Shown here: piece after piece, positions 1 to 64,000 of the stretch | Layout of the letters: each line of letters begins with the position of its first letter | Position numbering within the stretch: the first letter of the stretch is position 1 | Origin: a virus | IMG/VR virus record: IMGVR_UViG_3300037189_002988 | Span: 1 to 64,000 of that record | Strand: one strand, 5' to 3' | Length of the DNA: 64,000 nucleotides | Translations under genes and position numbers: made by a program | Notes under the pieces: generated by a model | Databases searched by the model: none | Seen by the model: the letters and a program-made list of their open reading frames with translations, nothing else | What the model was told of the DNA's origin: nothing

Positions 1-2
1 AT

Positions 3-515
3 ATTACTACAGGTAATGACTTTCCATGGTATTGGAATGAAAATACTTCTGGCTATGAAAAGAGCGATGCTAAAGATGCAAACTTCGCGGGGTTTCAATA
101 TGGCTTCTATCATGTCTTATATCATAATGATCAAACAGTATCTCATTTCTATAAAGACTTTGAACCATTGTTATATTTTATGGAAGAAAAGACTGGCATA
201 GATGTAAAGTCTGTCTATAGAGTTAGAGCAGCCCTTAATACTTGGACTCCTAATGATCTCCAACACCATGCTCACGTAGATATGAAATATCCTCATAATG
301 TTCTTTTATATTATGTCAATGACTCAGACGGTGATACCTTTATGTATAACGAGGTTCAAGAACTCGGGGAAGAAAGTCCTACTGAATTTACTCTTCATAG
401 TAGATATACTCCTAAACAAGGAGATGCTGTATTATTCGATGGACTAAGATATCATTCTTCTAGTAAGCCTAAAGAGCATTCTAAAAGAATTATTGTCAAT
501 ATAGACTTTTACTAA
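3..515 (+). CDS. 2-oxoglutarate/Fe(II)-dependent oxygenase, 5'-truncated by window edge
   Basis: The frame is open from the first bases of the window, so the true start lies upstream. The visible 170 residues have the features of a 2OG-Fe(II) dioxygenase: an FPWYW-type segment near the start, an HVD metal-binding pair in QHHAHVDMKYP, a distal His in RYHSS, and an Arg in SKRIIVNIDF for the 2-oxoglutarate carboxylate. Such enzymes hydroxylate proteins, nucleobases or small molecules; phages often carry them with unknown substrates. It converges on a minus-strand gene 24 bases downstream. The family call is fairly sure; the substrate cannot be told. Confidence 0.75.
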   Translation: MTTGNDFPWYWNENTSGYEKSDAKDANFAGFQYGFYHVLYHNDQTVSHFYKDFEPLLYFMEEKTGIDVKSVYRVRAALNTWTPNDLQHHAHVDMKYPHNVLLYYVNDSDGDTFMYNEVQELGEESPTEFTLHSRYTPKQGDAVLFDGLRYHSSSKPKEHSKRIIVNIDFY

Positions 516-539
516 AAAACCAGGGGGTAATAAAAATCC

Positions 540-752
540 CTATTCTGGTGAATATTCTTTCCATAATCCAATAGGACAAGAAGCATGAGCCATTTGGCAT
601 TTTAAATTCATAAAACAACCACATTTCTTACATTGGGAAGTCATCTTAATAAAATTATCACATGTTAGACAAGTATTTATTCTATCTGCAAATACTTCAC
701 TTGGTACATATTGTGTATTAGGGTTTAATAGATCCCATGGTTTTGCATTCAT
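540..752 (-). CDS. small cysteine-rich zinc-binding protein
   Basis: This 70-residue protein has seven cysteines: C28-x2-C31, then C41-x2-C44-x-C46 (CKKCGC), C52 and C59 in a CPxGxW ending. The pattern resembles small zinc-ribbon proteins common in aquatic phages, whose role is unknown. There is no Shine-Dalgarno. Instead an extended -10 (TGATAATAT on the minus strand) lies 6 bases before the ATG, so the mRNA is probably leaderless. It is divergent from the membrane protein/halogenase operon. Confidence 0.7.
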   Translation of the reverse strand: MNAKPWDLLNPNTQYVPSEVFADRINTCLTCDNFIKMTSQCKKCGCFMNLKCQMAHASCPIGLWKEYSPE

Positions 753-758
753 TCGATA

Positions 759-767
759 ATATTATCA
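759..767 (-). promoter_or_regulatory. extended -10, leaderless promoter
   Basis: Read on the minus strand this is TGA-TAATAT, followed by six bases and then the ATG at 752. A transcript starting 7 bases after the -10 would begin on the A of the start codon. Confidence 0.5.
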
Positions 768-781
768 TACCCCCCAGAATT

Positions 782-810
782 TTGCAAGAGAGACGATAGT
801 CTCCTATTGT
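782..810 (+). promoter_or_regulatory. promoter with palindromic operator in its spacer
   Basis: TTGCAA (782-787), a 17-base spacer and TATTGT (805-810) form a moderate sigma-70-like promoter for the membrane protein/halogenase operon. The spacer holds an interrupted palindrome, GAGAC-GATA-GTCTC (790-803), placed where a repressor would block polymerase. TTTGCA (781-786) and TGCAAA (810-815) could extend it as an outer stem next to the GGGGAGG ribosome-binding sequence. Confidence 0.4.
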
Positions 811-825
811 GCAAAGGGGAGGGGA

Positions 826-1152
826 GTGCTATACTTATATCGCCGACTTAAAAGAATGGACTGTATGAAGCACCTTGAATGGATCGCCGCGTTGAAAACA
901 ATGCGAAATAAGAAATATTGGAATAAACCTAATACTGTTGAATTTTGGGCTTTTTCTACAAAACTTAGCATTATCTTCCCAGGCTTGCTTTTAGGGAAAC
1001 AATGGTGGTGGTTGTATATTTTCGCCCTTGTTTCATCCCTTGCTTTAATATGGTCATCCACGAAAAAAACTTTACCGACTATAATTCTTTTTAACATCGG
1101 ATGGTCTATACTTGCTAGTATCGCCTTACTCAAACACTTTTTAGGGGCATAA
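826..1152 (+). CDS. small integral membrane protein, coupled to halogenase
   Basis: A protein of up to 108 residues with a basic N-terminus and two to three hydrophobic segments: one around GLLLGKQWWWLYIFALVSS and one around the C-terminal LPTIILFNIGWSILASIALL. I do not recognise the family. The start is uncertain. GTG at 826 lies close to GGGGAGG; ATGs at 856 and 865 are in frame and would give about 98 and 95 residues. Its stop is one base before the halogenase GTG, so the two are probably translated together. The pairing suggests a membrane partner, such as a transporter or an anchor for substrate supply, but this is inference. Confidence 0.6.
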   Translation: MLYLYRRLKRMDCMKHLEWIAALKTMRNKKYWNKPNTVEFWAFSTKLSIIFPGLLLGKQWWWLYIFALVSSLALIWSSTKKTLPTIILFNIGWSILASIALLKHFLGA

Positions 1153-1153
1153 C

Positions 1154-2752
1154 GTGAAATCAAAGAACATTAAAAGCATTACCATTGTTGGCGGCGGAAC
1201 TTCAGGCTGGATTACCGCCTCACTTCTAATTAACAAATTTCCAGATAAACAAATTACACTTGTTGAGTCTGAAGACATTCCTACTGTAGGTGTTGGCGAA
1301 AGTACCCTCGGCGGAATTAACTACTTATTCTATACACTAGGACTTAAAGATGAAGACTGGATGAAAAAATGTAATGCATCATACAAGATGAGTATTAAAT
1401 TTACTGACTTTTACGATAAAGATGCAGGTGGATTTCACTACCCATTCGGACAACCATATCTACAAGATACTATGTGGGGTCTATGGGATTGGCACTTAAT
1501 GAAATATAAGAATCCTGATTTATCATGGGAAGATTATTCAAGATGCTATATTCCATCAGCAGCACTATACGAACAAAATAAAATTTCAGATAATGAAAAT
1601 GGTGAATTTGACAACTTTACACCAGCAACAGATGTTGCTTATCATTTTGATGCAGCATTACTAGGAAGATTTTTAAGAGATGAATACTCAAAGCCTAGAG
1701 GTGTAACTCATATCTTTGGTACCGTAAAAGACGTAGTACTTGGAGATAAAGGTGTAGAAAATGTAGTACTAGAAGATGGAACAGTATTATCATCTGATCT
1801 ATACATTGACTGCACAGGTTTTAAGAGTCTACTATTAGATAAAGCATTAAAAGAACCATTCATTTCAAAGGCTGACGTACTAGTAAACAATAGTGCTTGG
1901 GCTACAAGAATTGAATATAAAGATAAAGAAAAAGAATTAGAACCATTTACTAATGGAACAGCAATTGAAAACGGATGGTGCTGGAATATTCCATTGTGGT
2001 CACGTCTTGGTGCTGGCTATGTATATAGCGATAAGTATGCAACACCAGAGCAAGCATTAGAAGAATTTAAAAACTATTTAATGTCTGACAAAATGGTTAT
2101 ACCTAGAACTAAAGAAGAAGTAGAGGCTTTAGAATTTAGAAGCATTAAGATGCGTGTTGGAATCCACGAAAGAACATGGGTAAAGAACGTAGTAGCAATC
2201 GGCTTATCTGCTGGCTTTATCGAACCACTAGAAAGCAATGGTTTATTTAGCGTTCACGAATTCTTATTTAAACTTGTAAGAATTTTATCTTTGCCAAAAG
2301 TAAATCAAATGGATAAAGATGTTTATAACGCATCAGTAAGAGGTATGTTTGAAAACTTTACAGAGTTTGTTTCATTACACTATGCATTAAGTCACAGAGA
2401 TGATACCAAGTACTGGCAAGATATTCAAGAAAGAACATTTAGTGAAAAGATGGTCAAGTTAATTCCAGACAGAACTGTTGGTTACTTTGACTTCCAAGAT
2501 CTATATATGTTTAAGCAACAATATTCTGATCCACATGGAGGTATTCATTTCATTGCTACTGGTCTTCAATATCAATTATTAGATGATCATACATTTGCTG
2601 GAAAAAAACTTGCAAATCCATATCAAAACTATAATGAAATAAATACTACTATAAAAGCCAACTTCTTAAATAAAAAGAACAGATGGATGAAGGCTGCTGA
2701 AAAAGCACCTAAGTTAACAGAATATCTAAAGAATAGAATCTATAAAGATTAG
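1154..2752 (+). CDS. flavin-dependent halogenase (tryptophan-halogenase family)
   Basis: This 532-residue protein matches the FADH2-dependent halogenases that use O2 and halide to make HOCl/HOBr. It has the FAD-binding GGGTSGW (13-19), GVGEST (46-51), a Lys at 78 in ASYKMSIKF that aligns in position with the catalytic Lys of PrnA/RebH, the family hallmark WCWNIP (275-280), and FIEPLES with Glu360 matching the second catalytic residue. Length is normal for the family (about 510-540). It starts at GTG after AGGGG, one base after the upstream membrane-protein stop. Cyanophage halogenases such as VirX1 are known; the substrate here (free tryptophan, indole or another phenolic) is unknown. A flavin reductase is not visible and may come from the host. 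Confidence 0.9.
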   Translation: MKSKNIKSITIVGGGTSGWITASLLINKFPDKQITLVESEDIPTVGVGESTLGGINYLFYTLGLKDEDWMKKCNASYKMSIKFTDFYDKDAGGFHYPFGQPYLQDTMWGLWDWHLMKYKNPDLSWEDYSRCYIPSAALYEQNKISDNENGEFDNFTPATDVAYHFDAALLGRFLRDEYSKPRGVTHIFGTVKDVVLGDKGVENVVLEDGTVLSSDLYIDCTGFKSLLLDKALKEPFISKADVLVNNSAWATRIEYKDKEKELEPFTNGTAIENGWCWNIPLWSRLGAGYVYSDKYATPEQALEEFKNYLMSDKMVIPRTKEEVEALEFRSIKMRVGIHERTWVKNVVAIGLSAGFIEPLESNGLFSVHEFLFKLVRILSLPKVNQMDKDVYNASVRGMFENFTEFVSLHYALSHRDDTKYWQDIQERTFSEKMVKLIPDRTVGYFDFQDLYMFKQQYSDPHGGIHFIATGLQYQLLDDHTFAGKKLANPYQNYNEINTTIKANFLNKKNRWMKAAEKAPKLTEYLKNRIYKD

Positions 2753-2760
2753 TAAAAGGA

Positions 2761-2802
2761 GAGAGCCAACCCCTGTGGTGTGGTGGTGGGGGGCTGGCTC
2801 TC
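2761..2802. terminator. strong hairpin between convergent genes
   Basis: GAGAGCCA(A)CCCC pairs with GGGG(G)CTGGCTCTC across a G/T-rich loop, between the halogenase stop and the convergent minus-strand gene. There is no U-run, so it may act as a bidirectional, U-less terminator as seen in actinobacteria. Confidence 0.6.
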
Positions 2803-2845
2803 AGACTATGAGGAACTATATGTGTTCCAGACTTATTATTATACC

Positions 2846-3082
2846 TTAGTTTGCAGATCCTGTCAAACGATTTTCAACTAACTTTTCTCTTTCATCAATA
2901 ATTTTAAAAGCCCATTCTTTAATAGAGTCTTCTACTTTCTTATAATGATGTCCACAGAATAATAATTCTCCAGATACCCCGCTTGCACTAACATAGGCTT
3001 GAGCCTCACAGCGATCACAACGATCTAAGGCTGTCAATTTGTATTTAACTTCTTCTTTTTCAATCAATTTAGATTTTGTCAT
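2846..3082 (-). CDS. DUF7455-like small zinc-finger protein
   Basis: A 78-residue protein with LTALDRCDRCEAQAY followed by GELLFCGHH: C22-x2-C25 and C43-x-H45-H46, presumably one zinc site. This signature matches the small DUF7455 proteins of Actinomycetota, function unknown, and is the best single host clue in the window. I prefer ATG at 3082 because AAGGAG lies 8 bases upstream; a GTG at 3091 would sit only 2 bases from that site. The C-terminal half is predicted helical and charged. It is convergent with the halogenase. Confidence 0.75.
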   Translation of the reverse strand: MTKSKLIEKEEVKYKLTALDRCDRCEAQAYVSASGVSGELLFCGHHYKKVEDSIKEWAFKIIDEREKLVENRLTGSAN

Positions 3083-3141
3083 ATTCACCACTCCTTGGTA
3101 TTAATTATAAGGGGTAAAAAGATAGATTGTCAATAATAAAA

Positions 3142-3150
3142 TGTTACAAT
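3142..3150 (+). promoter_or_regulatory. extended -10 with near-leaderless start
   Basis: TGT-TACAAT ends 9 bases before the ATG at 3160, and no Shine-Dalgarno is present. TTGTCA at 3127-3132 is too close to act as its -35. Confidence 0.4.
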
Positions 3151-3159
3151 GATAATGTT

Positions 3160-3471
3160 ATGAATTTTAATATCTTAACCTCTACCGCCGAATTATGGCA
3201 AACCCTCACAATTATAGGTGTAGCCCTCAGTGTTGGTTATGCAATGGCTAGAAGATTTGAAGGACTTCTTAGTAAAAATAAAAAAGGTGACACAATAGTT
3301 GAAAGATTAGAAAAAATAGAAAGACAACTACAGCCAAATGGCGGGTCAAGTATGTCAGACAAAATTGACTATATTCGTAGAGATCAAAATAAAATGAAAA
3401 ATGAACTTTCTCAAATTTCTGGAGAATTAGAAGTAATTAAAGATATCGTAATCTCAATAGTAGAAAAATAA
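3160..3471 (+). CDS. membrane-anchored coiled-coil phage protein (DUF2746-like)
   Basis: A 103-residue protein with one N-terminal transmembrane segment (about 12-27, LWQTLTIIGVALSVGYAMA) and a charged helical tail containing QPNGGSSMSDKIDYI. That PNGGSS-x-DKID signature recurs in single-pass actinophage membrane proteins annotated as DUF2746 or holin-like. The C-terminal 45 residues look coiled-coil. An upstream in-frame TTG (3127) lies inside promoter sequence and is rejected. It may belong to the lysis apparatus or be a virion membrane contact; evidence is thin. Confidence 0.6.
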   Translation: MNFNILTSTAELWQTLTIIGVALSVGYAMARRFEGLLSKNKKGDTIVERLEKIERQLQPNGGSSMSDKIDYIRRDQNKMKNELSQISGELEVIKDIVISIVEK

Positions 3472-3473
3472 TT

Positions 3474-3482
3474 TGGTATAAT
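3474..3482 (+). promoter_or_regulatory. extended -10 TGGTATAAT, start of tail-fibre region
   Basis: An extended -10 just after the membrane-protein stop. It is followed by a perfect 5-bp hairpin, AAGGC-GTACA-GCCTT (3489-3503), directly upstream of the TAGGAG ribosome-binding site. The hairpin may stabilise the 5' end of the long tail-fibre transcript. Confidence 0.5.
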
Positions 3483-3515
3483 GAAACTAAGGCGTACAGC
3501 CTTTAGGAGTACCCT

Positions 3516-3860
3516 ATGACCCCAGGGAAATTGAATTTTGTCTGTCCACAAGGAAGCACATTCCGTAGGACATTGACCTATAAAATTGACGAAACACCAG
3601 TAAATCTAACTGGATATTCTGCACGTCTACAAGTAAGAGAAACTCACGACTCAACTGACTATATTGTATATCTAACAAATGGAAATGGCATTACCCTTGG
3701 TGGAAGTGCTGGAACAATTGATATCTTAATAGCAGATTCAACAACAACAAACTTCATCACTGGGGACCACGTTTACGATCTAGAAGTAGAATCAGTAAGT
3801 GGTATTACAGATCGTTTAATCGAAGGTAGATTTAATGTCACCCCAGAGGTGACTCGTTAA
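3516..3860 (+). CDS. LtfC-like beta-sandwich tail protein (copy 1)
   Basis: A 114-residue all-beta protein with the FVCPQGSTFRRTLTY opening, PVNLTGYSARLQVR and a YDLEVES-to-FNVTPEVTR ending. This matches the LtfC/p132/Gp6-type beta-sandwich proteins at the head of tail-fibre operons in actinophages. It probably links fibres to the tail tip. TAGGAG precedes the ATG. It overlaps the next gene by one base (TAATG). A divergent second copy with the same context is at 23928. Confidence 0.65.
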   Translation: MTPGKLNFVCPQGSTFRRTLTYKIDETPVNLTGYSARLQVRETHDSTDYIVYLTNGNGITLGGSAGTIDILIADSTTTNFITGDHVYDLEVESVSGITDRLIEGRFNVTPEVTR

Positions 3861-4204
3861 TGGCAGAAGTAACTGTATCAGTTGTTGAAAGTCCAGTAAC
3901 AGTTATCTCTGCAGAACAAAATGTAGATGTATCAGTAAACGAACAAACAGTTGTAATCAGTCTTGGAACCTCTGGTCCACAAGGCCCAGCAGGAACAGTT
4001 GATTATGGCGAGTTAGGATATGTTCATACACAAACAACAGCAGCAACAGTATGGACTGTCAATCACGGATTAGGGTTTATACCTAATGTAACAGTAGTAG
4101 ATTCAGCAGGAACAGTTATTGAGGGGTCATATAACTATCCTAATGAAAATACTATAGTACTAACCTTTGCTGGAGCATTTTCAGGAAAGGCTTATTTTTC
4201 ATAA
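3860..4204 (+). CDS. small tail-fibre protein with short collagen-like segment
   Basis: A 114-residue protein with a Val-rich beta N-terminus, a short GPQGPAG collagen-like turn (about 49-55) and a C-terminal beta domain of the form W-x-V-x-HGLG-x-P-x-V-x-V-x-D. A similar C-terminal domain closes the next gene (THNLNSRDVVVNVYD). It lies between the LtfC-like protein and a larger fibre and is probably a short fibre or linker of the same complex. Confidence 0.6.
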   Translation: MAEVTVSVVESPVTVISAEQNVDVSVNEQTVVISLGTSGPQGPAGTVDYGELGYVHTQTTAATVWTVNHGLGFIPNVTVVDSAGTVIEGSYNYPNENTIVLTFAGAFSGKAYFS

Positions 4205-4222
4205 AAAGGGCAGGTGAAATAA

Positions 4223-5641
4223 ATGAGTAGAAAATTTTTAACGAACTTAGATCTTAATACCAATCAATTACTGAATGGTGTTATTCAAAATCTTGGAACA
4301 GATCCAGAAACTGGAAAAGCAGGTCAAGTTTATTTTAATACCTCAAATCAAAAATTAAAATTCTACAATGGCTCTGCTTCAGCATGGCAATTCGTAGGTG
4401 CTTCTAACGAAGAAATTGAAGATTTAATTGCACAATTAATTGATGCAGGAACTGGTATTTCTGTAAACTATAATGACGAAACAAGTAGTTTAGTTATTAC
4501 TAACACTGGTGTAACAGCCCTTGTTGGTACTGCAAACGAAATTGACGTATCTGCATCAACAGGTTCTGTAACACTAAGTTTACCATCAACAATTAATGCT
4601 AACACTACAGGAAACGCAGCAACTGCTTCTGCATTAGAAACAGCAAGAACAATCTCCCTAGGTGGAGATTTAAGTGGTAGTGCTAGTTTTAAAGGTGATC
4701 AAAATATCACAATTAATGCAACAGTTCAACCAAACTCTGTAGCACTAGGAACTGATACAACAGGTGACTATGTTGCATCTGCATCAGCAGGAACTGGTAT
4801 TAGTATTAGCGGAAGTGGCGAAGGTGCTGCTTTAACAATTACTAACACTGGCGTAACAAGTCTTTCTGGAACAAACAATGAAATTACTGTATCTGCATCA
4901 GCAGGTGCTGTACAAATTGGTTTGCCAGATAACGTAACAGTCGCTGGTGATTTAGTTGTAGACGGAAACTTAACAGTATCAGGTAGCACAACATACTTAA
5001 ATACAGCAACACTAACTGTAGAAGACAACATTGTTCTTCTTAACAGTAATGCCACAGGAACTCCTGTTGCAGATGCTGGTATTGAAGTAGAACGTGGAGA
5101 CGGACCTAATTCATCTTTTTATTGGGATGAATCAGAAGGTAAGTGGACTTCAAGTAACGGTGTAACAAATACTGCCGTATCGCTAGAAGGACACGGACAC
5201 TCTTCAATTAACATTAGTGACTTTCAAGAGGCCGTAGAAGATGTAGTTGGAGCAATGGCAACAGATTCTGGAACCATTGACTTTGCTTACACTGATAACG
5301 GAACAGGTGCTGGAACACTTAGTGCTTCCGTAGTACTTGCCGCATCTAATTCATACTTGTCAAGAGCAGCAGGATTAGCAGTAGATAAGTCAGCATTAGA
5401 AACAGCACTCGTAACAGATGGCTTCACAAAGAAGGCTTCTGCTAACGTTGGAAACGGTTCATCACTTTCATTTGCAATTACTCATAATCTAAACAGCAGA
5501 GATGTTGTTGTAAACGTTTATGATAATTCTTCTTTTGACACAGTAGAAACTGATGTTGTTAGAACAGACGCAAATACAGTAACTGTATCATTTGCAACAG
5601 CACCAACAAACAACGCATACCGCGTAGTTATCGTTGGATAG
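4223..5641 (+). CDS. tail fibre protein
   Basis: A 472-residue, Ser/Thr/Ala/Gly-rich fibre. The N-terminus (MSRKFLTNLDLNTNQLLNG, then GQVYFNTSNQKLKFYNGSAW-like text) resembles the attachment domain at the start of the next gene. The middle has repeated ISGSGE/TNTGVTSLSGT beta-helix-like segments and a repeated TITNTGV module. The last 60 residues are the same beta domain type as in the previous protein. A Shine-Dalgarno-like GGCAGGTGA precedes the ATG. Role: receptor-binding or side fibre; the receptor is unknown. Confidence 0.7.
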   Translation: MSRKFLTNLDLNTNQLLNGVIQNLGTDPETGKAGQVYFNTSNQKLKFYNGSASAWQFVGASNEEIEDLIAQLIDAGTGISVNYNDETSSLVITNTGVTALVGTANEIDVSASTGSVTLSLPSTINANTTGNAATASALETARTISLGGDLSGSASFKGDQNITINATVQPNSVALGTDTTGDYVASASAGTGISISGSGEGAALTITNTGVTSLSGTNNEITVSASAGAVQIGLPDNVTVAGDLVVDGNLTVSGSTTYLNTATLTVEDNIVLLNSNATGTPVADAGIEVERGDGPNSSFYWDESEGKWTSSNGVTNTAVSLEGHGHSSINISDFQEAVEDVVGAMATDSGTIDFAYTDNGTGAGTLSASVVLAASNSYLSRAAGLAVDKSALETALVTDGFTKKASANVGNGSSLSFAITHNLNSRDVVVNVYDNSSFDTVETDVVRTDANTVTVSFATAPTNNAYRVVIVG

Positions 5642-5654
5642 TATAAAATATATT

Positions 5655-5680
5655 GAGGGGGTAGTGAAACACCTACCCTC
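5655..5680 (+). terminator. hairpin in gap after first fibre gene
   Basis: GAGGG(G)GTAG pairs with CTACCCTC in the 56-base gap, with no U-run. It could attenuate transcription or protect the mRNA between the two large fibre genes. Confidence 0.35.
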
Positions 5681-5697
5681 TCTAACTAAGGATTAAA

Positions 5698-8600
5698 ATG
5701 GCAAAAAGGTTTTTAACACCTACAGGTTTAGTGAGTTTAGCCTCAGATCCAGCAACTGGGTCAGAGGGTAATCTGTACTTTAATAATACCTCTGATGTCA
5801 TTAAAATATATAGAAATGGTGCTTGGGAAAACTTAGTACATACAAGTGAAGAAATACAAGATGCAGCATCAGGTCTTTTAGACCATAGTAATCATGTAAA
5901 CATAGAAGCAACATATGACGACAATAATAATCAAATAATTTTAGAAGCAGATTTATCATCAGTAGGAGCAACAGGATACTATGGATCTTTTTACCATAGT
6001 TCTTCTGCAATAATAAGTGCGTCTGCAACAACACAAGAAGTAGTAATTCCAATTAATACAACAGCAGAAGCAAATGGTGTATCAATTCAAAATAATATTT
6101 CAGGAAAACCAACAAGAATAAAATTTGCAAATGCTGGTGTTTACAATATTCAATTTTCAGTACAATTAGCAAATAGTAATAATACAATTCATAATGCTAC
6201 TATCTGGCTTAAAAAGAATGGAACTAATGTTCCTTCATCAAGTGGTCAAGTAACTGTACCAGAAAAACATGGAGGTGTTAATGGTCAAATAATTCAAGCA
6301 TGGAATTATGTAATGAGTTTAGCAGCAAATGATTTTATTGAATTTTATTTTCAAGTAGAAGATATAGGTATATTTATTGAAACAATTCCTGTTGGAACAA
6401 CACCAACAACTCCAGAAAGTCCAGCAATTATTGTTACAGCACAACAAATTACAAATACACTTGCTCCAGGATTTGGCGGTAGTGGAAGTTCATTCTATCT
6501 AAATGATCTATTAGATGTATCTATTATTAGTCCAGAGAATCATCAATTAGTAGCATTTAATCAAGAAACAGGATTATGGAAGAATTTACACCCCTCAGAA
6601 ATTAACTTAGCAACATTAACAAATTTAAACTCAGCAAGCACATCACTTCTTGCATCAGCATCAACACTTTATATTCCAAAGACTGATCAACAGTCAATAA
6701 TTAACACAGCATCAGCAGCAGCAGTAAACTATGTTGTTGATTCAGCACCAGGTGCACTAGATACTCTAAATGAATTAGCAGCAGCATTAAACGATGATGC
6801 AAACTTTGCTTCTACCGTTATAGGAACAATAGCATCATCATCTGCAGCAGCAGTATCATCAGCAGTTTCTTCAGCAAGTGCAAATACTGTATCTCAAATT
6901 AATGCTTTAACTACATCTGATATTGAAGAGGGTAGCAGACTATACTTTACAAATCAAAGATCTTTAACTACAGCATCAACTGCTTTAGTACATAGCAATC
7001 ATACAAATATTACTGCTACATACAACTCAGCAAGTAATCAAATTATATTAACAGGAAATGCTGGAGGTGGTGGAGCAGGTGGTGATGGTGCCTCTGTTAT
7101 ATATTCAACAGAACAACCAGATACAAGCCAACTCTCTATTGGTGATATATGGGTAGATAGTAACGCTTCTGTGGGGTATAGTGGAAGTTCTACTCCTTTT
7201 GTAAATCAACTTACATATTGGTTAGAAGATGATAATGGAAATCTATTACCAGATGCAGATAATGTTTACTCAGTAGGATCAAGTGCTTTTAGAGTAAAAG
7301 ACTTATATCTTGGTGCTTCATCTCTTTATATGCAAAATCCATCAAGTCCTAATCAAAATATTGCATTAACTATGGACTTAAATGGAAATATGCAAATTGG
7401 AAATCATAAGATTATTACTACTGGAAATGCTCAATCAAATCTAGACTTATCATCATATGCAACAAAACTTTATGCAAATTCAGCAAGTGCTTATGCTTTA
7501 AATTCAGCAAGTGCTTATACACAGTCACAACTTGACAGTGCATCATCAAATCTTACATCTTCAATAAATACAAAACTTTCTATACAATCAGCATCAACAA
7601 CATATGCTACAAAGGCAGAATTATCAAATGTTAATGTTGACTTATCAGCATACTTAAGTAAGGCTGAGGCTAGTGCAATGTATCAAAAACGTATTCCATA
7701 TTCATCTGCATCTCCTACCCCTACACAATTGGGTGATATGTGGGTTGATAATACAGGAACTGCTGCAATTTTAAATATTTGGGATGGAAATGAATGGAAG
7801 TATGAATCATATGTACCAACTCCAAATGTTCTGTCAATTCTTCCAGTTAGTTCAACATCAGCAGGAACTATTATAGATATTACTGGAGCAAACTTTGTAT
7901 CTGGTGCAACAGTACAGTTTATTGGAACAAATGGTACACCATATAATGCAACAGTTGTTCAAAGAGTTTCAGCAACATTACTAAAAGCAACCACACCAGC
8001 ACTTGCACAAGCATATGAACCATATAGTATTAAAGTTATAAACCCAAGTGGAAACTATGGAATATTGGCTGGAGCATTAGATGCTGGATCTACACCAGCA
8101 TGGATTACACCACAAGGATCTATAGGAACTCTTTACGATATTGAAAGAGGAATTAAAACATTTAATGTTAGTGCTAGTGATGCAGATTTACAAAGTCTTC
8201 AATATTCAATTGTTGGAGGAGCACTACCTGCTGGAATGATTTTAAGTGCATCTGCTGGAGTAATATCTGGATTAGCGTCTCCAGTTGTAAATGACACAAC
8301 ATATACATTTGATGTAAGAGCAAGTGATGGAATAAACTCATCAACCAGAACATTTAGTTTATTAATGAAAGCACCAGTAACAATAACATATACATCAGTT
8401 GGAAGCAACACATTTACTGCACCTACTGCATTAACTTATGTTAAAATTCTTCTAGTTGGTGGAGGTGGAGGTGCTGGAAGCAGTCGAGGAAATGGACCTG
8501 GCGGTAACGGTGGTGGTGGTGGTATTGTTTATAATCCATTAGTTGCTGTAACTGCTGGACAAACTTATTCATTAAACGTTGGTGGTGCAGGATCAGGTTC

Positions 8601-8931
8601 TGGATGTAATAATCAATCTGGATGTAGCGGTGGAGTAACAACAGGATTTGGTGGAACAGCAGGTGGTGGAGGTGGTGGTGTATCAGAACATAACGGAAAT
8701 TGTAACAGTGGTTGGGCTGGAACATCTTCAATGGTTGGAGCAACAGCACTTTATGAAGGTGGTTCTGGAGGATGTTCATTTGGTGCAGGTGGTGGAGGAA
8801 CACAATACTCAAACTCTGAATTTGGATCACCTACAACATTTGGTGGACAGTGTGCATCACAATATTATGGTGGTGGAGGATGTCACTCAGGTGGCGGCGG
8901 AGCACAGGGTATTATTAGGGTTAAATACTAA
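5698..8931 (+). CDS. large multidomain tail fibre with IPT, Ig-like and Gly-rich domains
   Basis: A 1077-residue mosaic fibre. In order: an N-terminal dock like that of the previous gene (1-50); a C1q/TNF-like jelly-roll stretch (about 95-260); Ser/Ala-rich repeats with STTYATKAEL-type coils (about 580-680); an IPT/TIG-like domain (about 706-790, ILPVSSTSAGTIIDITGANF); a putative Ig/cadherin-like domain (about 797-895, LPAGMILSASAGVISG); and a glycine-rich C-terminal domain (about 905-1077) ending GAQGIIRVKY. The last domain is the same type as the seven separate Gly-rich proteins downstream. The Gly-rich tip is probably the receptor-binding end. Confidence 0.75.
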   Translation: MAKRFLTPTGLVSLASDPATGSEGNLYFNNTSDVIKIYRNGAWENLVHTSEEIQDAASGLLDHSNHVNIEATYDDNNNQIILEADLSSVGATGYYGSFYHSSSAIISASATTQEVVIPINTTAEANGVSIQNNISGKPTRIKFANAGVYNIQFSVQLANSNNTIHNATIWLKKNGTNVPSSSGQVTVPEKHGGVNGQIIQAWNYVMSLAANDFIEFYFQVEDIGIFIETIPVGTTPTTPESPAIIVTAQQITNTLAPGFGGSGSSFYLNDLLDVSIISPENHQLVAFNQETGLWKNLHPSEINLATLTNLNSASTSLLASASTLYIPKTDQQSIINTASAAAVNYVVDSAPGALDTLNELAAALNDDANFASTVIGTIASSSAAAVSSAVSSASANTVSQINALTTSDIEEGSRLYFTNQRSLTTASTALVHSNHTNITATYNSASNQIILTGNAGGGGAGGDGASVIYSTEQPDTSQLSIGDIWVDSNASVGYSGSSTPFVNQLTYWLEDDNGNLLPDADNVYSVGSSAFRVKDLYLGASSLYMQNPSSPNQNIALTMDLNGNMQIGNHKIITTGNAQSNLDLSSYATKLYANSASAYALNSASAYTQSQLDSASSNLTSSINTKLSIQSASTTYATKAELSNVNVDLSAYLSKAEASAMYQKRIPYSSASPTPTQLGDMWVDNTGTAAILNIWDGNEWKYESYVPTPNVLSILPVSSTSAGTIIDITGANFVSGATVQFIGTNGTPYNATVVQRVSATLLKATTPALAQAYEPYSIKVINPSGNYGILAGALDAGSTPAWITPQGSIGTLYDIERGIKTFNVSASDADLQSLQYSIVGGALPAGMILSASAGVISGLASPVVNDTTYTFDVRASDGINSSTRTFSLLMKAPVTITYTSVGSNTFTAPTALTYVKILLVGGGGGAGSSRGNGPGGNGGGGGIVYNPLVAVTAGQTYSLNVGGAGSGSGCNNQSGCSGGVTTGFGGTAGGGGGGVSEHNGNCNSGWAGTSSMVGATALYEGGSGGCSFGAGGGGTQYSNSEFGSPTTFGGQCASQYYGGGGCHSGGGGAQGIIRVKY

Positions 8932-8948
8932 GGGGTTATGATTATAAT

Positions 8949-9644
8949 ATGTCTTCAGCACAAATACTAGATATTACTAGACCAGCATATGTTTGGAATG
9001 GCACTAACTGGGTGCCAATTACTCAAACAAGAAACGATGCTGTTCTTTATCAACCAACTCAACCAGACGTTAGTGCTTTAGATGTAGGAACAGTCTGGGT
9101 AGATAGTAATGATTATCTAGGTACTGGAATAGTAAATCCTAATGGATTTGGATACATAACAACAACTCCAGCAACACAACAAATATTAGCAGACTCAGAT
9201 TTTGATAATATTAATCTACAGGCTGGAAATAGCATAACAATTAATGCTGCTAGTGCTACAAATACTATTACTATATCTTCTACAATTACAAACTTAAATA
9301 GTCTTACAGATAGCACTATTGCTTCCCCTTCAAATAATCAATTATTAGCATATAATTCTTCTTCCGCTCAATGGACTAATCAGAATATAATGAATATTCT
9401 TTCTACCGCCAATGCTTCAGCAACATACTTAACAGTAACAGCAGCATCTGCTACATATGAACCAAATATTACCTATAATTCTTCATCCCCTGCATATCAA
9501 ATTGCAACTGGACAACTTTGGATTGATACAACAGATGCCGAGGCACCAATATTGAAAGTGTATAATGGAAGTACCTGGATTGAAATGTCAGGTGCTGGTG
9601 GCGGTGGGGATGTCTTTGACACACTGCTGCTTATGGGAGTATAA
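8949..9644 (+). CDS. cassette A protein (copy 1): RPAYVWNG-type fibre dock
   Basis: A 231-residue protein beginning with TRPAYVWNGTNWVPI, a motif shared with genes at 13664, 18955 and 23642 and, more distantly, 28833 and 30887. It then has a YQPTQPDVSALDVGTVWVDS segment, Ser/Ala/Thr coil-like repeats with ASATYLTVTAASATYE, and a second WNG-like motif. It ends GAGGGGDVFDTLLLMGV, as do the other A proteins (LMGx/FFGAY). I infer that the N-terminal motif docks the protein on the tail. It is followed directly by B and G cassette genes. Confidence 0.6.
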   Translation: MSSAQILDITRPAYVWNGTNWVPITQTRNDAVLYQPTQPDVSALDVGTVWVDSNDYLGTGIVNPNGFGYITTTPATQQILADSDFDNINLQAGNSITINAASATNTITISSTITNLNSLTDSTIASPSNNQLLAYNSSSAQWTNQNIMNILSTANASATYLTVTAASATYEPNITYNSSSPAYQIATGQLWIDTTDAEAPILKVYNGSTWIEMSGAGGGGDVFDTLLLMGV

Positions 9645-10214
9645 ATGGCACAACAAGTAAAAACTTTAAAGATTTTGGGTCAATCACTTTTAACCACAGA
9701 GTCAAGAGCCATTTCATTTAGAAATTTAACAAGTAACTTAGTTACCTTAACAACAGCAACAGCACATAATATTATTGAAGGAAACTATGTAACAGTTACA
9801 GGTATTGATGCAACATTTAATGGTAATCAGAATGTTTCTACAGTTCCAAATAATACATCTTTTACATACCCAGTAACTGCAAGTAACGTTGTAACAGCAG
9901 CAACTGTTGGTGCTAGTGTTTCATACGTTCCAGAAACAATAGTATACACATGTCCAGCCTCTCCAAGCACTCAAACACTAATATCAACAATAACAGTAAC
10001 AAACTGCTCAGACGTTGATGGAACATTCTTTTTAGCAGTAGTTAAAACTGGAGAAACTTTAAGTAAGAAACATTATATAGCCTGGGGACCAGGTATATTA
10101 GCAAGAGATCAAATTTCACTAACTTTAGGTTTAACAATTACATCTGGAGATAAGATAGTAGCATTCGGTGCTCCTAATATTGCTATATCTCTATTTGGAG
10201 GAGAAATAGTCTAA
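9645..10214 (+). CDS. cassette B protein (copy 1): HY-motif beta protein with N-terminal FNG domain
   Basis: A 189-residue protein. Residues about 22-100 form a small beta domain (AHNIIEGNYVTVTGIDATFNG, then SFTYPV) also found at 28833 and in 14569. The C-terminal 90 residues carry ASPSTQTLIST and SKKHYIAWG, the family motif shared with 20440 and 29478. The ATG abuts the upstream stop and its own stop overlaps the next start. It is probably a structural partner or chaperone-like cap of the A-B-G complex; no enzymatic motif is seen. Confidence 0.6.
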   Translation: MAQQVKTLKILGQSLLTTESRAISFRNLTSNLVTLTTATAHNIIEGNYVTVTGIDATFNGNQNVSTVPNNTSFTYPVTASNVVTAATVGASVSYVPETIVYTCPASPSTQTLISTITVTNCSDVDGTFFLAVVKTGETLSKKHYIAWGPGILARDQISLTLGLTITSGDKIVAFGAPNIAISLFGGEIV

Positions 10215-11236
10215 TGGCTGTTAACAGTATAAGAGGAACTACAGGAAGTAATTCAGTAGGTCAAACTTTATTTTCATATTCAGAACTAGCAAGCATAATT
10301 CCAATTAGTTCTCCACCTGCAACTTTTTCATATGTTGCATGGGCAATTAGCCAGGGTAAATCAAAAGCAAATATTTTATCTGGTACTGCTTATTTAGACT
10401 ATATTGCTTCAAGTGGTTATACAACTTATAGAGATACAAATGGAAATTATTATGCTTATAAAGAATTTACAAGTGGTACAACAACTTGGAATGCTGGTCC
10501 ATTTAATGGAACAAATGCTGACGTACTTGTTGTAGCAGGTGGAGGTGCTGGTGCTGGACATCACTCAGGTGGTGGAGGTGCAGGCGGATACAGATTAGAA
10601 ACAAACTTTGCAGTAAGTGGTAACGTAACAGTTACAGTTGGTGCTGGTGGAACAAGTAATAACGTTACTAATACAAGAGGTACAAATGGTCAAAACTCTG
10701 TATTTAGCACAATAACTTCAATTGGTGGAGGTGCTGGAGGTGCATGGTCTGGAGTTCATGACGGTGCAGCAGGTGGTTCTGGTGGTGGAGGATCTCTTGG
10801 TGCAAGTGGTAGTACTTACAGTAATGGTGGAACAGGAACAAGTGGTCAAGGAAATAATGGCGGTAGAGGAAGACATAATGATAACCACGTAGGTGGTGGA
10901 GGTGGAGGTGCAGGTGGTCCTGGAAGTGATGGAACTTGGGGAACTGGAAGTAGAGGTGGAGCAGGTGGTGGTGGATTATCAAATTCTATAACTGGTGTAA
11001 CTAAATTTTATGCAGGCGGTGGCGGAGGTGGAAGTGGTGAAGCAAATCCAGGTGGAAACGGTGGAAACGGTGGTGGAGGTTTTGGTGGAACAAATCAATA
11101 TAAAGCAACTGATGGTGTAGCAAATACTGGTGGTGGTGGCGGTGGAGGTTGGACAACAACTTTCTTTGGTGGAAATGGCGGATCTGGAGTAGTAGTAGTA
11201 AGATTCCCACTATCTTTCCCAGCGGGGTCGATTTAA
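10214..11236 (+). CDS. glycine-rich tail adhesin 1
   Basis: A 340-residue protein. The N-terminus carries SYSELASIIPISSPPATFSY and a YLDYIASSGYTTY block shared with the next two genes. From about residue 105 it is dominated by GGGGAGG tracts interspersed with His/Asn loops, and it ends in GGSGVVVVRFPLS. The layout matches Gly_rich_2-type tail proteins; the best studied analogue is the polyglycine-II sandwich of phage S16 gp38. Likely function: host-surface binding through variable loops between glycine helices. It overlaps the B gene by one base. Confidence 0.7.
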   Translation: MAVNSIRGTTGSNSVGQTLFSYSELASIIPISSPPATFSYVAWAISQGKSKANILSGTAYLDYIASSGYTTYRDTNGNYYAYKEFTSGTTTWNAGPFNGTNADVLVVAGGGAGAGHHSGGGGAGGYRLETNFAVSGNVTVTVGAGGTSNNVTNTRGTNGQNSVFSTITSIGGGAGGAWSGVHDGAAGGSGGGGSLGASGSTYSNGGTGTSGQGNNGGRGRHNDNHVGGGGGGAGGPGSDGTWGTGSRGGAGGGGLSNSITGVTKFYAGGGGGGSGEANPGGNGGNGGGGFGGTNQYKATDGVANTGGGGGGGWTTTFFGGNGGSGVVVVRFPLSFPAGSI

Positions 11237-12262
11237 TTGCCAGAAATTTATACTTCTGATGATATTACTGCATTACTTAAATTTGGAAATACTAGTGGGG
11301 TATATAGATATTTCTCTTATGCAATGCAAAATGATTTTACTAGAACAAAAACATATAATGGTATAAGTTATTTAAATTATTTAGAATCACTTGGATGGGA
11401 AATATATTTTCAATCAAATGCATTTTATGCATGTAAAGAATTTAATACTGCTGGAACAACAACAACAACTATAACACCATTTGAAAAAAATACTTTTGAT
11501 GTTTTCTGTCTTGCAGGAGGTGGCGGTGGCGGTGGACAACACGGTGGTGGTGGCGGTGCAGGTGGTTATCGTTTAACAACAAAAGTTTTTAATAAATCTA
11601 GTATATCTGTTACTGTTGGTGAAGGTGGTATAGGTGCTATATCGGGCAATGCAAATATAATGGGTGCTAACGGTGCCAACTCAGTTGTTGACGATATTGT
11701 TTCAATTGGTGGTGGCGGTGGAGGAACTCATAACAATGTTGGTTCTGGTGCTCCTGGAGGTTCTGGTGGCGGAGGAGCAATTGGACATAGTGGTGCTAAC
11801 GGTGATAATTTTACTTGGCGATCAAACAGTCAAAGAGGAACTCCTGGTTATGCAGTGACTGGTCAAGGAAATCATGGTGGTGGAGGTTGGCATTCTAGTC
11901 CAGCATATCCTGGTGGCGGTGGTGGAGGTGCTGGCTCAGTAGGAGTACAAAGAACTGGCAACGAAAACGGTGGGCCAGGTGGAACTGGTTTATCAAATAC
12001 AATTTTAGGATATACACGTTGGTTTGCTGGCGGCGGCGGTGGTTGGAATCATTCATACTATAGTGGAACTGGTGGGCTTGGTGGTGGAGGTTTAGGATTA
12101 CAACAGTCATCTTGGGTTAGTGATCATGCTAATGCTGCTCCAAATAGTGGCGGTGGCGGTGGCGGTGGTGGTCATAGTAATGGTATTCGGGGTGGCAATG
12201 GTGCAACTGGTATAGTTGTTATTAGAACTCAAATTGTTTATTCCGCAGGAGGTATTGGATAA
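11237..12262 (+). CDS. glycine-rich tail adhesin 2 (TTG start)
   Basis: A 341-residue paralogue of its neighbours: an ITALLKFGNTSGVYRYFSYA N-terminal block, then glycine-rich sheets from about residue 93 and a GATGIVVIRTQI ending. The only start that gives the expected MPE N-terminus is TTG, immediately after the preceding TAA, so it relies on translational coupling. Loop sequences differ strongly from copies 1 and 3 while the scaffold is kept, which suggests diversification of binding specificity. Confidence 0.7.
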   Translation: MPEIYTSDDITALLKFGNTSGVYRYFSYAMQNDFTRTKTYNGISYLNYLESLGWEIYFQSNAFYACKEFNTAGTTTTTITPFEKNTFDVFCLAGGGGGGGQHGGGGGAGGYRLTTKVFNKSSISVTVGEGGIGAISGNANIMGANGANSVVDDIVSIGGGGGGTHNNVGSGAPGGSGGGGAIGHSGANGDNFTWRSNSQRGTPGYAVTGQGNHGGGGWHSSPAYPGGGGGGAGSVGVQRTGNENGGPGGTGLSNTILGYTRWFAGGGGGWNHSYYSGTGGLGGGGLGLQQSSWVSDHANAAPNSGGGGGGGGHSNGIRGGNGATGIVVIRTQIVYSAGGIG

Positions 12263-13263
12263 TGCCAGATAATTTTTCCTCTTCAGAACTAGCAAGCGTA
12301 TTGCCTGCTGGAGCAAATCCAGCATTGTATAGATTTGTTACAACAAAAATTAATCAAGGTGTTTCAAAAACACAAATATTTAGTGCTAGTCCAACATTTA
12401 CTCAATGGATTCAAAGTTATGGATGGACCACATATGCTTCAGGTGCAAGTTTTTTTGCATACAAATCATTTACAAATACTGGATCACAAAACGTAGACTT
12501 ATCTCCATTTGTTGGGGGATATGCAGATGTCTTAATAGTTGGTGGTGGCGGTGGTGGAGGAAATCATCATGGCGGTGGAGGTGGAGGTGGTGGTTACATT
12601 TTTGAGTCTGGTATTTTAGTAGACACTAATAGTGTTCCTATAACAGTTGGTGCAGGTGGAAATTCTAGTCCATATAGTAGTGCTGCTCCAGGAGGTACAG
12701 GTGGCAATTCAAGATTTATGCATTTATTGGCTATAGGTGGCGGTGGTGGAGGTTCATATCAATGTGCTTACGGTAACGGAACTCCTGGTGGTTCAGGTGG
12801 TGGTGCTGCAATGGGAAACTCTTCTGGTGGCGGAGACACAATTGGAGAAAGAAGAGGTCACGGTGGTGCGGCTCAGTTAGGTCAAGGAAACTTTGGTGGA
12901 CATGGATATCATCACTCAAATTGGGGTGGCGGCGGAGGTGGTGGTGCAGGTGGTGTTGGAACTACCGTTAGTGGAAATAATGGTGGACCAGGTGGACCAG
13001 GTCTAGTAAATAGCATTACTGGTACAGCAACACATTACGCAGGAGGCGGTGGCGGACACGGTCACACTGCAAGTGCTCAAGGTGGAATTGGTGGTGGAGG
13101 ACTTGGTGCAAGCCATAGTCCAAACGTAACACCAGGAAATGGAACAGATGGTTTAGGTGGCGGCGGTGGCGGATCACATGCAAGTCCAAGTGGTTCAGCG
13201 GGAAGAGGGGGTAGTGGGATAGTTATAGTAAGATTTAGTTTTACTAATCCTACTTCATTTTAA
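12262..13263 (+). CDS. glycine-rich tail adhesin 3
   Basis: A 333-residue third member of the tandem set: SSSELASVLPAGANPALYRF, then WIQSYGWTTY, glycine-rich from about residue 90 (GGGGGGGNHHGGGGG), ending GGSGIVIVRFSF. The SELAS block is closest to copy 1. TAATG overlap with copy 2. It is followed three bases later by a tail-fibre assembly chaperone, which probably serves this group. Confidence 0.7.
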   Translation: MPDNFSSSELASVLPAGANPALYRFVTTKINQGVSKTQIFSASPTFTQWIQSYGWTTYASGASFFAYKSFTNTGSQNVDLSPFVGGYADVLIVGGGGGGGNHHGGGGGGGGYIFESGILVDTNSVPITVGAGGNSSPYSSAAPGGTGGNSRFMHLLAIGGGGGGSYQCAYGNGTPGGSGGGAAMGNSSGGGDTIGERRGHGGAAQLGQGNFGGHGYHHSNWGGGGGGGAGGVGTTVSGNNGGPGGPGLVNSITGTATHYAGGGGGHGHTASAQGGIGGGGLGASHSPNVTPGNGTDGLGGGGGGSHASPSGSAGRGGSGIVIVRFSFTNPTSF

Positions 13264-13265
13264 TT

Positions 13266-13664
13266 ATGACTGAAAAAGAAATAGAATTAAGAGAAATTGC
13301 CAGAACTAATTTAATTAATAACATAAGTTATGATTCTCTTGGAAATCCAATTGAATATACTGATGAAGAGTTAGATTTTAAAGTAGATCAAATTATAAAT
13401 TTTGAAAAGACTAATGTTATTAGATGGGAAGAATTAAGACAGTCTAGAAATAGAAGATTATTAAATTGTGATTGGACTCAGATAGCAGACGCACCCATTA
13501 CAGAGGAATTAAGGGCTGAATGGACGACTTACAGAAGAGCACTAAGGGATTTACCAGCCAATACAGAATTTCCTGCCTACGTTGATTTTCCTAGGTTTCC
13601 TGGCGAAGTAAGACCAGAAGATGAAGGTTTTGTTACAGATACAGTTCCAGGAGAAGGTGCATAA
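13266..13664 (+). CDS. tail fibre assembly chaperone-like protein (Phage_tail_APC type)
   Basis: A 132-residue acidic, helical protein containing WEELRQSRNRRLLNCDWTQI, then ADAPITEEL and TYRRALRDLP and a proline-rich end. This R-x2-RN-x2-L-x3-DWTQ...YR-x2-LRDLP pattern is that of phage tail assembly chaperones (PF16778 type) found next to fibre genes. It probably helps fold or trimerise the neighbouring Gly-rich adhesins and is not itself expected in the virion. Overlaps the next start by one base. Confidence 0.75.
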   Translation: MTEKEIELREIARTNLINNISYDSLGNPIEYTDEELDFKVDQIINFEKTNVIRWEELRQSRNRRLLNCDWTQIADAPITEELRAEWTTYRRALRDLPANTEFPAYVDFPRFPGEVRPEDEGFVTDTVPGEGA

Positions 13665-14563
13665 TGGCATCAGCAACTATATCCCTAACAACTAGACCAG
13701 CGTATGTGTGGTCTGGGTCACAGTGGATTCCTGTAAATGATATAACTAATGTTGGTAACTATACATATGTTGCCTATTCATCAGCATCACCTTCAGATCC
13801 TAAGATTGGTTTGCTATGGGTAGACGCCGATTCTCAAATAAGTGGTTCAGATCACACACACACTGACTTAACAGAATTAATTGCTGCCTCAGCATCATTT
13901 GCAACATCTACTGAATTATTTAACTTTACTACTTCTAATAGTGCTTCTGTAAATACTATAAGTTCTTCTTTGACTACTTTGTCAAATAATGTTTCAACAA
14001 ACTATTTACAAAATACTACAGCATCAACAAACTACTTAAGCAAGACAGGTGCTTCTTCAGAATACCTAAGTAAGGTAGGTGCTTCTGCAGAATATGTTAA
14101 CTATGGAGCATCTGGACAAGAATTTATTCAAGACTTAATTGCTTCTTTATTTGCAAGTGCCTCAACTGCGGGGGTATCTGTAAGTTATGACGATGTTAAT
14201 AATAAAATATCCTTATTTGTAGATGACGATATTATTCCATTGGATAATTTACAAGGAAGATTTGACGGTATTGAAAATAGATTCTATGCAATGTATAGAG
14301 GAGAGGTATTTAATATAACTAATCCCTATAGACTATTTCTTACGATTAATGGTATAATACAAACAGTAGACTTTCCAGAATATGTGTGGAAATCAGAGTA
14401 CCCTAGAGATGGCTTTAGGATAGACTCAGACGGATATATAGCATTCTCAGAAAGACCACCTGCTGGGTCAACATTCGATGCTAGACTAATGATGGGATCG
14501 GCAACTACCACTAGAAACGACATATATCCATTTAAACCAATTGATATAATGTTGGGAGGATAA
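13664..14563 (+). CDS. RPAYVWSG-type fibre dock protein
   Basis: A 299-residue protein opening with TTRPAYVWSGSQWIPV, then a SDPKIGLLWVDADSQ block, coil-like Ser/Ala repeats, two copies of a nine- to ten-residue YLSK-x-GAS-x-E unit (DNA about 14031-14095), and a C-terminal beta domain ending PFKPIDIMLGG. It is the dock of a different cassette from the A-B-G type: the next gene is a 1002-residue structural protein instead of a B protein. Confidence 0.6.
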   Translation: MASATISLTTRPAYVWSGSQWIPVNDITNVGNYTYVAYSSASPSDPKIGLLWVDADSQISGSDHTHTDLTELIAASASFATSTELFNFTTSNSASVNTISSSLTTLSNNVSTNYLQNTTASTNYLSKTGASSEYLSKVGASAEYVNYGASGQEFIQDLIASLFASASTAGVSVSYDDVNNKISLFVDDDIIPLDNLQGRFDGIENRFYAMYRGEVFNITNPYRLFLTINGIIQTVDFPEYVWKSEYPRDGFRIDSDGYIAFSERPPAGSTFDARLMMGSATTTRNDIYPFKPIDIMLGG

Positions 14564-14568
14564 AAAAT

Positions 14569-17500
14569 ATGGCAAGAAAAGTAGTATTTGAAACACAATA
14601 TACATTTAACCCAGCAACTAAAACAATTGTATTTAATCACTATATACCAGCCGAAAGACTAATCTTAATAACAAACGTAACAAAAAATATTGTAATTTAT
14701 AATTTCTCAGACCCAAGTCTAAAGGGTACTGTATCAGCATCTGTTAACTCAAACATGGACGAATTAACTACAGTTGTATTAAACTATAACACTGCTGCAA
14801 TGTCTTCAACTGATAAGATATCTATCTTAGTTGATGAATATGATGAAAAATTTACTCCATCAGAATCATATGTAGATTCTACAAATAAACTTAGAGTAAC
14901 AACTCCACAAGCACTTATCGATACTGACTTTGAATACGGCCCACAAACTACAAAATGGGAAAATCTTGGATTAATTAATCAAAGACCATTTTCTTATACA
15001 ACACCAGCACCAATTCCAAACGTTTCAGCAATTACAATGAATACAAATTCAAGAGTTGTAACAGTGACACTTTCAAGTGGTACTGCACCAGCAAACGGAA
15101 CATCAATTTCTGTTTATGATACATATCTTTCAATTGCAAATGGTAACTTTACAGTAGAAAGCGGCGGTGGAACAAGTACATTTACATACACTGGTAGAGC
15201 AGTAAACTCAAGTGGAGTATCGTCAATTTTAGATACAAATAAAACTGTTATCTATTCTGGATTGGTTTATACAGGTGCTGCAATTGGTGGAGCACCAACA
15301 ATGTCTTATGCTGGTCAGGCAGTTTCTGTTACAACAACAGTTCCTCATGGACTATCAATTGGTAATGAAGTAAGTATTATTGGAGCAACAGCAACAACAA
15401 ATGCACCAAATGGAACATTTCCAGTTTGTACAATTACAAGTCCAACTCAATTTACATACTATACTTTAGCAGCACCAACTGGAACTCTTTCTGGTGCAGC
15501 AGCAACAGTATATATGGTTCCAAAATCACAATTCTTACACAGACCATTTGACGGTGGTGTTGTATTTTCAGCAAATGCCAACTCAAACAACGAGCAGGCT
15601 ATTCGTCAAACAAGACGTTATTTCCGTTATCAATCAGGTAAGGGTATGCAAATGTCTTCAGGAACAATTTTAAAACCAAATCTTCAACTTGACTCAATCA
15701 ACTCAGTTGGACAAACTGTAACAGTACAAACAAAAGATCAACATAACTTGCAACCAGGTGCAATTGTAAGAATTGGTGGATGTTTAGATCCAATCTATAA
15801 CGGAGACTATGCAGTTAGTTCAATCATTGGATATAACAAATTTCAATACACAATTCCAAGTGTACCAACATCATCAGTAGGTCAAGGACCATACTATGCA
15901 GCAGTAATTTCTTGGTACGGATGCTCAAATAAACTTGGTATTTTTGATGAACAAAATGGTTTATTCTTTGAATTTAATGGTCAGACATTATATGCAGTTC
16001 GTAGAAATTCTACATTCCAAATTTCTGGTAGAGTAACTGCAACAAATGGTTCAAATACTATTACACAAACAGATTCATCATTCCCAACATATTTTGCAAG
16101 ACAATTAAATGTTGGTAACTTTATTGTAGTTCGTGGGGTATCTTATAAAGTTCAAAGTATTGAAAGTGATACAAGCATGACAATAACACCTTCATATAGA
16201 GGATCAACAACACAATTTGCAATTGTTTCTAAAACAGTTGATACAAAGATTCCTCAATCACAGTGGAATATTGATAAGATGGATGGAACTGGACCATCTG
16301 GAATGTTACTAGATCTAGCAAAAATGCAAATGTTTTATATTGACTATTCTTGGTATGGTGCAGGGTATGTACGTTGGGGTATGCGTGGACGAGATGGAAA
16401 CGTAACTTATGTACATAAGATGCCAAATAATAATATTAATAATGAAGCATATATGCGTTCTGGTAACTTACCAGCACGTTATGAATCTTCAACAGATCCA
16501 ATTTACACATCCTTAACATCTAGCATGTCTAATACTGATACTGCTATGTATGTAAATGATACATCAAACTTTCCAGCAAGTGGAACATTGTGTGTAAGAG
16601 ATGGTTCTAAATATGAATATATTAATTATTCAGCAAAAACAACTACATCATTTACTGGATTAACAAGAGCACAATCTGGTTCAACAGGTGGAGTAACTGT
16701 ATCTATCACTTCAGGTACAAACACAGGAACAGTAGCAAGTGTTTCAGGTATTCAAGTTGGTCAAAGAGTTATTAGTGCAGATTTTCCAGATGGAACTTAT
16801 GTTGCAGCAATTAGTGGAACAACATTAACATTTACTCAGGCATCAACTGCAACAAACCCTACAGGTGTACTATTTGCACCAATGGGTATGGCTAGTCCAC
16901 AATCATTTACAATTTCTGCTACATCGCCAACAATGGTTGAATTAGCATTCCCATCATATTCATCTCAAATTTCACATTGGGGCACATCTGTAATTATGGA
17001 TGGTAGATATGATGATGATAAATCTTTGGTATTTACATATGGACAAACAGCATTTACCACTATTGCATCAGGTGCTTCAAGAGCACTATTTTCAATTCGT
17101 GTAGCACCATCTGTAGATAACGGTATTGCTGCAAACTTTGGAACACGTGAACTTGTTAATAGAATGCAGTTAGTTCTTCGTGCTCTAGATGTTTCTACAA
17201 AAAGTGCCTCTGCAAACATGCTTGTAACAGCAGTTCTTAATGGAACTCCAAGTTCTGCAACTGCATGGACAAATGCAATTAATAACGCTACAGGATTAGC
17301 AAATTCAAGTCTTGCACAAATTGCAAACTATGCAGCAGGATCAACAACAATTTCTGGTGGTGAAGTAACTGGAGGTTTCTTTGTTACTGGAACAACAAGC
17401 GTTGACTTAGAACGAGTTCGTGATCTTGGAAATAGCATTCTTGGCGGCGGCGGTACAAATGCAAATACAAACATATATCCAGATGGACCAGATGTTCTTA

Positions 17501-17577
17501 CAATTGTTGTAACAAATACTGGTGCAGCAGCAGTAGATGTACTAGGAAGACTTTCTTGGACCGAAGCCCAGGCATAA
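14569..17577 (+). CDS. large virion structural protein (tail/baseplate type)
   Basis: A 1002-residue beta-rich protein. The N-terminus has a beta domain with hydrophobic FNHYIPAERLILITN; around residues 110-125 is TPQALIDTDFEYGPQTTKWE, a signature I know from large structural proteins of aquatic myo- and siphophages. Two copies of the HGL-x2-G-x2-V-x-I-x-G...NG...F-x-Y beta domain follow (about 255-320 and 380-440). A Ser/Thr-rich region and a C-terminal beta sandwich close it. It has no catalytic motif. Role: fibre shaft or baseplate-like decoration. Confidence 0.65.
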   Translation: MARKVVFETQYTFNPATKTIVFNHYIPAERLILITNVTKNIVIYNFSDPSLKGTVSASVNSNMDELTTVVLNYNTAAMSSTDKISILVDEYDEKFTPSESYVDSTNKLRVTTPQALIDTDFEYGPQTTKWENLGLINQRPFSYTTPAPIPNVSAITMNTNSRVVTVTLSSGTAPANGTSISVYDTYLSIANGNFTVESGGGTSTFTYTGRAVNSSGVSSILDTNKTVIYSGLVYTGAAIGGAPTMSYAGQAVSVTTTVPHGLSIGNEVSIIGATATTNAPNGTFPVCTITSPTQFTYYTLAAPTGTLSGAAATVYMVPKSQFLHRPFDGGVVFSANANSNNEQAIRQTRRYFRYQSGKGMQMSSGTILKPNLQLDSINSVGQTVTVQTKDQHNLQPGAIVRIGGCLDPIYNGDYAVSSIIGYNKFQYTIPSVPTSSVGQGPYYAAVISWYGCSNKLGIFDEQNGLFFEFNGQTLYAVRRNSTFQISGRVTATNGSNTITQTDSSFPTYFARQLNVGNFIVVRGVSYKVQSIESDTSMTITPSYRGSTTQFAIVSKTVDTKIPQSQWNIDKMDGTGPSGMLLDLAKMQMFYIDYSWYGAGYVRWGMRGRDGNVTYVHKMPNNNINNEAYMRSGNLPARYESSTDPIYTSLTSSMSNTDTAMYVNDTSNFPASGTLCVRDGSKYEYINYSAKTTTSFTGLTRAQSGSTGGVTVSITSGTNTGTVASVSGIQVGQRVISADFPDGTYVAAISGTTLTFTQASTATNPTGVLFAPMGMASPQSFTISATSPTMVELAFPSYSSQISHWGTSVIMDGRYDDDKSLVFTYGQTAFTTIASGASRALFSIRVAPSVDNGIAANFGTRELVNRMQLVLRALDVSTKSASANMLVTAVLNGTPSSATAWTNAINNATGLANSSLAQIANYAAGSTTISGGEVTGGFFVTGTTSVDLERVRDLGNSILGGGGTNANTNIYPDGPDVLTIVVTNTGAAAVDVLGRLSWTEAQA

Positions 17578-17586
17578 GGGGCGGGT

Positions 17587-18156
17587 ATGGGATTAAATAA
17601 ACTCAATCATCAATATGATTATGAATTAAACGTTCCTATATTATCATCAGGTAATAATTCAACTATTGTTAATAATACAATTGGTACTAATAATATATCT
17701 GGTGTAAGTAATATTTCTAGCCCCCCTGCAACTACAGCCTCAGCATCTTTTACAAATACAGTTGACATTACTGGAAGACTTGATGTATCTGAAATATCAG
17801 AAAGAATTACTGATGTAGTTGTAACCCCAAGTGGTCTTTGTTATACAAACTTTAATCTTTCTAGCATATTTTATTTATCAAATAGTCCAACATCAAATTT
17901 TGCAATGAATGTTGATAATGTTCCAACAACCAATTTAAAATCAAATGTAGCATCTTTAATAATTCCACAAGGTGCAACAGGCTACGGAGTTTCAACTTTT
18001 CAAATTAATGGAGTTACTCAAACAATTAGATGGTTAGGTGGAACAGGACCAACTCCAACTAACGGTGCTGGAAGAATAGATATATATAACTTTACTATGA
18101 TTAGAAGATCAAATTCTTGGATAGTTATAGGTAACGCTAACCAAAATATTATTTAG
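17587..18156 (+). CDS. fibre protein with NQTIRW-type C-domain (copy 1)
   Basis: A 189-residue protein. The C-terminal 120 residues (Tyr-Thr-rich beta strands, GVTQTIRWLGGTGPTPT, GRIDIYNFTMIR, SWIVIGNANQNII) match the C-terminal part of 24874-25806. In both places the next gene is a Gly-rich adhesin, so the two appear to be a functional pair. The N-terminus (LNHQYDYELNVP) is probably the dock. AAGGGGCGGG precedes the ATG. Confidence 0.55.
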   Translation: MGLNKLNHQYDYELNVPILSSGNNSTIVNNTIGTNNISGVSNISSPPATTASASFTNTVDITGRLDVSEISERITDVVVTPSGLCYTNFNLSSIFYLSNSPTSNFAMNVDNVPTTNLKSNVASLIIPQGATGYGVSTFQINGVTQTIRWLGGTGPTPTNGAGRIDIYNFTMIRRSNSWIVIGNANQNII

Positions 18157-18163
18157 GAGTTAT

Positions 18164-18916
18164 ATGCCAGCAACTAGTATATTATCTGGAAACTTTGGAG
18201 TAATTGGAAAAAGATCTGGTAGCGGTGGTGGATCTTTTAATGCATCTGGTGGAAATCAAACTATAGATAGTGGCGGATATAGAATTCATAAATTTACAGC
18301 AACTGGTTCATTTACTGCAGTTGGAACAAAGTCAATACAATGTTTTGTTTTGGCAGGTGGAGGACCAGGTTCTTTAGCAACAGGGTCAAATGGCGGTGGT
18401 GGAGGTGGTGCTGGAGGATTAATTATTTCTTCTTTTAATAATGTAGGAACAAACGTATATACAATTACTGTTGGTGGTGCTGGTTCAAGTTCTTCAATTG
18501 ATAGTATAAAAGTTGCACAACCTGGTGGTGCTGGTGGAGCATTAAGTTCAAGCGGCACACCTGGACCATCTGGTGGCGGTGGAGGTGGATACGGAAGTGG
18601 TGCATTTGGTGGATACAATGATGATCTTGATGCAGAAACATTTGGAAATGCAGGTGGAAATGGAAATTCTTCTGGTACACCATTAGGTGGTGGAGGAGGA
18701 GGTGCTGGTGGTCCTGGAGGAAATGCAAGTAGTTCGTTTGGTGGCTCTGGCGGATTAGCATACACATCATCATTTGATGGAACATCAAGAGAGTATGGTC
18801 GTGGTGGTGCTGGATTTAATGGATCAAATAGTGGAAATGCTGCTAACACTGGAAATGGTGGAACATATCTTAGTGCAGGCGGTAGTGGAATTGTAATGTT
18901 AAGATATGCAATTTAA
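18164..18916 (+). CDS. glycine-rich tail adhesin 4
   Basis: A 250-residue protein: a short N-terminal Gly/Ser segment, a YRIHKFTATGSFTAVGT strand block common to adhesins of this subtype, then glycine-rich sheets from about residue 65 and a GGSGIVMLRYAI ending. The N-terminus differs from the 10.2-13.3 kb triplet but matches those at 20775, 25816 and 29807. It is paired with the NQTIRW-type protein just upstream. Confidence 0.7.
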   Translation: MPATSILSGNFGVIGKRSGSGGGSFNASGGNQTIDSGGYRIHKFTATGSFTAVGTKSIQCFVLAGGGPGSLATGSNGGGGGGAGGLIISSFNNVGTNVYTITVGGAGSSSSIDSIKVAQPGGAGGALSSSGTPGPSGGGGGGYGSGAFGGYNDDLDAETFGNAGGNGNSSGTPLGGGGGGAGGPGGNASSSFGGSGGLAYTSSFDGTSREYGRGGAGFNGSNSGNAANTGNGGTYLSAGGSGIVMLRYAI

Positions 18917-18929
18917 TAAATTACTACAA

Positions 18930-18938
18930 TGCTATAAT
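18930..18938 (+). promoter_or_regulatory. extended -10 TGCTATAAT
   Basis: Lies in the 38-base gap before the 18955 gene and is followed by AAAAGGTGA as ribosome-binding site. It would start the second A-B-G cassette independently. Confidence 0.55.
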
Positions 18939-18954
18939 TAAAAAGGTGAATTAA

Positions 18955-20439
18955 ATGACAAAACCAATGTATATTTGGGACGGATTATCTTGGCAACCAG
19001 CCGTTGATAATTTACTTGGAACAACTGCAAAAGTTGTTTATCAAGCATCTGAGCCAGATATTGTAGAAATTGGTACTGTATGGGTAAATAGTGCTGCGTC
19101 TGCAGTTCCAGACTATACGGCCACAAGTGCAACTCAAATTGCATATAGCCCTTCAATTTATACTTCAGCAAGTGCAACTAATGTTCAATTAGGACTAGAT
19201 TATTTAAGACTTAATCCTTTTGTTTACGTTACTTCTGTAACAAGACCAGGGTATCCAAATATTGGAATGGTTATATATGAAACAGATACTAAAAAAACAT
19301 ATATGTGGAATGGACTAAAGTGGGCAAATGTAAGTGATAGTGCTGCAATATATCAATCAGCAGACCCATCTATATCAGATCCATTTATAAACGTTGGAAC
19401 GTTTTGGGTTGATTCAGACAACGGTGTTTTAAAATATTTTAATGGTACATCTTTTGTTGAACCAGAATTTCTTGATTATTTAACATTATCTTCAGCATCG
19501 TCAACATACTTAACAAGATCTTCGGCATCGTCAACATACTTAACTCAATCTTCAGCATCCTCAACATATACCACCCCAGCACAAATAGCACAAGACTATT
19601 TATCTAAAGCCTCAGCATCATCAACATACTTAACACAGTCTTCAGCGTCATCAACCTATCTAACTCAATTTGTTGCAAGCACTGATTACTTAACAATTGC
19701 AAACGCAACCAATAACTACCTTCCTAAAACTGCAAGCATGGCATTCACTAGGTGGAGAAAGACATATTCTGCTTCAGCAACTGCTATAACAGGCTCTGAT
19801 GATAATCTATATAGTTTACAATATAATCCAGGGTATGAACAAGTATTCATAAATGGAGTATTACTTGCTAATAATGAATATACTACTACTAACTCAAACT
19901 TAATTACTTTAAATCAACCAGTATTACCTAATGAAATTATAGATATATATGCATATCAAAATTCAACGAATGTTAATACATATACCCAGGGTCAAATAGA
20001 CTCTAAATATAATGAGTATTCAAGATGGAGAAAAGCATTTTTATCAAGTGCTTCTGTAATTACAGGAATAGATGACCTTGGAAATACTTTAAACTATACC
20101 CCTGGATATGAACAAGTATATTTAAATGGTATTTTATTAACTCCAATTATTGACTATACAAGACTAGCAAATACTGTTATAACATTGCCTACCTCAATAG
20201 TTTCTGGAGATATATTAGAAATAGTTGGACTCAAACCATTTAATGTAGCAAGTCTTGATTTTGAGCCAAACATACCTTATGTATCAGCATCACCTACTTC
20301 TCCAGTACCTGGTACTTTATGGATTGACTCAACAACTATCACTTCACCCAAATTGAAAGTGTATAATGGAACTAAGTGGATCGCTGTCTCTGGTGGTGGA
20401 GGAGACTCTGGTTTCCATCCATTCTTTGGAGCGTACTAA
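18955..20439 (+). CDS. cassette A protein (copy 2): KPMYIWDG-type dock with repeat stalk
   Basis: A 494-residue protein. The N-terminus TKPMYIWDGLSWQPAV is a variant of the dock motif, and a second copy (KTYMWNGLKWANV) occurs near residue 117. Residues about 179-238 hold the ten-residue SSASSTYLT repeat (DNA 19489-19668), likely a trimeric stalk. Two tandem beta domains follow (RWRKTYSASATAITG and RWRKAFLSSASVITG, each with YNPGYEQVFINGVLL-like text), a clear internal duplication. The end GGGGDSGFHPFFGAY matches other A proteins. Followed by B and G genes. Confidence 0.65.
   Translation: MTKPMYIWDGLSWQPAVDNLLGTTAKVVYQASEPDIVEIGTVWVNSAASAVPDYTATSATQIAYSPSIYTSASATNVQLGLDYLRLNPFVYVTSVTRPGYPNIGMVIYETDTKKTYMWNGLKWANVSDSAAIYQSADPSISDPFINVGTFWVDSDNGVLKYFNGTSFVEPEFLDYLTLSSASSTYLTRSSASSTYLTQSSASSTYTTPAQIAQDYLSKASASSTYLTQSSASSTYLTQFVASTDYLTIANATNNYLPKTASMAFTRWRKTYSASATAITGSDDNLYSLQYNPGYEQVFINGVLLANNEYTTTNSNLITLNQPVLPNEIIDIYAYQNSTNVNTYTQGQIDSKYNEYSRWRKAFLSSASVITGIDDLGNTLNYTPGYEQVYLNGILLTPIIDYTRLANTVITLPTSIVSGDILEIVGLKPFNVASLDFEPNIPYVSASPTSPVPGTLWIDSTTITSPKLKVYNGTKWIAVSGGGGDSGFHPFFGAY
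19489..19668 (+). repeat. 30-bp in-frame repeats (SSASSTYLT stalk)
   Basis: Five degenerate 30-base units, three in tandem (19489, 19519, 19549) and two more at 19609 and 19639, encode ten-residue SSASSTYLT-x repeats. Near-identical units offer sites for slippage or recombination that would change stalk length without breaking the frame. Confidence 0.7.
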
Positions 20440-20775
20440 ATGCCTAATGTTTATAAGTCACCAGCACAGGTAATACCTGTTGCAGAAACCTTAACAACTC
20501 TTTATTCTGTACCAGCAAGTACTCAAACAGTTATATCAAATATACACGTTTGTAATCTTGGAACAACATCTGCATCAATAAGAATTGCAGTTAGACCACT
20601 TGGTGCACAGATTGCAAATCAACACTACTTATTTTACGGACTAACAGTAACTGCTTATGATACTATTGAATTAGGTCATGGAATTACCATGGGTGCATCA
20701 GATGTATTATCAGTGCATGCATCTAGTGGTAGTGTAAGTTTTACTTTATCATATGCCGAGGTGACTGCAGACTAA
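20440..20775 (+). CDS. cassette B protein (copy 2): HY-motif beta protein
   Basis: A 111-residue all-beta protein with ASTQTVISNIHVCNLGT, RIAVRPLG and ANQHYLFYGL, and an ILSVHASSGSVSFTLSYAEV-type ending. It aligns along its length with 29478-29807 and with the C-terminal half of 9645-10214. It begins directly at the A stop and overlaps the G start by one base. Similar small proteins occur in other aquatic phages; the role is probably structural. Confidence 0.6.
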   Translation: MPNVYKSPAQVIPVAETLTTLYSVPASTQTVISNIHVCNLGTTSASIRIAVRPLGAQIANQHYLFYGLTVTAYDTIELGHGITMGASDVLSVHASSGSVSFTLSYAEVTAD

Positions 20776-21650
20776 TGCCAATAAGTTCATTAAACTCAAT
20801 TGCAAGAAATCCAAATGTTCAATTATTAACTGCAAATGGAGGAAACTCATTTTCAGATATAGTTGTGGGGCAACAAACATTTAGAGTTCATACATTTTTA
20901 TCATCATCAAATTTTACAATAACTGCTGGACAAGGGGTTATTGAATATACTATTGTTGCTGGAGGTGGTGCTGGAGGTGGTGTTAATAACACAACTCCAT
21001 CTGGCGGTGGAGGTGGTGCTGGAGGAATGTTGAGTGGTGTAACAAATATATTAGTTGCTGGAACTTATCCAGTTGTTGTTGGTTCAGGTGGACCAGCAAA
21101 TAGTTATGTGGGAAACCCTGGAGGAAATTCAAGTTTTAACAACGTTACATGCTTTGGCGGTGGACAAGGTGGTGCTCATGGTGCAGATGGTGGATACCAA
21201 GGAGGATCTGGTGGAGGTGCTTCTCATTGGGGCCAAGGTGCTGCTGGTGTTGCTGGACAAGGATTTAGAGGTGGTAACGCTAATGCATCAAGTGGACATT
21301 TAGGTGGAGGCGGAGGCGGTGCTGGTGGTACTGGTGGAGACGCTAGCGGACAAGTTGCTGGAGCAGGCGGAAGTGGTGCTTCGACAACAATAACTGGAAC
21401 TTCAATAACACACGCAGGTGGTGGTGGAGGTGGATCAGATAATCGTGGTTCATCAAATCAAGTAGGTGGTCCTGCAGGTTCAGGTGGTGGAGGAACTGGT
21501 GGAGGTGGTCCAAATAACTGGCAAGGTCAAGCAGCCCAAATAAATACTGGATCAGGCGGTGGCGGTGGTTCTGGTTGGACAAGTGGTGTTACAAGAACTG
21601 GTGGTAACGGCGGCAGTGGAATAGTTTATATTCGCTATAGGATAGCCTAA
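20775..21650 (+). CDS. glycine-rich tail adhesin 5
   Basis: A 291-residue protein: N-terminal FRVHTFLSSSNFTITAGQG strand block, then GGGAGGG sheets from about residue 62 with Asn/His/Trp-bearing loops, ending GGSGIVYIRYRIA. It is the G member of the second A-B-G cassette. Glycine codons are mostly GGT and GGA, giving long GGTGGN nucleotide runs that could promote recombination among the adhesin genes. Confidence 0.7.
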   Translation: MPISSLNSIARNPNVQLLTANGGNSFSDIVVGQQTFRVHTFLSSSNFTITAGQGVIEYTIVAGGGAGGGVNNTTPSGGGGGAGGMLSGVTNILVAGTYPVVVGSGGPANSYVGNPGGNSSFNNVTCFGGGQGGAHGADGGYQGGSGGGASHWGQGAAGVAGQGFRGGNANASSGHLGGGGGGAGGTGGDASGQVAGAGGSGASTTITGTSITHAGGGGGGSDNRGSSNQVGGPAGSGGGGTGGGGPNNWQGQAAQINTGSGGGGGSGWTSGVTRTGGNGGSGIVYIRYRIA

Positions 21651-21651
21651 A

Positions 21652-22698
21652 ATGGGTAGAGCAAGAGATATTGCTAGTTTATTCACAACAAGTAGTGCAT
21701 TAGCAACAGATAGTGAAGTTGCTTCTTTATATACCCCGCTATCTTCTCCAGTAACATCATATAAAAATAAATTAATTAATGGAGAATTTGATATTTGGCA
21801 AAGAGGAACTACCTTTAGTGCTGGTGGCTATACTGCAGATAGATGGCTTCTACAGGTAAACGGATCAGGTGCAACAAGGTCAGTATCTCAACAAACACTT
21901 ACTCCAGGCTCTATAACTGGATATGAATCAGCATTCTTTTTAAGATATAATCAGTCAGTTGCTGGTACTAGTGCTACGTTTAATATTATCGACCAAAGAA
22001 TTGAAGATGTTAGAACTCTTGCAGGTCAAACTGTAACAGTATCATTTTGGGCTAAAGCAGATTCAACAAGAACTATCACCTCATCTATTCAACAAGTATT
22101 TGGAACTGGTGGGTCATCAGAAGTTGCTGGATTAGCAAGTGGTAACATAAACATTACAACATCTTGGACTAGATATTCTTATACTGGAACTTTATCAAGT
22201 ATATCTGGAAAAACAATTGGTACAGATAGTTATGCAGCATTTAGAATTAATTTTCCAATAAATGCTACATTTACCGTAGATATTTGGGGGGTACAAGTAG
22301 AAAATGGATCTATTGCTACTGAATTTGAACAAAGATTTATAGGTGATGAATTAAGAATGTGTCAAAGATATTATGAAAAATCTTATGCATTAACAACAAA
22401 TCCAGGAACAATAAATGTTGGAATTACTGTAAATGGATTTAGCACATCTTCTGCTCAAAAGTGCATATTTCCTGGTCCTTGGAAAGTTCAAAAAAGAACA
22501 ACTCCGTCAAACGTAATAGTATATGACGAAGCAGGTAACTCAAATAGAATATCAACTTTAGATGCTGGCGGAACTGCTACAAACAATGTTGCTGTTGCAA
22601 TTAGTATTTTTGATGATTCTTGTTTTCGTGCTTTAGGTTCAAATAATGGAACACAAGCAGGATATAAATATTCTTGGACCGCTGATGCAGAATTATAA
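21652..22698 (+). CDS. tail fibre with carbohydrate-binding-like jelly roll
   Basis: A 348-residue protein. The N-terminus MGRARDIASLFTTSSAL is a familiar fibre attachment segment in aquatic phages. Then comes KNKLINGEFDIWQRGTTF and YTADRW, the opening of a CBM-like jelly roll (about 42-200) whose VSFWAKADS and GVQVENGSIATEFEQR motifs are typical. The C-terminal domain is beta-rich. Likely function: glycan binding on the host envelope. Confidence 0.7.
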   Translation: MGRARDIASLFTTSSALATDSEVASLYTPLSSPVTSYKNKLINGEFDIWQRGTTFSAGGYTADRWLLQVNGSGATRSVSQQTLTPGSITGYESAFFLRYNQSVAGTSATFNIIDQRIEDVRTLAGQTVTVSFWAKADSTRTITSSIQQVFGTGGSSEVAGLASGNINITTSWTRYSYTGTLSSISGKTIGTDSYAAFRINFPINATFTVDIWGVQVENGSIATEFEQRFIGDELRMCQRYYEKSYALTTNPGTINVGITVNGFSTSSAQKCIFPGPWKVQKRTTPSNVIVYDEAGNSNRISTLDAGGTATNNVAVAISIFDDSCFRALGSNNGTQAGYKYSWTADAEL

Positions 22699-22718
22699 AA
22701 TGGAGGGTATAGAATAAT

Positions 22719-23243
22719 ATGGGTATAACAAGAGAAATGTCAAAGATCTTATCAACAAGTACTGCTATTACCACAGATGCAGAAATATCTGCATATAACT
22801 ATTTATCACAAACATCTGCTAGTACAACATACGCTACAATTTCTAACTTTCCATCAAGTGCCTGGACATCTTTTAATCCTCAATTAGACCAGGGTACAAC
22901 AAATATTAGTAAAACTATCAACTATTGTAAATATATTAAGTTAGGTAAAACTGTTATTGCAAATGGATATATTGCAGTCACTGCAAATGGAACTGCAGGA
23001 GCAAACGTTACTTTAACCCTTCCATTACTAGCAGCAAGTGCTGGTCAGCCAATTGGTAGTTTTATAATTTATGGATCAAGTGGCAACGTAAACTTTGCTG
23101 GAACAGCCTGGGCTTTAACAACAAGCCAAATGGCATTTAGATCAGATGCCTCTAACTTTGAATCATATTTTGGAAATCAACCAAATAGGGCTATAGTAAA
23201 CATAGACTCAATTGCTTTTTCAATTGCCTATGAAGTGGCTTAA
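22719..23243 (+). CDS. short tail fibre protein
   Basis: A 174-residue protein sharing the previous gene's type of N-terminus (MGITREMSKILSTSTAITTD) and a short SASTTYATIS coil. A C-terminal beta head (about 55-174) follows with INYCKYIKLGKTVIANGYIAV, a pattern common in phage fibre heads. GGAGGG lies 12 bases before the ATG. It may bind as an alternative tip on the same dock. Confidence 0.6.
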   Translation: MGITREMSKILSTSTAITTDAEISAYNYLSQTSASTTYATISNFPSSAWTSFNPQLDQGTTNISKTINYCKYIKLGKTVIANGYIAVTANGTAGANVTLTLPLLAASAGQPIGSFIIYGSSGNVNFAGTAWALTTSQMAFRSDASNFESYFGNQPNRAIVNIDSIAFSIAYEVA

Positions 23244-23273
23244 TAGGATATAATATAACGAGGAGGTAGTAAA

Positions 23274-23642
23274 ATGGCACATTTTGCAGAATTAAATGAA
23301 GATAATATTGTTCAAAGAGTAATTGTTGTTAATAATGAAGACTGTCTAGACGCTAATGGCGTTGAGTCAGAAGAAGTTGGTTCAGCATTTTGTCACAATT
23401 TATTAGGTGGCACCTGGAAACAAACATCATATAGTGGTAGTTTTAGAAAAAACTATGCTGGTAATGGATATAAATATGATGCTGAAAAAGATGCTTTTAT
23501 TTCACCAAAACCATTTAGTAAGTGGATTCTTAATGAAGATACTTGTCAGTGGGAACCACCAGTAGCATATCCAGATGATGATAAGTTTTATGTATGGAAT
23601 GATAACAAAGGAGTATGGGAAGAGTCTGATCTTTCTAACTAA
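23274..23642 (+). CDS. MAHFA-type conserved phage protein (copy 1)
   Basis: A 122-residue protein with MAHFAELNEDNIVQRVIVV, then GGTWKQTSYSG, NYAGNGYKYD and PKPFSKWILNEDTCQWEPP. This is a widespread protein next to tail-fibre genes in aquatic phages (T4-like cyanophages and others), of unknown mechanism. A shorter divergent relative is at 30553, which lacks the WKQTSY and YAG core. GAGGAGG is an excellent ribosome-binding site. Overlaps the next start by one base. Confidence 0.7.
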   Translation: MAHFAELNEDNIVQRVIVVNNEDCLDANGVESEEVGSAFCHNLLGGTWKQTSYSGSFRKNYAGNGYKYDAEKDAFISPKPFSKWILNEDTCQWEPPVAYPDDDKFYVWNDNKGVWEESDLSN

Positions 23643-23899
23643 TGCCTAACATATCAGCAAATTCTAGACCAGCACAAGTTTGGAATGGAACCGAATGGGT
23701 TCCAATTGCTGGCGTTCAACCAAACTATGAATTTGGTGCAGCAGATCCAACACATGCTGCAAAAGAAGGAACCGTCTACTTTAAATTAAGCGGGGAATTA
23801 AATGAAGTAGTAGGTTTATATGTAGTTATTAATGGAACTTGGATAGAATTTAAGTCAGTATTTAATTTACAGAATGTAACATGGGGCGACCTTGCTTGA
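23642..23899 (+). CDS. minimal RPAQVWNG dock protein
   Basis: An 85-residue protein consisting almost only of the dock motif (NSRPAQVWNGTEWVPI) and a following beta segment with GTVYFKLSGELNEVVGLYV. It lacks the stalk and C-terminal domain of the longer A proteins. It may be a decayed cassette remnant or a free competitor or cap for the dock site. The sequence is intact with a clean stop. Confidence 0.55.
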   Translation: MPNISANSRPAQVWNGTEWVPIAGVQPNYEFGAADPTHAAKEGTVYFKLSGELNEVVGLYVVINGTWIEFKSVFNLQNVTWGDLA

Positions 23900-23902
23900 C
23901 AA

Positions 23903-23911
23903 TGATATAAT
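23903..23911 (+). promoter_or_regulatory. extended -10 TGATATAAT
   Basis: Sits in the short gap before the second LtfC-like gene, with AAAGGGTGA as ribosome-binding site downstream. A TTGACA just upstream (23896) is too close to serve as its -35. Confidence 0.55.
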
Positions 23912-23927
23912 AAAAAGGGTGATATAA

Positions 23928-24278
23928 ATGGCATTTCCAGCAACATATAATTTCAATTACTACCGTGGTGATAGTTACGAGTTCGTTATTTATCCAAAGA
24001 ATGCTAATGGAACTGCATTTGATTTATCATCTTACAATTCTAATTTATTTACAGTAGCAACAGATAGAGGTACTGGTGCAACTCTAGTAGGAACTGGTAC
24101 AGTAACAAAGTCTGGCTCTACAGCACTAATATGTAAAATAACTCCAACACTTGGAGATTTAATGTCTTTAGCAACATATGTTTATGATGTTCAAATTAAT
24201 AATACAACAGCGTCAACTAAGTACACACTACTAACAGGAAACATCAGCGTAACACAAGACGTATCTGGCAGGGTATAA
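23928..24278 (+). CDS. LtfC-like beta-sandwich tail protein (copy 2)
   Basis: A 116-residue protein with FNYYRGDSYEFVIYPKN, TAFDLSSYNSNLFTVAT and a YDVQINN...ISVTQDVSGRV ending. It has the same layout as 3516-3860 (GDS/GST opening, DLxxY, Y-D-x-E/Q-x, I-x-VTxxV end). It again heads a group of fibre genes, so the module has been duplicated or captured twice. Stop abuts the next start. Confidence 0.6.
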   Translation: MAFPATYNFNYYRGDSYEFVIYPKNANGTAFDLSSYNSNLFTVATDRGTGATLVGTGTVTKSGSTALICKITPTLGDLMSLATYVYDVQINNTTASTKYTLLTGNISVTQDVSGRV

Positions 24279-24854
24279 ATGGCAATTAACTCAGTAGTTC
24301 AAACTGATTCAATCACAGTGTTTGGTCCACCAGCAGCAATTGATGTTGCTTTAGACATTGGCCCATCTGGAGAAAGAGGAAGTTTAATATATTCTGGATC
24401 TGGTGATCCAAACATTAATACAGGTGCATTTGTTAACGAAAGTCCAAAAGTAAGCGACCTATATGTTAGAACAGACGCTGGTGGAGACTATGGTGTTGTA
24501 TACCAATATAATACAGTTCCTGGCGGTAATGAATGGCAATCAGTATTAAAGTTTCAGCCAATATTATTTAGTAAAATAGAAACATTAAATTTTGCTTCAG
24601 GTAGTGCAAGTGTTTCTATACCACTAAGTGAAATTTATCAAGATGCACCAGCATCATTATTGGCAGAAAATATTTCAATTCAACTTACACCACAACACTC
24701 TGAGGCTATCGCACACTCAATTTCAGCAAAGGCTTTAAGTGTATCTGGAACAAGGGCACTACTATTTACAGTCAAGGCAAAACAAATAGCGGGTAGTATA
24801 ACTGATTTATCAGGCAATATAGCCTTTAACATATCTATTACTATCGTGTTATAA
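24279..24854 (+). CDS. tail fibre-associated protein downstream of LtfC copy 2
   Basis: A 191-residue protein: an N-terminal Val/Ile-rich strand segment, a short GPSGERG collagen-like turn (positional counterpart of GPQGPAG in 3860-4204), DLYVRTDAGGDYGVVYQYN, and a C-terminal beta domain. Position and the N-terminal arrangement parallel the gene after LtfC copy 1. I do not recognise a specific family. Confidence 0.5.
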   Translation: MAINSVVQTDSITVFGPPAAIDVALDIGPSGERGSLIYSGSGDPNINTGAFVNESPKVSDLYVRTDAGGDYGVVYQYNTVPGGNEWQSVLKFQPILFSKIETLNFASGSASVSIPLSEIYQDAPASLLAENISIQLTPQHSEAIAHSISAKALSVSGTRALLFTVKAKQIAGSITDLSGNIAFNISITIVL

Positions 24855-24855
24855 T
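24847..24855 (+). promoter_or_regulatory. extended -10 TGTTATAAT
   Basis: Overlaps the last codons and stop of the preceding gene, 18 bases before the 24874 ATG, with AAGGTGA between. It would give extra transcription of the fibre/Gly-rich pair. Confidence 0.5.
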
Positions 24856-24873
24856 TTAAGAAGGTGAAGCAAA

Positions 24874-25806
24874 ATGGCAGGTCAATTTTTAAGTGATGCA
24901 TCTGGATACGGTGCTACAGAATTTGATACAAAGATTCCCTCACTAAACGATCAAGCAAATATCGTAGAGGCTTTTAAACTTTATCACTATGGACTAGATA
25001 ACTATACAGGTGCAGAAGCACCAGCAGCAGACAGCATCCACGCTCATTTATCAGACTTTAACACAAGACTAGAATTACAAGAAAGCACACCATCTGGCGG
25101 TGGAGTTGTTCAAACAGCAATTCCTCATTTACTAGTTAGAGCAGATAATACAACAACTATTCTTCCAGAAGGATACATCTGGGTTGATCAAGATGGAACA
25201 GTTCCAAGTGTTACAGCCGCTGGAGTTGTATCATACTTAAATGATGAACCATCACCAGCAACACATGGTCAAGTTTGGATTGACAAAGACTACAATATTG
25301 CACCAGTAAATATTTCAGCATATGCACCTACTGCAAATCCTACTTTTACAGGAACAGTAATTGCTCCAACACTAAACTCAACAACTTTAACAGCAACAAC
25401 AGCAAACTTAACAAACTTAACAGTTACTGGAGCAGCAAACATTGCTGAAGTTACAGAAACTGTAAACACCTTGTCATTTGTATCTGGCTCAGTAACTGGA
25501 AATTATAATGATAGTGCAATTTTTTACACATCATCAGGAACAATTGCAAACTTTGGAGTAATTCTTACAAACATTCCAACAACAAATAATAGAGTAACAA
25601 CAATGTCATTTATGATAACTCAAGCATCAACTGGATATATTCCAAATGCAATAAGTGTTAACGGATCAAATCAAACAATTAGATGGGTTGGTGGAACCGC
25701 TCCAACTCCAACAAGTTCTGTAGGGAAAATTGATATCTTCATATTTTCACTTTTAAGAATATCCGATTCTTGGATAGTTCTTGGAAGTTCTAATTTAAAT
25801 ATTTAA
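24874..25806 (+). CDS. tail fibre protein with NQTIRW-type C-domain (copy 2)
   Basis: A 310-residue protein. The N-terminal half has a SGYGATEFDTKIPSLNDQANI segment and an EAFKLYHYGLDNYTG helix, then HAHLSDFNTRL and proline-rich linkers, a pattern seen in phage fibres. The middle has PTFTGTVIAPTLN, a fibre-shaft repeat. The C-terminal 120 residues match 17587-18156 (SNQTIRWVGGTAPTPT, SWIVLGSSNLNI). It is followed by a Gly-rich adhesin, as is copy 1. Confidence 0.65.
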   Translation: MAGQFLSDASGYGATEFDTKIPSLNDQANIVEAFKLYHYGLDNYTGAEAPAADSIHAHLSDFNTRLELQESTPSGGGVVQTAIPHLLVRADNTTTILPEGYIWVDQDGTVPSVTAAGVVSYLNDEPSPATHGQVWIDKDYNIAPVNISAYAPTANPTFTGTVIAPTLNSTTLTATTANLTNLTVTGAANIAEVTETVNTLSFVSGSVTGNYNDSAIFYTSSGTIANFGVILTNIPTTNNRVTTMSFMITQASTGYIPNAISVNGSNQTIRWVGGTAPTPTSSVGKIDIFIFSLLRISDSWIVLGSSNLNI

Positions 25807-25815
25807 GGAAAACCT

Positions 25816-26595
25816 ATGCCAATATTATCATCATTCAGTGGCTCTAGGGGCGTAACAGGAAGACAACAACAAAGTCCATTTACCGCAACTGGTGGAACAA
25901 TGACAGAAGCCACTATTAGTGGAACAATATATAAAGTTCATACATTTACAACTAGCGGAATTTTTCAAGTTTTAAGCGGTAAATCAGATATTAGTTATTT
26001 AGTAATTGCAGGTGGTGGATCAGGTGGTGGTCCAAATACTAACTTTGGTGGATCAGGTGGTGGTGGAGGTGCTGGAGGTTTACTACAAGGATCAGCATCT
26101 AATATAACACCTGCTTCATATACAGTTACAGTTGGAAATGGTGGAACATCAGTACCAAGTTCTGGAGGTATATCATCTATTTCTGGAATTGTAAGTACAG
26201 TTGGTGGAGGTCATGGTGGTAGAGGAGACGGTGTTTATAGCGGAACTACTGGTGGATCTGGTGGAGGTGCTGGACGAGGAACTGGTGCAGGAAGTGGTAC
26301 TTCTGGACAAGGACATGCTGGAGGTGCTGCTCAATATTTAAGTTGGGGTGCTGGTTCAGGTGGAGGTGCTGGAGGTGCTGGTATTCAAGGTGGAGGAGAT
26401 CTTTCTTCTCAACCAGGTGGAGCAAGTGTTACTATAAACTTTAATGGAACTTCAACAGAATATGCTAGAGGTGGTGCTGGAGGATCAAGAGACAGTGGAG
26501 GTACTACATACCTTGGTGAAAATACTGGTGCAGGTGGCGGTGGCGGTGCTGCTGGAAGATCTGGTATTGTTATGATAAGATATGTTAAACCATAA
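25816..26595 (+). CDS. glycine-rich tail adhesin 6
   Basis: A 259-residue protein: SFSGSRGVTGRQQQS start, YKVHTFTTSGIFQVLSGKS strand block, glycine-rich from about residue 71, ending GRSGIVMIRYVKP. It is the most Ala/Ser-rich of the set. AAGGAAAA precedes the ATG. It forms a pair with the NQTIRW-type fibre upstream, mirroring 17587-18916. Confidence 0.7.
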   Translation: MPILSSFSGSRGVTGRQQQSPFTATGGTMTEATISGTIYKVHTFTTSGIFQVLSGKSDISYLVIAGGGSGGGPNTNFGGSGGGGGAGGLLQGSASNITPASYTVTVGNGGTSVPSSGGISSISGIVSTVGGGHGGRGDGVYSGTTGGSGGGAGRGTGAGSGTSGQGHAGGAAQYLSWGAGSGGGAGGAGIQGGGDLSSQPGGASVTINFNGTSTEYARGGAGGSRDSGGTTYLGENTGAGGGGGAAGRSGIVMIRYVKP

Positions 26596-26603
26596 GGAAA
26601 AAT

Positions 26604-26852
26604 ATGAATTATAAATTTAAACCACTAAGCCCTATTGCAGAAAATAGTGGGGTTGTAAAAAAGGTAGATCTTGGAACTCATTATTCAACCTTTATAAGTC
26701 CATTTGATTTTGAAGTAGATGAATCTAATGATATGTATGTATGTGGAAAAGAATATAGCATTAATGAATCAAAAGCCGAAGAACTATTCTTATCTGGATA
26801 TGGACATTTTTTAGACCCAGCATTTATTCAAGATATTGAAGAAGAAGTTTAA
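26604..26852 (+). CDS. small acidic protein of unknown function
   Basis: An 82-residue protein, acidic, with SPFDFEVDESNDMYVCG and a helical ESKAEELFLSGYGHFLDP end. I do not recognise it. It follows an adhesin gene with a weak AAGGAAAA site. Its stop overlaps by four bases the stop of the convergent carbamoyltransferase gene. It could be an adhesin chaperone, given its place and size, but no motif supports that. Confidence 0.5.
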   Translation: MNYKFKPLSPIAENSGVVKKVDLGTHYSTFISPFDFEVDESNDMYVCGKEYSINESKAEELFLSGYGHFLDPAFIQDIEEEV

Positions 26853-28399
26853 AACAATAATCCTTTTTTAGGAAACCAAATAGCATCTAATGCTGTAGAT
26901 CTTAATACATTAATAGCCTCTTCTGGAGTTTCAACTAATGGCATTCCTGCTGTATTAAAACTAGTATTTAATAATATTCCTATACCAGTATTTTTCTTAA
27001 ACTCTTTTAATAGTTCGTAGATATGTCCTGAGTTAACTGTTTGAATTCTAGAAGTATTATCAACATGAACAACAGATGGAATCATAGAAGATACCCCATC
27101 TTTACATTTATAAGCAACAGTCATATATTCATTCTTAGTATCACTATTTGTATGAAAGTATTCTTGAAAATCTTCTTCTAGCATTACTGCACCAAATGGT
27201 CTATACCATTCTCTATTCTTTATTTTGTTTACAATATCTTTACCATCTTTGTTTCTTGGGTCAAATAGTATTGATCTATTTCCTAATGCTCTAGGTCCAG
27301 CCTCGGATTTACCATTAAAGACACCAATAGTTTTTTGATCTAGTAAAATTTTAACAATATCAGCATATAAGGCGTTTACTGTATTAATATCTAGGTCATA
27401 GTCAAATCCTTGAAAAAAGGTATCTTTTAGGGGATATATAGACTTGTCTAAGGTCATATCCCTATAAACATTCATTGCAGCACCAATACTATTTCCACTA
27501 TCGTCAGCAATTGGTTCAAAATAAAAATTAATACCCTCACAATTTTCAAGGTAGTAATTATTTGCTATTACATTTAAACCATACCCACCAGTAATACATA
27601 CATTGTTAATACCAGTTTCTTTGGTAAATTTTTTTATAAGTTTTAGTACCTGCTCTTGTGTTTGCTTTTGGACTTGATGTGCATAATCGGCATAAGGTTG
27701 ATAGTTTTCTTTTGTAACACCGTCTACTCTAATGTTTTTATTCTTCTTTAGTATAGATACGCTTGTATCAAATCTATCCATAAGTAAACCTTCAAAAAGA
27801 TGATTTTTAACTTTGCCATCTTCATAAAAGAAATCATCTGACTTGGATGAGTTTCCGTATGACGACAGTCCCATAGTTTTTCCATTCTCTAAAGGATGTT
27901 GACCAATAAGGGTAGTGGCTGATTCATATACCTTTACAATTCCTAAACCATTATTATCCCAATATCTTTTATGCAGCGTCTTAAATACGCTAGGATATTC
28001 TGCTACTAAAACAGTTTCACATTCATGACCTTTATTATTAACATAAGATCCATTTCTATCAACTATGATTACAAGACTTTTTTCAAACCCACTATTATAA
28101 AATGCCAAAGAAGCGTGTTGCTGATGGTGCATATGAGAAAGACTTAATATATCTTTTGAATACATTTTTGAAAGGTATGTAGATAGATAACTATCATAGT
28201 TATTATAGAATGGATTAGCAACTACTATATGGTCTATAGAATTCTTATATCTATCTTTTACTATATCTAAAGATTTCCAGGGATACATGTCCCTTTTTAC
28301 ACCAGTAAATCTTTCTTCTTTATAAAATTCTTTTACTTTGCCATTTTCTACAAGTGCAACTGAACTATCGTGCATAGAACTTACACCTAAAATTATCAT
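26849..28399 (-). CDS. NodU/CmcH-family carbamoyltransferase
   Basis: A 516-residue protein with both halves of the family. The N-terminal Kae1-like domain has GVSSMHDSS, the metal-binding HMHHQQHA (His91/His95) and VDRNGS (Asp114); the GYGLNVIANN segment is near residue 260. The C-terminal domain has the hallmark SEAGPRALGNRSIL and the LNTSFNTAGMPLVETPEEA ending. These enzymes use carbamoyl phosphate and ATP to O-carbamoylate hydroxyls on sugars, antibiotics or, in some phages, hydroxymethylated DNA bases. It is the only minus-strand gene in the fibre region. A TTGATT-N17-TATACT promoter is placed so that the mRNA would be leaderless. Substrate unknown; surface glycan or DNA are both possible. 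Confidence 0.88.
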   Translation of the reverse strand: MIILGVSSMHDSSVALVENGKVKEFYKEERFTGVKRDMYPWKSLDIVKDRYKNSIDHIVVANPFYNNYDSYLSTYLSKMYSKDILSLSHMHHQQHASLAFYNSGFEKSLVIIVDRNGSYVNNKGHECETVLVAEYPSVFKTLHKRYWDNNGLGIVKVYESATTLIGQHPLENGKTMGLSSYGNSSKSDDFFYEDGKVKNHLFEGLLMDRFDTSVSILKKNKNIRVDGVTKENYQPYADYAHQVQKQTQEQVLKLIKKFTKETGINNVCITGGYGLNVIANNYYLENCEGINFYFEPIADDSGNSIGAAMNVYRDMTLDKSIYPLKDTFFQGFDYDLDINTVNALYADIVKILLDQKTIGVFNGKSEAGPRALGNRSILFDPRNKDGKDIVNKIKNREWYRPFGAVMLEEDFQEYFHTNSDTKNEYMTVAYKCKDGVSSMIPSVVHVDNTSRIQTVNSGHIYELLKEFKKNTGIGILLNTSFNTAGMPLVETPEEAINVLRSTALDAIWFPKKGLLF

Positions 28400-28405
28400 T
28401 TGACA

Positions 28406-28434
28406 AGTATATCAACTAAGGCTTATTTAATCAA
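28406..28434 (-). promoter_or_regulatory. promoter of carbamoyltransferase, leaderless
   Basis: On the minus strand TTGATT, a 17-base spacer and TATACT, then six bases (tgtcaa) and the ATG. Transcription would begin at the A of ATG. There is no Shine-Dalgarno. Confidence 0.65.
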
Positions 28435-28446
28435 TAGTGCATCTAC

Positions 28447-28476
28447 TTGACACCACTTGGATAATAGGTGTATAAT
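28447..28476 (+). promoter_or_regulatory. holin promoter TTGACA-N18-TATAAT
   Basis: Both hexamers are perfect consensus with an 18-base spacer. It is divergent from the carbamoyltransferase promoter and leads to a transcript with an AAAAGGAGGA ribosome-binding site before the holin ATG. Confidence 0.75.
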
Positions 28477-28505
28477 TTTACCTATGTTCTAAAAGGAGGA
28501 CATTA

Positions 28506-28751
28506 ATGGAATCAGTACTAAATAAGAAGGTTCTTAGTTCAGCATTGAACGCCTTCGTAATCGCACTAGTAACACAATTTGTTGATTCAGGAGCAGATGT
28601 ATCTGCTCTTACAGGTGATGCTCTAGGCACCATCTTGAATTCAGCAGTTGCTGCAGCAGCATGGGTTGTAATCCGTGCAGTTAATCCAAAAGATACTAAG
28701 TTTGGTATCGGTGCAGTAGCAGATAAGGTTGCTGCAAAGAAAAAGAAATAA
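28506..28751 (+). CDS. holin-like protein (r1t type)
   Basis: An 81-residue protein with two hydrophobic segments (about 13-29 and 42-58), an NPKDTKFGIG motif after the second, and a highly basic KKKK tail. NPKDxxFGIG followed by basic residues is the signature of r1t-type holins common in phages of Gram-positive bacteria. It would form membrane lesions that release the lysin. It stands alone between a strong consensus promoter and a rho-independent terminator, so its timing can be set separately. The lysin gene is about 4 kb away on the other strand. Confidence 0.75.
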   Translation: MESVLNKKVLSSALNAFVIALVTQFVDSGADVSALTGDALGTILNSAVAAAAWVVIRAVNPKDTKFGIGAVADKVAAKKKK

Positions 28752-28766
28752 GCATTTAAAAACATT

Positions 28767-28797
28767 GGGGGTTGCTTAAAAGGCAGCCCCCTTTTTT
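28767..28797 (+). terminator. rho-independent terminator after holin
   Basis: GGGGGTTGC pairs with GCAGCCCCC (one G-U pair) over a 7-base loop, followed by six T residues. Confidence 0.9.
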
Positions 28798-28798
28798 A

Positions 28799-28807
28799 TG
28801 TTATAAT
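28799..28807 (+). promoter_or_regulatory. extended -10 TGTTATAAT
   Basis: Starts directly after the T-run of the holin terminator and precedes the third A-B-G cassette; GGAGGG before the 28833 ATG is the ribosome-binding site. Confidence 0.6.
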
Positions 28808-28832
28808 TAAAAACATGGAGGGCTTATAAAAT

Positions 28833-29477
28833 ATGCCTTTAAGATTAGTCACAAATAAAGCACTTACAGACAATGTAGCAACACTCACTACATCAGCAAG
28901 TCATAGCCTATCAGCAGGCACATACATTACAATTAGTGGTGTAGATTCAACATTTAATGGATCCTATACAGTAACAGGAACTCCAACAACAACAAGTTTT
29001 ACTTATGCAAAGACAGCAACAAATGTTCCTTCAGCAGTTGTGTCACCATCAGGTAGTGCAATTTATGCAACTATAGATGATACAGGAAGACCAGCATATA
29101 TGTACGATGCTGGAACAGATACTTGGTTTGCAGTTGCAGGAAAAGTAGATACTGGAAGAAATTATACTTGGACAGGAACACATACATTTTCTGCACCAGT
29201 TTCAGCATCAGACACATTTACTGTCAATGCTCAACTTAGATCAACTTCAGCAAGTGTTTCTGGAGCCTTAACAGTCTCTGGAGATGTTGTTGCTAAAAAA
29301 GGTATAAATGCTTTTGCTAATACAACTGCAAGAGACGCAGCAATTCCTTCTCCAACTGTTGGTACAATAGTATATATCACTGCATTAAACCAACAACTAG
29401 TGTGGAATGGCACAGCCTGGATAGCAATTGAAGGCGGCAGTGGCATGGAAGACATATTTTTAATGATGGGGGCATAA
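28833..29477 (+). CDS. cassette A protein (copy 3), with N-terminal FNG domain
   Basis: A 214-residue protein. Residues 1-75 form the HSLSAGTYITISGVDSTFNG...SFTYAKT beta domain that in cassette 1 is fused instead to the B protein. Then GRPAYMYDAGTDTWFAVAG (dock motif variant), a shaft-like SAPVSASDTFTVNAQLRS segment, and a WNGTAWIAIEGGSGMEDIFLMMGA ending as in A copy 1. The domain swap between A and B positions is direct evidence of shuffling. Followed at once by B and G genes. Confidence 0.6.
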   Translation: MPLRLVTNKALTDNVATLTTSASHSLSAGTYITISGVDSTFNGSYTVTGTPTTTSFTYAKTATNVPSAVVSPSGSAIYATIDDTGRPAYMYDAGTDTWFAVAGKVDTGRNYTWTGTHTFSAPVSASDTFTVNAQLRSTSASVSGALTVSGDVVAKKGINAFANTTARDAAIPSPTVGTIVYITALNQQLVWNGTAWIAIEGGSGMEDIFLMMGA

Positions 29478-29807
29478 ATGGCTAGAAGTTATAAAGTCCT
29501 AGGACAAAATAATCCTGCTGCAACAACAGCAACAACTTTGTACACAGTACCAGGAGCAACACAATCTGTACTATCAACAATATCAGTTTGTAATTTTGCA
29601 AATACTGCTGCTACATATCGTATTGCAATTAGACCTGCTGGCGAAACATTGGCAAACAAACACTATGTTGCATACGATTCATCACTACCAGCAAACGATA
29701 CTGCAGTATTAACATTAGGATTAACAATGAATACAACAGATATTCTTACAGTATACGCATCAACAGCATCTGTATCATTTGGAGTATTTGGTTCGGAGAT
29801 TTCCTAA
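29478..29807 (+). CDS. cassette B protein (copy 3): HY-motif beta protein
   Basis: A 109-residue protein with LYTVPGATQSVLSTISVCNF, YRIAIRPAGETLANKHYVAYD and an ILTVYASTASVSFGVFGSEI ending. It is a full-length match in layout to 20440-20775 and to the last 90 residues of 9645-10214. Begins immediately after the A stop; overlaps the G start. Confidence 0.6.
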   Translation: MARSYKVLGQNNPAATTATTLYTVPGATQSVLSTISVCNFANTAATYRIAIRPAGETLANKHYVAYDSSLPANDTAVLTLGLTMNTTDILTVYASTASVSFGVFGSEIS

Positions 29808-30553
29808 TGGCAATATCAACAGTTGCAAATACATTACTAAGTAATAATGCAAAATCTAATAGAAGTAATAAATTTGCAAAAGTAACCGCTAGTGGAGGTA
29901 CTGAAACTACTGGTGGTGGATATAAGGTTCATACATTTACTAGTAGTTCTACTTTTAACGTAACAGTTGGTGGACCAGTGGAAGTTTTTGCAATTGGTGG
30001 AGGTGCAGGTGGTGGACACGGACAGTGTGGTACAGGTGGTGGAGCAGGCGGTGTTCAGTTTGTTGCAAATCAACAGTTTATATCAAACTCCTCTTACACA
30101 GTAACAATTGGAAATTTTGGTGGTACAAATAGTGGTGGTGGAAACACAACAATTGTTGGAACAAATGTTTCTATCACGGCAGGTGGTGGAGGTATTCCTA
30201 CAACTGGAACTCCAGATAACTTTACAAACTCTGGTTCACAAGGACACGCTGGTGGTGCAGGTGCTGGTGGAAATACAGCAAGTTTAAGTGGTGGTCCTGG
30301 AAGACTTTATTTAGGAAATCATTATGGTGGTGGCGGTGGAGCAGGTGGAAGAGATGAAGGTGGATGTGAAGGTTTTGCTAGAGCAGGTGGTACTGGTGGC
30401 GGAGGTACAGGAATTAATGGTGATGGAACTGGTGGAAGTGCTAGTGGTCACGGATCAGGTGGCGGCGGTGGCGGTAGAGTAAATCATCAAAATAGAAATA
30501 CTCCAGGTGGAAATGGATCTTCTGGAATTGTAATTTTGAGGTATTTAATATAA
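29807..30553 (+). CDS. glycine-rich tail adhesin 7
   Basis: A 248-residue protein: N-terminal TASGGTETTGGGYKVHTFTS block, glycine-rich from about residue 64 with Cys/His/Asn loops (GQCGTGGG, EGGCEGFARAGG), ending GSSGIVILRYLI. It is the G member of the third A-B-G cassette. Two cysteine-bearing loops are unusual in the set and could form a disulfide or bind metal. Confidence 0.7.
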   Translation: MAISTVANTLLSNNAKSNRSNKFAKVTASGGTETTGGGYKVHTFTSSSTFNVTVGGPVEVFAIGGGAGGGHGQCGTGGGAGGVQFVANQQFISNSSYTVTIGNFGGTNSGGGNTTIVGTNVSITAGGGGIPTTGTPDNFTNSGSQGHAGGAGAGGNTASLSGGPGRLYLGNHYGGGGGAGGRDEGGCEGFARAGGTGGGGTGINGDGTGGSASGHGSGGGGGGRVNHQNRNTPGGNGSSGIVILRYLI

Positions 30554-30870
30554 TGGCTAACTTTGCAGTAATTGATTCAGAAAATATGGTTGTAAATATC
30601 GTAGCATCAGACTATGATTTTATAGAAATTTTAAAACAACAAAACCCAGATCTTAAATATATTGAATATCATGATAATAATCATGCAACTCCTGGGTACC
30701 CATATAATCCAGAAAAAGAAAAGTTTTTATTACCACCATCATATTATTCATGGGTATTAAATGAAGAAAAATGGGAATACGAAGCACCAATTCCAATGCC
30801 AAATGATGGTAAATACTACAGTTGGGACGAAACACAAGTTACTTGGGTTGAAGTAACCCCAGTGGTATAA
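30553..30870 (+). CDS. MAHFA-type conserved phage protein (copy 2, divergent)
   Basis: A 105-residue protein: MANFAVIDSENMVVNIV start, TPGYPYNPEKEKFLLPPSYYSWVLNEEKWEYEAP and a WDETQVTWVEV end. It matches 23274-23642 at both ends but lacks the WKQTSY/NYAG core, which shows an internal deletion or a distinct subfamily. It follows a Gly-rich adhesin, whereas copy 1 follows a short fibre gene. Confidence 0.6.
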   Translation: MANFAVIDSENMVVNIVASDYDFIEILKQQNPDLKYIEYHDNNHATPGYPYNPEKEKFLLPPSYYSWVLNEEKWEYEAPIPMPNDGKYYSWDETQVTWVEVTPVV

Positions 30871-30871
30871 T
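30863..30871 (+). promoter_or_regulatory. extended -10 TGGTATAAT
   Basis: Overlaps the stop of the preceding gene; AAAAGGAGA before the 30887 ATG is the ribosome-binding site. Confidence 0.5.
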
Positions 30872-30886
30872 TTAAAAGGAGAAACA

Positions 30887-31090
30887 ATGGCAACAATAAA
30901 TGATAGCATAGGGAAATTAGCAAGAGTTTACGACTCTGCAACTGACACTTGGGTTCCTCTAATTGGTGCACCAGCACCACACACACATGATTTATCCAGT
31001 TTAGGATTAGTAATTATAACTAACCCACAAAATGGTCAAGTATTAAAATATAGTTCAAGTGCAAGTGCTTGGACTAATCAAAATCCATAA
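30887..31090 (+). CDS. minimal dock protein with ATDTWVPLIG motif
   Basis: A 67-residue protein: GKLARVYDSATDTWVPLIGAP, the dock-motif variant found in 28833, then HTHDLSSLGLV and a QVLKYSSSASAWTNQNP end. It is a stand-alone dock like 23642-23899, and it too closes a cassette. It may be a truncated fibre or a real short subunit; its frame and start signals are intact. Confidence 0.55.
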   Translation: MATINDSIGKLARVYDSATDTWVPLIGAPAPHTHDLSSLGLVIITNPQNGQVLKYSSSASAWTNQNP

Positions 31091-31119
31091 TTGACATAAA
31101 GTCATTACCCTGATATAAT
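31091..31119 (+). promoter_or_regulatory. perfect sigma-70-type promoter TTGACA-N17-TATAAT
   Basis: Both hexamers match consensus, the spacer is exactly 17 and the -10 is extended (TGA). It starts the glycosyltransferase gene and is the strongest promoter I see in the window. Confidence 0.85.
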
Positions 31120-31143
31120 TTATTTAATTAAAGAAAGAGAATA

Positions 31144-32235
31144 ATGTCAAAACCTACCCTTTGTTATTTGACCTACGATTGGTCATGGGGAACTAAACCA
31201 CTACAACCTAATGGCTGTGCATGGTATCGATGCTTTCTTCCAATGGAAGAGTTAAAGAAAAAGGACTGGGAAGTTGGAATGGGATTTCCTGGATTTCACC
31301 CAGAACACGGATTTGGATTATTAATACCTGAATCAAAAGCAGTACATGGTTGGGATATTGTTGTATTAAAACTAATGATGTTAGATAGCATTGTTGAAAA
31401 TATTCCAAAGGCTAAAGAGGCTGGTCAAAAAATAGTTATTGATATTGATGATCATCATGCTGGATTAGAACCAACAAATATGGCCTATATAGCAACAGAT
31501 CCAAAAACTAATCCAAAAAATAATAGAGAGCATTACTTTAAGTCAATGGACTTAGCAGATGCACTTATTACTTCAACTCCATTCCTACATGATTTTTATA
31601 AAAAGAAATATCCAGACAAACCAATATATCTTGTTCGTAATGCTGTAGATCTACAATACTTTGGAATGAGAAAAGATAAGTCTGGAGCATTTCCAACAGT
31701 TGGGTGGGTTGGTGCAACACCTTGGCGTTCAAGTGATTTAGAAACACTTAATCCTTTTGTAGGAGAATTTATTGAAAAGAATAATCTTAGATTCCATCAC
31801 TCTGGATCTATTATTAATGCTCCAACAGTTCAAGAACAAATGGGTATTCCTGTAAAAAGTTTTTCATCTCAACCAATGAAGCCAATATTAACATATAAAG
31901 AACTATTTAATAGAATCGACATCGGACTAGTTCCATTAAATGAGGTTGAGTTTAATCGTGCAAAATCTTTTATTAAAGGACTTGAATACGCTGCTGCTGG
32001 AATACCATTTATTGCAGAGGACATGGAAGAATACTCACATCTTTATAATGAATACGGAATAGGCAGGGTAGCAAAAACAAAAGACCAATGGCTATCTCAT
32101 TTAGAAGATTTAAAGAATCCTAAGACAAGAAATATTGAAAGACAAAATAACTATAAATTAATAAAACAATTCCACAGTATGGAAGTAAGAGGGGAAGACT
32201 GGGATAAAGTTTTTAGAGAGATTAGAGAACTTTAG
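31144..32235 (+). CDS. GT-B-type glycosyltransferase
   Basis: A 363-residue protein. The N-terminal half has NGCAWYRCFLPMEELK and VIDIDDHHAGLEPTN; the C-terminal Rossmann half has TVGWVGATPW, RIDIGLVPLN and the nucleotide-sugar-binding FNRAKSFIKGLEYAAAGIPFIAED, typical of GT4-like enzymes in phage genomes. It could glycosylate phage DNA, virion proteins such as the adhesins, or host surface polymers. It sits directly after the fibre region under its own strong promoter and converges on the lysin gene with a 4-base overlap. Confidence 0.8.
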   Translation: MSKPTLCYLTYDWSWGTKPLQPNGCAWYRCFLPMEELKKKDWEVGMGFPGFHPEHGFGLLIPESKAVHGWDIVVLKLMMLDSIVENIPKAKEAGQKIVIDIDDHHAGLEPTNMAYIATDPKTNPKNNREHYFKSMDLADALITSTPFLHDFYKKKYPDKPIYLVRNAVDLQYFGMRKDKSGAFPTVGWVGATPWRSSDLETLNPFVGEFIEKNNLRFHHSGSIINAPTVQEQMGIPVKSFSSQPMKPILTYKELFNRIDIGLVPLNEVEFNRAKSFIKGLEYAAAGIPFIAEDMEEYSHLYNEYGIGRVAKTKDQWLSHLEDLKNPKTRNIERQNNYKLIKQFHSMEVRGEDWDKVFREIREL

Positions 32236-32741
32236 TACCAACCATGCTGGCTTTTAAAATGCCAAGCATTGCAACCATCACCATAAATTAATTTTACATA
32301 TTTAGCCATAGCATCAATTTGATCATATGGGTTTTTAGTCTTCTTATAATCAACTAAACCCCATGTGCTATTTAAGAATTGACCGATACCAAATGCTGTT
32401 GATCTAGGATTTTGAGCAAGTGGGTTCCAATCACTTTCTTTATCAATAATATTAAAATAACAAGTTTCTTCATTATCTGGAACTATATCTTTTAAATACT
32501 CTTGATAAGCAGCAATTGCCTTATCTGATTTAGGATCTTCAAATCTAGCCTTAGAACGTGCTGCAATGGTGCTAGAAGCCTCTCTAGCGGCCTGTACAGC
32601 CCCTAAAACACTTGAAGTGGTCTGCCCTTCTGGGACGACCACTAACGGTTCTGCGGGGTATTGAATATACGATCTATCCAGTCGATTTGAATATGTTCCA
32701 ATAATAATAAATACCATTAATGCTAATAATACTTTCTTCAT
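32232..32741 (-). CDS. transglycosylase/lysozyme-like cell-wall lysin, exported
   Basis: A 169-residue protein: hydrophobic N-terminal signal or anchor (1-16), an Ala-rich helical linker (about 45-85), then a goose-lysozyme/SLT-like domain with catalytic-type Glu102 in IIDKESDWNPLAQNP, AFGIGQFLNSTWG, and a C-terminal AWHFKSQHGWY. Cys94 and Cys157 may form a disulfide, as in actinobacterial secreted transglycosylases. It probably cleaves peptidoglycan at lysis. AAGGAGG and a TTGATT-N17-TATACT promoter lie upstream. Could instead be a virion-associated or entry lysin, but its signal segment and separate promoter argue for lysis. Confidence 0.8.
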   Translation of the reverse strand: MKKVLLALMVFIIIGTYSNRLDRSYIQYPAEPLVVVPEGQTTSSVLGAVQAAREASSTIAARSKARFEDPKSDKAIAAYQEYLKDIVPDNEETCYFNIIDKESDWNPLAQNPRSTAFGIGQFLNSTWGLVDYKKTKNPYDQIDAMAKYVKLIYGDGCNAWHFKSQHGWY

Positions 32742-32781
32742 AAGTTACCTCCTTGAAGAAGCCATTTTTAGTTACTATACT

Positions 32782-32810
32782 AGTATAACCCTTTTATTCC
32801 CGAAAATCAA
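32782..32810 (-). promoter_or_regulatory. lysin promoter TTGATT-N17-TATACT
   Basis: Read on the minus strand, upstream of the AAGGAGG ribosome-binding site of the lysin. It uses the same two hexamers and spacing as the carbamoyltransferase promoter. Confidence 0.65.
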
Positions 32811-32862
32811 CTTTTTATAAATATTTGTTATATTTGACATTTTTTGTATTATATGATAATAA

Positions 32863-33087
32863 TTATTTACTAGAAGTAAATTTTTTAATAGTATTCTTAA
32901 TAGTGTTTGTAACTTTAATTCCTGGATAAAATACAGAATCACATGTTATGCATTCAAAGTAAACCTGATCTTGAGAGTTAACTCTAGTAACAACAGTATC
33001 ATCTATATCAAAAGGACAGTTTATTTTTCCAACCAATCCCTTATTAACTAAATCATTATAAAATGTTACTTCCTGGACTGATAACAT
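32863..33087 (-). CDS. small Cys-containing protein of unknown function
   Basis: A 74-residue protein with Cys24 (INCPFDIDD) and a CITCD pair (46, 49), possibly a three-Cys zinc site, and a basic C-terminal helix. I do not recognise it. GAGGAAGG lies 8 bases before the ATG. It is divergent from the ribonucleotide reductase gene and shares a 75-base promoter region with it. Confidence 0.5.
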   Translation of the reverse strand: MLSVQEVTFYNDLVNKGLVGKINCPFDIDDTVVTRVNSQDQVYFECITCDSVFYPGIKVTNTIKNTIKKFTSSK

Positions 33088-33090
33088 GTA

Positions 33091-33119
33091 TTGACCTTCC
33101 TCATAAACTCGTGTAGAAT
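33091..33119 (+). promoter_or_regulatory. promoter of ribonucleotide reductase gene
   Basis: TTGACC, 17-base spacer, TAGAAT; one mismatch in each hexamer. It lies between the divergent small Cys protein and nrdJ. No B12-riboswitch-like structure fits in the 43-base leader. Confidence 0.6.
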
Positions 33120-33162
33120 ACTATTATCCCATAAAATCAAAAACTAGGAGTTGTATTTATTT

Positions 33163-35103
33163 ATGTCATTTATTAACGAAAACGGATCAATTACAGATCC
33201 ATATAAGAATTTTATTCATATCTCAAGATATGCAAGGTGGGTTGAAGACAAAGGTCGTAGAGAAACTTGGGTTGAAACCGTAGATCGCTATATCAACTTT
33301 ATGAAAGACTTTTTAATATTAAATTATGGCTATAGCCCAAATGCAAAAATATTTGATGAAGTAAAAGACGCAATCTTAAATCATAGAATCATGCCTTCAA
33401 TGAGAGCATTGATGACAGCAGGTCCAGCATTAGAACGCGATCATATTGCAGCATATAATTGTTCATTTATTGCAGTTGACAGTCTACGTGCATTTGACGA
33501 AGCAATGTACGTTCTAATGAATGGAACAGGTGTTGGATTCAGTGTTGAATCAAAGTACACAGATGAACTTCCAGTTATTGCAGAATCATTTAATAAAACA
33601 GAAACTACCATTGTGGTAGAAGATTCTAAACTTGGATGGGCAAAAGCATTTAAAGAATTAATTGCACTATTGTCACAAGGACAAGTTCCTCAATGGGATA
33701 TGTCAAAGGTTCGTCCAGCAGGTGCAAGATTAAAAACTTTTGGTGGACGTGCATCTGGTCCAGGACCACTTAGCATTCTATTTACATTTACGGTAGACAC
33801 ATTTAAAAATGCTGCTGGTCGTAGATTAAAGCCAGTAGAAGCACATGACTTAATGTGTAAGGTAGGTGAAGTTGTAGTAGTAGGTGGAGTACGCCGTTCT
33901 GCTTTGATATCACTATCAAACCTTGATGATTTTGAAATGGCAAAGGCAAAGAGTGGACAATGGTGGGAAACTCAACCACAACGTGCCTTAGCAAATAACT
34001 CAGCAGTTTATAACGCTAAGCCAAATACTGCTCAATTCTTACGTGAGTGGAGAAATCTTTACGAATCAAAATCTGGTGAAAGAGGAATTTACAATATAGG
34101 ATCAGTTCGCAAACATGTTGAATCATTCGGAAGAAGAGATGCATCTTTGGTATCTGGAACCAATCCATGTGGAGAAATCATCCTTCGTCCAAATGAATTT
34201 TGCAATTTAACAGAAGTTGTTATTTCAGCAGACGATACAAGAGAAGACCTTTTAGAAAAAGTTAGATTAGCCACAATTCTTGGAACATGGCAATCAACAC
34301 TAACTAACTTTAAATACCTCCGTAAAACATGGAAAGATAATTGCGAAGAAGAAAGATTGCTTGGCGTATCTTTAACAGGAATTTATGGAAACAAAATAAC
34401 TTCAACTGCAGGAAAAGCATTAGAACAGTTGTTGACTGACATGAGGTTAGAATCAGTTAGGGTAAATGAACATGAAGCAAAGAAACTAAACATTAATCCA
34501 TCTGTATCTATTACATGTGTTAAGCCTTCTGGCACTGTAAGTCAACTGGTCGGGGTATCAAGTGGTATTCATCCATGGTATTCAGAATATTACTTAAGAA
34601 GTGTTCGTGGAGATAATAAAGATCCATTAACACAATTTTTAAAAGATTCAGGAGTTGCATACGAACCTGATTTTATGAAGCCAGAAGAAACTACAGTATT
34701 TTATTTTCCTCAAAAGGCTCCAAAGAATGCAACTGTAACAAAAGATTTAACAGCCATAGATCATCTAGAAATGTGGAAGACATACAGAACTTATTGGACA
34801 GAACATAACCCTAGCGTTACTATCAATGTTCATGAAGATGAATGGCTAAAGGTTGGTGCATGGGTTTTTGATAACTTTGATTCAATTGGTGGTGTATCTT
34901 TCTTACCAGCGAGTGAACATACTTATAAGCAAGCCCCATATCAAGAAATTTCTAAAGATGAATATGAAGAGTGGGTAAAGAAATCACCTTCAAATATTCA
35001 ATGGGAAATGCTTTCTATCTACGAAAAAGAGGACGGCACAACTGGAACACAGGAACTTTCATGTGTTGCTGGGGTATGCGAAATAGTTGATATTACTAAA
35101 TAG
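33163..35103 (+). CDS. nrdJ: adenosylcobalamin-dependent (class II) ribonucleotide reductase
   Basis: A 646-residue monomeric RTPR-like enzyme that reduces ribonucleoside triphosphates to dNTPs for phage DNA synthesis, using a B12-generated thiyl radical. NPCGEI gives thiyl Cys336 and Glu338; Cys347 (NEFCNL) lies 11 residues on, as Cys408/Cys419 do in the Lactobacillus enzyme. The N-terminal partner Cys is in AAYNCSFI. The C-terminal ELSCVAGVC has the C-x4-C redox shuttle. ATG at 33163 is preferred; a TTG at 33151 touches the AGGAG site. No intein is present. It needs cobalamin from the host or environment and works without O2 or iron. Confidence 0.93.
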   Translation: MSFINENGSITDPYKNFIHISRYARWVEDKGRRETWVETVDRYINFMKDFLILNYGYSPNAKIFDEVKDAILNHRIMPSMRALMTAGPALERDHIAAYNCSFIAVDSLRAFDEAMYVLMNGTGVGFSVESKYTDELPVIAESFNKTETTIVVEDSKLGWAKAFKELIALLSQGQVPQWDMSKVRPAGARLKTFGGRASGPGPLSILFTFTVDTFKNAAGRRLKPVEAHDLMCKVGEVVVVGGVRRSALISLSNLDDFEMAKAKSGQWWETQPQRALANNSAVYNAKPNTAQFLREWRNLYESKSGERGIYNIGSVRKHVESFGRRDASLVSGTNPCGEIILRPNEFCNLTEVVISADDTREDLLEKVRLATILGTWQSTLTNFKYLRKTWKDNCEEERLLGVSLTGIYGNKITSTAGKALEQLLTDMRLESVRVNEHEAKKLNINPSVSITCVKPSGTVSQLVGVSSGIHPWYSEYYLRSVRGDNKDPLTQFLKDSGVAYEPDFMKPEETTVFYFPQKAPKNATVTKDLTAIDHLEMWKTYRTYWTEHNPSVTINVHEDEWLKVGAWVFDNFDSIGGVSFLPASEHTYKQAPYQEISKDEYEEWVKKSPSNIQWEMLSIYEKEDGTTGTQELSCVAGVCEIVDITK

Positions 35104-35108
35104 CAACG

Positions 35109-35117
35109 TGCTAAAAT
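35109..35117 (+). promoter_or_regulatory. extended -10 TGCTAAAAT bracketed by an inverted repeat
   Basis: AGCAAC (35102-35107) and GTTGCT (35127-35132) flank the -10 and the AGAGG ribosome-binding site directly before the ATG at 35133. The repeat could be an operator or, if the transcript starts upstream, a stem hiding the ribosome-binding site. Confidence 0.4.
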
Positions 35118-35132
35118 AGATTAGAGGTTGCT

Positions 35133-38100
35133 ATGTCTCATAATTTCTCAAATATTTACGCTGCTAGGGTATTCGCAGAACACCCATTAGCCCTTTGGTC
35201 ACTAGACGATGAAATCTACTACGTTTCAACTTTAGATGAAAATTATAAAGATGTTGAAAATTGGTTGATCGAAGGCTCAAATGCTCAATGGTTAAACTCA
35301 TACTCTACTCCAACAAACATACCTCTAAAGAATGAATCAAAAGGGGTATTAAGAAAAAACTCTAGTGCCAGTGTTACATATAGCAAAATCAACTCTGCAT
35401 CAATAGCATACTCATCACTTGATTCAACCAAAGATACAATTTGTATATCTGCCTTTGTATACCCATATAGTGCTCTTGTTGATAGTTATGAATTAGGATT
35501 TATATATTCAAATGGAACTACTAGCAAGAGTAGTCTAAATTCTATTGGATCATCAGAATGGCAAATAATTCAACATACATCTACGATTCCTGTAGGTGCA
35601 TCGGCTATGCCATATTTAAAGGTTAACTATATAGAAGGTGGATCTTTATCTGACTATGACGTTATGATAAATTCAATCTCAGTTGGACAATGGTCAGAAT
35701 TATTTTTATACGATAGTTCTGGAATAGTTCCTACTGCACTAACAGATGTCTCATTAGAATCTTTAGTTCCAAGAACAGACTACTCTGTAGTTTCTGTAGA
35801 CTCATATGGATTTAACGATAGTGATAATGGATATGTATTTATAGATAACGACAAACTTCTTTCTTATAACACTAGCCTTCCAATGGTATTTGGATCAGGA
35901 AATCTTACAGAAATATTAAGTCCAATAACACCAGGTATGCCATCACTTGCAATTCCTGGAAAAGGATTTTTAAATAAGACTGGTCAATATAGCGAAATGA
36001 CTATGGAGTTTTGGCTAAGAGTAAACCCTAACGTATTTGAAGAAGTAAAAATATTTGGGCCACTTGCTTCAGATGATGGACTGTATGTTGATGACGACTA
36101 TCTAACTTTAAAAATTGGAAGATATACAAAATCATATTTTATAGGTAAGTGGTATAGACCTATGCTAGTTCATATAAGATACTCACAAGATTTTGCTAGT
36201 GTACTAATCAATGGAGATGTTGTAATTGAAATAGAACTAGATAGTTTGCTAATTGACTTTCCACCAAACAATGTTGATTGGCTAGGATTTTTTGGTAATG
36301 AAAATATTTATCCTTTCCAACTAGATTGTATAGCAATATATCCATACATAGTTCCAGATCAACTAGCAAAGAAAAGATTTATCTTTGGCCAAGCAGTTCC
36401 AAATGCTGAGGCAGTAACAAATAATTTCGGAGGAGAATCTTCATACATTGATTTTCCATTTGCACAATATACATCAACAATAAACTATCCAGATATGAAT
36501 GCTTGGAACTCTGGATATTTTAATAATCTAAATGCCAACTCAAAATATATAGGTTTTCAAAATTATGATCTTCCAGAGTTTAGATTTAGTGGTCAAACAG
36601 GAATTTTTACAACTTCGGTAGATATACGTGATTGGTCAGAGTTTGAACAAAAGAACTGGTTAGAATGGCTTTCATATTCTTGGCTAGGAATACAAACAGA
36701 AGAAGCATCAGACATCCTTACTGATAATTTCTTAAAACAAGTAGAGGGAGAATATCCATTTATTAAGATGAGGCCGAATGACGCATACAATAACGTAGAT
36801 GGGTCTATAGAGTTTGATTCAATAAATCCAATAACTGACAGAGTAGCATCTGTTTACGCAGTATTTCAAGCACCACCAATATTATCAGCAAGTTCTCAAG
36901 TAATCATGCACTTTAAGAACTCTATCAATAATAATACTTTTGAAGTAACCCTTGACAACTCTGGACTAAAGTACGCCTATAACGATATAGTATTATCAAC
37001 AGCATCAGTCGCAGCAAGTGCTAACTTTGCAGTAGGTATAGACATAGATAAACTTTCAATTAATTATGGAAATGTATTAGGAAACTTTTTTTCAAGTCCT
37101 CAAAATATATCATTAAGTTTGATGGGCTATGCAAATTCAACATTCCTAGGAAAGTTCTTTAATATAACCTTTAACAATAGTTTCTTTAATCAAAAGGACA
37201 TGTCTTCAATTTTTAATGAACAAGGGTTTGCCAGCACTACAGTAACTAACCAATCTTTTGAATACACAGGAAATTATACGCTAAAGCCTCTGCTTGGCCC
37301 ATCATCTATGACTCTTGATATATGTTCTGCTGGGTATTGGGAAGATTCAATACCACTTTCATACTTTGGTAAGTTAGTTAAAAGCAAGGGTGGATTAGAA
37401 TATTATGATCTAGATATGATTCAATTTAATATAGAATACCCATCTCAGGTATTAACAAATCCTTCATCTAGTGCAAATTATCATAATCATGATAACCTAA
37501 AGTCATATATAACTCTTCAAAGTTTTGATGAGGTAGGAAAAGTTTCATATTCTAAATATATTAATACTCAAGAACTAACAAACAACAGAGTGCTTGATTT
37601 TGATAATACAACAGACGTTATTGAGACAAAGTTTGAAGTAGCAGATGGAACAGTTATTTTTCCACCAAAAGAGTTAGTTGACTTTTCAAACTACTACATA
37701 ACTATCCATCTAGAACTAAAAGTTCAGGGGGTAAATTCAAAGCCACTACAAATTAAAAGAATGAGCCTATCTTCACTGGCTAATGATGAAAGTGATTTCT
37801 TCTCTATTAATACAAGAACTGGTAACAAAATATATCCTGTTTCAAGATACGACAGGGCATACTCTTATAAAGATAAAAACCCATTTACTATTTATAAAGA
37901 CTCTACACCATATCTATATTTAACAGGAGACTCTGGAATATCAATACTTCCTTATACTTCACAGAGCACCAGAGCCTTTTCTATACCTATAAATAATAAG
38001 AAGGTATCATCCTTTTCCCTTGGCGGTTTTCAATTATGGTGTATGTACAATGAAGATGCTATTGTAGGATCTGTTAAAAAGGTAGGAAGAGTCTCAACTC

Positions 38101-38678
38101 CAGATAGAACCTATGACATATATCTTGACCCAATTGATAATGGAAAACGTGCATTACTAAAAGTATTTGATGCCGAAACAGGTTTTGAAGACGATGCTTT
38201 AACTTTTTATCAAAACGGTGTAAAGATAAATCATCCAGTTATATATCCAATGGTATGGTCATCTATAGTATTCTCATTTGGAGAAACTATCTTACTAGAC
38301 GGTGTGTCTGGCCAACTAGAACTGTATCAGGGATTTTTATACAACAACATTACTGTATATCAAAAATCAACAGAAATTTTAGGTCAAAGAACAGATGCAA
38401 GAACATGGCAAGAGGTTAGAGCATCAGAAGCAATTATCGGAGAAGAAATTGTTACAATCCAACTACAATGGGAAGACTGGAGCCCAACACAGTGGGGAAT
38501 TGTTTATGCACCAACTACTTCTATTACATTTACAATAGATGGTCAAAGCATTATGGGTTCATACTTAGGAACCTCTAGTATAGTTTCTGATGATTCTTCA
38601 GTAATAGAGTTAAATTCAGATGGTGTAGATATAATTTCTGACGTTACATGGGACACAACTCTTGTCAAACCAGTATAA
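35133..38678 (+). CDS. large minor tail protein with LamG-like jelly rolls
   Basis: An 1181-residue protein. The N-terminus (YAARVFAEHPLALWSLDD) is typical of actinophage minor tail proteins. A laminin-G/concanavalin-like domain spans about 285-420 (MTMEFWLRVNPN, KWYRPMLVHIRYSQ, VLINGDVV) and a second beta region about 950-1080 (SFSLGGFQLWCMY). The rest is beta-rich with no enzymatic motif. It stands directly before the portal block, where a large terminase is usually found. Probably binds glycans at the tail or capsid surface. Confidence 0.65.
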   Translation: MSHNFSNIYAARVFAEHPLALWSLDDEIYYVSTLDENYKDVENWLIEGSNAQWLNSYSTPTNIPLKNESKGVLRKNSSASVTYSKINSASIAYSSLDSTKDTICISAFVYPYSALVDSYELGFIYSNGTTSKSSLNSIGSSEWQIIQHTSTIPVGASAMPYLKVNYIEGGSLSDYDVMINSISVGQWSELFLYDSSGIVPTALTDVSLESLVPRTDYSVVSVDSYGFNDSDNGYVFIDNDKLLSYNTSLPMVFGSGNLTEILSPITPGMPSLAIPGKGFLNKTGQYSEMTMEFWLRVNPNVFEEVKIFGPLASDDGLYVDDDYLTLKIGRYTKSYFIGKWYRPMLVHIRYSQDFASVLINGDVVIEIELDSLLIDFPPNNVDWLGFFGNENIYPFQLDCIAIYPYIVPDQLAKKRFIFGQAVPNAEAVTNNFGGESSYIDFPFAQYTSTINYPDMNAWNSGYFNNLNANSKYIGFQNYDLPEFRFSGQTGIFTTSVDIRDWSEFEQKNWLEWLSYSWLGIQTEEASDILTDNFLKQVEGEYPFIKMRPNDAYNNVDGSIEFDSINPITDRVASVYAVFQAPPILSASSQVIMHFKNSINNNTFEVTLDNSGLKYAYNDIVLSTASVAASANFAVGIDIDKLSINYGNVLGNFFSSPQNISLSLMGYANSTFLGKFFNITFNNSFFNQKDMSSIFNEQGFASTTVTNQSFEYTGNYTLKPLLGPSSMTLDICSAGYWEDSIPLSYFGKLVKSKGGLEYYDLDMIQFNIEYPSQVLTNPSSSANYHNHDNLKSYITLQSFDEVGKVSYSKYINTQELTNNRVLDFDNTTDVIETKFEVADGTVIFPPKELVDFSNYYITIHLELKVQGVNSKPLQIKRMSLSSLANDESDFFSINTRTGNKIYPVSRYDRAYSYKDKNPFTIYKDSTPYLYLTGDSGISILPYTSQSTRAFSIPINNKKVSSFSLGGFQLWCMYNEDAIVGSVKKVGRVSTPDRTYDIYLDPIDNGKRALLKVFDAETGFEDDALTFYQNGVKINHPVIYPMVWSSIVFSFGETILLDGVSGQLELYQGFLYNNITVYQKSTEILGQRTDARTWQEVRASEAIIGEEIVTIQLQWEDWSPTQWGIVYAPTTSITFTIDGQSIMGSYLGTSSIVSDDSSVIELNSDGVDIISDVTWDTTLVKPV

Positions 38679-38689
38679 TATGGTATACT
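38662..38689 (+). promoter_or_regulatory. promoter of head gene block, leaderless
   Basis: TTGTCA, a 16-base spacer ending in TGG, and TATACT; the ATG at 38697 follows 7 bases later and there is no Shine-Dalgarno. Confidence 0.6.
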
Positions 38690-38696
38690 TGTTGAC

Positions 38697-39062
38697 ATGA
38701 ATCCAAAAAAACTTAAGAATAATGGCAAGCCTAAGATCACATTAGTAGAAAAAAAATCAGACTGGGGCATCTATGTATGGATGTGTGACCTAGATAACAA
38801 ACCTTTCGGAGATGGTAACGGAAATATTATGAATATTCCTGGCCGTCCATATGATTTAGAAAAAATGGCTAAGATCAGACAAGCAGCAGAACACTATGGT
38901 GCACCTGCAGGAAAGGTTCAGTTCATGGCTGGCGTAAATAGAGTTACAGATGAAGAACACTCTGAACAAATAGAAAGAATGAAATCAGGACTAATTCCAA
39001 GCGAAACAGATATTGGTGCTTGGATGGCGGCAGAAAAGGGATTCAATAAATATGGAAGATGA
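38697..39062 (+). CDS. conserved-looking protein of unknown function before portal
   Basis: A 121-residue protein: basic N-terminus (NPKKLKNNGKPKITL), then SDWGIYVWMCDLDNKPFGDGNGNI, an EKMAKIRQAAEHYG helix and a C-terminal GLIPSETDIGAWMAAEKG segment. I do not recognise a family. Its place between the LamG protein and the portal suggests a head or packaging accessory role. It begins leaderless, and its end overlaps the preferred portal start by 11 bases. Confidence 0.6.
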   Translation: MNPKKLKNNGKPKITLVEKKSDWGIYVWMCDLDNKPFGDGNGNIMNIPGRPYDLEKMAKIRQAAEHYGAPAGKVQFMAGVNRVTDEEHSEQIERMKSGLIPSETDIGAWMAAEKGFNKYGR

Positions 39063-40608
39063 AGGCGTAATAGCAAGAATAGATAATTTAGACAAGGCAG
39101 AAAAGCCTGAAAAAATAGATCCATTTAATACTGATGGAGAACTAGTAAAGTCTTATGATGGAATACATCAAAATTTTAAACGTAAAATAGCAAGAACTGT
39201 TAACAAGGTATATCAAGGTGTTGATGATGCAAAGTCAAAACAACTATTTCCAGAACAGGATATGGTTACAGCCTATGGTCTTTTTGACGTAGTTATTCCA
39301 CCATACAACCTAGATGAACTTGCATATTTTTATGAAAACTCATTTGCTAACCACGCAGCAATCCAAGCAAAGGTTGCAAACATAGTAGGGTTAGGATATT
39401 CATTTGAAATGACAGACTCTACAGTTGCAAGACTTGAAGAGGCTCCAGACGATGCGTCATTGATGAGGGCACAAAGAAAAATTCAAAGACTAAAGGCAGA
39501 CCTAACTTCTTGGGTAGAAAGTTTAAATGATGAAGATACCTTTACACATGTATTAGAAAAGGTATACACAGATGTTGAAACTGTAGGTAATGGATATATT
39601 GAAATTGGAAGAAAGGTAAATGGAGATATTGGATATATTGGCCATATCCCAGCAACCACAATTCGTGTTCGCCGTATGCGTGATGGATATATTCAAATAG
39701 TAAATCAAAAGGTAGTATATTTTAGAAACTTTCAAGAGTCAAGAAATATTAACCCAGTAACAAACGATAATAGACCAAACGAGTTAATTCATATTAAAAA
39801 GTACTCACCAAAGAATTCATACTATGGAGTTCCAGACACAGTAGCAGCAGCCACATCAATGGTTGGTAACGAATTAGCAGCAAAGTATAATGTTGACTAT
39901 TTTGAAAACAAAGCAGTGCCTAGATATATTGCTGTAGTAAAGGGTGCAAAGTTAAGTTCAGAAGCAGAAGACAAATTCTTTAGATTTATGCAAGCAGGAC
40001 TAAAGGGTCAAAACCATAGAACTCTTTATATCCCACTTCCTGGAGATGGACCAGATAGTAAGGTAGATTTTAAATTAGAGCCAATTGAAAATGGAATTCA
40101 AGATGGATCATTTGATAGTTATCGCAAAGCAAACCGTGATGACATCCTTATGGCACATCAAGTTCCATACTCAAAGGTTGGCGGTGGTGCAGGAATTTCT
40201 ATCGCATCAGCATTAGTAGCGGATAGAACATTTAAGGAGCAGGTTGCAAGACCATCACAGAGAAATCTAGAAAAGACCATTAACAAGATTGTTAAGGAAA
40301 AGACAGATATGCTCTCCCTTAAATTTAATGAACTAACATTGACAGATGAACAAACTCAAAGTCAAATAGACGAGAGATACCTACGTATGCAGGTAGTTGT
40401 TCCAAATGAGGTTCGTGAAAGATTGGGATACCCAGTAAGACCTGGTGGATCAGAACCAATTGTTCTCAATGCTCAGGCAAGGGCAGAACAAACTTCCCAA
40501 GCAACTGGCAATAGAAATAGGGATCAACAAAGAACTAACAATGCATCAGATTCAACCTCAACCACCACTGGACGAAATGCTCAGGGTGAAGGTAGATCTC
40601 AACAATAA
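39052..40608 (+). CDS. portal protein
   Basis: A 518-residue protein with the sequence layout of siphophage portals: an N-terminal domain with YGLFDVVIPPYNLDELAYFYE, a SFANHAAIQAKVANIVGLGY wing segment, the ERSY/GYIEIGRKVNGDIGYI-type clip area, a stem/crown helix with VPYSKVGGGAGISIASALVADRTF, and an Asn/Gln/Thr-rich disordered C-terminus. It forms the dodecameric DNA channel at the capsid vertex. ATG at 39052 follows GAAAAGGG; a GTG at 39013 would add 13 residues. It is followed by protease and capsid genes, as expected. Confidence 0.85.
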   Translation: MEDEGVIARIDNLDKAEKPEKIDPFNTDGELVKSYDGIHQNFKRKIARTVNKVYQGVDDAKSKQLFPEQDMVTAYGLFDVVIPPYNLDELAYFYENSFANHAAIQAKVANIVGLGYSFEMTDSTVARLEEAPDDASLMRAQRKIQRLKADLTSWVESLNDEDTFTHVLEKVYTDVETVGNGYIEIGRKVNGDIGYIGHIPATTIRVRRMRDGYIQIVNQKVVYFRNFQESRNINPVTNDNRPNELIHIKKYSPKNSYYGVPDTVAAATSMVGNELAAKYNVDYFENKAVPRYIAVVKGAKLSSEAEDKFFRFMQAGLKGQNHRTLYIPLPGDGPDSKVDFKLEPIENGIQDGSFDSYRKANRDDILMAHQVPYSKVGGGAGISIASALVADRTFKEQVARPSQRNLEKTINKIVKEKTDMLSLKFNELTLTDEQTQSQIDERYLRMQVVVPNEVRERLGYPVRPGGSEPIVLNAQARAEQTSQATGNRNRDQQRTNNASDSTSTTTGRNAQGEGRSQQ

Positions 40609-40644
40609 TTGTTATAAACTTTTAAATCACCTATAAACACTTAT

Positions 40645-40650
40645 TATAAT
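40645..40650 (+). promoter_or_regulatory. -10 TATAAT before protease/scaffold gene
   Basis: The hexamer ends 9 bases before the ATG at 40660; the only ribosome-binding candidate is AGAGG overlapping the likely transcription start. Confidence 0.4.
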
Positions 40651-40659
40651 AGAGGTAGC

Positions 40660-42063
40660 ATGACTAATTTAAATAAGGCCTTTTGGCACTCTGAAGAAAA
40701 CAGCATCAAGTTATCGATGCCGATTGCCAAGGTAGACAAAGAAAAGCGTATGGTTTCAGGGTTCGCGACCCTTGATAATATTGACAAGCAATCAGACATT
40801 GTTCCAACAGATGTTAGCGTAAAAGCATTCGAAAGATTCCGTGGAAACCTTCGTGAAATGCACATGCCAATTGCGGTGGGTAGAGTGGTATCATTTAAAT
40901 CAGATAAGTTTTATAATAAAGAAGAAGATAGATTCTATAATGGAGTTTTTGTAAATGCATATATTTCTAAAGGTGCTCAAGATACTTGGGAAAAAGTTCT
41001 TGATGGTACTCTTTCTGGCTTTTCTATTGGTGGTAGCATCAAAGATTCTGACCAGATCTACGATGCCGAGATGGATAAATCAGTTCGCGTTATTAAAGAC
41101 TATGACCTACACGAACTCTCATTAGTAGACAATCCAGCAAATCAATTTGCAAATATTGTGTCTATCGAAAAAATGGCAGACGGTCAAAACAAAATTGATG
41201 GTATTATTAGTAAAGTAGATCTTGAAAATGTTTACTGGTGTGAATCAGATTCACTAATTAGACTTTCTCAAGAAGAAGATTCTTCATGCCCATCATGCGA
41301 TAAAGGTATGACAAATATTGGCTTTGTAGAATCAAACGATTCAGAAAAGAATTCTGTGGTAAAAGGCTTACTAGCGTCACAGAAAAATAGACTTGGTAAC
41401 AAAATCACCAAGGCTGAAAATCCTGATAAGGAGGGAAATAATATGGCAGAAGAAAATGTAGAAGTAGCACCAGCAACTGAAGAAGTTGTTGAAACACCAG
41501 CAGCAGATGCACCAGCAGCAGCAGAAGAAGTTGCAGCAGAAGCACCAGCAGCAGAAGAAGTTGCTACAGATGAAAACATTGAAAAATCAGCAGATGCAGA
41601 AGAAGTTGCACCAGCAGAAGCAGCACCAGCCGAAGATGCACCAGTTGCACCAGAAGCACCAGCAGCAGACGCACCAGCAGCAGAAGATGCACCAGCAGAA
41701 GATGCCGTCACTCCTGCTAACGAAAGCGATAACGCTGAATTAGCAAAGGCTGTAGATACAGTACAAGAATCAGTAGATGAGGTTCAAAATACAGTTGCTT
41801 CAGCACTTGGAGACTTGGTGACAACAGTAAAATCACTAAACGACAAAATGGCAGAACTGCAAAAAAGCATTGCTTCCGCACAAGAGGAAATTAAAGGCAT
41901 TAAAGGCAATGTAGATAATTTTGGAAAGCGTGTTGACTCACTAGAAGATGACACCGCTATCCGTAAGTCTGGCGATCTCGGCGGGATCGTTCAGGAAACA
42001 CAAATAACAAAAAAATCGATGTGGGGCGGGCGTTTCCTCAATTCCGCTGACCTATATCGCTAA
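40660..42063 (+). CDS. HK97-type prohead protease fused to scaffold
   Basis: A 467-residue protein. Residues 1-170 are a Caudovirales prohead serine protease with His68 (LREMHMPIAVG), Ser122 (SGFSIGGSI) and HELSLVDNPA (Glu152). A Cys cluster follows: C-x16-CPSC in the VYWCESDS...DSSCPSCDKG region, perhaps a zinc site. From residue 262 comes an Ala/Pro/Glu low-complexity region and then a coiled coil (about 365-430), fitting a scaffold. The last residues, SMWGGRFLNSADLYR, may be the capsid-contacting end. A strong internal start at 41443 probably also makes the scaffold alone. Confidence 0.85.
   Translation: MTNLNKAFWHSEENSIKLSMPIAKVDKEKRMVSGFATLDNIDKQSDIVPTDVSVKAFERFRGNLREMHMPIAVGRVVSFKSDKFYNKEEDRFYNGVFVNAYISKGAQDTWEKVLDGTLSGFSIGGSIKDSDQIYDAEMDKSVRVIKDYDLHELSLVDNPANQFANIVSIEKMADGQNKIDGIISKVDLENVYWCESDSLIRLSQEEDSSCPSCDKGMTNIGFVESNDSEKNSVVKGLLASQKNRLGNKITKAENPDKEGNNMAEENVEVAPATEEVVETPAADAPAAAEEVAAEAPAAEEVATDENIEKSADAEEVAPAEAAPAEDAPVAPEAPAADAPAAEDAPAEDAVTPANESDNAELAKAVDTVQESVDEVQNTVASALGDLVTTVKSLNDKMAELQKSIASAQEEIKGIKGNVDNFGKRVDSLEDDTAIRKSGDLGGIVQETQITKKSMWGGRFLNSADLYR
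41443..42063 (+). CDS. nested scaffold protein (internal in-frame start)
   Basis: AAGGAGGG with a 7-base spacer precedes an in-frame ATG (Met262 of the long product), better than the signal of the full-length gene. The 206-residue product would have only the Ala/Pro/Glu-rich acidic stretch (about 1-100) and the coiled coil. It would supply many scaffold copies per protease, as lambda does with C and Nu3. The nested design is well known; this instance is inferred from the sequence alone. Confidence 0.7.
   Translation: MAEENVEVAPATEEVVETPAADAPAAAEEVAAEAPAAEEVATDENIEKSADAEEVAPAEAAPAEDAPVAPEAPAADAPAAEDAPAEDAVTPANESDNAELAKAVDTVQESVDEVQNTVASALGDLVTTVKSLNDKMAELQKSIASAQEEIKGIKGNVDNFGKRVDSLEDDTAIRKSGDLGGIVQETQITKKSMWGGRFLNSADLYR
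41461..41710 (+). repeat. GCA/CCA/GAA triplet-rich low-complexity stretch
   Basis: Imperfect repeats of units such as GCACCAGCAGCAGAAGAAGTTGCA encode the APAAEEVA-like acidic region of the scaffold. Confidence 0.7.
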
Positions 42064-42091
42064 AACAAAATTCACTGGGAGGTGAAATATT

Positions 42092-43072
42092 ATGGCAGAT
42101 GAAATTTTAGAAAAGGCAGTAAGTACAGGATCAATCGTTTCTGGAGGTGTTGGTGGAGTAGTTAACCCAAACGCTGGAGACCTTGGTGTATATGGTGCTA
42201 CCACAAATGATGGTGGTATCTTATCTCCTGAACAATCACGCCAATTCATCGAATATATTTTCGAACAACAAGTACTAGCACGTGACGGACGCAGAGTAAC
42301 AATGCGTACAAACGCTGCAGAACTTGAAAAATTAAACGTAGGCGAACGTGTAATTCGTGCTGCTGCTCAAGCAGATAACGCATACACAAATGCTGGCGTA
42401 ACATTTACAAAGGTTGAACTTTCAACAAAAAAGATTCGTCTTGATTGGGAAGTATCAACAGAAGCATTAGAAGATAACCTTGAAGGTGCTGGATTAGAAG
42501 ATCACTTAGTTCGCGTAATGACTCGTGCATTCGCAAACGATCTTGAAGATCTTGCAATCAATGGTACAGGAACTGGTTCAAACGCATTCCTAAACATCCT
42601 TGAAGGCTTTACAACAAAAGAAAATAATGGTGCAAGTGCAACATACGGCACAACTGTAGAATCCTTACAAGCATTGGTATTAAAAATGCCACGTAAGTAT
42701 CGTGCAGCACGTGCTAACATGAAGTTCTACGCAGATACAGAAACAGTATCTGACATCATTAATGGTCTTGGATCTAACGGTAACTTAAACAGCGAAAGAA
42801 TCGTTGAAAGAGTTATTGGTGGAACAGAACCACAACTTGTTGGTGCACCTATTGCTTACCGCGTTCTAGGCCTTCCTTTATTGGAAGTTCCTTTGATGCC
42901 TGCAAACCGTGTCGTTTTGACATTCCCTGAAAACCGTATTTGGGGTTTCCAAAGAGACATTACAGTTCATCGTGAGTTCCAACCAAAGAAAGACACTGTA
43001 GAATATACAGTATTCCTACGCTTTGGTGTACAAATCGAAGAAACAGCAGCAGTAGCAAGAATGCAAGGATAA
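42092..43072 (+). CDS. major capsid protein (HK97 fold)
   Basis: A 326-residue protein with the layout of HK97-fold capsids: a flexible N-arm, SPEQSRQFIEYIFEQQVLARD, an E-loop area, VSTEALEDN and EDHLVRVMTRAFANDLEDLAINGTG spine helix region, the A-domain LVGAPIAYRVLGLPLLEVPLMP, and the RIWGFQRDITVHREFQPKKD ending. GGGAGGTGA precedes the ATG. It is followed by a clear terminator, so its mRNA ends here. No cleavage site is certain, but residues before about 30 (Gly/Val-rich) could be removed. Confidence 0.9.
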   Translation: MADEILEKAVSTGSIVSGGVGGVVNPNAGDLGVYGATTNDGGILSPEQSRQFIEYIFEQQVLARDGRRVTMRTNAAELEKLNVGERVIRAAAQADNAYTNAGVTFTKVELSTKKIRLDWEVSTEALEDNLEGAGLEDHLVRVMTRAFANDLEDLAINGTGTGSNAFLNILEGFTTKENNGASATYGTTVESLQALVLKMPRKYRAARANMKFYADTETVSDIINGLGSNGNLNSERIVERVIGGTEPQLVGAPIAYRVLGLPLLEVPLMPANRVVLTFPENRIWGFQRDITVHREFQPKKDTVEYTVFLRFGVQIEETAAVARMQG

Positions 43073-43088
43073 TATCCTTAAAATAATT

Positions 43089-43120
43089 AGAGAGGGGCAT
43101 TTATTTGTCCCTCTCTTTTC
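43089..43120 (+). terminator. rho-independent terminator after capsid gene
   Basis: AGAGAGGG pairs with CCCTCTCT over a 12-base loop, followed by a T-rich run. Confidence 0.9.
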
Positions 43121-43128
43121 TTTTATAG

Positions 43129-43134
43129 TATAAT
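43129..43134 (+). promoter_or_regulatory. -10 TATAAT before connector genes
   Basis: Located just after the capsid terminator; AGAGGTG lies before the 43152 ATG. Confidence 0.5.
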
Positions 43135-43151
43135 TAAATAGAGGTGCACAC

Positions 43152-44036
43152 ATGGAAATTTTAAATTATAACAGTGGTTCACTAAGTGCATCTGTTTCAG
43201 GTTTAACTGCAAGCACAAACTACCTAATAGAATTAAATGACTTAATTACAGGAAATGAATACTCAGCATCAGCAACATCTAATGGATCTGGAACTGTAGT
43301 ATTTACAATGCCTTCAAACTTTAAAGAATATACAGCAAAACTTGCTGCATCAGTTAAGAAAATATCAAATGATGATTTAGTTAAGATATTTAATATAGAT
43401 ATAGTAAGACCGTACACTAACATATCCTCAATCGTAACAGCACTTAAAGTTACAAATACCCAGGCTACAGAATATGAAAGACTTGCAAGATATATCATAG
43501 ATTCACATACTGGCGGGTTTGAATATATGCGTAAAAAGAAAGAGTTTGTTGGAGATAACTCAGATCAACTTTTAATAGATGAACCAATCACTGGCAAGAT
43601 TTATAGCATTTTGGAAAATAACGAGGTAATGTTTGAAAGAGATGAAGACTTATCAAACAATGATCAAGAATTTGTATATAAGAAACAATTAAGTGCAATA
43701 GTTCAAAATCTACCAAATGGCAATAACAGAGTAAACTATTCAAAGGTATGGAGAGATAGATACTTAGATGTAGAATTCTACGATGGTTATGAATACCTTG
43801 TAGATGCAGACTTTGGATGGAAGGTTATTCCACAAGATATTCAAGATGCAGCAGATATGCTTATTCAAGATATTGCATCAGATAGTTTAAAGTATGTTAA
43901 CAGATATATTGAATCATTTGATAATGATGACTTTAAGATTAAGTTCTCTAAGAATTGGACAGCAAGCACAGGTAATCGTGTAGTAGATAGAATCCTGGAG
44001 AAATATCAGAAACCCATTCGTGTCGGGGTGTTCTAA
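43152..44036 (+). CDS. head-tail adaptor (gp6-like connector)
   Basis: A 294-residue protein. The N-terminal 70 residues form a beta domain (SGLTASTNYLIELNDL, VVFTMPS), then an alpha-helical connector-type core with DIVRPYTNISSIVTALKVTNTQ, YERLARYIIDSHTGG and VIPQDIQDAADMLIQDIAS, a helix pattern seen in gp6-like adaptors that dock under the portal. The beta N-terminus is an unusual addition for such adaptors. Stop abuts the next gene's ATG. Confidence 0.7.
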   Translation: MEILNYNSGSLSASVSGLTASTNYLIELNDLITGNEYSASATSNGSGTVVFTMPSNFKEYTAKLAASVKKISNDDLVKIFNIDIVRPYTNISSIVTALKVTNTQATEYERLARYIIDSHTGGFEYMRKKKEFVGDNSDQLLIDEPITGKIYSILENNEVMFERDEDLSNNDQEFVYKKQLSAIVQNLPNGNNRVNYSKVWRDRYLDVEFYDGYEYLVDADFGWKVIPQDIQDAADMLIQDIASDSLKYVNRYIESFDNDDFKIKFSKNWTASTGNRVVDRILEKYQKPIRVGVF

Positions 44037-44489
44037 ATGTTTAGTGCATCTGGATTAACAGATATTTACTATCCAATGTCTGCTGAATTATATTATGCCG
44101 AAAGCAAACAAGATGAACTAGGCGTTATACAAAAAACGTGGGTATTAGACAGGGTAATAAGATGTTCTATTATATCCTCTATGTCAGATAAGACTCTTAC
44201 TGGAGAATTAAAGAATAGTGGACCTATGTTTCAATATAACTCAGATGTTCTTCTAAGAACCAATGAAGATATTCAAAAGAAAAAGAATGGTAGCATATTT
44301 TCAATAACTGAGATTTTAATAACAAATGTAAAAGATCCTGCTGGTAAAATAGTATGGCTAGAAAAGAATCAAAAGCCAACTCAATATGAAATAAAAACTT
44401 TTGTGCCATCCTACAATGGATTTCATGAAGTAGAGTTCTATCGTGGATATCTTGCAAGATCAGTAAGACAAAACGAGGTATTATACTAA
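44037..44489 (+). CDS. probable head-tail stopper protein
   Basis: A 150-residue beta-rich protein starting YYPMSAELYYAES, with GVIQKTWVLDRVIRCSI and a C-terminal EVEFYRGYLARSVRQNEVLY. Size and position right after the adaptor fit the stopper or completion proteins of siphophages. I cannot name the family from motifs alone. TAATG overlap with the next gene. Confidence 0.6.
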   Translation: MFSASGLTDIYYPMSAELYYAESKQDELGVIQKTWVLDRVIRCSIISSMSDKTLTGELKNSGPMFQYNSDVLLRTNEDIQKKKNGSIFSITEILITNVKDPAGKIVWLEKNQKPTQYEIKTFVPSYNGFHEVEFYRGYLARSVRQNEVLY

Positions 44490-45190
44490 TGGGTGCTATA
44501 GCAGTAAAATTTGATACAGTTAAACTAAATAGAACAATAAGCAACATTGTAAAGTACTCAGATGGATTTCTAAGTGAAACAAAACAGAGTAAAAACAAGA
44601 TAGCACTAAAGATGGCTAATACAAGCGTTAATGCTTTTTATCAATACCTTGATGGCGTGGCTAGAATGCATCCAGCAATGCTTCATCATATATATGAATG
44701 GGGAGAAGTTGGAAACCCATTTGCAAGACTTGTAGAACTTAACATCAAGGCTGGTCAAGGTGGCGTTATAGTTGGTGCAAACTTTTTACAATCAAATAGC
44801 AGTCCTAAGAGTGGTAGTGAACCATTTTACAATAAGGCTGAAGTGATGGAAGATGGAGAGCCAATCACTGTTCAAGAAAAAGATGCAGAGGCTTTATTTT
44901 TTGAAATTGATGGCAAAGAGTTTTTTAGAAAAGGTCCTATTATAATTGAGAATCCTGGTGGAGAAGCAGTTAGAGGATCATTTGTAAGAACATTCAATGA
45001 ATTCTATGGATCATATTTTTCTCAAGTATACTTAAGATCTATAAAGTTTTATGAGCATTTTCAAAACCCTAAGTCATATGCTAGAAACTTTAGATCAGCA
45101 GTTAAAGGTAGTAATGCAAAAAATGCTGGTAAGGCTGCTGCTATGCAGTGGATAAACAGTATTCCAGGAGATGATCAGATTGGCCTATAG
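44489..45190 (+). CDS. probable tail completion protein (HK97 gp10-like position)
   Basis: A 233-residue mixed alpha/beta protein with LHHIYEWGEVGNPFARLVEL, GGVIVGANFL, and a helical C-terminus with YFSQVYLRSIKFYEHFQN. The HHxYEW-G...ARL-x-L motif occurs in neck proteins of actinophages. Its order between stopper and terminator genes supports a neck/completion role. It overlaps the next gene by 20 bases. Confidence 0.6.
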   Translation: MGAIAVKFDTVKLNRTISNIVKYSDGFLSETKQSKNKIALKMANTSVNAFYQYLDGVARMHPAMLHHIYEWGEVGNPFARLVELNIKAGQGGVIVGANFLQSNSSPKSGSEPFYNKAEVMEDGEPITVQEKDAEALFFEIDGKEFFRKGPIIIENPGGEAVRGSFVRTFNEFYGSYFSQVYLRSIKFYEHFQNPKSYARNFRSAVKGSNAKNAGKAAAMQWINSIPGDDQIGL

Positions 45191-45746
45191 TGCAGCAAGT
45201 GTAATGCTATTTACACCAACAGCAAACATATTAAAATACGCATTTGATGAAATTATTCAATTACCAGAATTTGACTATTTAAATAAAATAATTGATCAAG
45301 AAGGAAATAAACTTAGTCCAATAGTTCCGTTAACAATCATTAACTCTGGTGCAGATGCTTTACCATTTAATACACTAACTAATCCACAACAAGTCTCAAT
45401 TGTTCATGATGAATTTATTAAACAAAGAAGTGGACAGTATAAATACTTTTATCCAATAAAGGGTGTTCAGTCTAGAGTTAAAATAAGCCACGGCAATTTA
45501 GCAGACCTAATGGCTTTAAAGTGGAAATTTTTAGAGATTATAGATAGAGATGATGCAGCAGCAGAAGACATTAATGCCTGGATGCAAGATACTTATGGCG
45601 GGGATCAAAAAATCTACTTCCATTGTGTAAATGCCTATGAAACTACATATATGGCAGATGCTACTAATTTAGATGACCAAAGAAACGTATTTTCTGGGGA
45701 TATTATAATTAAGGCTGATTATCATACAATATCAGACTACCGATAA
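45171..45746 (+). CDS. probable tail terminator protein
   Basis: A 191-residue protein with MLFTPTANILKYAFDEIIQLPEFD, SRVKISHGNLADLMALKWKFLE and a beta C-terminus, placed directly before the tail tube gene as tail terminators are. The start is uncertain: ATG at 45171 lies directly on AGGAG, and TTG at 45180 has AGGAG 9 bases upstream. The product differs by three residues only. Confidence 0.6.
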   Translation: MIRLAYSAASVMLFTPTANILKYAFDEIIQLPEFDYLNKIIDQEGNKLSPIVPLTIINSGADALPFNTLTNPQQVSIVHDEFIKQRSGQYKYFYPIKGVQSRVKISHGNLADLMALKWKFLEIIDRDDAAAEDINAWMQDTYGGDQKIYFHCVNAYETTYMADATNLDDQRNVFSGDIIIKADYHTISDYR

Positions 45747-45754
45747 ACAAGACT

Positions 45755-45760
45755 TATAAT
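45755..45760 (+). promoter_or_regulatory. -10 TATAAT before tail tube gene
   Basis: Found in the 66-base gap before the tail tube gene, with AGAGGAGGG as a strong ribosome-binding site. Confidence 0.45.
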
Positions 45761-45812
45761 TGTATTGAGGAACGCCCCCACTATCAACAAAATATAGAGG
45801 AGGGAAATAAAT

Positions 45813-46460
45813 ATGGCATATACTCGTGGTAATTCTAAGCAAATTATCGTAGGTGCAGCAGCATTATTCGTTGCAGACGATTCACTCGATTACTTTGACT
45901 CAGTAGGACAATACAGATTCTCATCTGCATCAACTACAGGAGTCCCAGCATTCGCAAACGGAGTCGACTTCAAAACAACAATGAGTGCTTGTACAGCATT
46001 TACAAACGTAGGCTACACAATGAATGGTTTGGAATTACAATTCCAACCAGACTTTGGTGAAGTTCAAGTAGACCAATTGCTAGACGTTGCACGTCTGTAC
46101 AAACAAGGTATGTCCGTAAGTTTAGTTACAGCATTTGCTGAAGCAACTTTGGACAACTTGATTACAGCAATCGCAGCGAAAGAAGCAGATAAAACAACAT
46201 CAGGATCAACCGTAACACTAGAACTAAAATCTGGTGACATCGGTGACGTTCCAGTTGAACGTGCTCTTGTTGCAGTAGGTCCAGGAACAGGTGACCCAAA
46301 CATTACTAAGGAACGCGTTTACGTTGCAAACCGTGCACTTTCAATCGAAAGTGTAACAGTATCAGCAAAACGTGACACACCTTCAATGTTTGAAGTAACT
46401 TTCCGCTTGCTTTCAGCATCAAACGGATCTTACGGAAAAATTGTTGACCGCACAGTCTAA
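45813..46460 (+). CDS. major tail (tube) protein
   Basis: A 215-residue beta protein that polymerises around the tape measure to form the tail tube. It begins YTRGNSKQIIVGAAALFVAD, has GYTMNGLELQFQPDFGEVQVDQLLD (a tube-protein loop pattern) and ends MFEVTFRLLSASNGSYGKIV. Its strong ribosome-binding site and the terminator just downstream fit high expression. Codon use is biased to C-ending and preferred codons compared with its neighbours, as in the capsid gene. Confidence 0.8.
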   Translation: MAYTRGNSKQIIVGAAALFVADDSLDYFDSVGQYRFSSASTTGVPAFANGVDFKTTMSACTAFTNVGYTMNGLELQFQPDFGEVQVDQLLDVARLYKQGMSVSLVTAFAEATLDNLITAIAAKEADKTTSGSTVTLELKSGDIGDVPVERALVAVGPGTGDPNITKERVYVANRALSIESVTVSAKRDTPSMFEVTFRLLSASNGSYGKIVDRTV

Positions 46461-46483
46461 ACAATAATTTCATAAACACTTAG

Positions 46484-46512
46484 CCCACTTCCCTTTACAG
46501 GGGGTGGGTTTT
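46484..46512 (+). terminator. rho-independent terminator after tail tube gene
   Basis: CCCAC-TT-CCC pairs with GGGG-GTGGG around a short loop, followed by TTTT. Confidence 0.75.
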
Positions 46513-46513
46513 G

Positions 46514-46522
46514 TGCTATAAT
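46514..46522 (+). promoter_or_regulatory. extended -10 TGCTATAAT
   Basis: Just after the tail-tube terminator; AAGGAGG lies before the ATG at 46548. It starts the chaperone/tape-measure transcript. Confidence 0.6.
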
Positions 46523-46547
46523 TTTAATGAGTCTTAAGGAGGCTTGA

Positions 46548-46883
46548 ATGGCAACAAGTGTTTATGAACCAGTTGAAATTGAACTACAAAACGGAACAAA
46601 AATTACTATGGCTCCTTTAAAAATTACTCTATTAAGAGAATTTATGAAAGAGTTTCAAAAGATTTCTGATCCAAAAATTGCAGAAGACAATATCAAATCA
46701 ATGGATTTATTAGTAAGTTGTGCAGCAATTGCAATGAAACAGTATGATCCAGAACTATCTGATCCAGCAAAGTTTGAAGAAGTTATTGATCTTCCAACAG
46801 TTTACAAAATCATCGAAGTGGCAGCGGGTATTAAGTTGAACGACCCAAACGCACTAGCGGCGGCTCTAGTTGGGACGAACTAG
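46548..46883 (+). CDS. tail assembly chaperone, short form (gpG-like)
   Basis: A 111-residue helical protein (VEIELQNGTKITMAPLKITLLREFMKEF) that should coat the tape measure during assembly. Helical content, size and its position between tail tube and tape measure are typical. It ends AAALVGTN at TAG 46881. Most ribosomes should make this form; a fraction slip at CCCAAAC (46844) to make the long form. Confidence 0.85.
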   Translation: MATSVYEPVEIELQNGTKITMAPLKITLLREFMKEFQKISDPKIAEDNIKSMDLLVSCAAIAMKQYDPELSDPAKFEEVIDLPTVYKIIEVAAGIKLNDPNALAAALVGTN

Positions 46884-47221
46884 ATCTAGCCGAGATAGAG
46901 TCTAAAGTATTTCTTTTAGGATTCTGGAAGAATTACAAAGATATGGAAGACTCTATATCAATGCCTGAGTTAGTAGCAATACTAAACGCAAAGAGTAAGC
47001 AAGAATATGAAGATAGAAAGTTCTTTGCTGCTCTTCAAGGCGTAGATATGGATAAAGACAATTCGTCTGAAGGTCAAGAGGCTTGGGAAAGAATTAAAGC
47101 CAAAGCCTTTAGTGGTGGAAAGACCACTGACCCTAACGATATAGTATCACTGCAAGGCAATGCCGCAAGAAAAGCAGGATTCGGTATCGGTGAGGGATTA
47201 GACTACGAGGTGATTGATTAG
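46548..47221 (+). CDS. tail assembly chaperone, -1 frameshift form (gpGT-like)
   Basis: Shifting -1 at C-CCA-AAC (46844-46850) joins residues 1-101 to the overlapping frame, open from 46835, which reads RTSGGSSWDELDLAEIESK and on to EGLDYEVID, for 224 residues in all. The GT extension recruits the tail tube protein in lambda-like phages. The extension has no credible own start: a Met at 46943 would omit the conserved SSWDELDLAEIE segment. It ends one base into the tape measure GTG. Confidence 0.88.
46844..46883 (+). promoter_or_regulatory. programmed -1 frameshift element
   Basis: Slippery heptamer CCCAAAC in the X-XXY-YYZ register of the zero frame, then 15 bases, then a hairpin CTAGTT-GGGACG-AACTAG (46866-46883) that could pause the ribosome. 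Confidence 0.85.
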
Positions 47222-50200
47222 TGGCTGAAGTTGTCAAGGGTATAGTTGATATTGAAATCAACACTGGCACTGCTGCAAAAGAATTAAAAGCATTACAACA
47301 ACAAATTAATGCTTTCAATCTTGCTATTAATAAAGGTAACACTTTTCAAACAGCCGCTGCTGCAAAATATTCATCTGAATTAAAAGATGTAATTAATGCA
47401 AGTAAATTCTTTACTGCTGAAACAGTAAGAATGCAAACTGCCGCAGGAGCACTTGACTCAACACTTAAAAAGGGTCAATCAACTCTTGGTAATTTCTTTA
47501 GTGCCAAATTCAACCGTAACAGTGCTTTATTTGCTGAAACAATGGGTCTTGCTGCAGAACGTGCAAGAACCATGCAAACTCAGTTTATTGCCACTTCTGG
47601 GTCCGCTAAAGGCATGCAAGAGGCTCTTGCTATTAGACCACTTGCTGCATTTAATTCTGAAATGGCTGTTGCAGCCCAAAGATCTCAAATTCTTAGCACA
47701 ATGTTCCGTCAGGGGACTACACATTTAATTAACTTTGGTAAAAACGTTCAGTGGGCTGGTCGCCAACTTATGGTTGGTTTTACATTACCACTTACTTCAT
47801 TTGGGATAGTTGCTGGAAAAACATTTGCAGACTTAGAAAAACAGGTGGTCTCATTTAAAAAGGTTTATGGAGATATTTTTACAACTCCAGGAGAATTGCA
47901 AGGAAACCTAGATGCTGTAATGGCTTTAGGAAAAGAATATACAAAATATGGAATTGCAGTAAAAGATACAGTAGGCTTGGCTGCACAAGCAGCAGCCGCT
48001 GGTCGTAGAAACAAAGACTTAACAGATGCAGTAACTGAAGCAACTAGATTATCAACTCTTGGTCAAATGGATCAAAACGAAGCATTAAAAACTACAATAG
48101 CATTACAAAGTGCTTTTAAATTATCTGGTCAAGAATTAACAAATGCAATTAACTTTTTAAACATTGTAGAAAACCAAACAGTAGTAAGCCTACAGGACTT
48201 GGCTGCAGCAATTCCTCGTGTAGCACCAGTAATTGTAGGTTTAGGTGGTGACGTAAAAGATTTATCAGTATTTTTAGCCGCTATGCAAGAAGGTGGTGTG
48301 TCAGCAGAACAAGGTGCTAACGCACTAAAGTCTGGTCTTGCATCTTTAATTAATCCTTCTAGAGCAGCAAAAGAAACTTTGGGTCAACTAGGAATTAACA
48401 TGGAATATATTGTTAATCAAAATAGAGGCGACCTAATGGGTACAGTTACGGCATTCAGTAGAGCATTGTCAACACTTGATGATTTTACAAGACAGCAAGC
48501 ACTAGAAAAAATATTTGGTAAATATCAATACGCAAGACTTGGTGCGTTGTTTGATAATCTAACTCGTCAAGGATCACAAGCACAGCAGGTGATGGATGCA
48601 GCAGGTTTTTCAGTAGAACAAATGGCATCATCTGCGGATAAAGAATTAAAAACAATTGAAGAATCATTTGGTGTTCAACTTACTGCCGCTATTGAAAAAT
48701 TTAAATTAGCAATCGCCCCAGTTGGTCAAATGTTCTTACAAATGGCAATTCCAGTAGTAAATTTCTTCACAAAGATAGTAGAAGGATTTAATAATCTACC
48801 AGATTTTACTAAAAGATTTGCAGCATTAGCAACAATTATTACAGGACTTGTAATTCCAGCAGGAACTATGTTCTTTGGTTTATTAATGAACTTAAGTGGT
48901 ACCCTTGCAAAATTAATGCAGGGTGTTGGAATATTTACTAAAGGAACACTTAAAGGTGGAATTCTTGGTGGTATTCAGGCTGTAAGTCAGTCCATGAAGT
49001 ATATGTCACTTCAAGAATTAGATTCAGCACTTGCTGCTAAACAACTAGGTACAGCAACTATGTCAGTCAATGATGCATTACTTGCTCAAGTAAATTCAGC
49101 ACAAGGTGCTCGTCAAGCAATTAATGGACTGGCAGATACATATGGGATATTGATTACAAGAATGGCAGAAGCAGCATCTATGTCTAAGTTTACACTTGGT
49201 ACACCAGGTGCAGCAATGCAAATGGCACAAACAAGAAATATTAAAGGTGGATTCCCAACAAAGAAATTTGCAAGTGGTGGAGTTGTTCCAGGAACTGGAA
49301 ATCAAGATACTGTACCAGCAATGCTTACACCAGGTGAGTTTGTTGTAAATAAAAAAGCAACTAGTTCAATTGGAACAAGTTTCTTAAGAATGTTAAATGG
49401 TGGAAAAGTTCGTGGGTATAATGATGGTGGATTCTTTAGTGATTATGAAAATATGCAAAAAGAAAATAATGGTGTAGGAAATAAATATACAAAGATTATT
49501 TCAGGTCAATATAGTGATCCAAATGTTTCATTTAGTCAACAACCATTTGAAATTGGAAATGCTCCTTCAGCATTGCTAGATGAAATGTTAAAAGAACTAA
49601 ACTTAACACATAATAAATATACAAGATTTATATCTCCTATGCCTAGATTTAAACCAGCAGCAGGAAGTTTAGCAAAAAGTTTAATCGGTGCAAGTAAAGA
49701 ATATGATTTTAATAATAGATTAAGAACAGGTACAGCAACAAGAGCAGAAGTTGGTGGATTCTTTTTAGGAAATAGAAGAGTTCATGGAGGGTCATCAGCA
49801 ATAGTTAGTCCATTCAAATACCTTCTAGATGAAGCAGGAATAACAGATCCAAAGGTTGAAAAAGAATTAGGAAGAATGGCACACAAAATATTACTGCAAA
49901 AGGTAAAGGCTGGTCAAACCGTAGATGATAAAATGTTTTCTAAAATATTTAATCAAGCAGTAGATAGAGTAGGTGCAAGTGTTCCAGATAAACAAAAATT
50001 AGGATTTGCTAGAGCAGCACTTGGCCAACAAACTGGAGAATCAAGAGTAAGTGGACGAGTTGCTGGATTATTAAAAGTTTTGCCAAATAAAATTAGAAGA
50101 ATTCCTGGAATGAGAAGAAGCACCTATGTTTATACTGGCAGTTCAGGAAGCATTAAATTTAGTCCAGGTCAAACTAGGTCATCTGGTGGATCTGGATATC

Positions 50201-53172
50201 AAACAATGCCTCAGTATGAGGGTTATAACAAAGGACATGTGCAAACATTTGCCAAAGGTGGATCAGTACCTTCACTATTAACACCTGGAGAATTTGTAGT
50301 AGGAAAAGAAGCAGCAGCAAAAAATAGACCATTCTTAGAAGCATTAAATAGTGGAATGATAAACAAGTATGCAGTTGGTGGAGATGTTATGTATGGTCCA
50401 CAAACAAGACGTCAAGCAGCAATTACATCATTTAAGGGTGGACTAGGAACTGCAGGAACAGTAGCAGCAGGTGCATCAATACCATTAATGTTTGCTGGAC
50501 AAATAATGGCACAAAGTTCAAATCAATTTGCTGCATCAATAGGAAGTTTTGTAAATTCAATGACTCCAGCACTATTTGGATTGCAGGTGCTCGGACCACT
50601 TCTTCCTAAGTTAGCAAATCCAATTGGCCTTGCAATCGGTGCTACCGCAGCACTTGCTTATGGAACATATAAAGTAGTAGCACAAATTAAAAAGTTAGAA
50701 GACTCTGGTGCTGCATTAACTAGAGCAATGTATGGCTCATCAAAAACAGTTGATCAAATGGCTGCAGCATTTGGAAGACAAACAGCAACTCAACAAGTTA
50801 CATCTACATTGGCACAAAGAGTTGGTGGTGCAGTTAGTCAACCAGCAGCAGAGGCTGCTAATCAATTTGTTGGAACTGATGCAGGAAAACAATTGATTGC
50901 TGATATTGAATTAGTTAAAAAGGCTGGTGGAGATACTATTGCCGCTCTAAAGAATCAACTAGCAAGAAGCGTTGTATCTGGTGCTATTACAGCAGAGGAA
51001 GCCAGGGGTGTAGCAATTGAAATTGGAAAAACTCTTAATGATCAACAATTAGCAGTAAATGTATCTGCTCAATTAACACAATTAATAGGACAAAATGGTG
51101 AATTAATTAAGGGTAATGAAATAGATATTATTGGAAAAATAACTCCTACAGTTGATATGACACAGGTAAATGCAATTACTGAACAAATGTTTGCTCAAAA
51201 TACTTCTGGATTCTGGGGTGGTCTTGCAAAAATATTTACTGATGATGATGTAGCAAAGAATAAAATTGCTGTTAATTTAATTGCAGAAAGCACAATTCAA
51301 GCATTTAAAACATCAGAAGAATCAGTGTCAAACTTTAAACTCGCAGTTTTAGATGGATCAATGAGTCTTGAAGAATATAATAGAAAAACAAATGAATTAG
51401 GAAGAACAAGTCAACAAACAGCACAAGGTGGACTTGATGCAATTGCAAATAAACTTAAAGTTACAAAAGGTGAATTAAATAATCTTGCAAATCAAAAAAG
51501 TGTAGTTGGTGGAAGAGGTGGCTCTGCACTTGTTCCAACTGGAACTGCTAAGTTATTAGAGGCAGAATTAAAGAAAACAAAAACAGCAGCACAGTCAGCA
51601 TTAAAGAATATGGGTCTTACAGACACCATGGTTGAACAAATTAGCAAAGGTCTTTCTTCTGAAAACTTTGTAACCCAAATGGAACAATTTGGAATGCTTG
51701 CTGGCGGAGCATTAACTGATGAAATGGAAATTAAACTTGCAGAAATGCTTGGAAAAGGAAAATATTATTTTGACAACTTATTAAACCCAGGAGGAAAAGG
51801 TGGTATCCCAGGAGCAGATACTGGAGGAGGACTTGGTGGAGATGGCACAGAAGGGGAAAAGTCAGCACTTCAACTATTATTAGAACGTATTGCATTAACA
51901 AAAAAACAAACCGCTGCAATATCTGGATTAGTTGCTAATGGATTAAAACCAGAAGCAGCCGCTGCATTGAGTGCTGAAGAAGCAACACAACTTTATAATA
52001 AATCTAAAAAAGAACAATCAAAAATTATTGAAACAATAAATAATGATTCTATTAGACAAAGAGTATTAGCAGCAGCAGCATTAACTGATGATCAAAAATC
52101 AATTAATTTAAATAATCTTAAAATTCAAGGTATGAACTTAGAAATTGCACAAAATCAAAAACAAATTGATCAAGTAACTAGATTAAATGAATTAGATACT
52201 AGACAAGTATCTATTAGACAACGTGCATTAGATATTTTAGGAAAGAAAGAAAAATCAGTAAATGATTTATATGCTAATAGAACAAAGGCTTTAGACGCAG
52301 TTGCTCAAGCAAATGAAAGAGCAAATCAACAACAAAGAAATTCTATTGCACTTGCTAATGCTTTAACCAGTGGAGACTTTGGTGCTGCTGCTACAGCCGC
52401 TGCACAGATGACATCAGACTCAGCATCAAATCAAATTCAAGATGCAAAGACAGCATTAGAAGCACAACGTCAAGCAGAACTTAATGCACTTACTACAGAA
52501 GTTAATGGTAAATTATTAACAAGGGCAGAAATAGAAGCACAAATAGATACATATAATGAAAATATTTATCAAAGAACACAAAGCACACTTCAATATGAAG
52601 ATAATATATATACTATAAAATCTAAAATGGCAGAACTTGAAAGAGAAAATGATTTAATTCAACAAAGAGTTGCAACTGCACAAGTTCAAGCAGAAGCATC
52701 TATGGCTAATCAAGAAAAATATTCAAAGAGTATTAGAGACTATTATGCACAAGTTCTTGAAATTATGAATAAGATGGGTGGAAAAGGAAAAGGTCAAACA
52801 GCAGCCTATGGTGGAACAATTAAAAAAATGGCTTTTGGAAATGTAGTTCCAGGAACTGGAATGACAGATAAAGTTCCAGCACTACTAACACCTGGAGAGT
52901 TTGTTGTTAGAAAGTCTGTTGCAGAAGCAAATATGCCATTATTAAAGTCATTAAACAGTAATGTATTTGGTGCAGGAATGAGTGTTGGATCTCCAAACAT
53001 ATCACCAGTTGATGCTACAACGTCTGTTTCAAACGTATCGGCACCAGTGTATAATTATAATGTAAACGTTAATGTTGCAGATACAAATGCATCTCCAAAT
53101 GAAATTGCAGATGTTGTAATGAATAGAATTAGAATGACAAAAGATAGAAGCGTCAGAGGAAACAGATACTAA
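47221..53172 (+). CDS. tape measure protein
   Basis: A 1983-residue protein that sets tail length and is ejected with the DNA; at about 0.15 nm per residue the tail would be near 300 nm. The N-terminal coiled coil is followed by a TP901-type core (about 175-470: QWAGRQLMVGFTLPL, AQAAAAGRRNKDLTDAVTEA, LFDNLTRQGSQAQQVM). Hydrophobic segments lie near 535-565 and 1078-1152. Three copies of a VPGTG...LTPGEFVV-x-K motif occur at about 690, 1010 and 1875. A charged 280-residue region lies between the first two. It starts at GTG, overlapping the chaperone stop. Confidence 0.92.
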   Translation: MAEVVKGIVDIEINTGTAAKELKALQQQINAFNLAINKGNTFQTAAAAKYSSELKDVINASKFFTAETVRMQTAAGALDSTLKKGQSTLGNFFSAKFNRNSALFAETMGLAAERARTMQTQFIATSGSAKGMQEALAIRPLAAFNSEMAVAAQRSQILSTMFRQGTTHLINFGKNVQWAGRQLMVGFTLPLTSFGIVAGKTFADLEKQVVSFKKVYGDIFTTPGELQGNLDAVMALGKEYTKYGIAVKDTVGLAAQAAAAGRRNKDLTDAVTEATRLSTLGQMDQNEALKTTIALQSAFKLSGQELTNAINFLNIVENQTVVSLQDLAAAIPRVAPVIVGLGGDVKDLSVFLAAMQEGGVSAEQGANALKSGLASLINPSRAAKETLGQLGINMEYIVNQNRGDLMGTVTAFSRALSTLDDFTRQQALEKIFGKYQYARLGALFDNLTRQGSQAQQVMDAAGFSVEQMASSADKELKTIEESFGVQLTAAIEKFKLAIAPVGQMFLQMAIPVVNFFTKIVEGFNNLPDFTKRFAALATIITGLVIPAGTMFFGLLMNLSGTLAKLMQGVGIFTKGTLKGGILGGIQAVSQSMKYMSLQELDSALAAKQLGTATMSVNDALLAQVNSAQGARQAINGLADTYGILITRMAEAASMSKFTLGTPGAAMQMAQTRNIKGGFPTKKFASGGVVPGTGNQDTVPAMLTPGEFVVNKKATSSIGTSFLRMLNGGKVRGYNDGGFFSDYENMQKENNGVGNKYTKIISGQYSDPNVSFSQQPFEIGNAPSALLDEMLKELNLTHNKYTRFISPMPRFKPAAGSLAKSLIGASKEYDFNNRLRTGTATRAEVGGFFLGNRRVHGGSSAIVSPFKYLLDEAGITDPKVEKELGRMAHKILLQKVKAGQTVDDKMFSKIFNQAVDRVGASVPDKQKLGFARAALGQQTGESRVSGRVAGLLKVLPNKIRRIPGMRRSTYVYTGSSGSIKFSPGQTRSSGGSGYQTMPQYEGYNKGHVQTFAKGGSVPSLLTPGEFVVGKEAAAKNRPFLEALNSGMINKYAVGGDVMYGPQTRRQAAITSFKGGLGTAGTVAAGASIPLMFAGQIMAQSSNQFAASIGSFVNSMTPALFGLQVLGPLLPKLANPIGLAIGATAALAYGTYKVVAQIKKLEDSGAALTRAMYGSSKTVDQMAAAFGRQTATQQVTSTLAQRVGGAVSQPAAEAANQFVGTDAGKQLIADIELVKKAGGDTIAALKNQLARSVVSGAITAEEARGVAIEIGKTLNDQQLAVNVSAQLTQLIGQNGELIKGNEIDIIGKITPTVDMTQVNAITEQMFAQNTSGFWGGLAKIFTDDDVAKNKIAVNLIAESTIQAFKTSEESVSNFKLAVLDGSMSLEEYNRKTNELGRTSQQTAQGGLDAIANKLKVTKGELNNLANQKSVVGGRGGSALVPTGTAKLLEAELKKTKTAAQSALKNMGLTDTMVEQISKGLSSENFVTQMEQFGMLAGGALTDEMEIKLAEMLGKGKYYFDNLLNPGGKGGIPGADTGGGLGGDGTEGEKSALQLLLERIALTKKQTAAISGLVANGLKPEAAAALSAEEATQLYNKSKKEQSKIIETINNDSIRQRVLAAAALTDDQKSINLNNLKIQGMNLEIAQNQKQIDQVTRLNELDTRQVSIRQRALDILGKKEKSVNDLYANRTKALDAVAQANERANQQQRNSIALANALTSGDFGAAATAAAQMTSDSASNQIQDAKTALEAQRQAELNALTTEVNGKLLTRAEIEAQIDTYNENIYQRTQSTLQYEDNIYTIKSKMAELERENDLIQQRVATAQVQAEASMANQEKYSKSIRDYYAQVLEIMNKMGGKGKGQTAAYGGTIKKMAFGNVVPGTGMTDKVPALLTPGEFVVRKSVAEANMPLLKSLNSNVFGAGMSVGSPNISPVDATTSVSNVSAPVYNYNVNVNVADTNASPNEIADVVMNRIRMTKDRSVRGNRY

Positions 53173-53762
53173 TGGCTACAAGTACTTATATTCAAAATAG
53201 ATGGGCTTATACTAGACCACAGGCTATTGCATGGGCTAATAATAGCGGCAGTGTTAATGGTGGTCTCCTTGTGCCTGGGGGTACTGAATTAGAAGATTTT
53301 ATTATATTATCAGATCATAATCGTGGAGAAATATCAATAGGTCAAAATAGAATTGAAAATAGAAAAAGAATGATTAATGGAACAATGCGTTCATATCATA
53401 TTGCAGATAAATTAAATATCTCATTAGACTGGGAAATGCTTCCTTCAAGATCACATAGTGGAAACCCAGCATACAACGCATATGGCAATGCAGCGTCTGG
53501 ATTAACTGAATATACTGCTGACGGTGGTGCAGGAGGTGCAGACATAGTATCTTGGTACGAATCAAACCCTGGATCATTTTATATGTTTATGTCTTATGAT
53601 AGACACGATAAGTTTAGTGGACAGGTTGATAGATTTGATCATTTACATCAATATAATGATGTAGTAGAAGTTTATTTCTCTTCATTTTCTTTTAACATAG
53701 TAAAACGTGGTGGATCTAATCACGACTTTTGGAATATCTCATTATCTCTTGAGGAAGTATAA
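53172..53762 (+). CDS. distal tail protein-like minor tail protein
   Basis: A 196-residue protein with RWAYTRPQAIAWANN, LEDFIILSDHNRGEISIGQNRIENRKRMINGTMRSY, LNISLDWEMLPSRSH and a beta C-terminus. Its position directly after the tape measure is that of Dit (distal tail) proteins, which form the hub at the tail tip. I recognise the general layout from actinophage genomes but cannot prove the fold. TAATG overlaps at both ends. Confidence 0.65.
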   Translation: MATSTYIQNRWAYTRPQAIAWANNSGSVNGGLLVPGGTELEDFIILSDHNRGEISIGQNRIENRKRMINGTMRSYHIADKLNISLDWEMLPSRSHSGNPAYNAYGNAASGLTEYTADGGAGGADIVSWYESNPGSFYMFMSYDRHDKFSGQVDRFDHLHQYNDVVEVYFSSFSFNIVKRGGSNHDFWNISLSLEEV

Positions 53763-56700
53763 TGTTTGTAGATTCCGACTTAAACACACATCTTAAAACT
53801 AATAATACATTAAAATCAGAATCATTAGTAATTGCAGAATGGAATCTTAATGATTTTGAAAATATATTAAACTTTGGTAATTACCGATATAGGGCTAATG
53901 ATGCAGCATCTTCTATATATGCTAATTTACCTAATTCATACGACCCCGATGATTTAGGAGATTATTATACAGACGCACTTGTTTCAAGTATAGAATCAGA
54001 AACGCTTGTTGATGAAAATGATGCATCATTAATTTTTACTACACCAGAAGTAGACAGACAACTTTACTATGACTTAAAACAATGCTTTAATTCTTTTAGA
54101 CCTAGATCTGGAATTAATAAACCATTGTTCTTTGAAACAGGAAAGTATGTAGATAATATTAAGTCTGCAAGAAGACCTAGATACTACATGGCATCTAGAA
54201 ATGACTACTTTAAATACTGGAACTCATTTAGAATTGAAAATAATATTGAAAGAGGAAGGTCTGAAAGAGTAGACTCAACCGCAATTGGATACAGCATTAC
54301 AGATGCATGCCCATTTGTTGTATACAAAGAGCAGGTTGCCTCTAACAGAATTGTTGTTAAACTACAAACAAATCTTGCAGAAAGTGCTGGGGTAACAATA
54401 AAAGATATAAATAACAATGTAATTACAGATCCACTTACAGATATAACAAAGTCTAGTATTCCAAAAAGATGGTCTGTGCAATACCTAGACAACAACAATA
54501 ATTGGATAACAGCAATTGAATTTAACGAAGACTCATTAAGAAGAGATGGATCAAACATTGTTAAATGGGATGGATATGTAGAATTATTTTATGGTATCAA
54601 TATTCCAGATAAATATAAAGGATCATTTTATTATGTTGATAAACTAAATAGCGTAGGAGATCTTCCATCAGCACAAGCAATAAATGGAGAGGCATATCTT
54701 GTTGGCTCTTCAGCAACATCTGCTGGAACTGTTTATGTTTGGAATTCATCAAATATTGAATGGGAATCCTTTGCTGCAGAATATAAGTTTCAATTATTAG
54801 AAGATGATGATACAAAAAGAATTGGTGTTGTATCTTCCTTAACAGATCCAGACTACTTTATCAGTGGTGGAAAAACAACATTTAGAGAAATTGTATTATT
54901 AAAAGGACTAAGGGTAAAAGTTGAAACCCTGTATGGACCAGACAACACATTTGACTTGATTGAACTAAGCCCAAGACTTACAGCAAACATATCAGACTAC
55001 GTACTTGGCTTTGACGTAACAAAAACAATTCCAAATGATACTTCTGGCATTCCAGTAGGAAGCCTTGTAGCATCTAATGGAACTATGACTTTAATGAATC
55101 ATGATTTTGCATTTAGCGAACAGAATGTGTTTGAAAATAATCAGGGTAGTATTATAGCCAATATATTAAATCCCAATACAAGAGTAGACTTCTATGATGT
55201 TATAAAGAATGTAAATGAGTTTGATAAATTTATACCAGTTAAAAGTATGTATATTGAAGACTTTCCAAAAGGCGGAAGTGCCTTAGTTGACATATCAGTA
55301 AATACTAGAGACTCGTTCTTTAGATTAGAAACTCAATCTTGCCCACCATTATTTTTACAAAATGTTTCATTAACATACGCAGTAGCGGTACTATTAGATA
55401 ATATAGGATTTAGCAACTACGTATTTAAAAATATAACAGATAAAAATGATCCAGTTATTCCATACTTTTTTGTTGAGCCAGATGCAAACGTTGCTGAGGT
55501 ATTACAAAGACTGGCAGTAGCAACACAGTCTGCAATGTTCTTTGATGAATATAATAACTTTGTTGTAATGTCAAAAGAATATCTGTTACCCGCTACTGGT
55601 GAAAGACCAACAGACGTTACACTATATGGTCAAAAAACAGATAATAATCTTCCTAATATTATTGAGATTAAAAGTGGAGAAACAAAGGTTATAAATGATG
55701 GAAAGATTAATTACATTACTAGATATATTCAAAGAGCACCTGCCTCATTAAAGCAAGCCACATATTTAGACGAAGATAGAACCTATGGATATCAACCAGT
55801 AGTTTTGTGGGAAGTTCCAAGCCAAACAAACAGCAAAACAATAAATGAAAAGTCAAAGACTGGATCATTTACTTTAGGTGCAGTTGCTTTGAATACAACC
55901 CTTAATAACTTAGATCCATATGTAGAAAATAATACACTAGTCAACAACATTATAGACATAGGTGAAAATGTATACTGGCTTCCAAGAATGCAGGGGTATT
56001 TATATGCAAATGGTGAAATAATTAAATATGATGCTGTTCAATATACAGTTCCAGCAATAGGAAATGTTTGGGTATCTGATGAAATAGAATATCAAAAATA
56101 TTTTAGTCAACTACCATTTAATGGAAAGATGTATCCTACAGGATTAATAAGAATTTATGCAGAGCCATACTATGAAGATAATATAAATAACTTAGGAACA
56201 TATACTACTTTGTATAAGAATGGACCTGTAAAGAAAAGTGGAAGAGCACAATTTGGAACTAGCATAACTGAACACTCTGCAGGCTTAAATGATTTTTGGT
56301 CCAACAATAATAATGTTGATGGATACACTATGGACTCTAGTTATTTATTTACCACAACACCAACAGGATCTATTATTAGACCAGCCTTCGGAAATGCTTC
56401 AGAAAAACTTTGGCAAACAGGAAAGGCAAACGCAGTTCAGTCAAGTCGTAATGGAATCATATCAAACTTTTTAAGAGAAACAATTCCATCAGATGACATT
56501 GTTAAAACACAAAAAACAACATCTAAAGGAACTGTCCAATCATCTGCACTAGTATTTACAGGACCATCTACAACAGTAGATAAAAACCAAATAACACATG
56601 TTAAGAAAACGTTAGATTCAGACTACAAACATTTTGGAACTAGGATGAGAATTATAGGAAAGAAAGAAGCAAGTACTAGAATTCAAACACCTACAAACGC

Positions 56701-58081
56701 AACAGAGTACTATGTAGTTTCTTCACAGACTGGAGATCAGACAACAACACTTACTGGTGGATCTGGTGGCATATCTATTATGTTAGACTCAGACGGTGTA
56801 ACTGGCTACTACTTTGAAATATGTTCTTTAAGTTCTGATAACTTAGAAAACTACAATACTGTAGATTCTAATACAGGAGTAGAGAGTTCAGTGTTGCACA
56901 ATGTCTTATTTTATAAAGTAGTTAACGCAGTAAAAGACGGAAAAGAAATTGCTCTTCCTGTTAAACTTTGGGGTGGGTTGTCAAAGATATTAGTAGACGA
57001 AGGAAGATTTGTTGGACAAGACAGACTTTCAAATGAAGCAAATCCAACTGTATATGATATATCTATTGAATATAAAGAAATAGGATCTACAAGAAGATTC
57101 TATCTATACATCAATGGAACGCAGATTGCAACAGTAGACGATACAAATCCTCTATCACAAAAATATAACAATATGGCAGTTTTTGTGAGGGGTGGATCAA
57201 AATGTATGTTTGAAAATGTATATGCCCTAAAAAATCAATATTCTCAAGAAACAAAAAGTACTGTTATAGAGAATGTATCAAATGCCTTTGGAAAGAAAGA
57301 AATAAACTCTTCAGATGCTTTAAGAAAGTATGCAGTGTCTGGATTTGTTCAAGCAACATATCTATCTGGAATAGGTGCACAGAATGCACCAAAGTATGCA
57401 ATGTACTACGAAGAGTTTGGAACCATCTTTAGAGAGTGTGCATATTTTAATGTCAAATATGATAAGGCCTATCCAGCATTTAGAGCAATGCTAAAACCTA
57501 CATTTAATAATGAAAAAACATATACCTCATCAGGATTTTACGCAGATGCCTATGGTGCAGAGTTTTTAGTATTCAACTCAACAGATAAACTTATTACACT
57601 TGATGAGACATCTGGTAACTACTTACAGATTATAGGAATTACCTTTACTCAAAATACATCTAACACTCTTACAGCAGATAAGTTTTATCAAGATAGATCA
57701 AACTTTGCAGATCCAATAATTGTTAACAATGCAATACTTTCACCATCTAAACAAGATAAAATATATCAAGACGTAAAAATTAGTAGATCAAAATATGGAA
57801 GAAGAGACTTTACACTAGACTCAATTTATATACAAAGTGAAGATCAGGCTAACGGACTTATGGATTGGATACTTTCTAAAACAATAAAACCTAGAAAGAT
57901 TATACTCCTAGAAGTGTTTGGAGTTCCACATATCCAACTTGGAGACATTGTCAATATAGACTATACGATGCCAAGTGATGATAAGTTTGTTGAAATAGAT
58001 AAGCAGTTTGTTGTTAGTGAAATTCAATACGGAAGATCTGAACAGGGTCCATCTAGTATAATTAAGGTGGTTGAGGTATAA
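53762..58081 (+). CDS. large tail-tip protein (Tal/baseplate hub type)
   Basis: A 1439-residue protein. N-terminal half: WNLNDFENILNFGNYRYRA, then jelly-roll-like blocks (FRPRSGINKPLFFETGKYV). A hub-like region spans about 410-720 (DISVNTRDSFFRL, NVAEVLQRLAVATQSAMFFDE), recalling tail-associated hub domains. A LamG/galectin-like beta sandwich lies about 1000-1140 (YFEICSLSSDNLENYN, RRFYLYINGTQIATVDD). The C-terminal hub-like segment has GLMDWILSKTIKPRKIILLE and QLGDIVNIDYTMPSDD. Probably forms the tip that contacts the cell. Confidence 0.7.
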   Translation: MFVDSDLNTHLKTNNTLKSESLVIAEWNLNDFENILNFGNYRYRANDAASSIYANLPNSYDPDDLGDYYTDALVSSIESETLVDENDASLIFTTPEVDRQLYYDLKQCFNSFRPRSGINKPLFFETGKYVDNIKSARRPRYYMASRNDYFKYWNSFRIENNIERGRSERVDSTAIGYSITDACPFVVYKEQVASNRIVVKLQTNLAESAGVTIKDINNNVITDPLTDITKSSIPKRWSVQYLDNNNNWITAIEFNEDSLRRDGSNIVKWDGYVELFYGINIPDKYKGSFYYVDKLNSVGDLPSAQAINGEAYLVGSSATSAGTVYVWNSSNIEWESFAAEYKFQLLEDDDTKRIGVVSSLTDPDYFISGGKTTFREIVLLKGLRVKVETLYGPDNTFDLIELSPRLTANISDYVLGFDVTKTIPNDTSGIPVGSLVASNGTMTLMNHDFAFSEQNVFENNQGSIIANILNPNTRVDFYDVIKNVNEFDKFIPVKSMYIEDFPKGGSALVDISVNTRDSFFRLETQSCPPLFLQNVSLTYAVAVLLDNIGFSNYVFKNITDKNDPVIPYFFVEPDANVAEVLQRLAVATQSAMFFDEYNNFVVMSKEYLLPATGERPTDVTLYGQKTDNNLPNIIEIKSGETKVINDGKINYITRYIQRAPASLKQATYLDEDRTYGYQPVVLWEVPSQTNSKTINEKSKTGSFTLGAVALNTTLNNLDPYVENNTLVNNIIDIGENVYWLPRMQGYLYANGEIIKYDAVQYTVPAIGNVWVSDEIEYQKYFSQLPFNGKMYPTGLIRIYAEPYYEDNINNLGTYTTLYKNGPVKKSGRAQFGTSITEHSAGLNDFWSNNNNVDGYTMDSSYLFTTTPTGSIIRPAFGNASEKLWQTGKANAVQSSRNGIISNFLRETIPSDDIVKTQKTTSKGTVQSSALVFTGPSTTVDKNQITHVKKTLDSDYKHFGTRMRIIGKKEASTRIQTPTNATEYYVVSSQTGDQTTTLTGGSGGISIMLDSDGVTGYYFEICSLSSDNLENYNTVDSNTGVESSVLHNVLFYKVVNAVKDGKEIALPVKLWGGLSKILVDEGRFVGQDRLSNEANPTVYDISIEYKEIGSTRRFYLYINGTQIATVDDTNPLSQKYNNMAVFVRGGSKCMFENVYALKNQYSQETKSTVIENVSNAFGKKEINSSDALRKYAVSGFVQATYLSGIGAQNAPKYAMYYEEFGTIFRECAYFNVKYDKAYPAFRAMLKPTFNNEKTYTSSGFYADAYGAEFLVFNSTDKLITLDETSGNYLQIIGITFTQNTSNTLTADKFYQDRSNFADPIIVNNAILSPSKQDKIYQDVKISRSKYGRRDFTLDSIYIQSEDQANGLMDWILSKTIKPRKIILLEVFGVPHIQLGDIVNIDYTMPSDDKFVEIDKQFVVSEIQYGRSEQGPSSIIKVVEV

Positions 58082-58761
58082 TGGCAAAAAAAGATAAAGA
58101 AAAGTCTGTAGCATCTAACGCGATTGCTGCTGCCTCGCTTACAGAAAAACAAAGAACTAACCTTCAAAAAGATCTAAAAAAATATGCTAAGTCTGGTAAT
58201 AATGTTACAAAGGCAGAACTTGCTAAGATTCAATCAAAGATAAATAAGTATACAAAAGCACTTACTGCAGAAGCAACAGTTTCAGTGCCTTCACTTCCTT
58301 CATTTCCAGATATTTCATCTACAGGAACAACATCTATAAAACTTCCAGAAAAAGATAATGTTCTTTCCCTTACGAATAACAATGTTGATGAAGCAACAAT
58401 TATAGCGATGGTTTTTGAAAAACTAGGTGCTGTAGAGTTAACTAAGTTTACAAGAACTGACACGGTAGAGGGAATAAATCCTTATTACAATATAATATCT
58501 AATCTAAGTACTATTAAGAAAGAGTTTGATCCTTCAAACCTTGTTGCATCTCAAAAATCAGATACCTCTTTATATAATGCATTTTCTATTAAACTATCTA
58601 ATAAAATACCTGGAGATCAATACCTAGCAGATAGAGCGTTAGATAACTATATCTACATAGATGCAGATGGAAATCTAATTATTGAACTAGACAATATGAC
58701 TCCAGACGAACTGGTAGAAGTAGAAATAGACACAAATGGTACAATTGTAGAGGTGAGATAA
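58081..58761 (+). CDS. minor tail protein with N-terminal coiled coil
   Basis: A 226-residue protein: a charged helical N-terminus (about 1-65, LTEKQRTNLQKDLKKYAKS), a Pro/Ser/Thr linker with LPSFPDISSTG, and a globular C-terminus ending in an acidic ELDNMTPDELVEVEIDTNG. No family recognised. It lies within the tail operon with TAATG overlaps, so it is probably a virion or tail assembly component. Confidence 0.55.
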   Translation: MAKKDKEKSVASNAIAAASLTEKQRTNLQKDLKKYAKSGNNVTKAELAKIQSKINKYTKALTAEATVSVPSLPSFPDISSTGTTSIKLPEKDNVLSLTNNNVDEATIIAMVFEKLGAVELTKFTRTDTVEGINPYYNIISNLSTIKKEFDPSNLVASQKSDTSLYNAFSIKLSNKIPGDQYLADRALDNYIYIDADGNLIIELDNMTPDELVEVEIDTNGTIVEVR

Positions 58762-59873
58762 TGATAACTAATGATGGAAAACAAATCGTAGCAAAGTTTA
58801 TGCTTGGTCAAGCACCTACCTTTGCCTCATATATCGCAGCAGGATGCGGTCCAGAGCCACTAATTACTGGAGAGTCAGCATCTGTATCACTGACAAAAAA
58901 GTCACTAGATTTTGAGGTTTTTAGAGTTCCTATTTTATCAAAAGGTTTTATTAAAGAAGATGGGGTAGAAAAACTAGTTTTTAAAGCAGAAATGCCAAAC
59001 GATCAAAGATATAAGATATCTGAAGTAGGAGTATATCCTGGTGCAAACAATGCTGTTGCTGGAAGATATGATAGTAAATTACTTATAACATTTTCAACAG
59101 CAGAAGCATGGACATATTCAGATGGTTCAAGTTCTTCAGCAGTTCCTTATCCAAACATTCCAATTGACAATGGAAATACAAGTGCAAGTATAAATGCAAG
59201 CACTGAAAAGTTTTTATTTATTAACTCAGATTCTACAATATTTAATGATCAGTCAAGACAGAATAGACAAGAGCCACCAAGGTATCTAAATAGATCATTG
59301 CTAGTTTCTGGTAGTTCATCATACATAGGTTCAGGATATACTGTAAATGCTGGATCAAAATATTTAGAAAACTCTGCAATATCTTTTGATTTAAGTCAAA
59401 ACCTTCCAGATGATGAAGTAAAACTTGCTTTTAGTTTATTAAGTAGACAAGCAGCAACCAATACAAATCCAGACAGTGTAAAAATTATTCTACAATTTAT
59501 TAATAACCTATCTGGTATAAATACAGCACCACCTGCTGCAACAGCAAAAATAGATTTAACATCTGCCAATATCGGGTCAAATAGGTATCAGGTTGTAACT
59601 AGGACAATATCTCAATTTGCTGCTGACCAATCATTTTCATGGGCGAATATCAACATGGTTAGAATTTATGTTTCTACACTGGTAGGTGGAGTGCCATCTA
59701 ATGACTACTTTGTTTTACTTGATGGAATGAGAATAGATAACGTTACGGCAATTAACCCATTATACTCACTGGTCGGGTATAACATAATTAAGACAGACGA
59801 TGGACTACCAATTTTAAAGGGTGAAAATACAAATAACTATATTGAATATAGATTTGGCATAGGTGTCTCCTAA
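58761..59873 (+). CDS. minor tail protein with jelly-roll domain
   Basis: A 370-residue protein. The N-terminal MITNDGKQIVAKFMLGQAPTF and SYIAAGCGPEP segment and the KISEVGVYPG motif recall phage tail-collar-like proteins that sit at the tail tip. A second beta sandwich (about 170-340, RYLNRSLLVSGSSSY, NYFVLLDGMRIDN-like end) looks like a carbohydrate-binding jelly roll. No catalytic motif. Probably part of the tip or a side fibre base. Confidence 0.6.
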   Translation: MITNDGKQIVAKFMLGQAPTFASYIAAGCGPEPLITGESASVSLTKKSLDFEVFRVPILSKGFIKEDGVEKLVFKAEMPNDQRYKISEVGVYPGANNAVAGRYDSKLLITFSTAEAWTYSDGSSSSAVPYPNIPIDNGNTSASINASTEKFLFINSDSTIFNDQSRQNRQEPPRYLNRSLLVSGSSSYIGSGYTVNAGSKYLENSAISFDLSQNLPDDEVKLAFSLLSRQAATNTNPDSVKIILQFINNLSGINTAPPAATAKIDLTSANIGSNRYQVVTRTISQFAADQSFSWANINMVRIYVSTLVGGVPSNDYFVLLDGMRIDNVTAINPLYSLVGYNIIKTDDGLPILKGENTNNYIEYRFGIGVS

Positions 59874-60322
59874 TGGCAAAAGTTATTATTCCTGTAGATA
59901 AACTTCCATTTCCAGGAAAAGACGGTAAGCATAAAATCAGATTTAGAATTACAACAAAAGATTATAATGAAATTTCTGAATGGTCTCCAATAGTATTGTT
60001 AAATAGTTCTGGCCAAGTCGTATCAGCAAGTGCTGGATATTCATATGACGTATCAACCTCAACATCTGGAACAAAGATGATCAATATAACATGGCAAGAT
60101 GTTCATTCCAGTGTTGATAAAAATAGTCATGATGTATTTGTCAAATGGAGTTATTCATCTGTATTTCAATATATCGGAAGAGAGGCTGGAAATACAACTA
60201 CCATAATGGTTCCAGTAACAGCCTCAACTGCAGTTGTTAAGGTTCAATTACCTTCGTACCCAACCCCACCAGAAGAAAGCAACTTATTTAAACTTTTTCA
60301 GACACCAGTAATAACCCTATAG
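59873..60322 (+). CDS. small beta-sandwich (FN3-like) tail protein
   Basis: A 149-residue protein with KHKIRFRITTKDYNEISEWSP and INITWQDVHSS, VFVKWSYSS, FQYIGREAG strands, a fibronectin-III-like arrangement, and a C-terminal PSYPTPPEESNLFKLFQTP extension that may bind the neighbouring tail protein. TAATG overlap with the previous gene. Confidence 0.6.
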   Translation: MAKVIIPVDKLPFPGKDGKHKIRFRITTKDYNEISEWSPIVLLNSSGQVVSASAGYSYDVSTSTSGTKMINITWQDVHSSVDKNSHDVFVKWSYSSVFQYIGREAGNTTTIMVPVTASTAVVKVQLPSYPTPPEESNLFKLFQTPVITL

Positions 60323-60331
60323 TGATATAAT
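60323..60331 (+). promoter_or_regulatory. extended -10 TGATATAAT
   Basis: Begins right at the end of the preceding gene, with the -10 nine bases before the 60341 ATG; GGAG overlaps the likely start site. Confidence 0.45.
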
Positions 60332-60340
60332 GGAGAGAAT

Positions 60341-60763
60341 ATGGCAACGATAATTACACCAACAAGAGGTCAACCTATAGATGTTACTCTTATTTCATCT
60401 TTAGTAGAAGCAGTAAGTGATCTTCAAAACTCTCAAATAACATCTACTCAGTCTAGAGTAAATGGTGCTGCCGCAAATACTACGTCTTTAAAGTTTTATG
60501 CAGAGACTAAGTCTATTACAATTAATAACATTACAACCTCACCAGAAGAAAAATTCTTCTTTACATACCCAAATTTTACAACAACTCCTGTTGCCATAGC
60601 AGGACTAACCAATACTACAAGTACTGTTTCTGGCGGTAACGCTGCAACTGTAGTATTAACATCAGTAACAAAAGATCGTGTTGATGGAATTATCAAGTTT
60701 CCATCTGGATCAACAGGTTCTGTAACTATGCAGATTAACCTAATAGTACTCGGAATAGCCTAG
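60341..60763 (+). CDS. small tail-associated protein
   Basis: A 140-residue protein: a short helix (about 10-40, VTLISSLVEAVSDLQNSQITSTQ) followed by a beta domain with FFFTYPNFTTTPVAIAGLTNTT and GIIKFPSGSTGSVTMQINLIVLGIA. The layout is that of a short fibre with a coiled neck and a beta head. It ends the tail gene block. Confidence 0.55.
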   Translation: MATIITPTRGQPIDVTLISSLVEAVSDLQNSQITSTQSRVNGAAANTTSLKFYAETKSITINNITTSPEEKFFFTYPNFTTTPVAIAGLTNTTSTVSGGNAATVVLTSVTKDRVDGIIKFPSGSTGSVTMQINLIVLGIA

Positions 60764-60767
60764 ATTC

Positions 60768-60776
60768 TGGTATAAT
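60768..60776 (+). promoter_or_regulatory. extended -10 TGGTATAAT, leaderless
   Basis: Lies 8 bases before the ATG at 60785, with no Shine-Dalgarno. It marks the start of the replication region. Confidence 0.6.
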
Positions 60777-60784
60777 TTTTCACT

Positions 60785-60994
60785 ATGAATATAAAAGAAG
60801 CCTTGACATGTAGGAAGTGTTCTGCTAAAATATTTGTGGATAGAGTATTTTTAACACACGATCATCTTGAATTATACTGTTTAAGATGCGGGAAAAGAGA
60901 GATGTATCACAACCCAGAAAAGTTTGATGAAAGAATAAGATGGATAATGTCACAGGAAAGAATCAGGGCAAAAAAGAGTGGAAATCCTCTGTAG
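60785..60994 (+). CDS. zinc-ribbon protein
   Basis: A 69-residue protein with C9-x2-C12 (LTCRKC) and C32-x2-C35 (YCLRCG), a single zinc ribbon, and a basic C-terminal helix (ERIRAKKSG) that may bind nucleic acid. It is the first gene of the replication region and probably leaderless. It overlaps the next gene by 55 bases. Confidence 0.65.
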   Translation: MNIKEALTCRKCSAKIFVDRVFLTHDHLELYCLRCGKREMYHNPEKFDERIRWIMSQERIRAKKSGNPL

Positions 60995-61485
60995 CCCCTA
61001 GTTCTATTATATTTTTTTTAAATAATGAATTAGTCAGGGTAGTACATTCTAATAGAGCAAATAACATTGTTGTAATTTATAATTATATACATAATAAAGA
61101 TCAAACACTTTTATTGTCTGATTTTAAAAAACATAGAAAAAGAGCATACAACATAACAAATACACTTCAGATATTTAAAAGATCTAGAATGCAACTTGAA
61201 AGACTTATTAAAAGTGAAACAATACCATCCCCAACAGGTGCTACGATTGGTGGAACAAGGGCTTGGCAAAAAATGTCCTACTATTCTGAAGATGATTTAT
61301 TTAAAATAAGAGATGGCTTAGCAAGCATACATGCTGGTAGACCAAGGCGAGATGGAAGAGTTACTCCAAGAAAAGGAATTCCTACCGAAAAGGAGTTGCG
61401 TTCTTTAATTGGAGACGCTATAATGTTATATACGCAAAACAAAGATGGGGAATTCGTCCCTGTCTGGGCAGAAGAAACGTGGTGA
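60940..61485 (+). CDS. MerR-like HTH DNA-binding protein (actinophage type)
   Basis: A 181-residue protein. An N-terminal beta region (IIFFLNNELVRVVHSNRANN) is followed by a helix-turn-helix around residues 70-95 (AYNITNTLQIFKRSRMQLERLIKSETI), then WQKMSYYSEDDLFKIRDGL and HAGRPRRDGRVTP, with a LYTQNKDGEFVPVWAEE end. I recognise this layout from replication regions of actinophages. Likely role: regulator or replication-associated DNA binder. ATG at 60940 has only a weak Shine-Dalgarno. Confidence 0.65.
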   Translation: MDNVTGKNQGKKEWKSSVAPSSIIFFLNNELVRVVHSNRANNIVVIYNYIHNKDQTLLLSDFKKHRKRAYNITNTLQIFKRSRMQLERLIKSETIPSPTGATIGGTRAWQKMSYYSEDDLFKIRDGLASIHAGRPRRDGRVTPRKGIPTEKELRSLIGDAIMLYTQNKDGEFVPVWAEETW

Positions 61486-61488
61486 ATT

Positions 61489-61689
61489 ATGTCTGACAAG
61501 ACAACAGTATCAGCAACACTTGGCTATACATTAAACCTAGGAAATTTTCAAAGTCTAAGAGTAGATCTTGGATGTACAGATTTTCTTCGTGAAGGTGAAA
61601 CAATGGACATGGCAATGCAACGTGTTTATAAATTTGTTGAAGAGCAAGTTATTGCAAAAGTAGATGAGGCTAAGAAAGAACTAGAGTAG
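61489..61689 (+). CDS. small conserved actinophage protein
   Basis: A 66-residue protein starting VSATLGYTLNLGNFQSLRVD, then FLREGETMDMAMQRVYKFVEEQV and a charged helix. The beta start followed by the helical end recalls small proteins near replication genes in actinophages; function unknown. Overlaps the next GTG start by one base. Confidence 0.55.
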   Translation: MSDKTTVSATLGYTLNLGNFQSLRVDLGCTDFLREGETMDMAMQRVYKFVEEQVIAKVDEAKKELE

Positions 61690-62048
61690 TGCCTACAGCA
61701 AAAGAACCAAAAAAGAAAAAAGAACTTAAAGATATACTAGAAGAAAAACCAGTCTGGGATGTTGATGAAATATACAGACTGTTTATCAAACGTTTAAAAG
61801 AACGTAGTATATATAGCAAGTTTGGCATAGGCAAAGCAAAGTTTTTTATTAAAGAACTATATCAATCGTATGGTGTTGAAGAGTCTAAAGAATTAGTAGA
61901 GTATTACTTTAAGACATATCATAGCCCAGATTGGGATCATTTTGTAAGAAATTCTGAAACTTTTTATAAGGCATTGCAACTTAGAAAAGAAGATGATAGA
62001 ATTAGAGCGTTACTTCGCGAGCAAGCAAAAGAATGGTTGGATAAATAA
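61689..62048 (+). CDS. basic helical protein before helicase
   Basis: A 119-residue protein starting at GTG. A Lys-rich N-terminus (KEPKKKKELKDILEE) precedes a helical body with VDEIYRLFIKRLKERS and PDWDHFVRNSETFYKAL. I do not recognise the family. Its size, basic start and TAATG overlap with the helicase gene make a helicase loader or accessory plausible, but this is inference from position. Confidence 0.5.
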   Translation: MPTAKEPKKKKELKDILEEKPVWDVDEIYRLFIKRLKERSIYSKFGIGKAKFFIKELYQSYGVEESKELVEYYFKTYHSPDWDHFVRNSETFYKALQLRKEDDRIRALLREQAKEWLDK

Positions 62049-63274
62049 TGTCTGCAGAATTAGAGGCAAAAGTACTTTCTGCAGTATTAAAAGATAAGCA
62101 ACTACACGTTTTACTTCAAGCAAACCCAGATACTCTTTTTAGAACACATAAAGATGTTTGGGACTTTATTAAACAATATAGTGAACAAAATTCAGTAGTT
62201 CCATCAATTCCATTAGTTATAGAAAAGTTTAGAGACTTTAGCCCAATAGGGGAAATAGGAAATACAAAGTATCATCTTGAAGAATTAAGAACTTCATATT
62301 TACAAGATAGTTTAAGCGGTGTCTTAATGTCTACTGCAAAGCAATTACAGGAAAATAAACCAAATGATGCTTTAAACAATTTGATTGGTAAGACTGCTGA
62401 GTTAAAAAAGATCACAGCAGATATTAGAGACGTAGATGCTACAGACATAGATGATGCTGTTGCACACTTTAAACATATTAAGGAGTTAAATGAAAAAGGT
62501 CATCACGGCATTAAAACAGGTCTTGCAGGTTTTGATAACTATCTTCCAGCGGGCATTACTCCTGGTCAGTTTGGCATTTTGCTTGCCTATCCTGCTATTG
62601 GTAAGTCTTGGCTCGCATTATTTATGGCTGTTCAAGCGTGGAAGAATGGAAGAAAGCCATTAGTTATTTCTCTTGAAATGACAGAGACTGAAGTTAGAAA
62701 TCGTGTATATACAATTATGGGTCAAGGAATGTTTTCACATAGAAAACTAACATCTGGAGAAGTTGACGAAGACTCTTTTAATCTTTGGGGAAAACAACAC
62801 CTTGAAAATATGCCATCATTTCATATTGTCTCAAACGATGGGGTAGGAGAATTATCTACTTCTGTATTAAGAGGAAAGATAGATCAATATGCACCTGATA
62901 TTGTGTTTGTAGATTATATTCAATTAATGCAATCAAACGTTCCAACAGATAATGAAGTTGTAAAAATTAAAAGTATTTCTAGAGAGTTAAAAGTTCTTGC
63001 AATATCTGCACAAGTTCCAATTGTTGCAATTGCATCAGCAACTCCAGACGATGCAACAGATATGAACAGTGTTCCATCACTTGGACAAGTTGCTTGGTCT
63101 AAACAATTAGCATATGATGCTGACTGGGTTCTTGCATTAGGTCGTGCACAAGGAACTACAATTCTTGAATGTGCATTTAGAAAGAACCGTCATGGGTTCT
63201 CTGGAGAGTTTATGGTTGATGTCGACTTTGATTCTGGTAGATTCTTGTATAAAGATTTTGAGGATAAAACATAA
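62048..63274 (+). CDS. DnaB-type replicative DNA helicase
   Basis: A 408-residue protein that should unwind DNA at the fork. The N-terminal domain is helical (1-110). The RecA core has Walker A AYPAIGKS (180-187), catalytic-type Glu210 in VISLEMTETE, and Walker B IVFVDYIQL (285-293). The DnaB-specific QVAWSKQLAYDADWVLALGR end is present. It is somewhat shorter than bacterial DnaB (about 470), as in many phages. The Walker A begins AYPAIGKS in place of the more common GRPGMGKT. Confidence 0.9.
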   Translation: MSAELEAKVLSAVLKDKQLHVLLQANPDTLFRTHKDVWDFIKQYSEQNSVVPSIPLVIEKFRDFSPIGEIGNTKYHLEELRTSYLQDSLSGVLMSTAKQLQENKPNDALNNLIGKTAELKKITADIRDVDATDIDDAVAHFKHIKELNEKGHHGIKTGLAGFDNYLPAGITPGQFGILLAYPAIGKSWLALFMAVQAWKNGRKPLVISLEMTETEVRNRVYTIMGQGMFSHRKLTSGEVDEDSFNLWGKQHLENMPSFHIVSNDGVGELSTSVLRGKIDQYAPDIVFVDYIQLMQSNVPTDNEVVKIKSISRELKVLAISAQVPIVAIASATPDDATDMNSVPSLGQVAWSKQLAYDADWVLALGRAQGTTILECAFRKNRHGFSGEFMVDVDFDSGRFLYKDFEDKT

Positions 63275-63282
63275 TATAACGA

Positions 63283-63288
63283 TATAAT
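63283..63288 (+). promoter_or_regulatory. -10 TATAAT, leaderless
   Basis: Lies 6 bases before the ATG at 63295, so the transcript would start on the A of ATG; no Shine-Dalgarno. Confidence 0.55.
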
Positions 63289-63294
63289 TGTTGT

Positions 63295-63606
63295 ATGTAT
63301 AGCCACAAACCTATCAAACGGTTTGGTCTTGAAGGCGAAATATACGATGACTCTTATATTACAAGACTCAAAGACCAATATATATCTATGATCACCTCAG
63401 TAATGAGAAATCATGGATATGTACCAAGATATGATATTGACACAGATTTTACTATTGGGTACAATGGTAGAACATTTGATTTTCAGTTATCAGTATATGG
63501 AGTGTATGTTGGAAAAGATAGGGCAAAGTGGATACTAGGAATAGACAAAGACAAACCAATAATGTCACATACTACTCAGAAGAACAAGTCAAGCGAAGTC
63601 TCATAG
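63295..63606 (+). CDS. small conserved replication-region protein
   Basis: A 103-residue protein with MYSHKPIKRFGLEGEIYDDSYITRL-like text split by a helix, then YVPRYDIDTDFTIGYNG and FDFQLSVYGVYVGKDRAKWILGID. Proteins with this MYSxKPxxxxGLEG start lie next to primase in actinophages; function unknown. The last 79 bases overlap the likely primase start in another frame. Confidence 0.6.
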   Translation: MYSHKPIKRFGLEGEIYDDSYITRLKDQYISMITSVMRNHGYVPRYDIDTDFTIGYNGRTFDFQLSVYGVYVGKDRAKWILGIDKDKPIMSHTTQKNKSSEVS

Positions 63607-64000
63607 CCGCTGGCATAGATATTAAATTTGAACTAGATAATGATTTAATGATATTTTGTCCTTTTCATAATAACTATAGATCTCCAGCAGGAGAAGTTTC
63701 AAAAGAAACAGGTATCTTCTGGTGCTTCTCATGCCAAGAAGCAAAAGAGTTAGTAGAAGTTATAATGCAGGCAACAAAAAGATCTTATTTTGAATCGATG
63801 AGATTGATAGACTCAAAGGCAGATAAAAGAAATCTAGTTGATCAACTAAATAGCACACTTGATAAAGTAACAACATTTGTTCAGTATGATTTAGAGATGA
63901 TTGAAAAGTTACATAAAAATGTTTTTGAAAATGAAAGGGCCATAGAATATTTTAAATCCAGGGGTATAACAAAAGATAGTGTAGAAAGATATAAGTTGGG
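63528..64000 (+). CDS. DNA primase, DnaG/CHC2-type, 3'-truncated by window edge
   Basis: The frame is open from 63528 to the window end (157 residues). It shows a CHC2-type zinc finger: Cys44 and His47 in IFCPFHNNY, and Cys66 and Cys69 in FWCFSCQEAKELV. Next come a helical region and RAIEYFKSRGIT, where DnaG-type primases approach the catalytic core, which lies outside. GTG at 63528 is the only start before the conserved YYSEEQVKRSLIAAGIDI segment. It pairs with the DnaB-type helicase just upstream. Confidence 0.75.
   Translation, partial: MDTRNRQRQTNNVTYYSEEQVKRSLIAAGIDIKFELDNDLMIFCPFHNNYRSPAGEVSKETGIFWCFSCQEAKELVEVIMQATKRSYFESMRLIDSKADKRNLVDQLNSTLDKVTTFVQYDLEMIEKLHKNVFENERAIEYFKSRGITKDSVERYKL

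Follow-up and report, generated by a model that had tools for sequence, protein, structure and literature searches.

The gene of a predicted flavin-dependent halogenase (hal) and the gene of a small, very conserved membrane protein (mem) co-occur in phage records far above chance. The two very probably constitute one functional module of dsDNA phages. We describe the module from a 64-kb window, the whole stretch of DNA analysed here, which is part of an 80.7-kb virus record (Table 1). A literature search that covered only a minority of subscription journals returned no paper on a membrane partner of phage halogenases, and the combination of a halogenase with a conserved membrane protein appears to be undescribed so far, its new element being the near-obligate partner.

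Table 1. Features at the halogenase end of the window
Feature	Position	Strand	Basis
2OG-Fe(II) oxygenase, 5' end beyond the start of the window or record	3..515	+	Weak PF13640 match, phrog_274/phrog_61, open frame
mem, predicted three-helix membrane protein, 95 aa	865..1152	+	Homologous starts, alignment, AF2 helices, purifying selection
hal, predicted VirX1-like flavin-dependent (tryptophan-type) halogenase, 532 aa, GTG start	1154..2752	+	PF04820, phrog_2928, match to PDB 6qgm, motifs
Strong hairpin just 3' of hal, candidate transcript end shared with a minus-strand unit	2761..2802		-24.3 kcal/mol, z -1.4

The product of hal is predicted to be a flavin-dependent halogenase of an already known kind. 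It belongs to PF04820 (E=5.9e-110, 368.7 bits against a cut-off of 21), matches phrog_2928 (E=1e-140, 471 bits), and among solved structures is closest in sequence to VirX1 of cyanophage Syn10 (6qgm, E=1.6e-95, residues 5-530). The FAD-binding motif GGGTSG occupies residues 13-18, and the key residues named in the earlier note, Lys78, WCWNIP (from residue 275) and Glu360, all stand where they had been placed. For the motif comparison we take K79 and E346 to be the catalytic lysine and glutamate of PrnA, and GxGxxG and WxWxIP to be the motifs. The catalytic lysine and glutamate are retained in all aligned halogenases that have mem as a partner. VirX1 shares with hal the full-length match, the FAD motif, the two catalytic residues and the phage origin, but the two proteins are only about 36% identical. 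The bacterial PF04820 enzymes PrnA, RebH, PyrH, Thal and SttH likewise share the family and the catalytic residues. The best-studied bacterial tryptophan halogenases act on free tryptophan and are encoded in biosynthetic clusters with a flavin reductase of their own, whereas the phage enzyme is accompanied by a membrane protein; in the genes examined around the phage pair we identified neither a flavin reductase nor a biosynthetic cluster. VirX1 has reportedly been characterised in vitro, and we know of no established role for it during infection. One viral contig (L020:897-5599) carries three different halogenase genes in tandem and lacks mem.

The reading frame of mem begins at ATG 865 (MKHLEW), because homologues begin there (MNIEW in L001 and L012). 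The start at 826 that had been assigned earlier is only an upstream in-frame GTG, and is excluded by these homologous starts. The single base between the two genes, on the other hand, was read correctly: the TAA stop codon of mem (1150-1152) is followed by C1153 and then by the GTG of hal. Relatives of mem on hundreds of contigs keep 65-83% amino acid identity while their synonymous sites are close to saturation, which identifies it as a real gene. The conserved core gives pS of 0.55-0.89 against pN of 0.09-0.22 (dN/dS about 0.1), a pattern indicative of strong purifying selection. In the AlphaFold model (pLDDT 79, pTM 0.64) an N-terminal helix (2-12) precedes three helices of membrane length (21-43, 48-64 and 71-93). 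In the numbering of the 95-aa window protein, the residues invariant in 34 diverse members are Y18, W19, N23, E26, K33, I36, I37, P39, G40, L41, W48, W49, F53, S58, L61, S65, K68, P71, F76, N77 and W80. The charged pair E26 and K33 falls within predicted membrane helix 1, conserved polar residues (among them S57, S58, S65, T66, K68 and N77) run along helices 2-3, and two of the four invariant tryptophans, W48 and W49, sit together at the start of a helix.

The earlier note had coupled the two genes and regarded a lack of co-occurrence in other genomes as the refutation of that pairing; the search of genome contexts instead finds them together in many lineages, in several gene orders and also unlinked. 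As possible targets of the pair the note had named a host signal, a toxin, a surface compound or grazers. Among viral records reached through mem and no shorter than 16 kb, 48 of 55 contain a PF04820 gene, or 50 of 57 when two records first reached via their halogenase are included. All 19 records that the mem scans yielded at 37 kb or longer have a halogenase, and the mem-bearing fragments that lack one are all about 30 kb or shorter. Starting from the halogenase, mem is missing from 13 of 28 records, and no homologue was detected in 12 cyanophage genomes with halogenases (Syn10 and 11 others), in which respect these differ from the window phage.

Control sets were assembled from records fetched by marker genes unrelated to the module. 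The portal of the window phage recovered 33 related records of at least 14 kb, four of them with hal and two with mem; both mem-positive records also carry hal, at a distance of 15 kb (G002) and 21 kb (G087), and mem occurs in none of the 29 hal-negative records. The primase of another lineage recovered 39 records, of which eight have both genes, four have mem only (all fragments of at most 26 kb), and 27 lack the two altogether; hal never occurs there alone. Pooled over all records of both controls, the association gives a Fisher p of 1.1e-7 with kinship among records ignored. When the controls are restricted to records of at least 37 kb (n=26), eight contain both genes, 18 contain neither and none is discordant (Fisher p = 6.4e-7, again ignoring kinship). 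The contigs are partly redundant, so that counts and p-values assume an independence that related contigs do not have, and the variety of gene arrangements is therefore the better argument.

Distinct local arrangements comprise 43 with hal ahead of mem and 15 with mem ahead of hal, in addition to spaced and opposite-strand cases. A stop/start overlap of 4 bp (ATGA) between the two genes is common. Unlinked pairs lie 15-37 kb apart in one record, and in G002, G087 and G064 the halogenase is found elsewhere in the record than mem. The membrane protein gene also occupies another locus, between a primase and a single-strand-binding-like gene, and the locus seen in the window is found without hal in L029 and L033. 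That the adjacency arose by local chance is ruled out by the marker-anchored controls and by the pairs that are in reversed order, separated or unlinked. In one otherwise intact hal-mem pair (L098, G028:C1:7962-9356) the halogenase frame is interrupted by a single TAA, which may reflect a pseudogene, recoding or a sequencing error.

The two partners are unequally conserved: averaged across 59 distinct pairs, identity is 0.73 between the membrane proteins and 0.36 between the halogenases. The membrane proteins of L058 and L138, both apparently in the primase locus, are 94% identical while their halogenases are 32% identical, and for L035 and L049 the corresponding values are 90% and 27%. In L150, mem lies one base ahead of a divergent (27%) halogenase-like flavoprotein of 401 aa (3638-4843) that preserves the lysine and glutamate motifs and may represent a new halogenase subfamily. 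Near-identical membrane proteins alongside halogenases of 27-32% identity suggest a service that is shared and not specific to a substrate: had mem been fitted to a single substrate or a single enzyme surface, one would expect it to change as halogenases are exchanged, but not if it handles something that every flavin-dependent halogenase has in common. To judge from these comparisons, mem probably meets a need shared by all such halogenases.

The protein encoded by mem is outside any described family. Searches of Pfam, PHROG and PDB sequences returned no family match. As a candidate holin it found nothing above noise in Pfam and only weak matches without function in PHROG. A pattern-plus-tblastn scan of viral contigs recovered 211 viral relatives, and an alignment-based scan at least 552; the neighbours of mem in the loci examined are hal, 2OG oxygenases, and tail or replication genes. 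Even at E up to 1, the window protein finds no relative among 50,697 deposited phage records. Among 84,980 bacterial genomes, only two homologues were found, in a Nitrospirota MAG (L111) and a Gammaproteobacteria MAG (L112), by a pattern-based scan from which diverged homologues may escape; with that reservation, the two hits argue against a bacterial origin of mem. No further homologue turned up in 368 other genomes searched from the class of L112, and the L112 protein found nothing at 0.01 among phages and plasmids. Both bacterial proteins show 41-43% identity and keep the invariant core YW-N-E-K-PG-WW-S-K-P-FN-W, but differ in that no halogenase was seen beside their genes. The contig of the L112 homologue (40-9000) bears a polyketide synthase, glycosyltransferase-like genes, an LmbE-like deacetylase and a TauD-family dioxygenase, surroundings that look like a natural-product cluster.

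Our tentative explanation of the module, which falls a little short of an even chance, is that mem acts as the transport partner of the halogenase at the cytoplasmic membrane. The halogenase would take reduced flavin from the host, O2 and halide to form an enzyme-bound hypohalite, which would then pass by way of K78 and E360 to an organic acceptor. The membrane protein, probably an oligomer, would move something that every such halogenase uses, either halide into the cell or, through the membrane, the aromatic substrate or the product that has been halogenated. Granted functional linkage, mem may be a transporter, a proposition we hold at slightly less than even confidence; a transporter is preferred to a passive anchor because of the charged E26 and K33 in helix 1 and the conserved polar residues. 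As to the cargo under the same premise, an organic substrate or product is possible but doubtful, and halide somewhat more so. A narrower version, in which mem is a phage importer of Cl-, Br- or I- dedicated to the flavin-dependent halogenase, required in halide-poor fresh water and dispensable at sea, is distinctly unlikely as a whole; it agrees with the partner swaps, and would explain both the pairing with unrelated halogenases and the absence of mem from cyanophages with VirX1-like enzymes, as seen in the 12 halogenase-bearing cyanophage genomes.

The predicted structure of mem shows a weak resemblance to the half-transporters of the MPC/SemiSWEET group (TOG superfamily), with which it shares its size and the plan of an N-terminal helix followed by three membrane helices. 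When the window model is compared with the PDB by Foldseek, the first places go to MPC and SemiSWEET, three-helix bundles with 1-3-2 packing, at a TM of up to 0.65-0.69 but with no significant match (E at least 1.3); SemiSWEET aligns with a TM of about 0.63-0.69 and MPC2 with a probability of 0.80, at E-values that are likewise not significant, and the search of BFVD returns PQ-loop proteins. Alignment to an MPC2-type profile places K33 on K49 and IW63 on IW82, a score that about 2% of block-shuffled controls surpass (p about 0.02); three of the MPC sequences used are unverified yeast sequences, and human MPC1 and MPC2 were checked against PDB chains. In MPC2, K49 and W82 line the pyruvate site (PMC12007569). 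The likeness is incomplete: N77 lies outside the aligned part and is not placed on N100 of MPC2, and the PQ motif of SemiSWEET is lacking. Moreover, the model of the L112 homologue (pLDDT 85) has no MPC or SemiSWEET match, and 26 members searched against Pfam, with the MPC and SWEET models included, gave no match to either at E up to 1. We therefore treat the resemblance as a lead and do not assign mem to this group.

The main rival to transport is that mem is an anchor or scaffold which draws the halogenase, a soluble enzyme, to the membrane's inner face, where the acceptor would be lipid-linked, part of the envelope or membrane-embedded (a glycolipid, a quinone or a cell-wall precursor, for example). 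Strict co-occurrence and translational coupling are what such an arrangement would produce, and in some lineages the neighbouring genes encode a sulfotransferase, APS kinase, DUF2061 protein, carbamoyltransferase or glycosyltransferases, as in the decoration of envelopes or metabolites; the polyketide synthase and dioxygenase genes adjoining the L112 homologue fit as well. An anchor must touch its enzyme, however, and one and the same mem accompanies halogenases with identities down to 27-32%. Its conservation, moreover, is concentrated within the membrane helices and not in a soluble docking part. We consider an anchoring role unlikely on this balance, though not negligibly so.

A protective role is less probable still, and we regard it as improbable. 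Here mem would support the halogenase by shielding the phage or the cell against escaping hypohalite or against the product of halogenation, or by remodelling the membrane, a reading that covers immunity, export of a toxic product and superinfection exclusion. It would explain why mem is so nearly obligatory beside any halogenase and why it is the better conserved of the two, and a small protein with three helices is typical of immunity and exclusion proteins. Against it, mem bears no similarity to known immunity families, and many halogenase phages do without it.

It is very improbable that mem is itself the substrate, modified on the invariant tryptophans W19, W48, W49 and W80. The number of these residues and the WW pair would suit such a target, and a halogenase acting on tryptophan within a peptide is documented for lanthipeptides (PMC11791876), but highly divergent halogenases would all need to recognise a single membrane-embedded protein, and the tryptophans look structural, as is common at membrane interfaces. 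That the two genes have no functional link, mem being an independent small phage gene of a holin-like or accessory kind in halogenase hot spots, is equally hard to credit: both genes are accessory, mem also occupies the primase locus and its window locus can lack hal, but the unlinked pairs and the total lack of discordance in the longer control records are at odds with independence.

The gene neighbourhoods offer some indication of the setting in which the module may act. In L045, L053, L054, L079 and similar loci, a conserved block with the order sulfotransferase, oxygenase-like gene, APS kinase (with a nucleotidyltransferase-like domain), DUF2061, halogenase and mem is observed, about 2-4 kb upstream of mem; by their gene content, these phages may produce activated sulfate and sulfate, as well as halogenate, some compound. 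The window encodes a Nol-like carbamoyltransferase (26849-28399, minus strand) and a glycosyltransferase (31144-32235, plus strand), and carbamoyltransferases similar to that of the window are found close to hal-mem in L038, L063, L084 and L085. The sulfotransferase, APS kinase and DUF2061 neighbours, together with the carbamoyltransferase and glycosyltransferase of the window, suggest that the module might act in small-molecule or envelope decoration. A recurrent family of about 240 aa (L036:4301-5041, minus strand, and relatives; cluster 15) occurs near halogenases, has weak similarity to DUF6065 and often adjoins 2OG oxygenases. In the window a 2OG-Fe(II) oxygenase gene stands just upstream of the pair, and the halogenase of cyanophage Sf-CH11 likewise lies between 2OG oxygenases.

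Streptomyces phages have portals 54% identical to that of the window phage, and next to the mem-hal pair lies a DUF7455 gene; together these make an actinobacterial host likely. In its relation to actinobacterial phages, the window phage differs from cyanophage Syn10. The membrane protein, present in hundreds of environmental phage sequences, gives a concrete handle on the role of viral halogenases, as it predicts a membrane step and adds a second gene to study, and it defines a protein family as yet unnamed in Pfam or PHROG. The pair can serve as a genomic signature for finding halogenase modules and choosing model phages, and suggests that these viruses use a chemical tool of two proteins that is so far undescribed.

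Downstream of hal, the minus strand (2750-2866) contains a promoter that matches the sigma-70 consensus perfectly (TTGACA-17-TATAAT); the window has only four of this kind. No ORF follows it; the unit would extend for about 70-90 nt, to a GC-rich hairpin whose loop reads CCACCACCACACCAC, together with a T-run. It has no match in Rfam and is a candidate phage small RNA, the promoter and hairpin of which are conserved in L001, L113 and L118.
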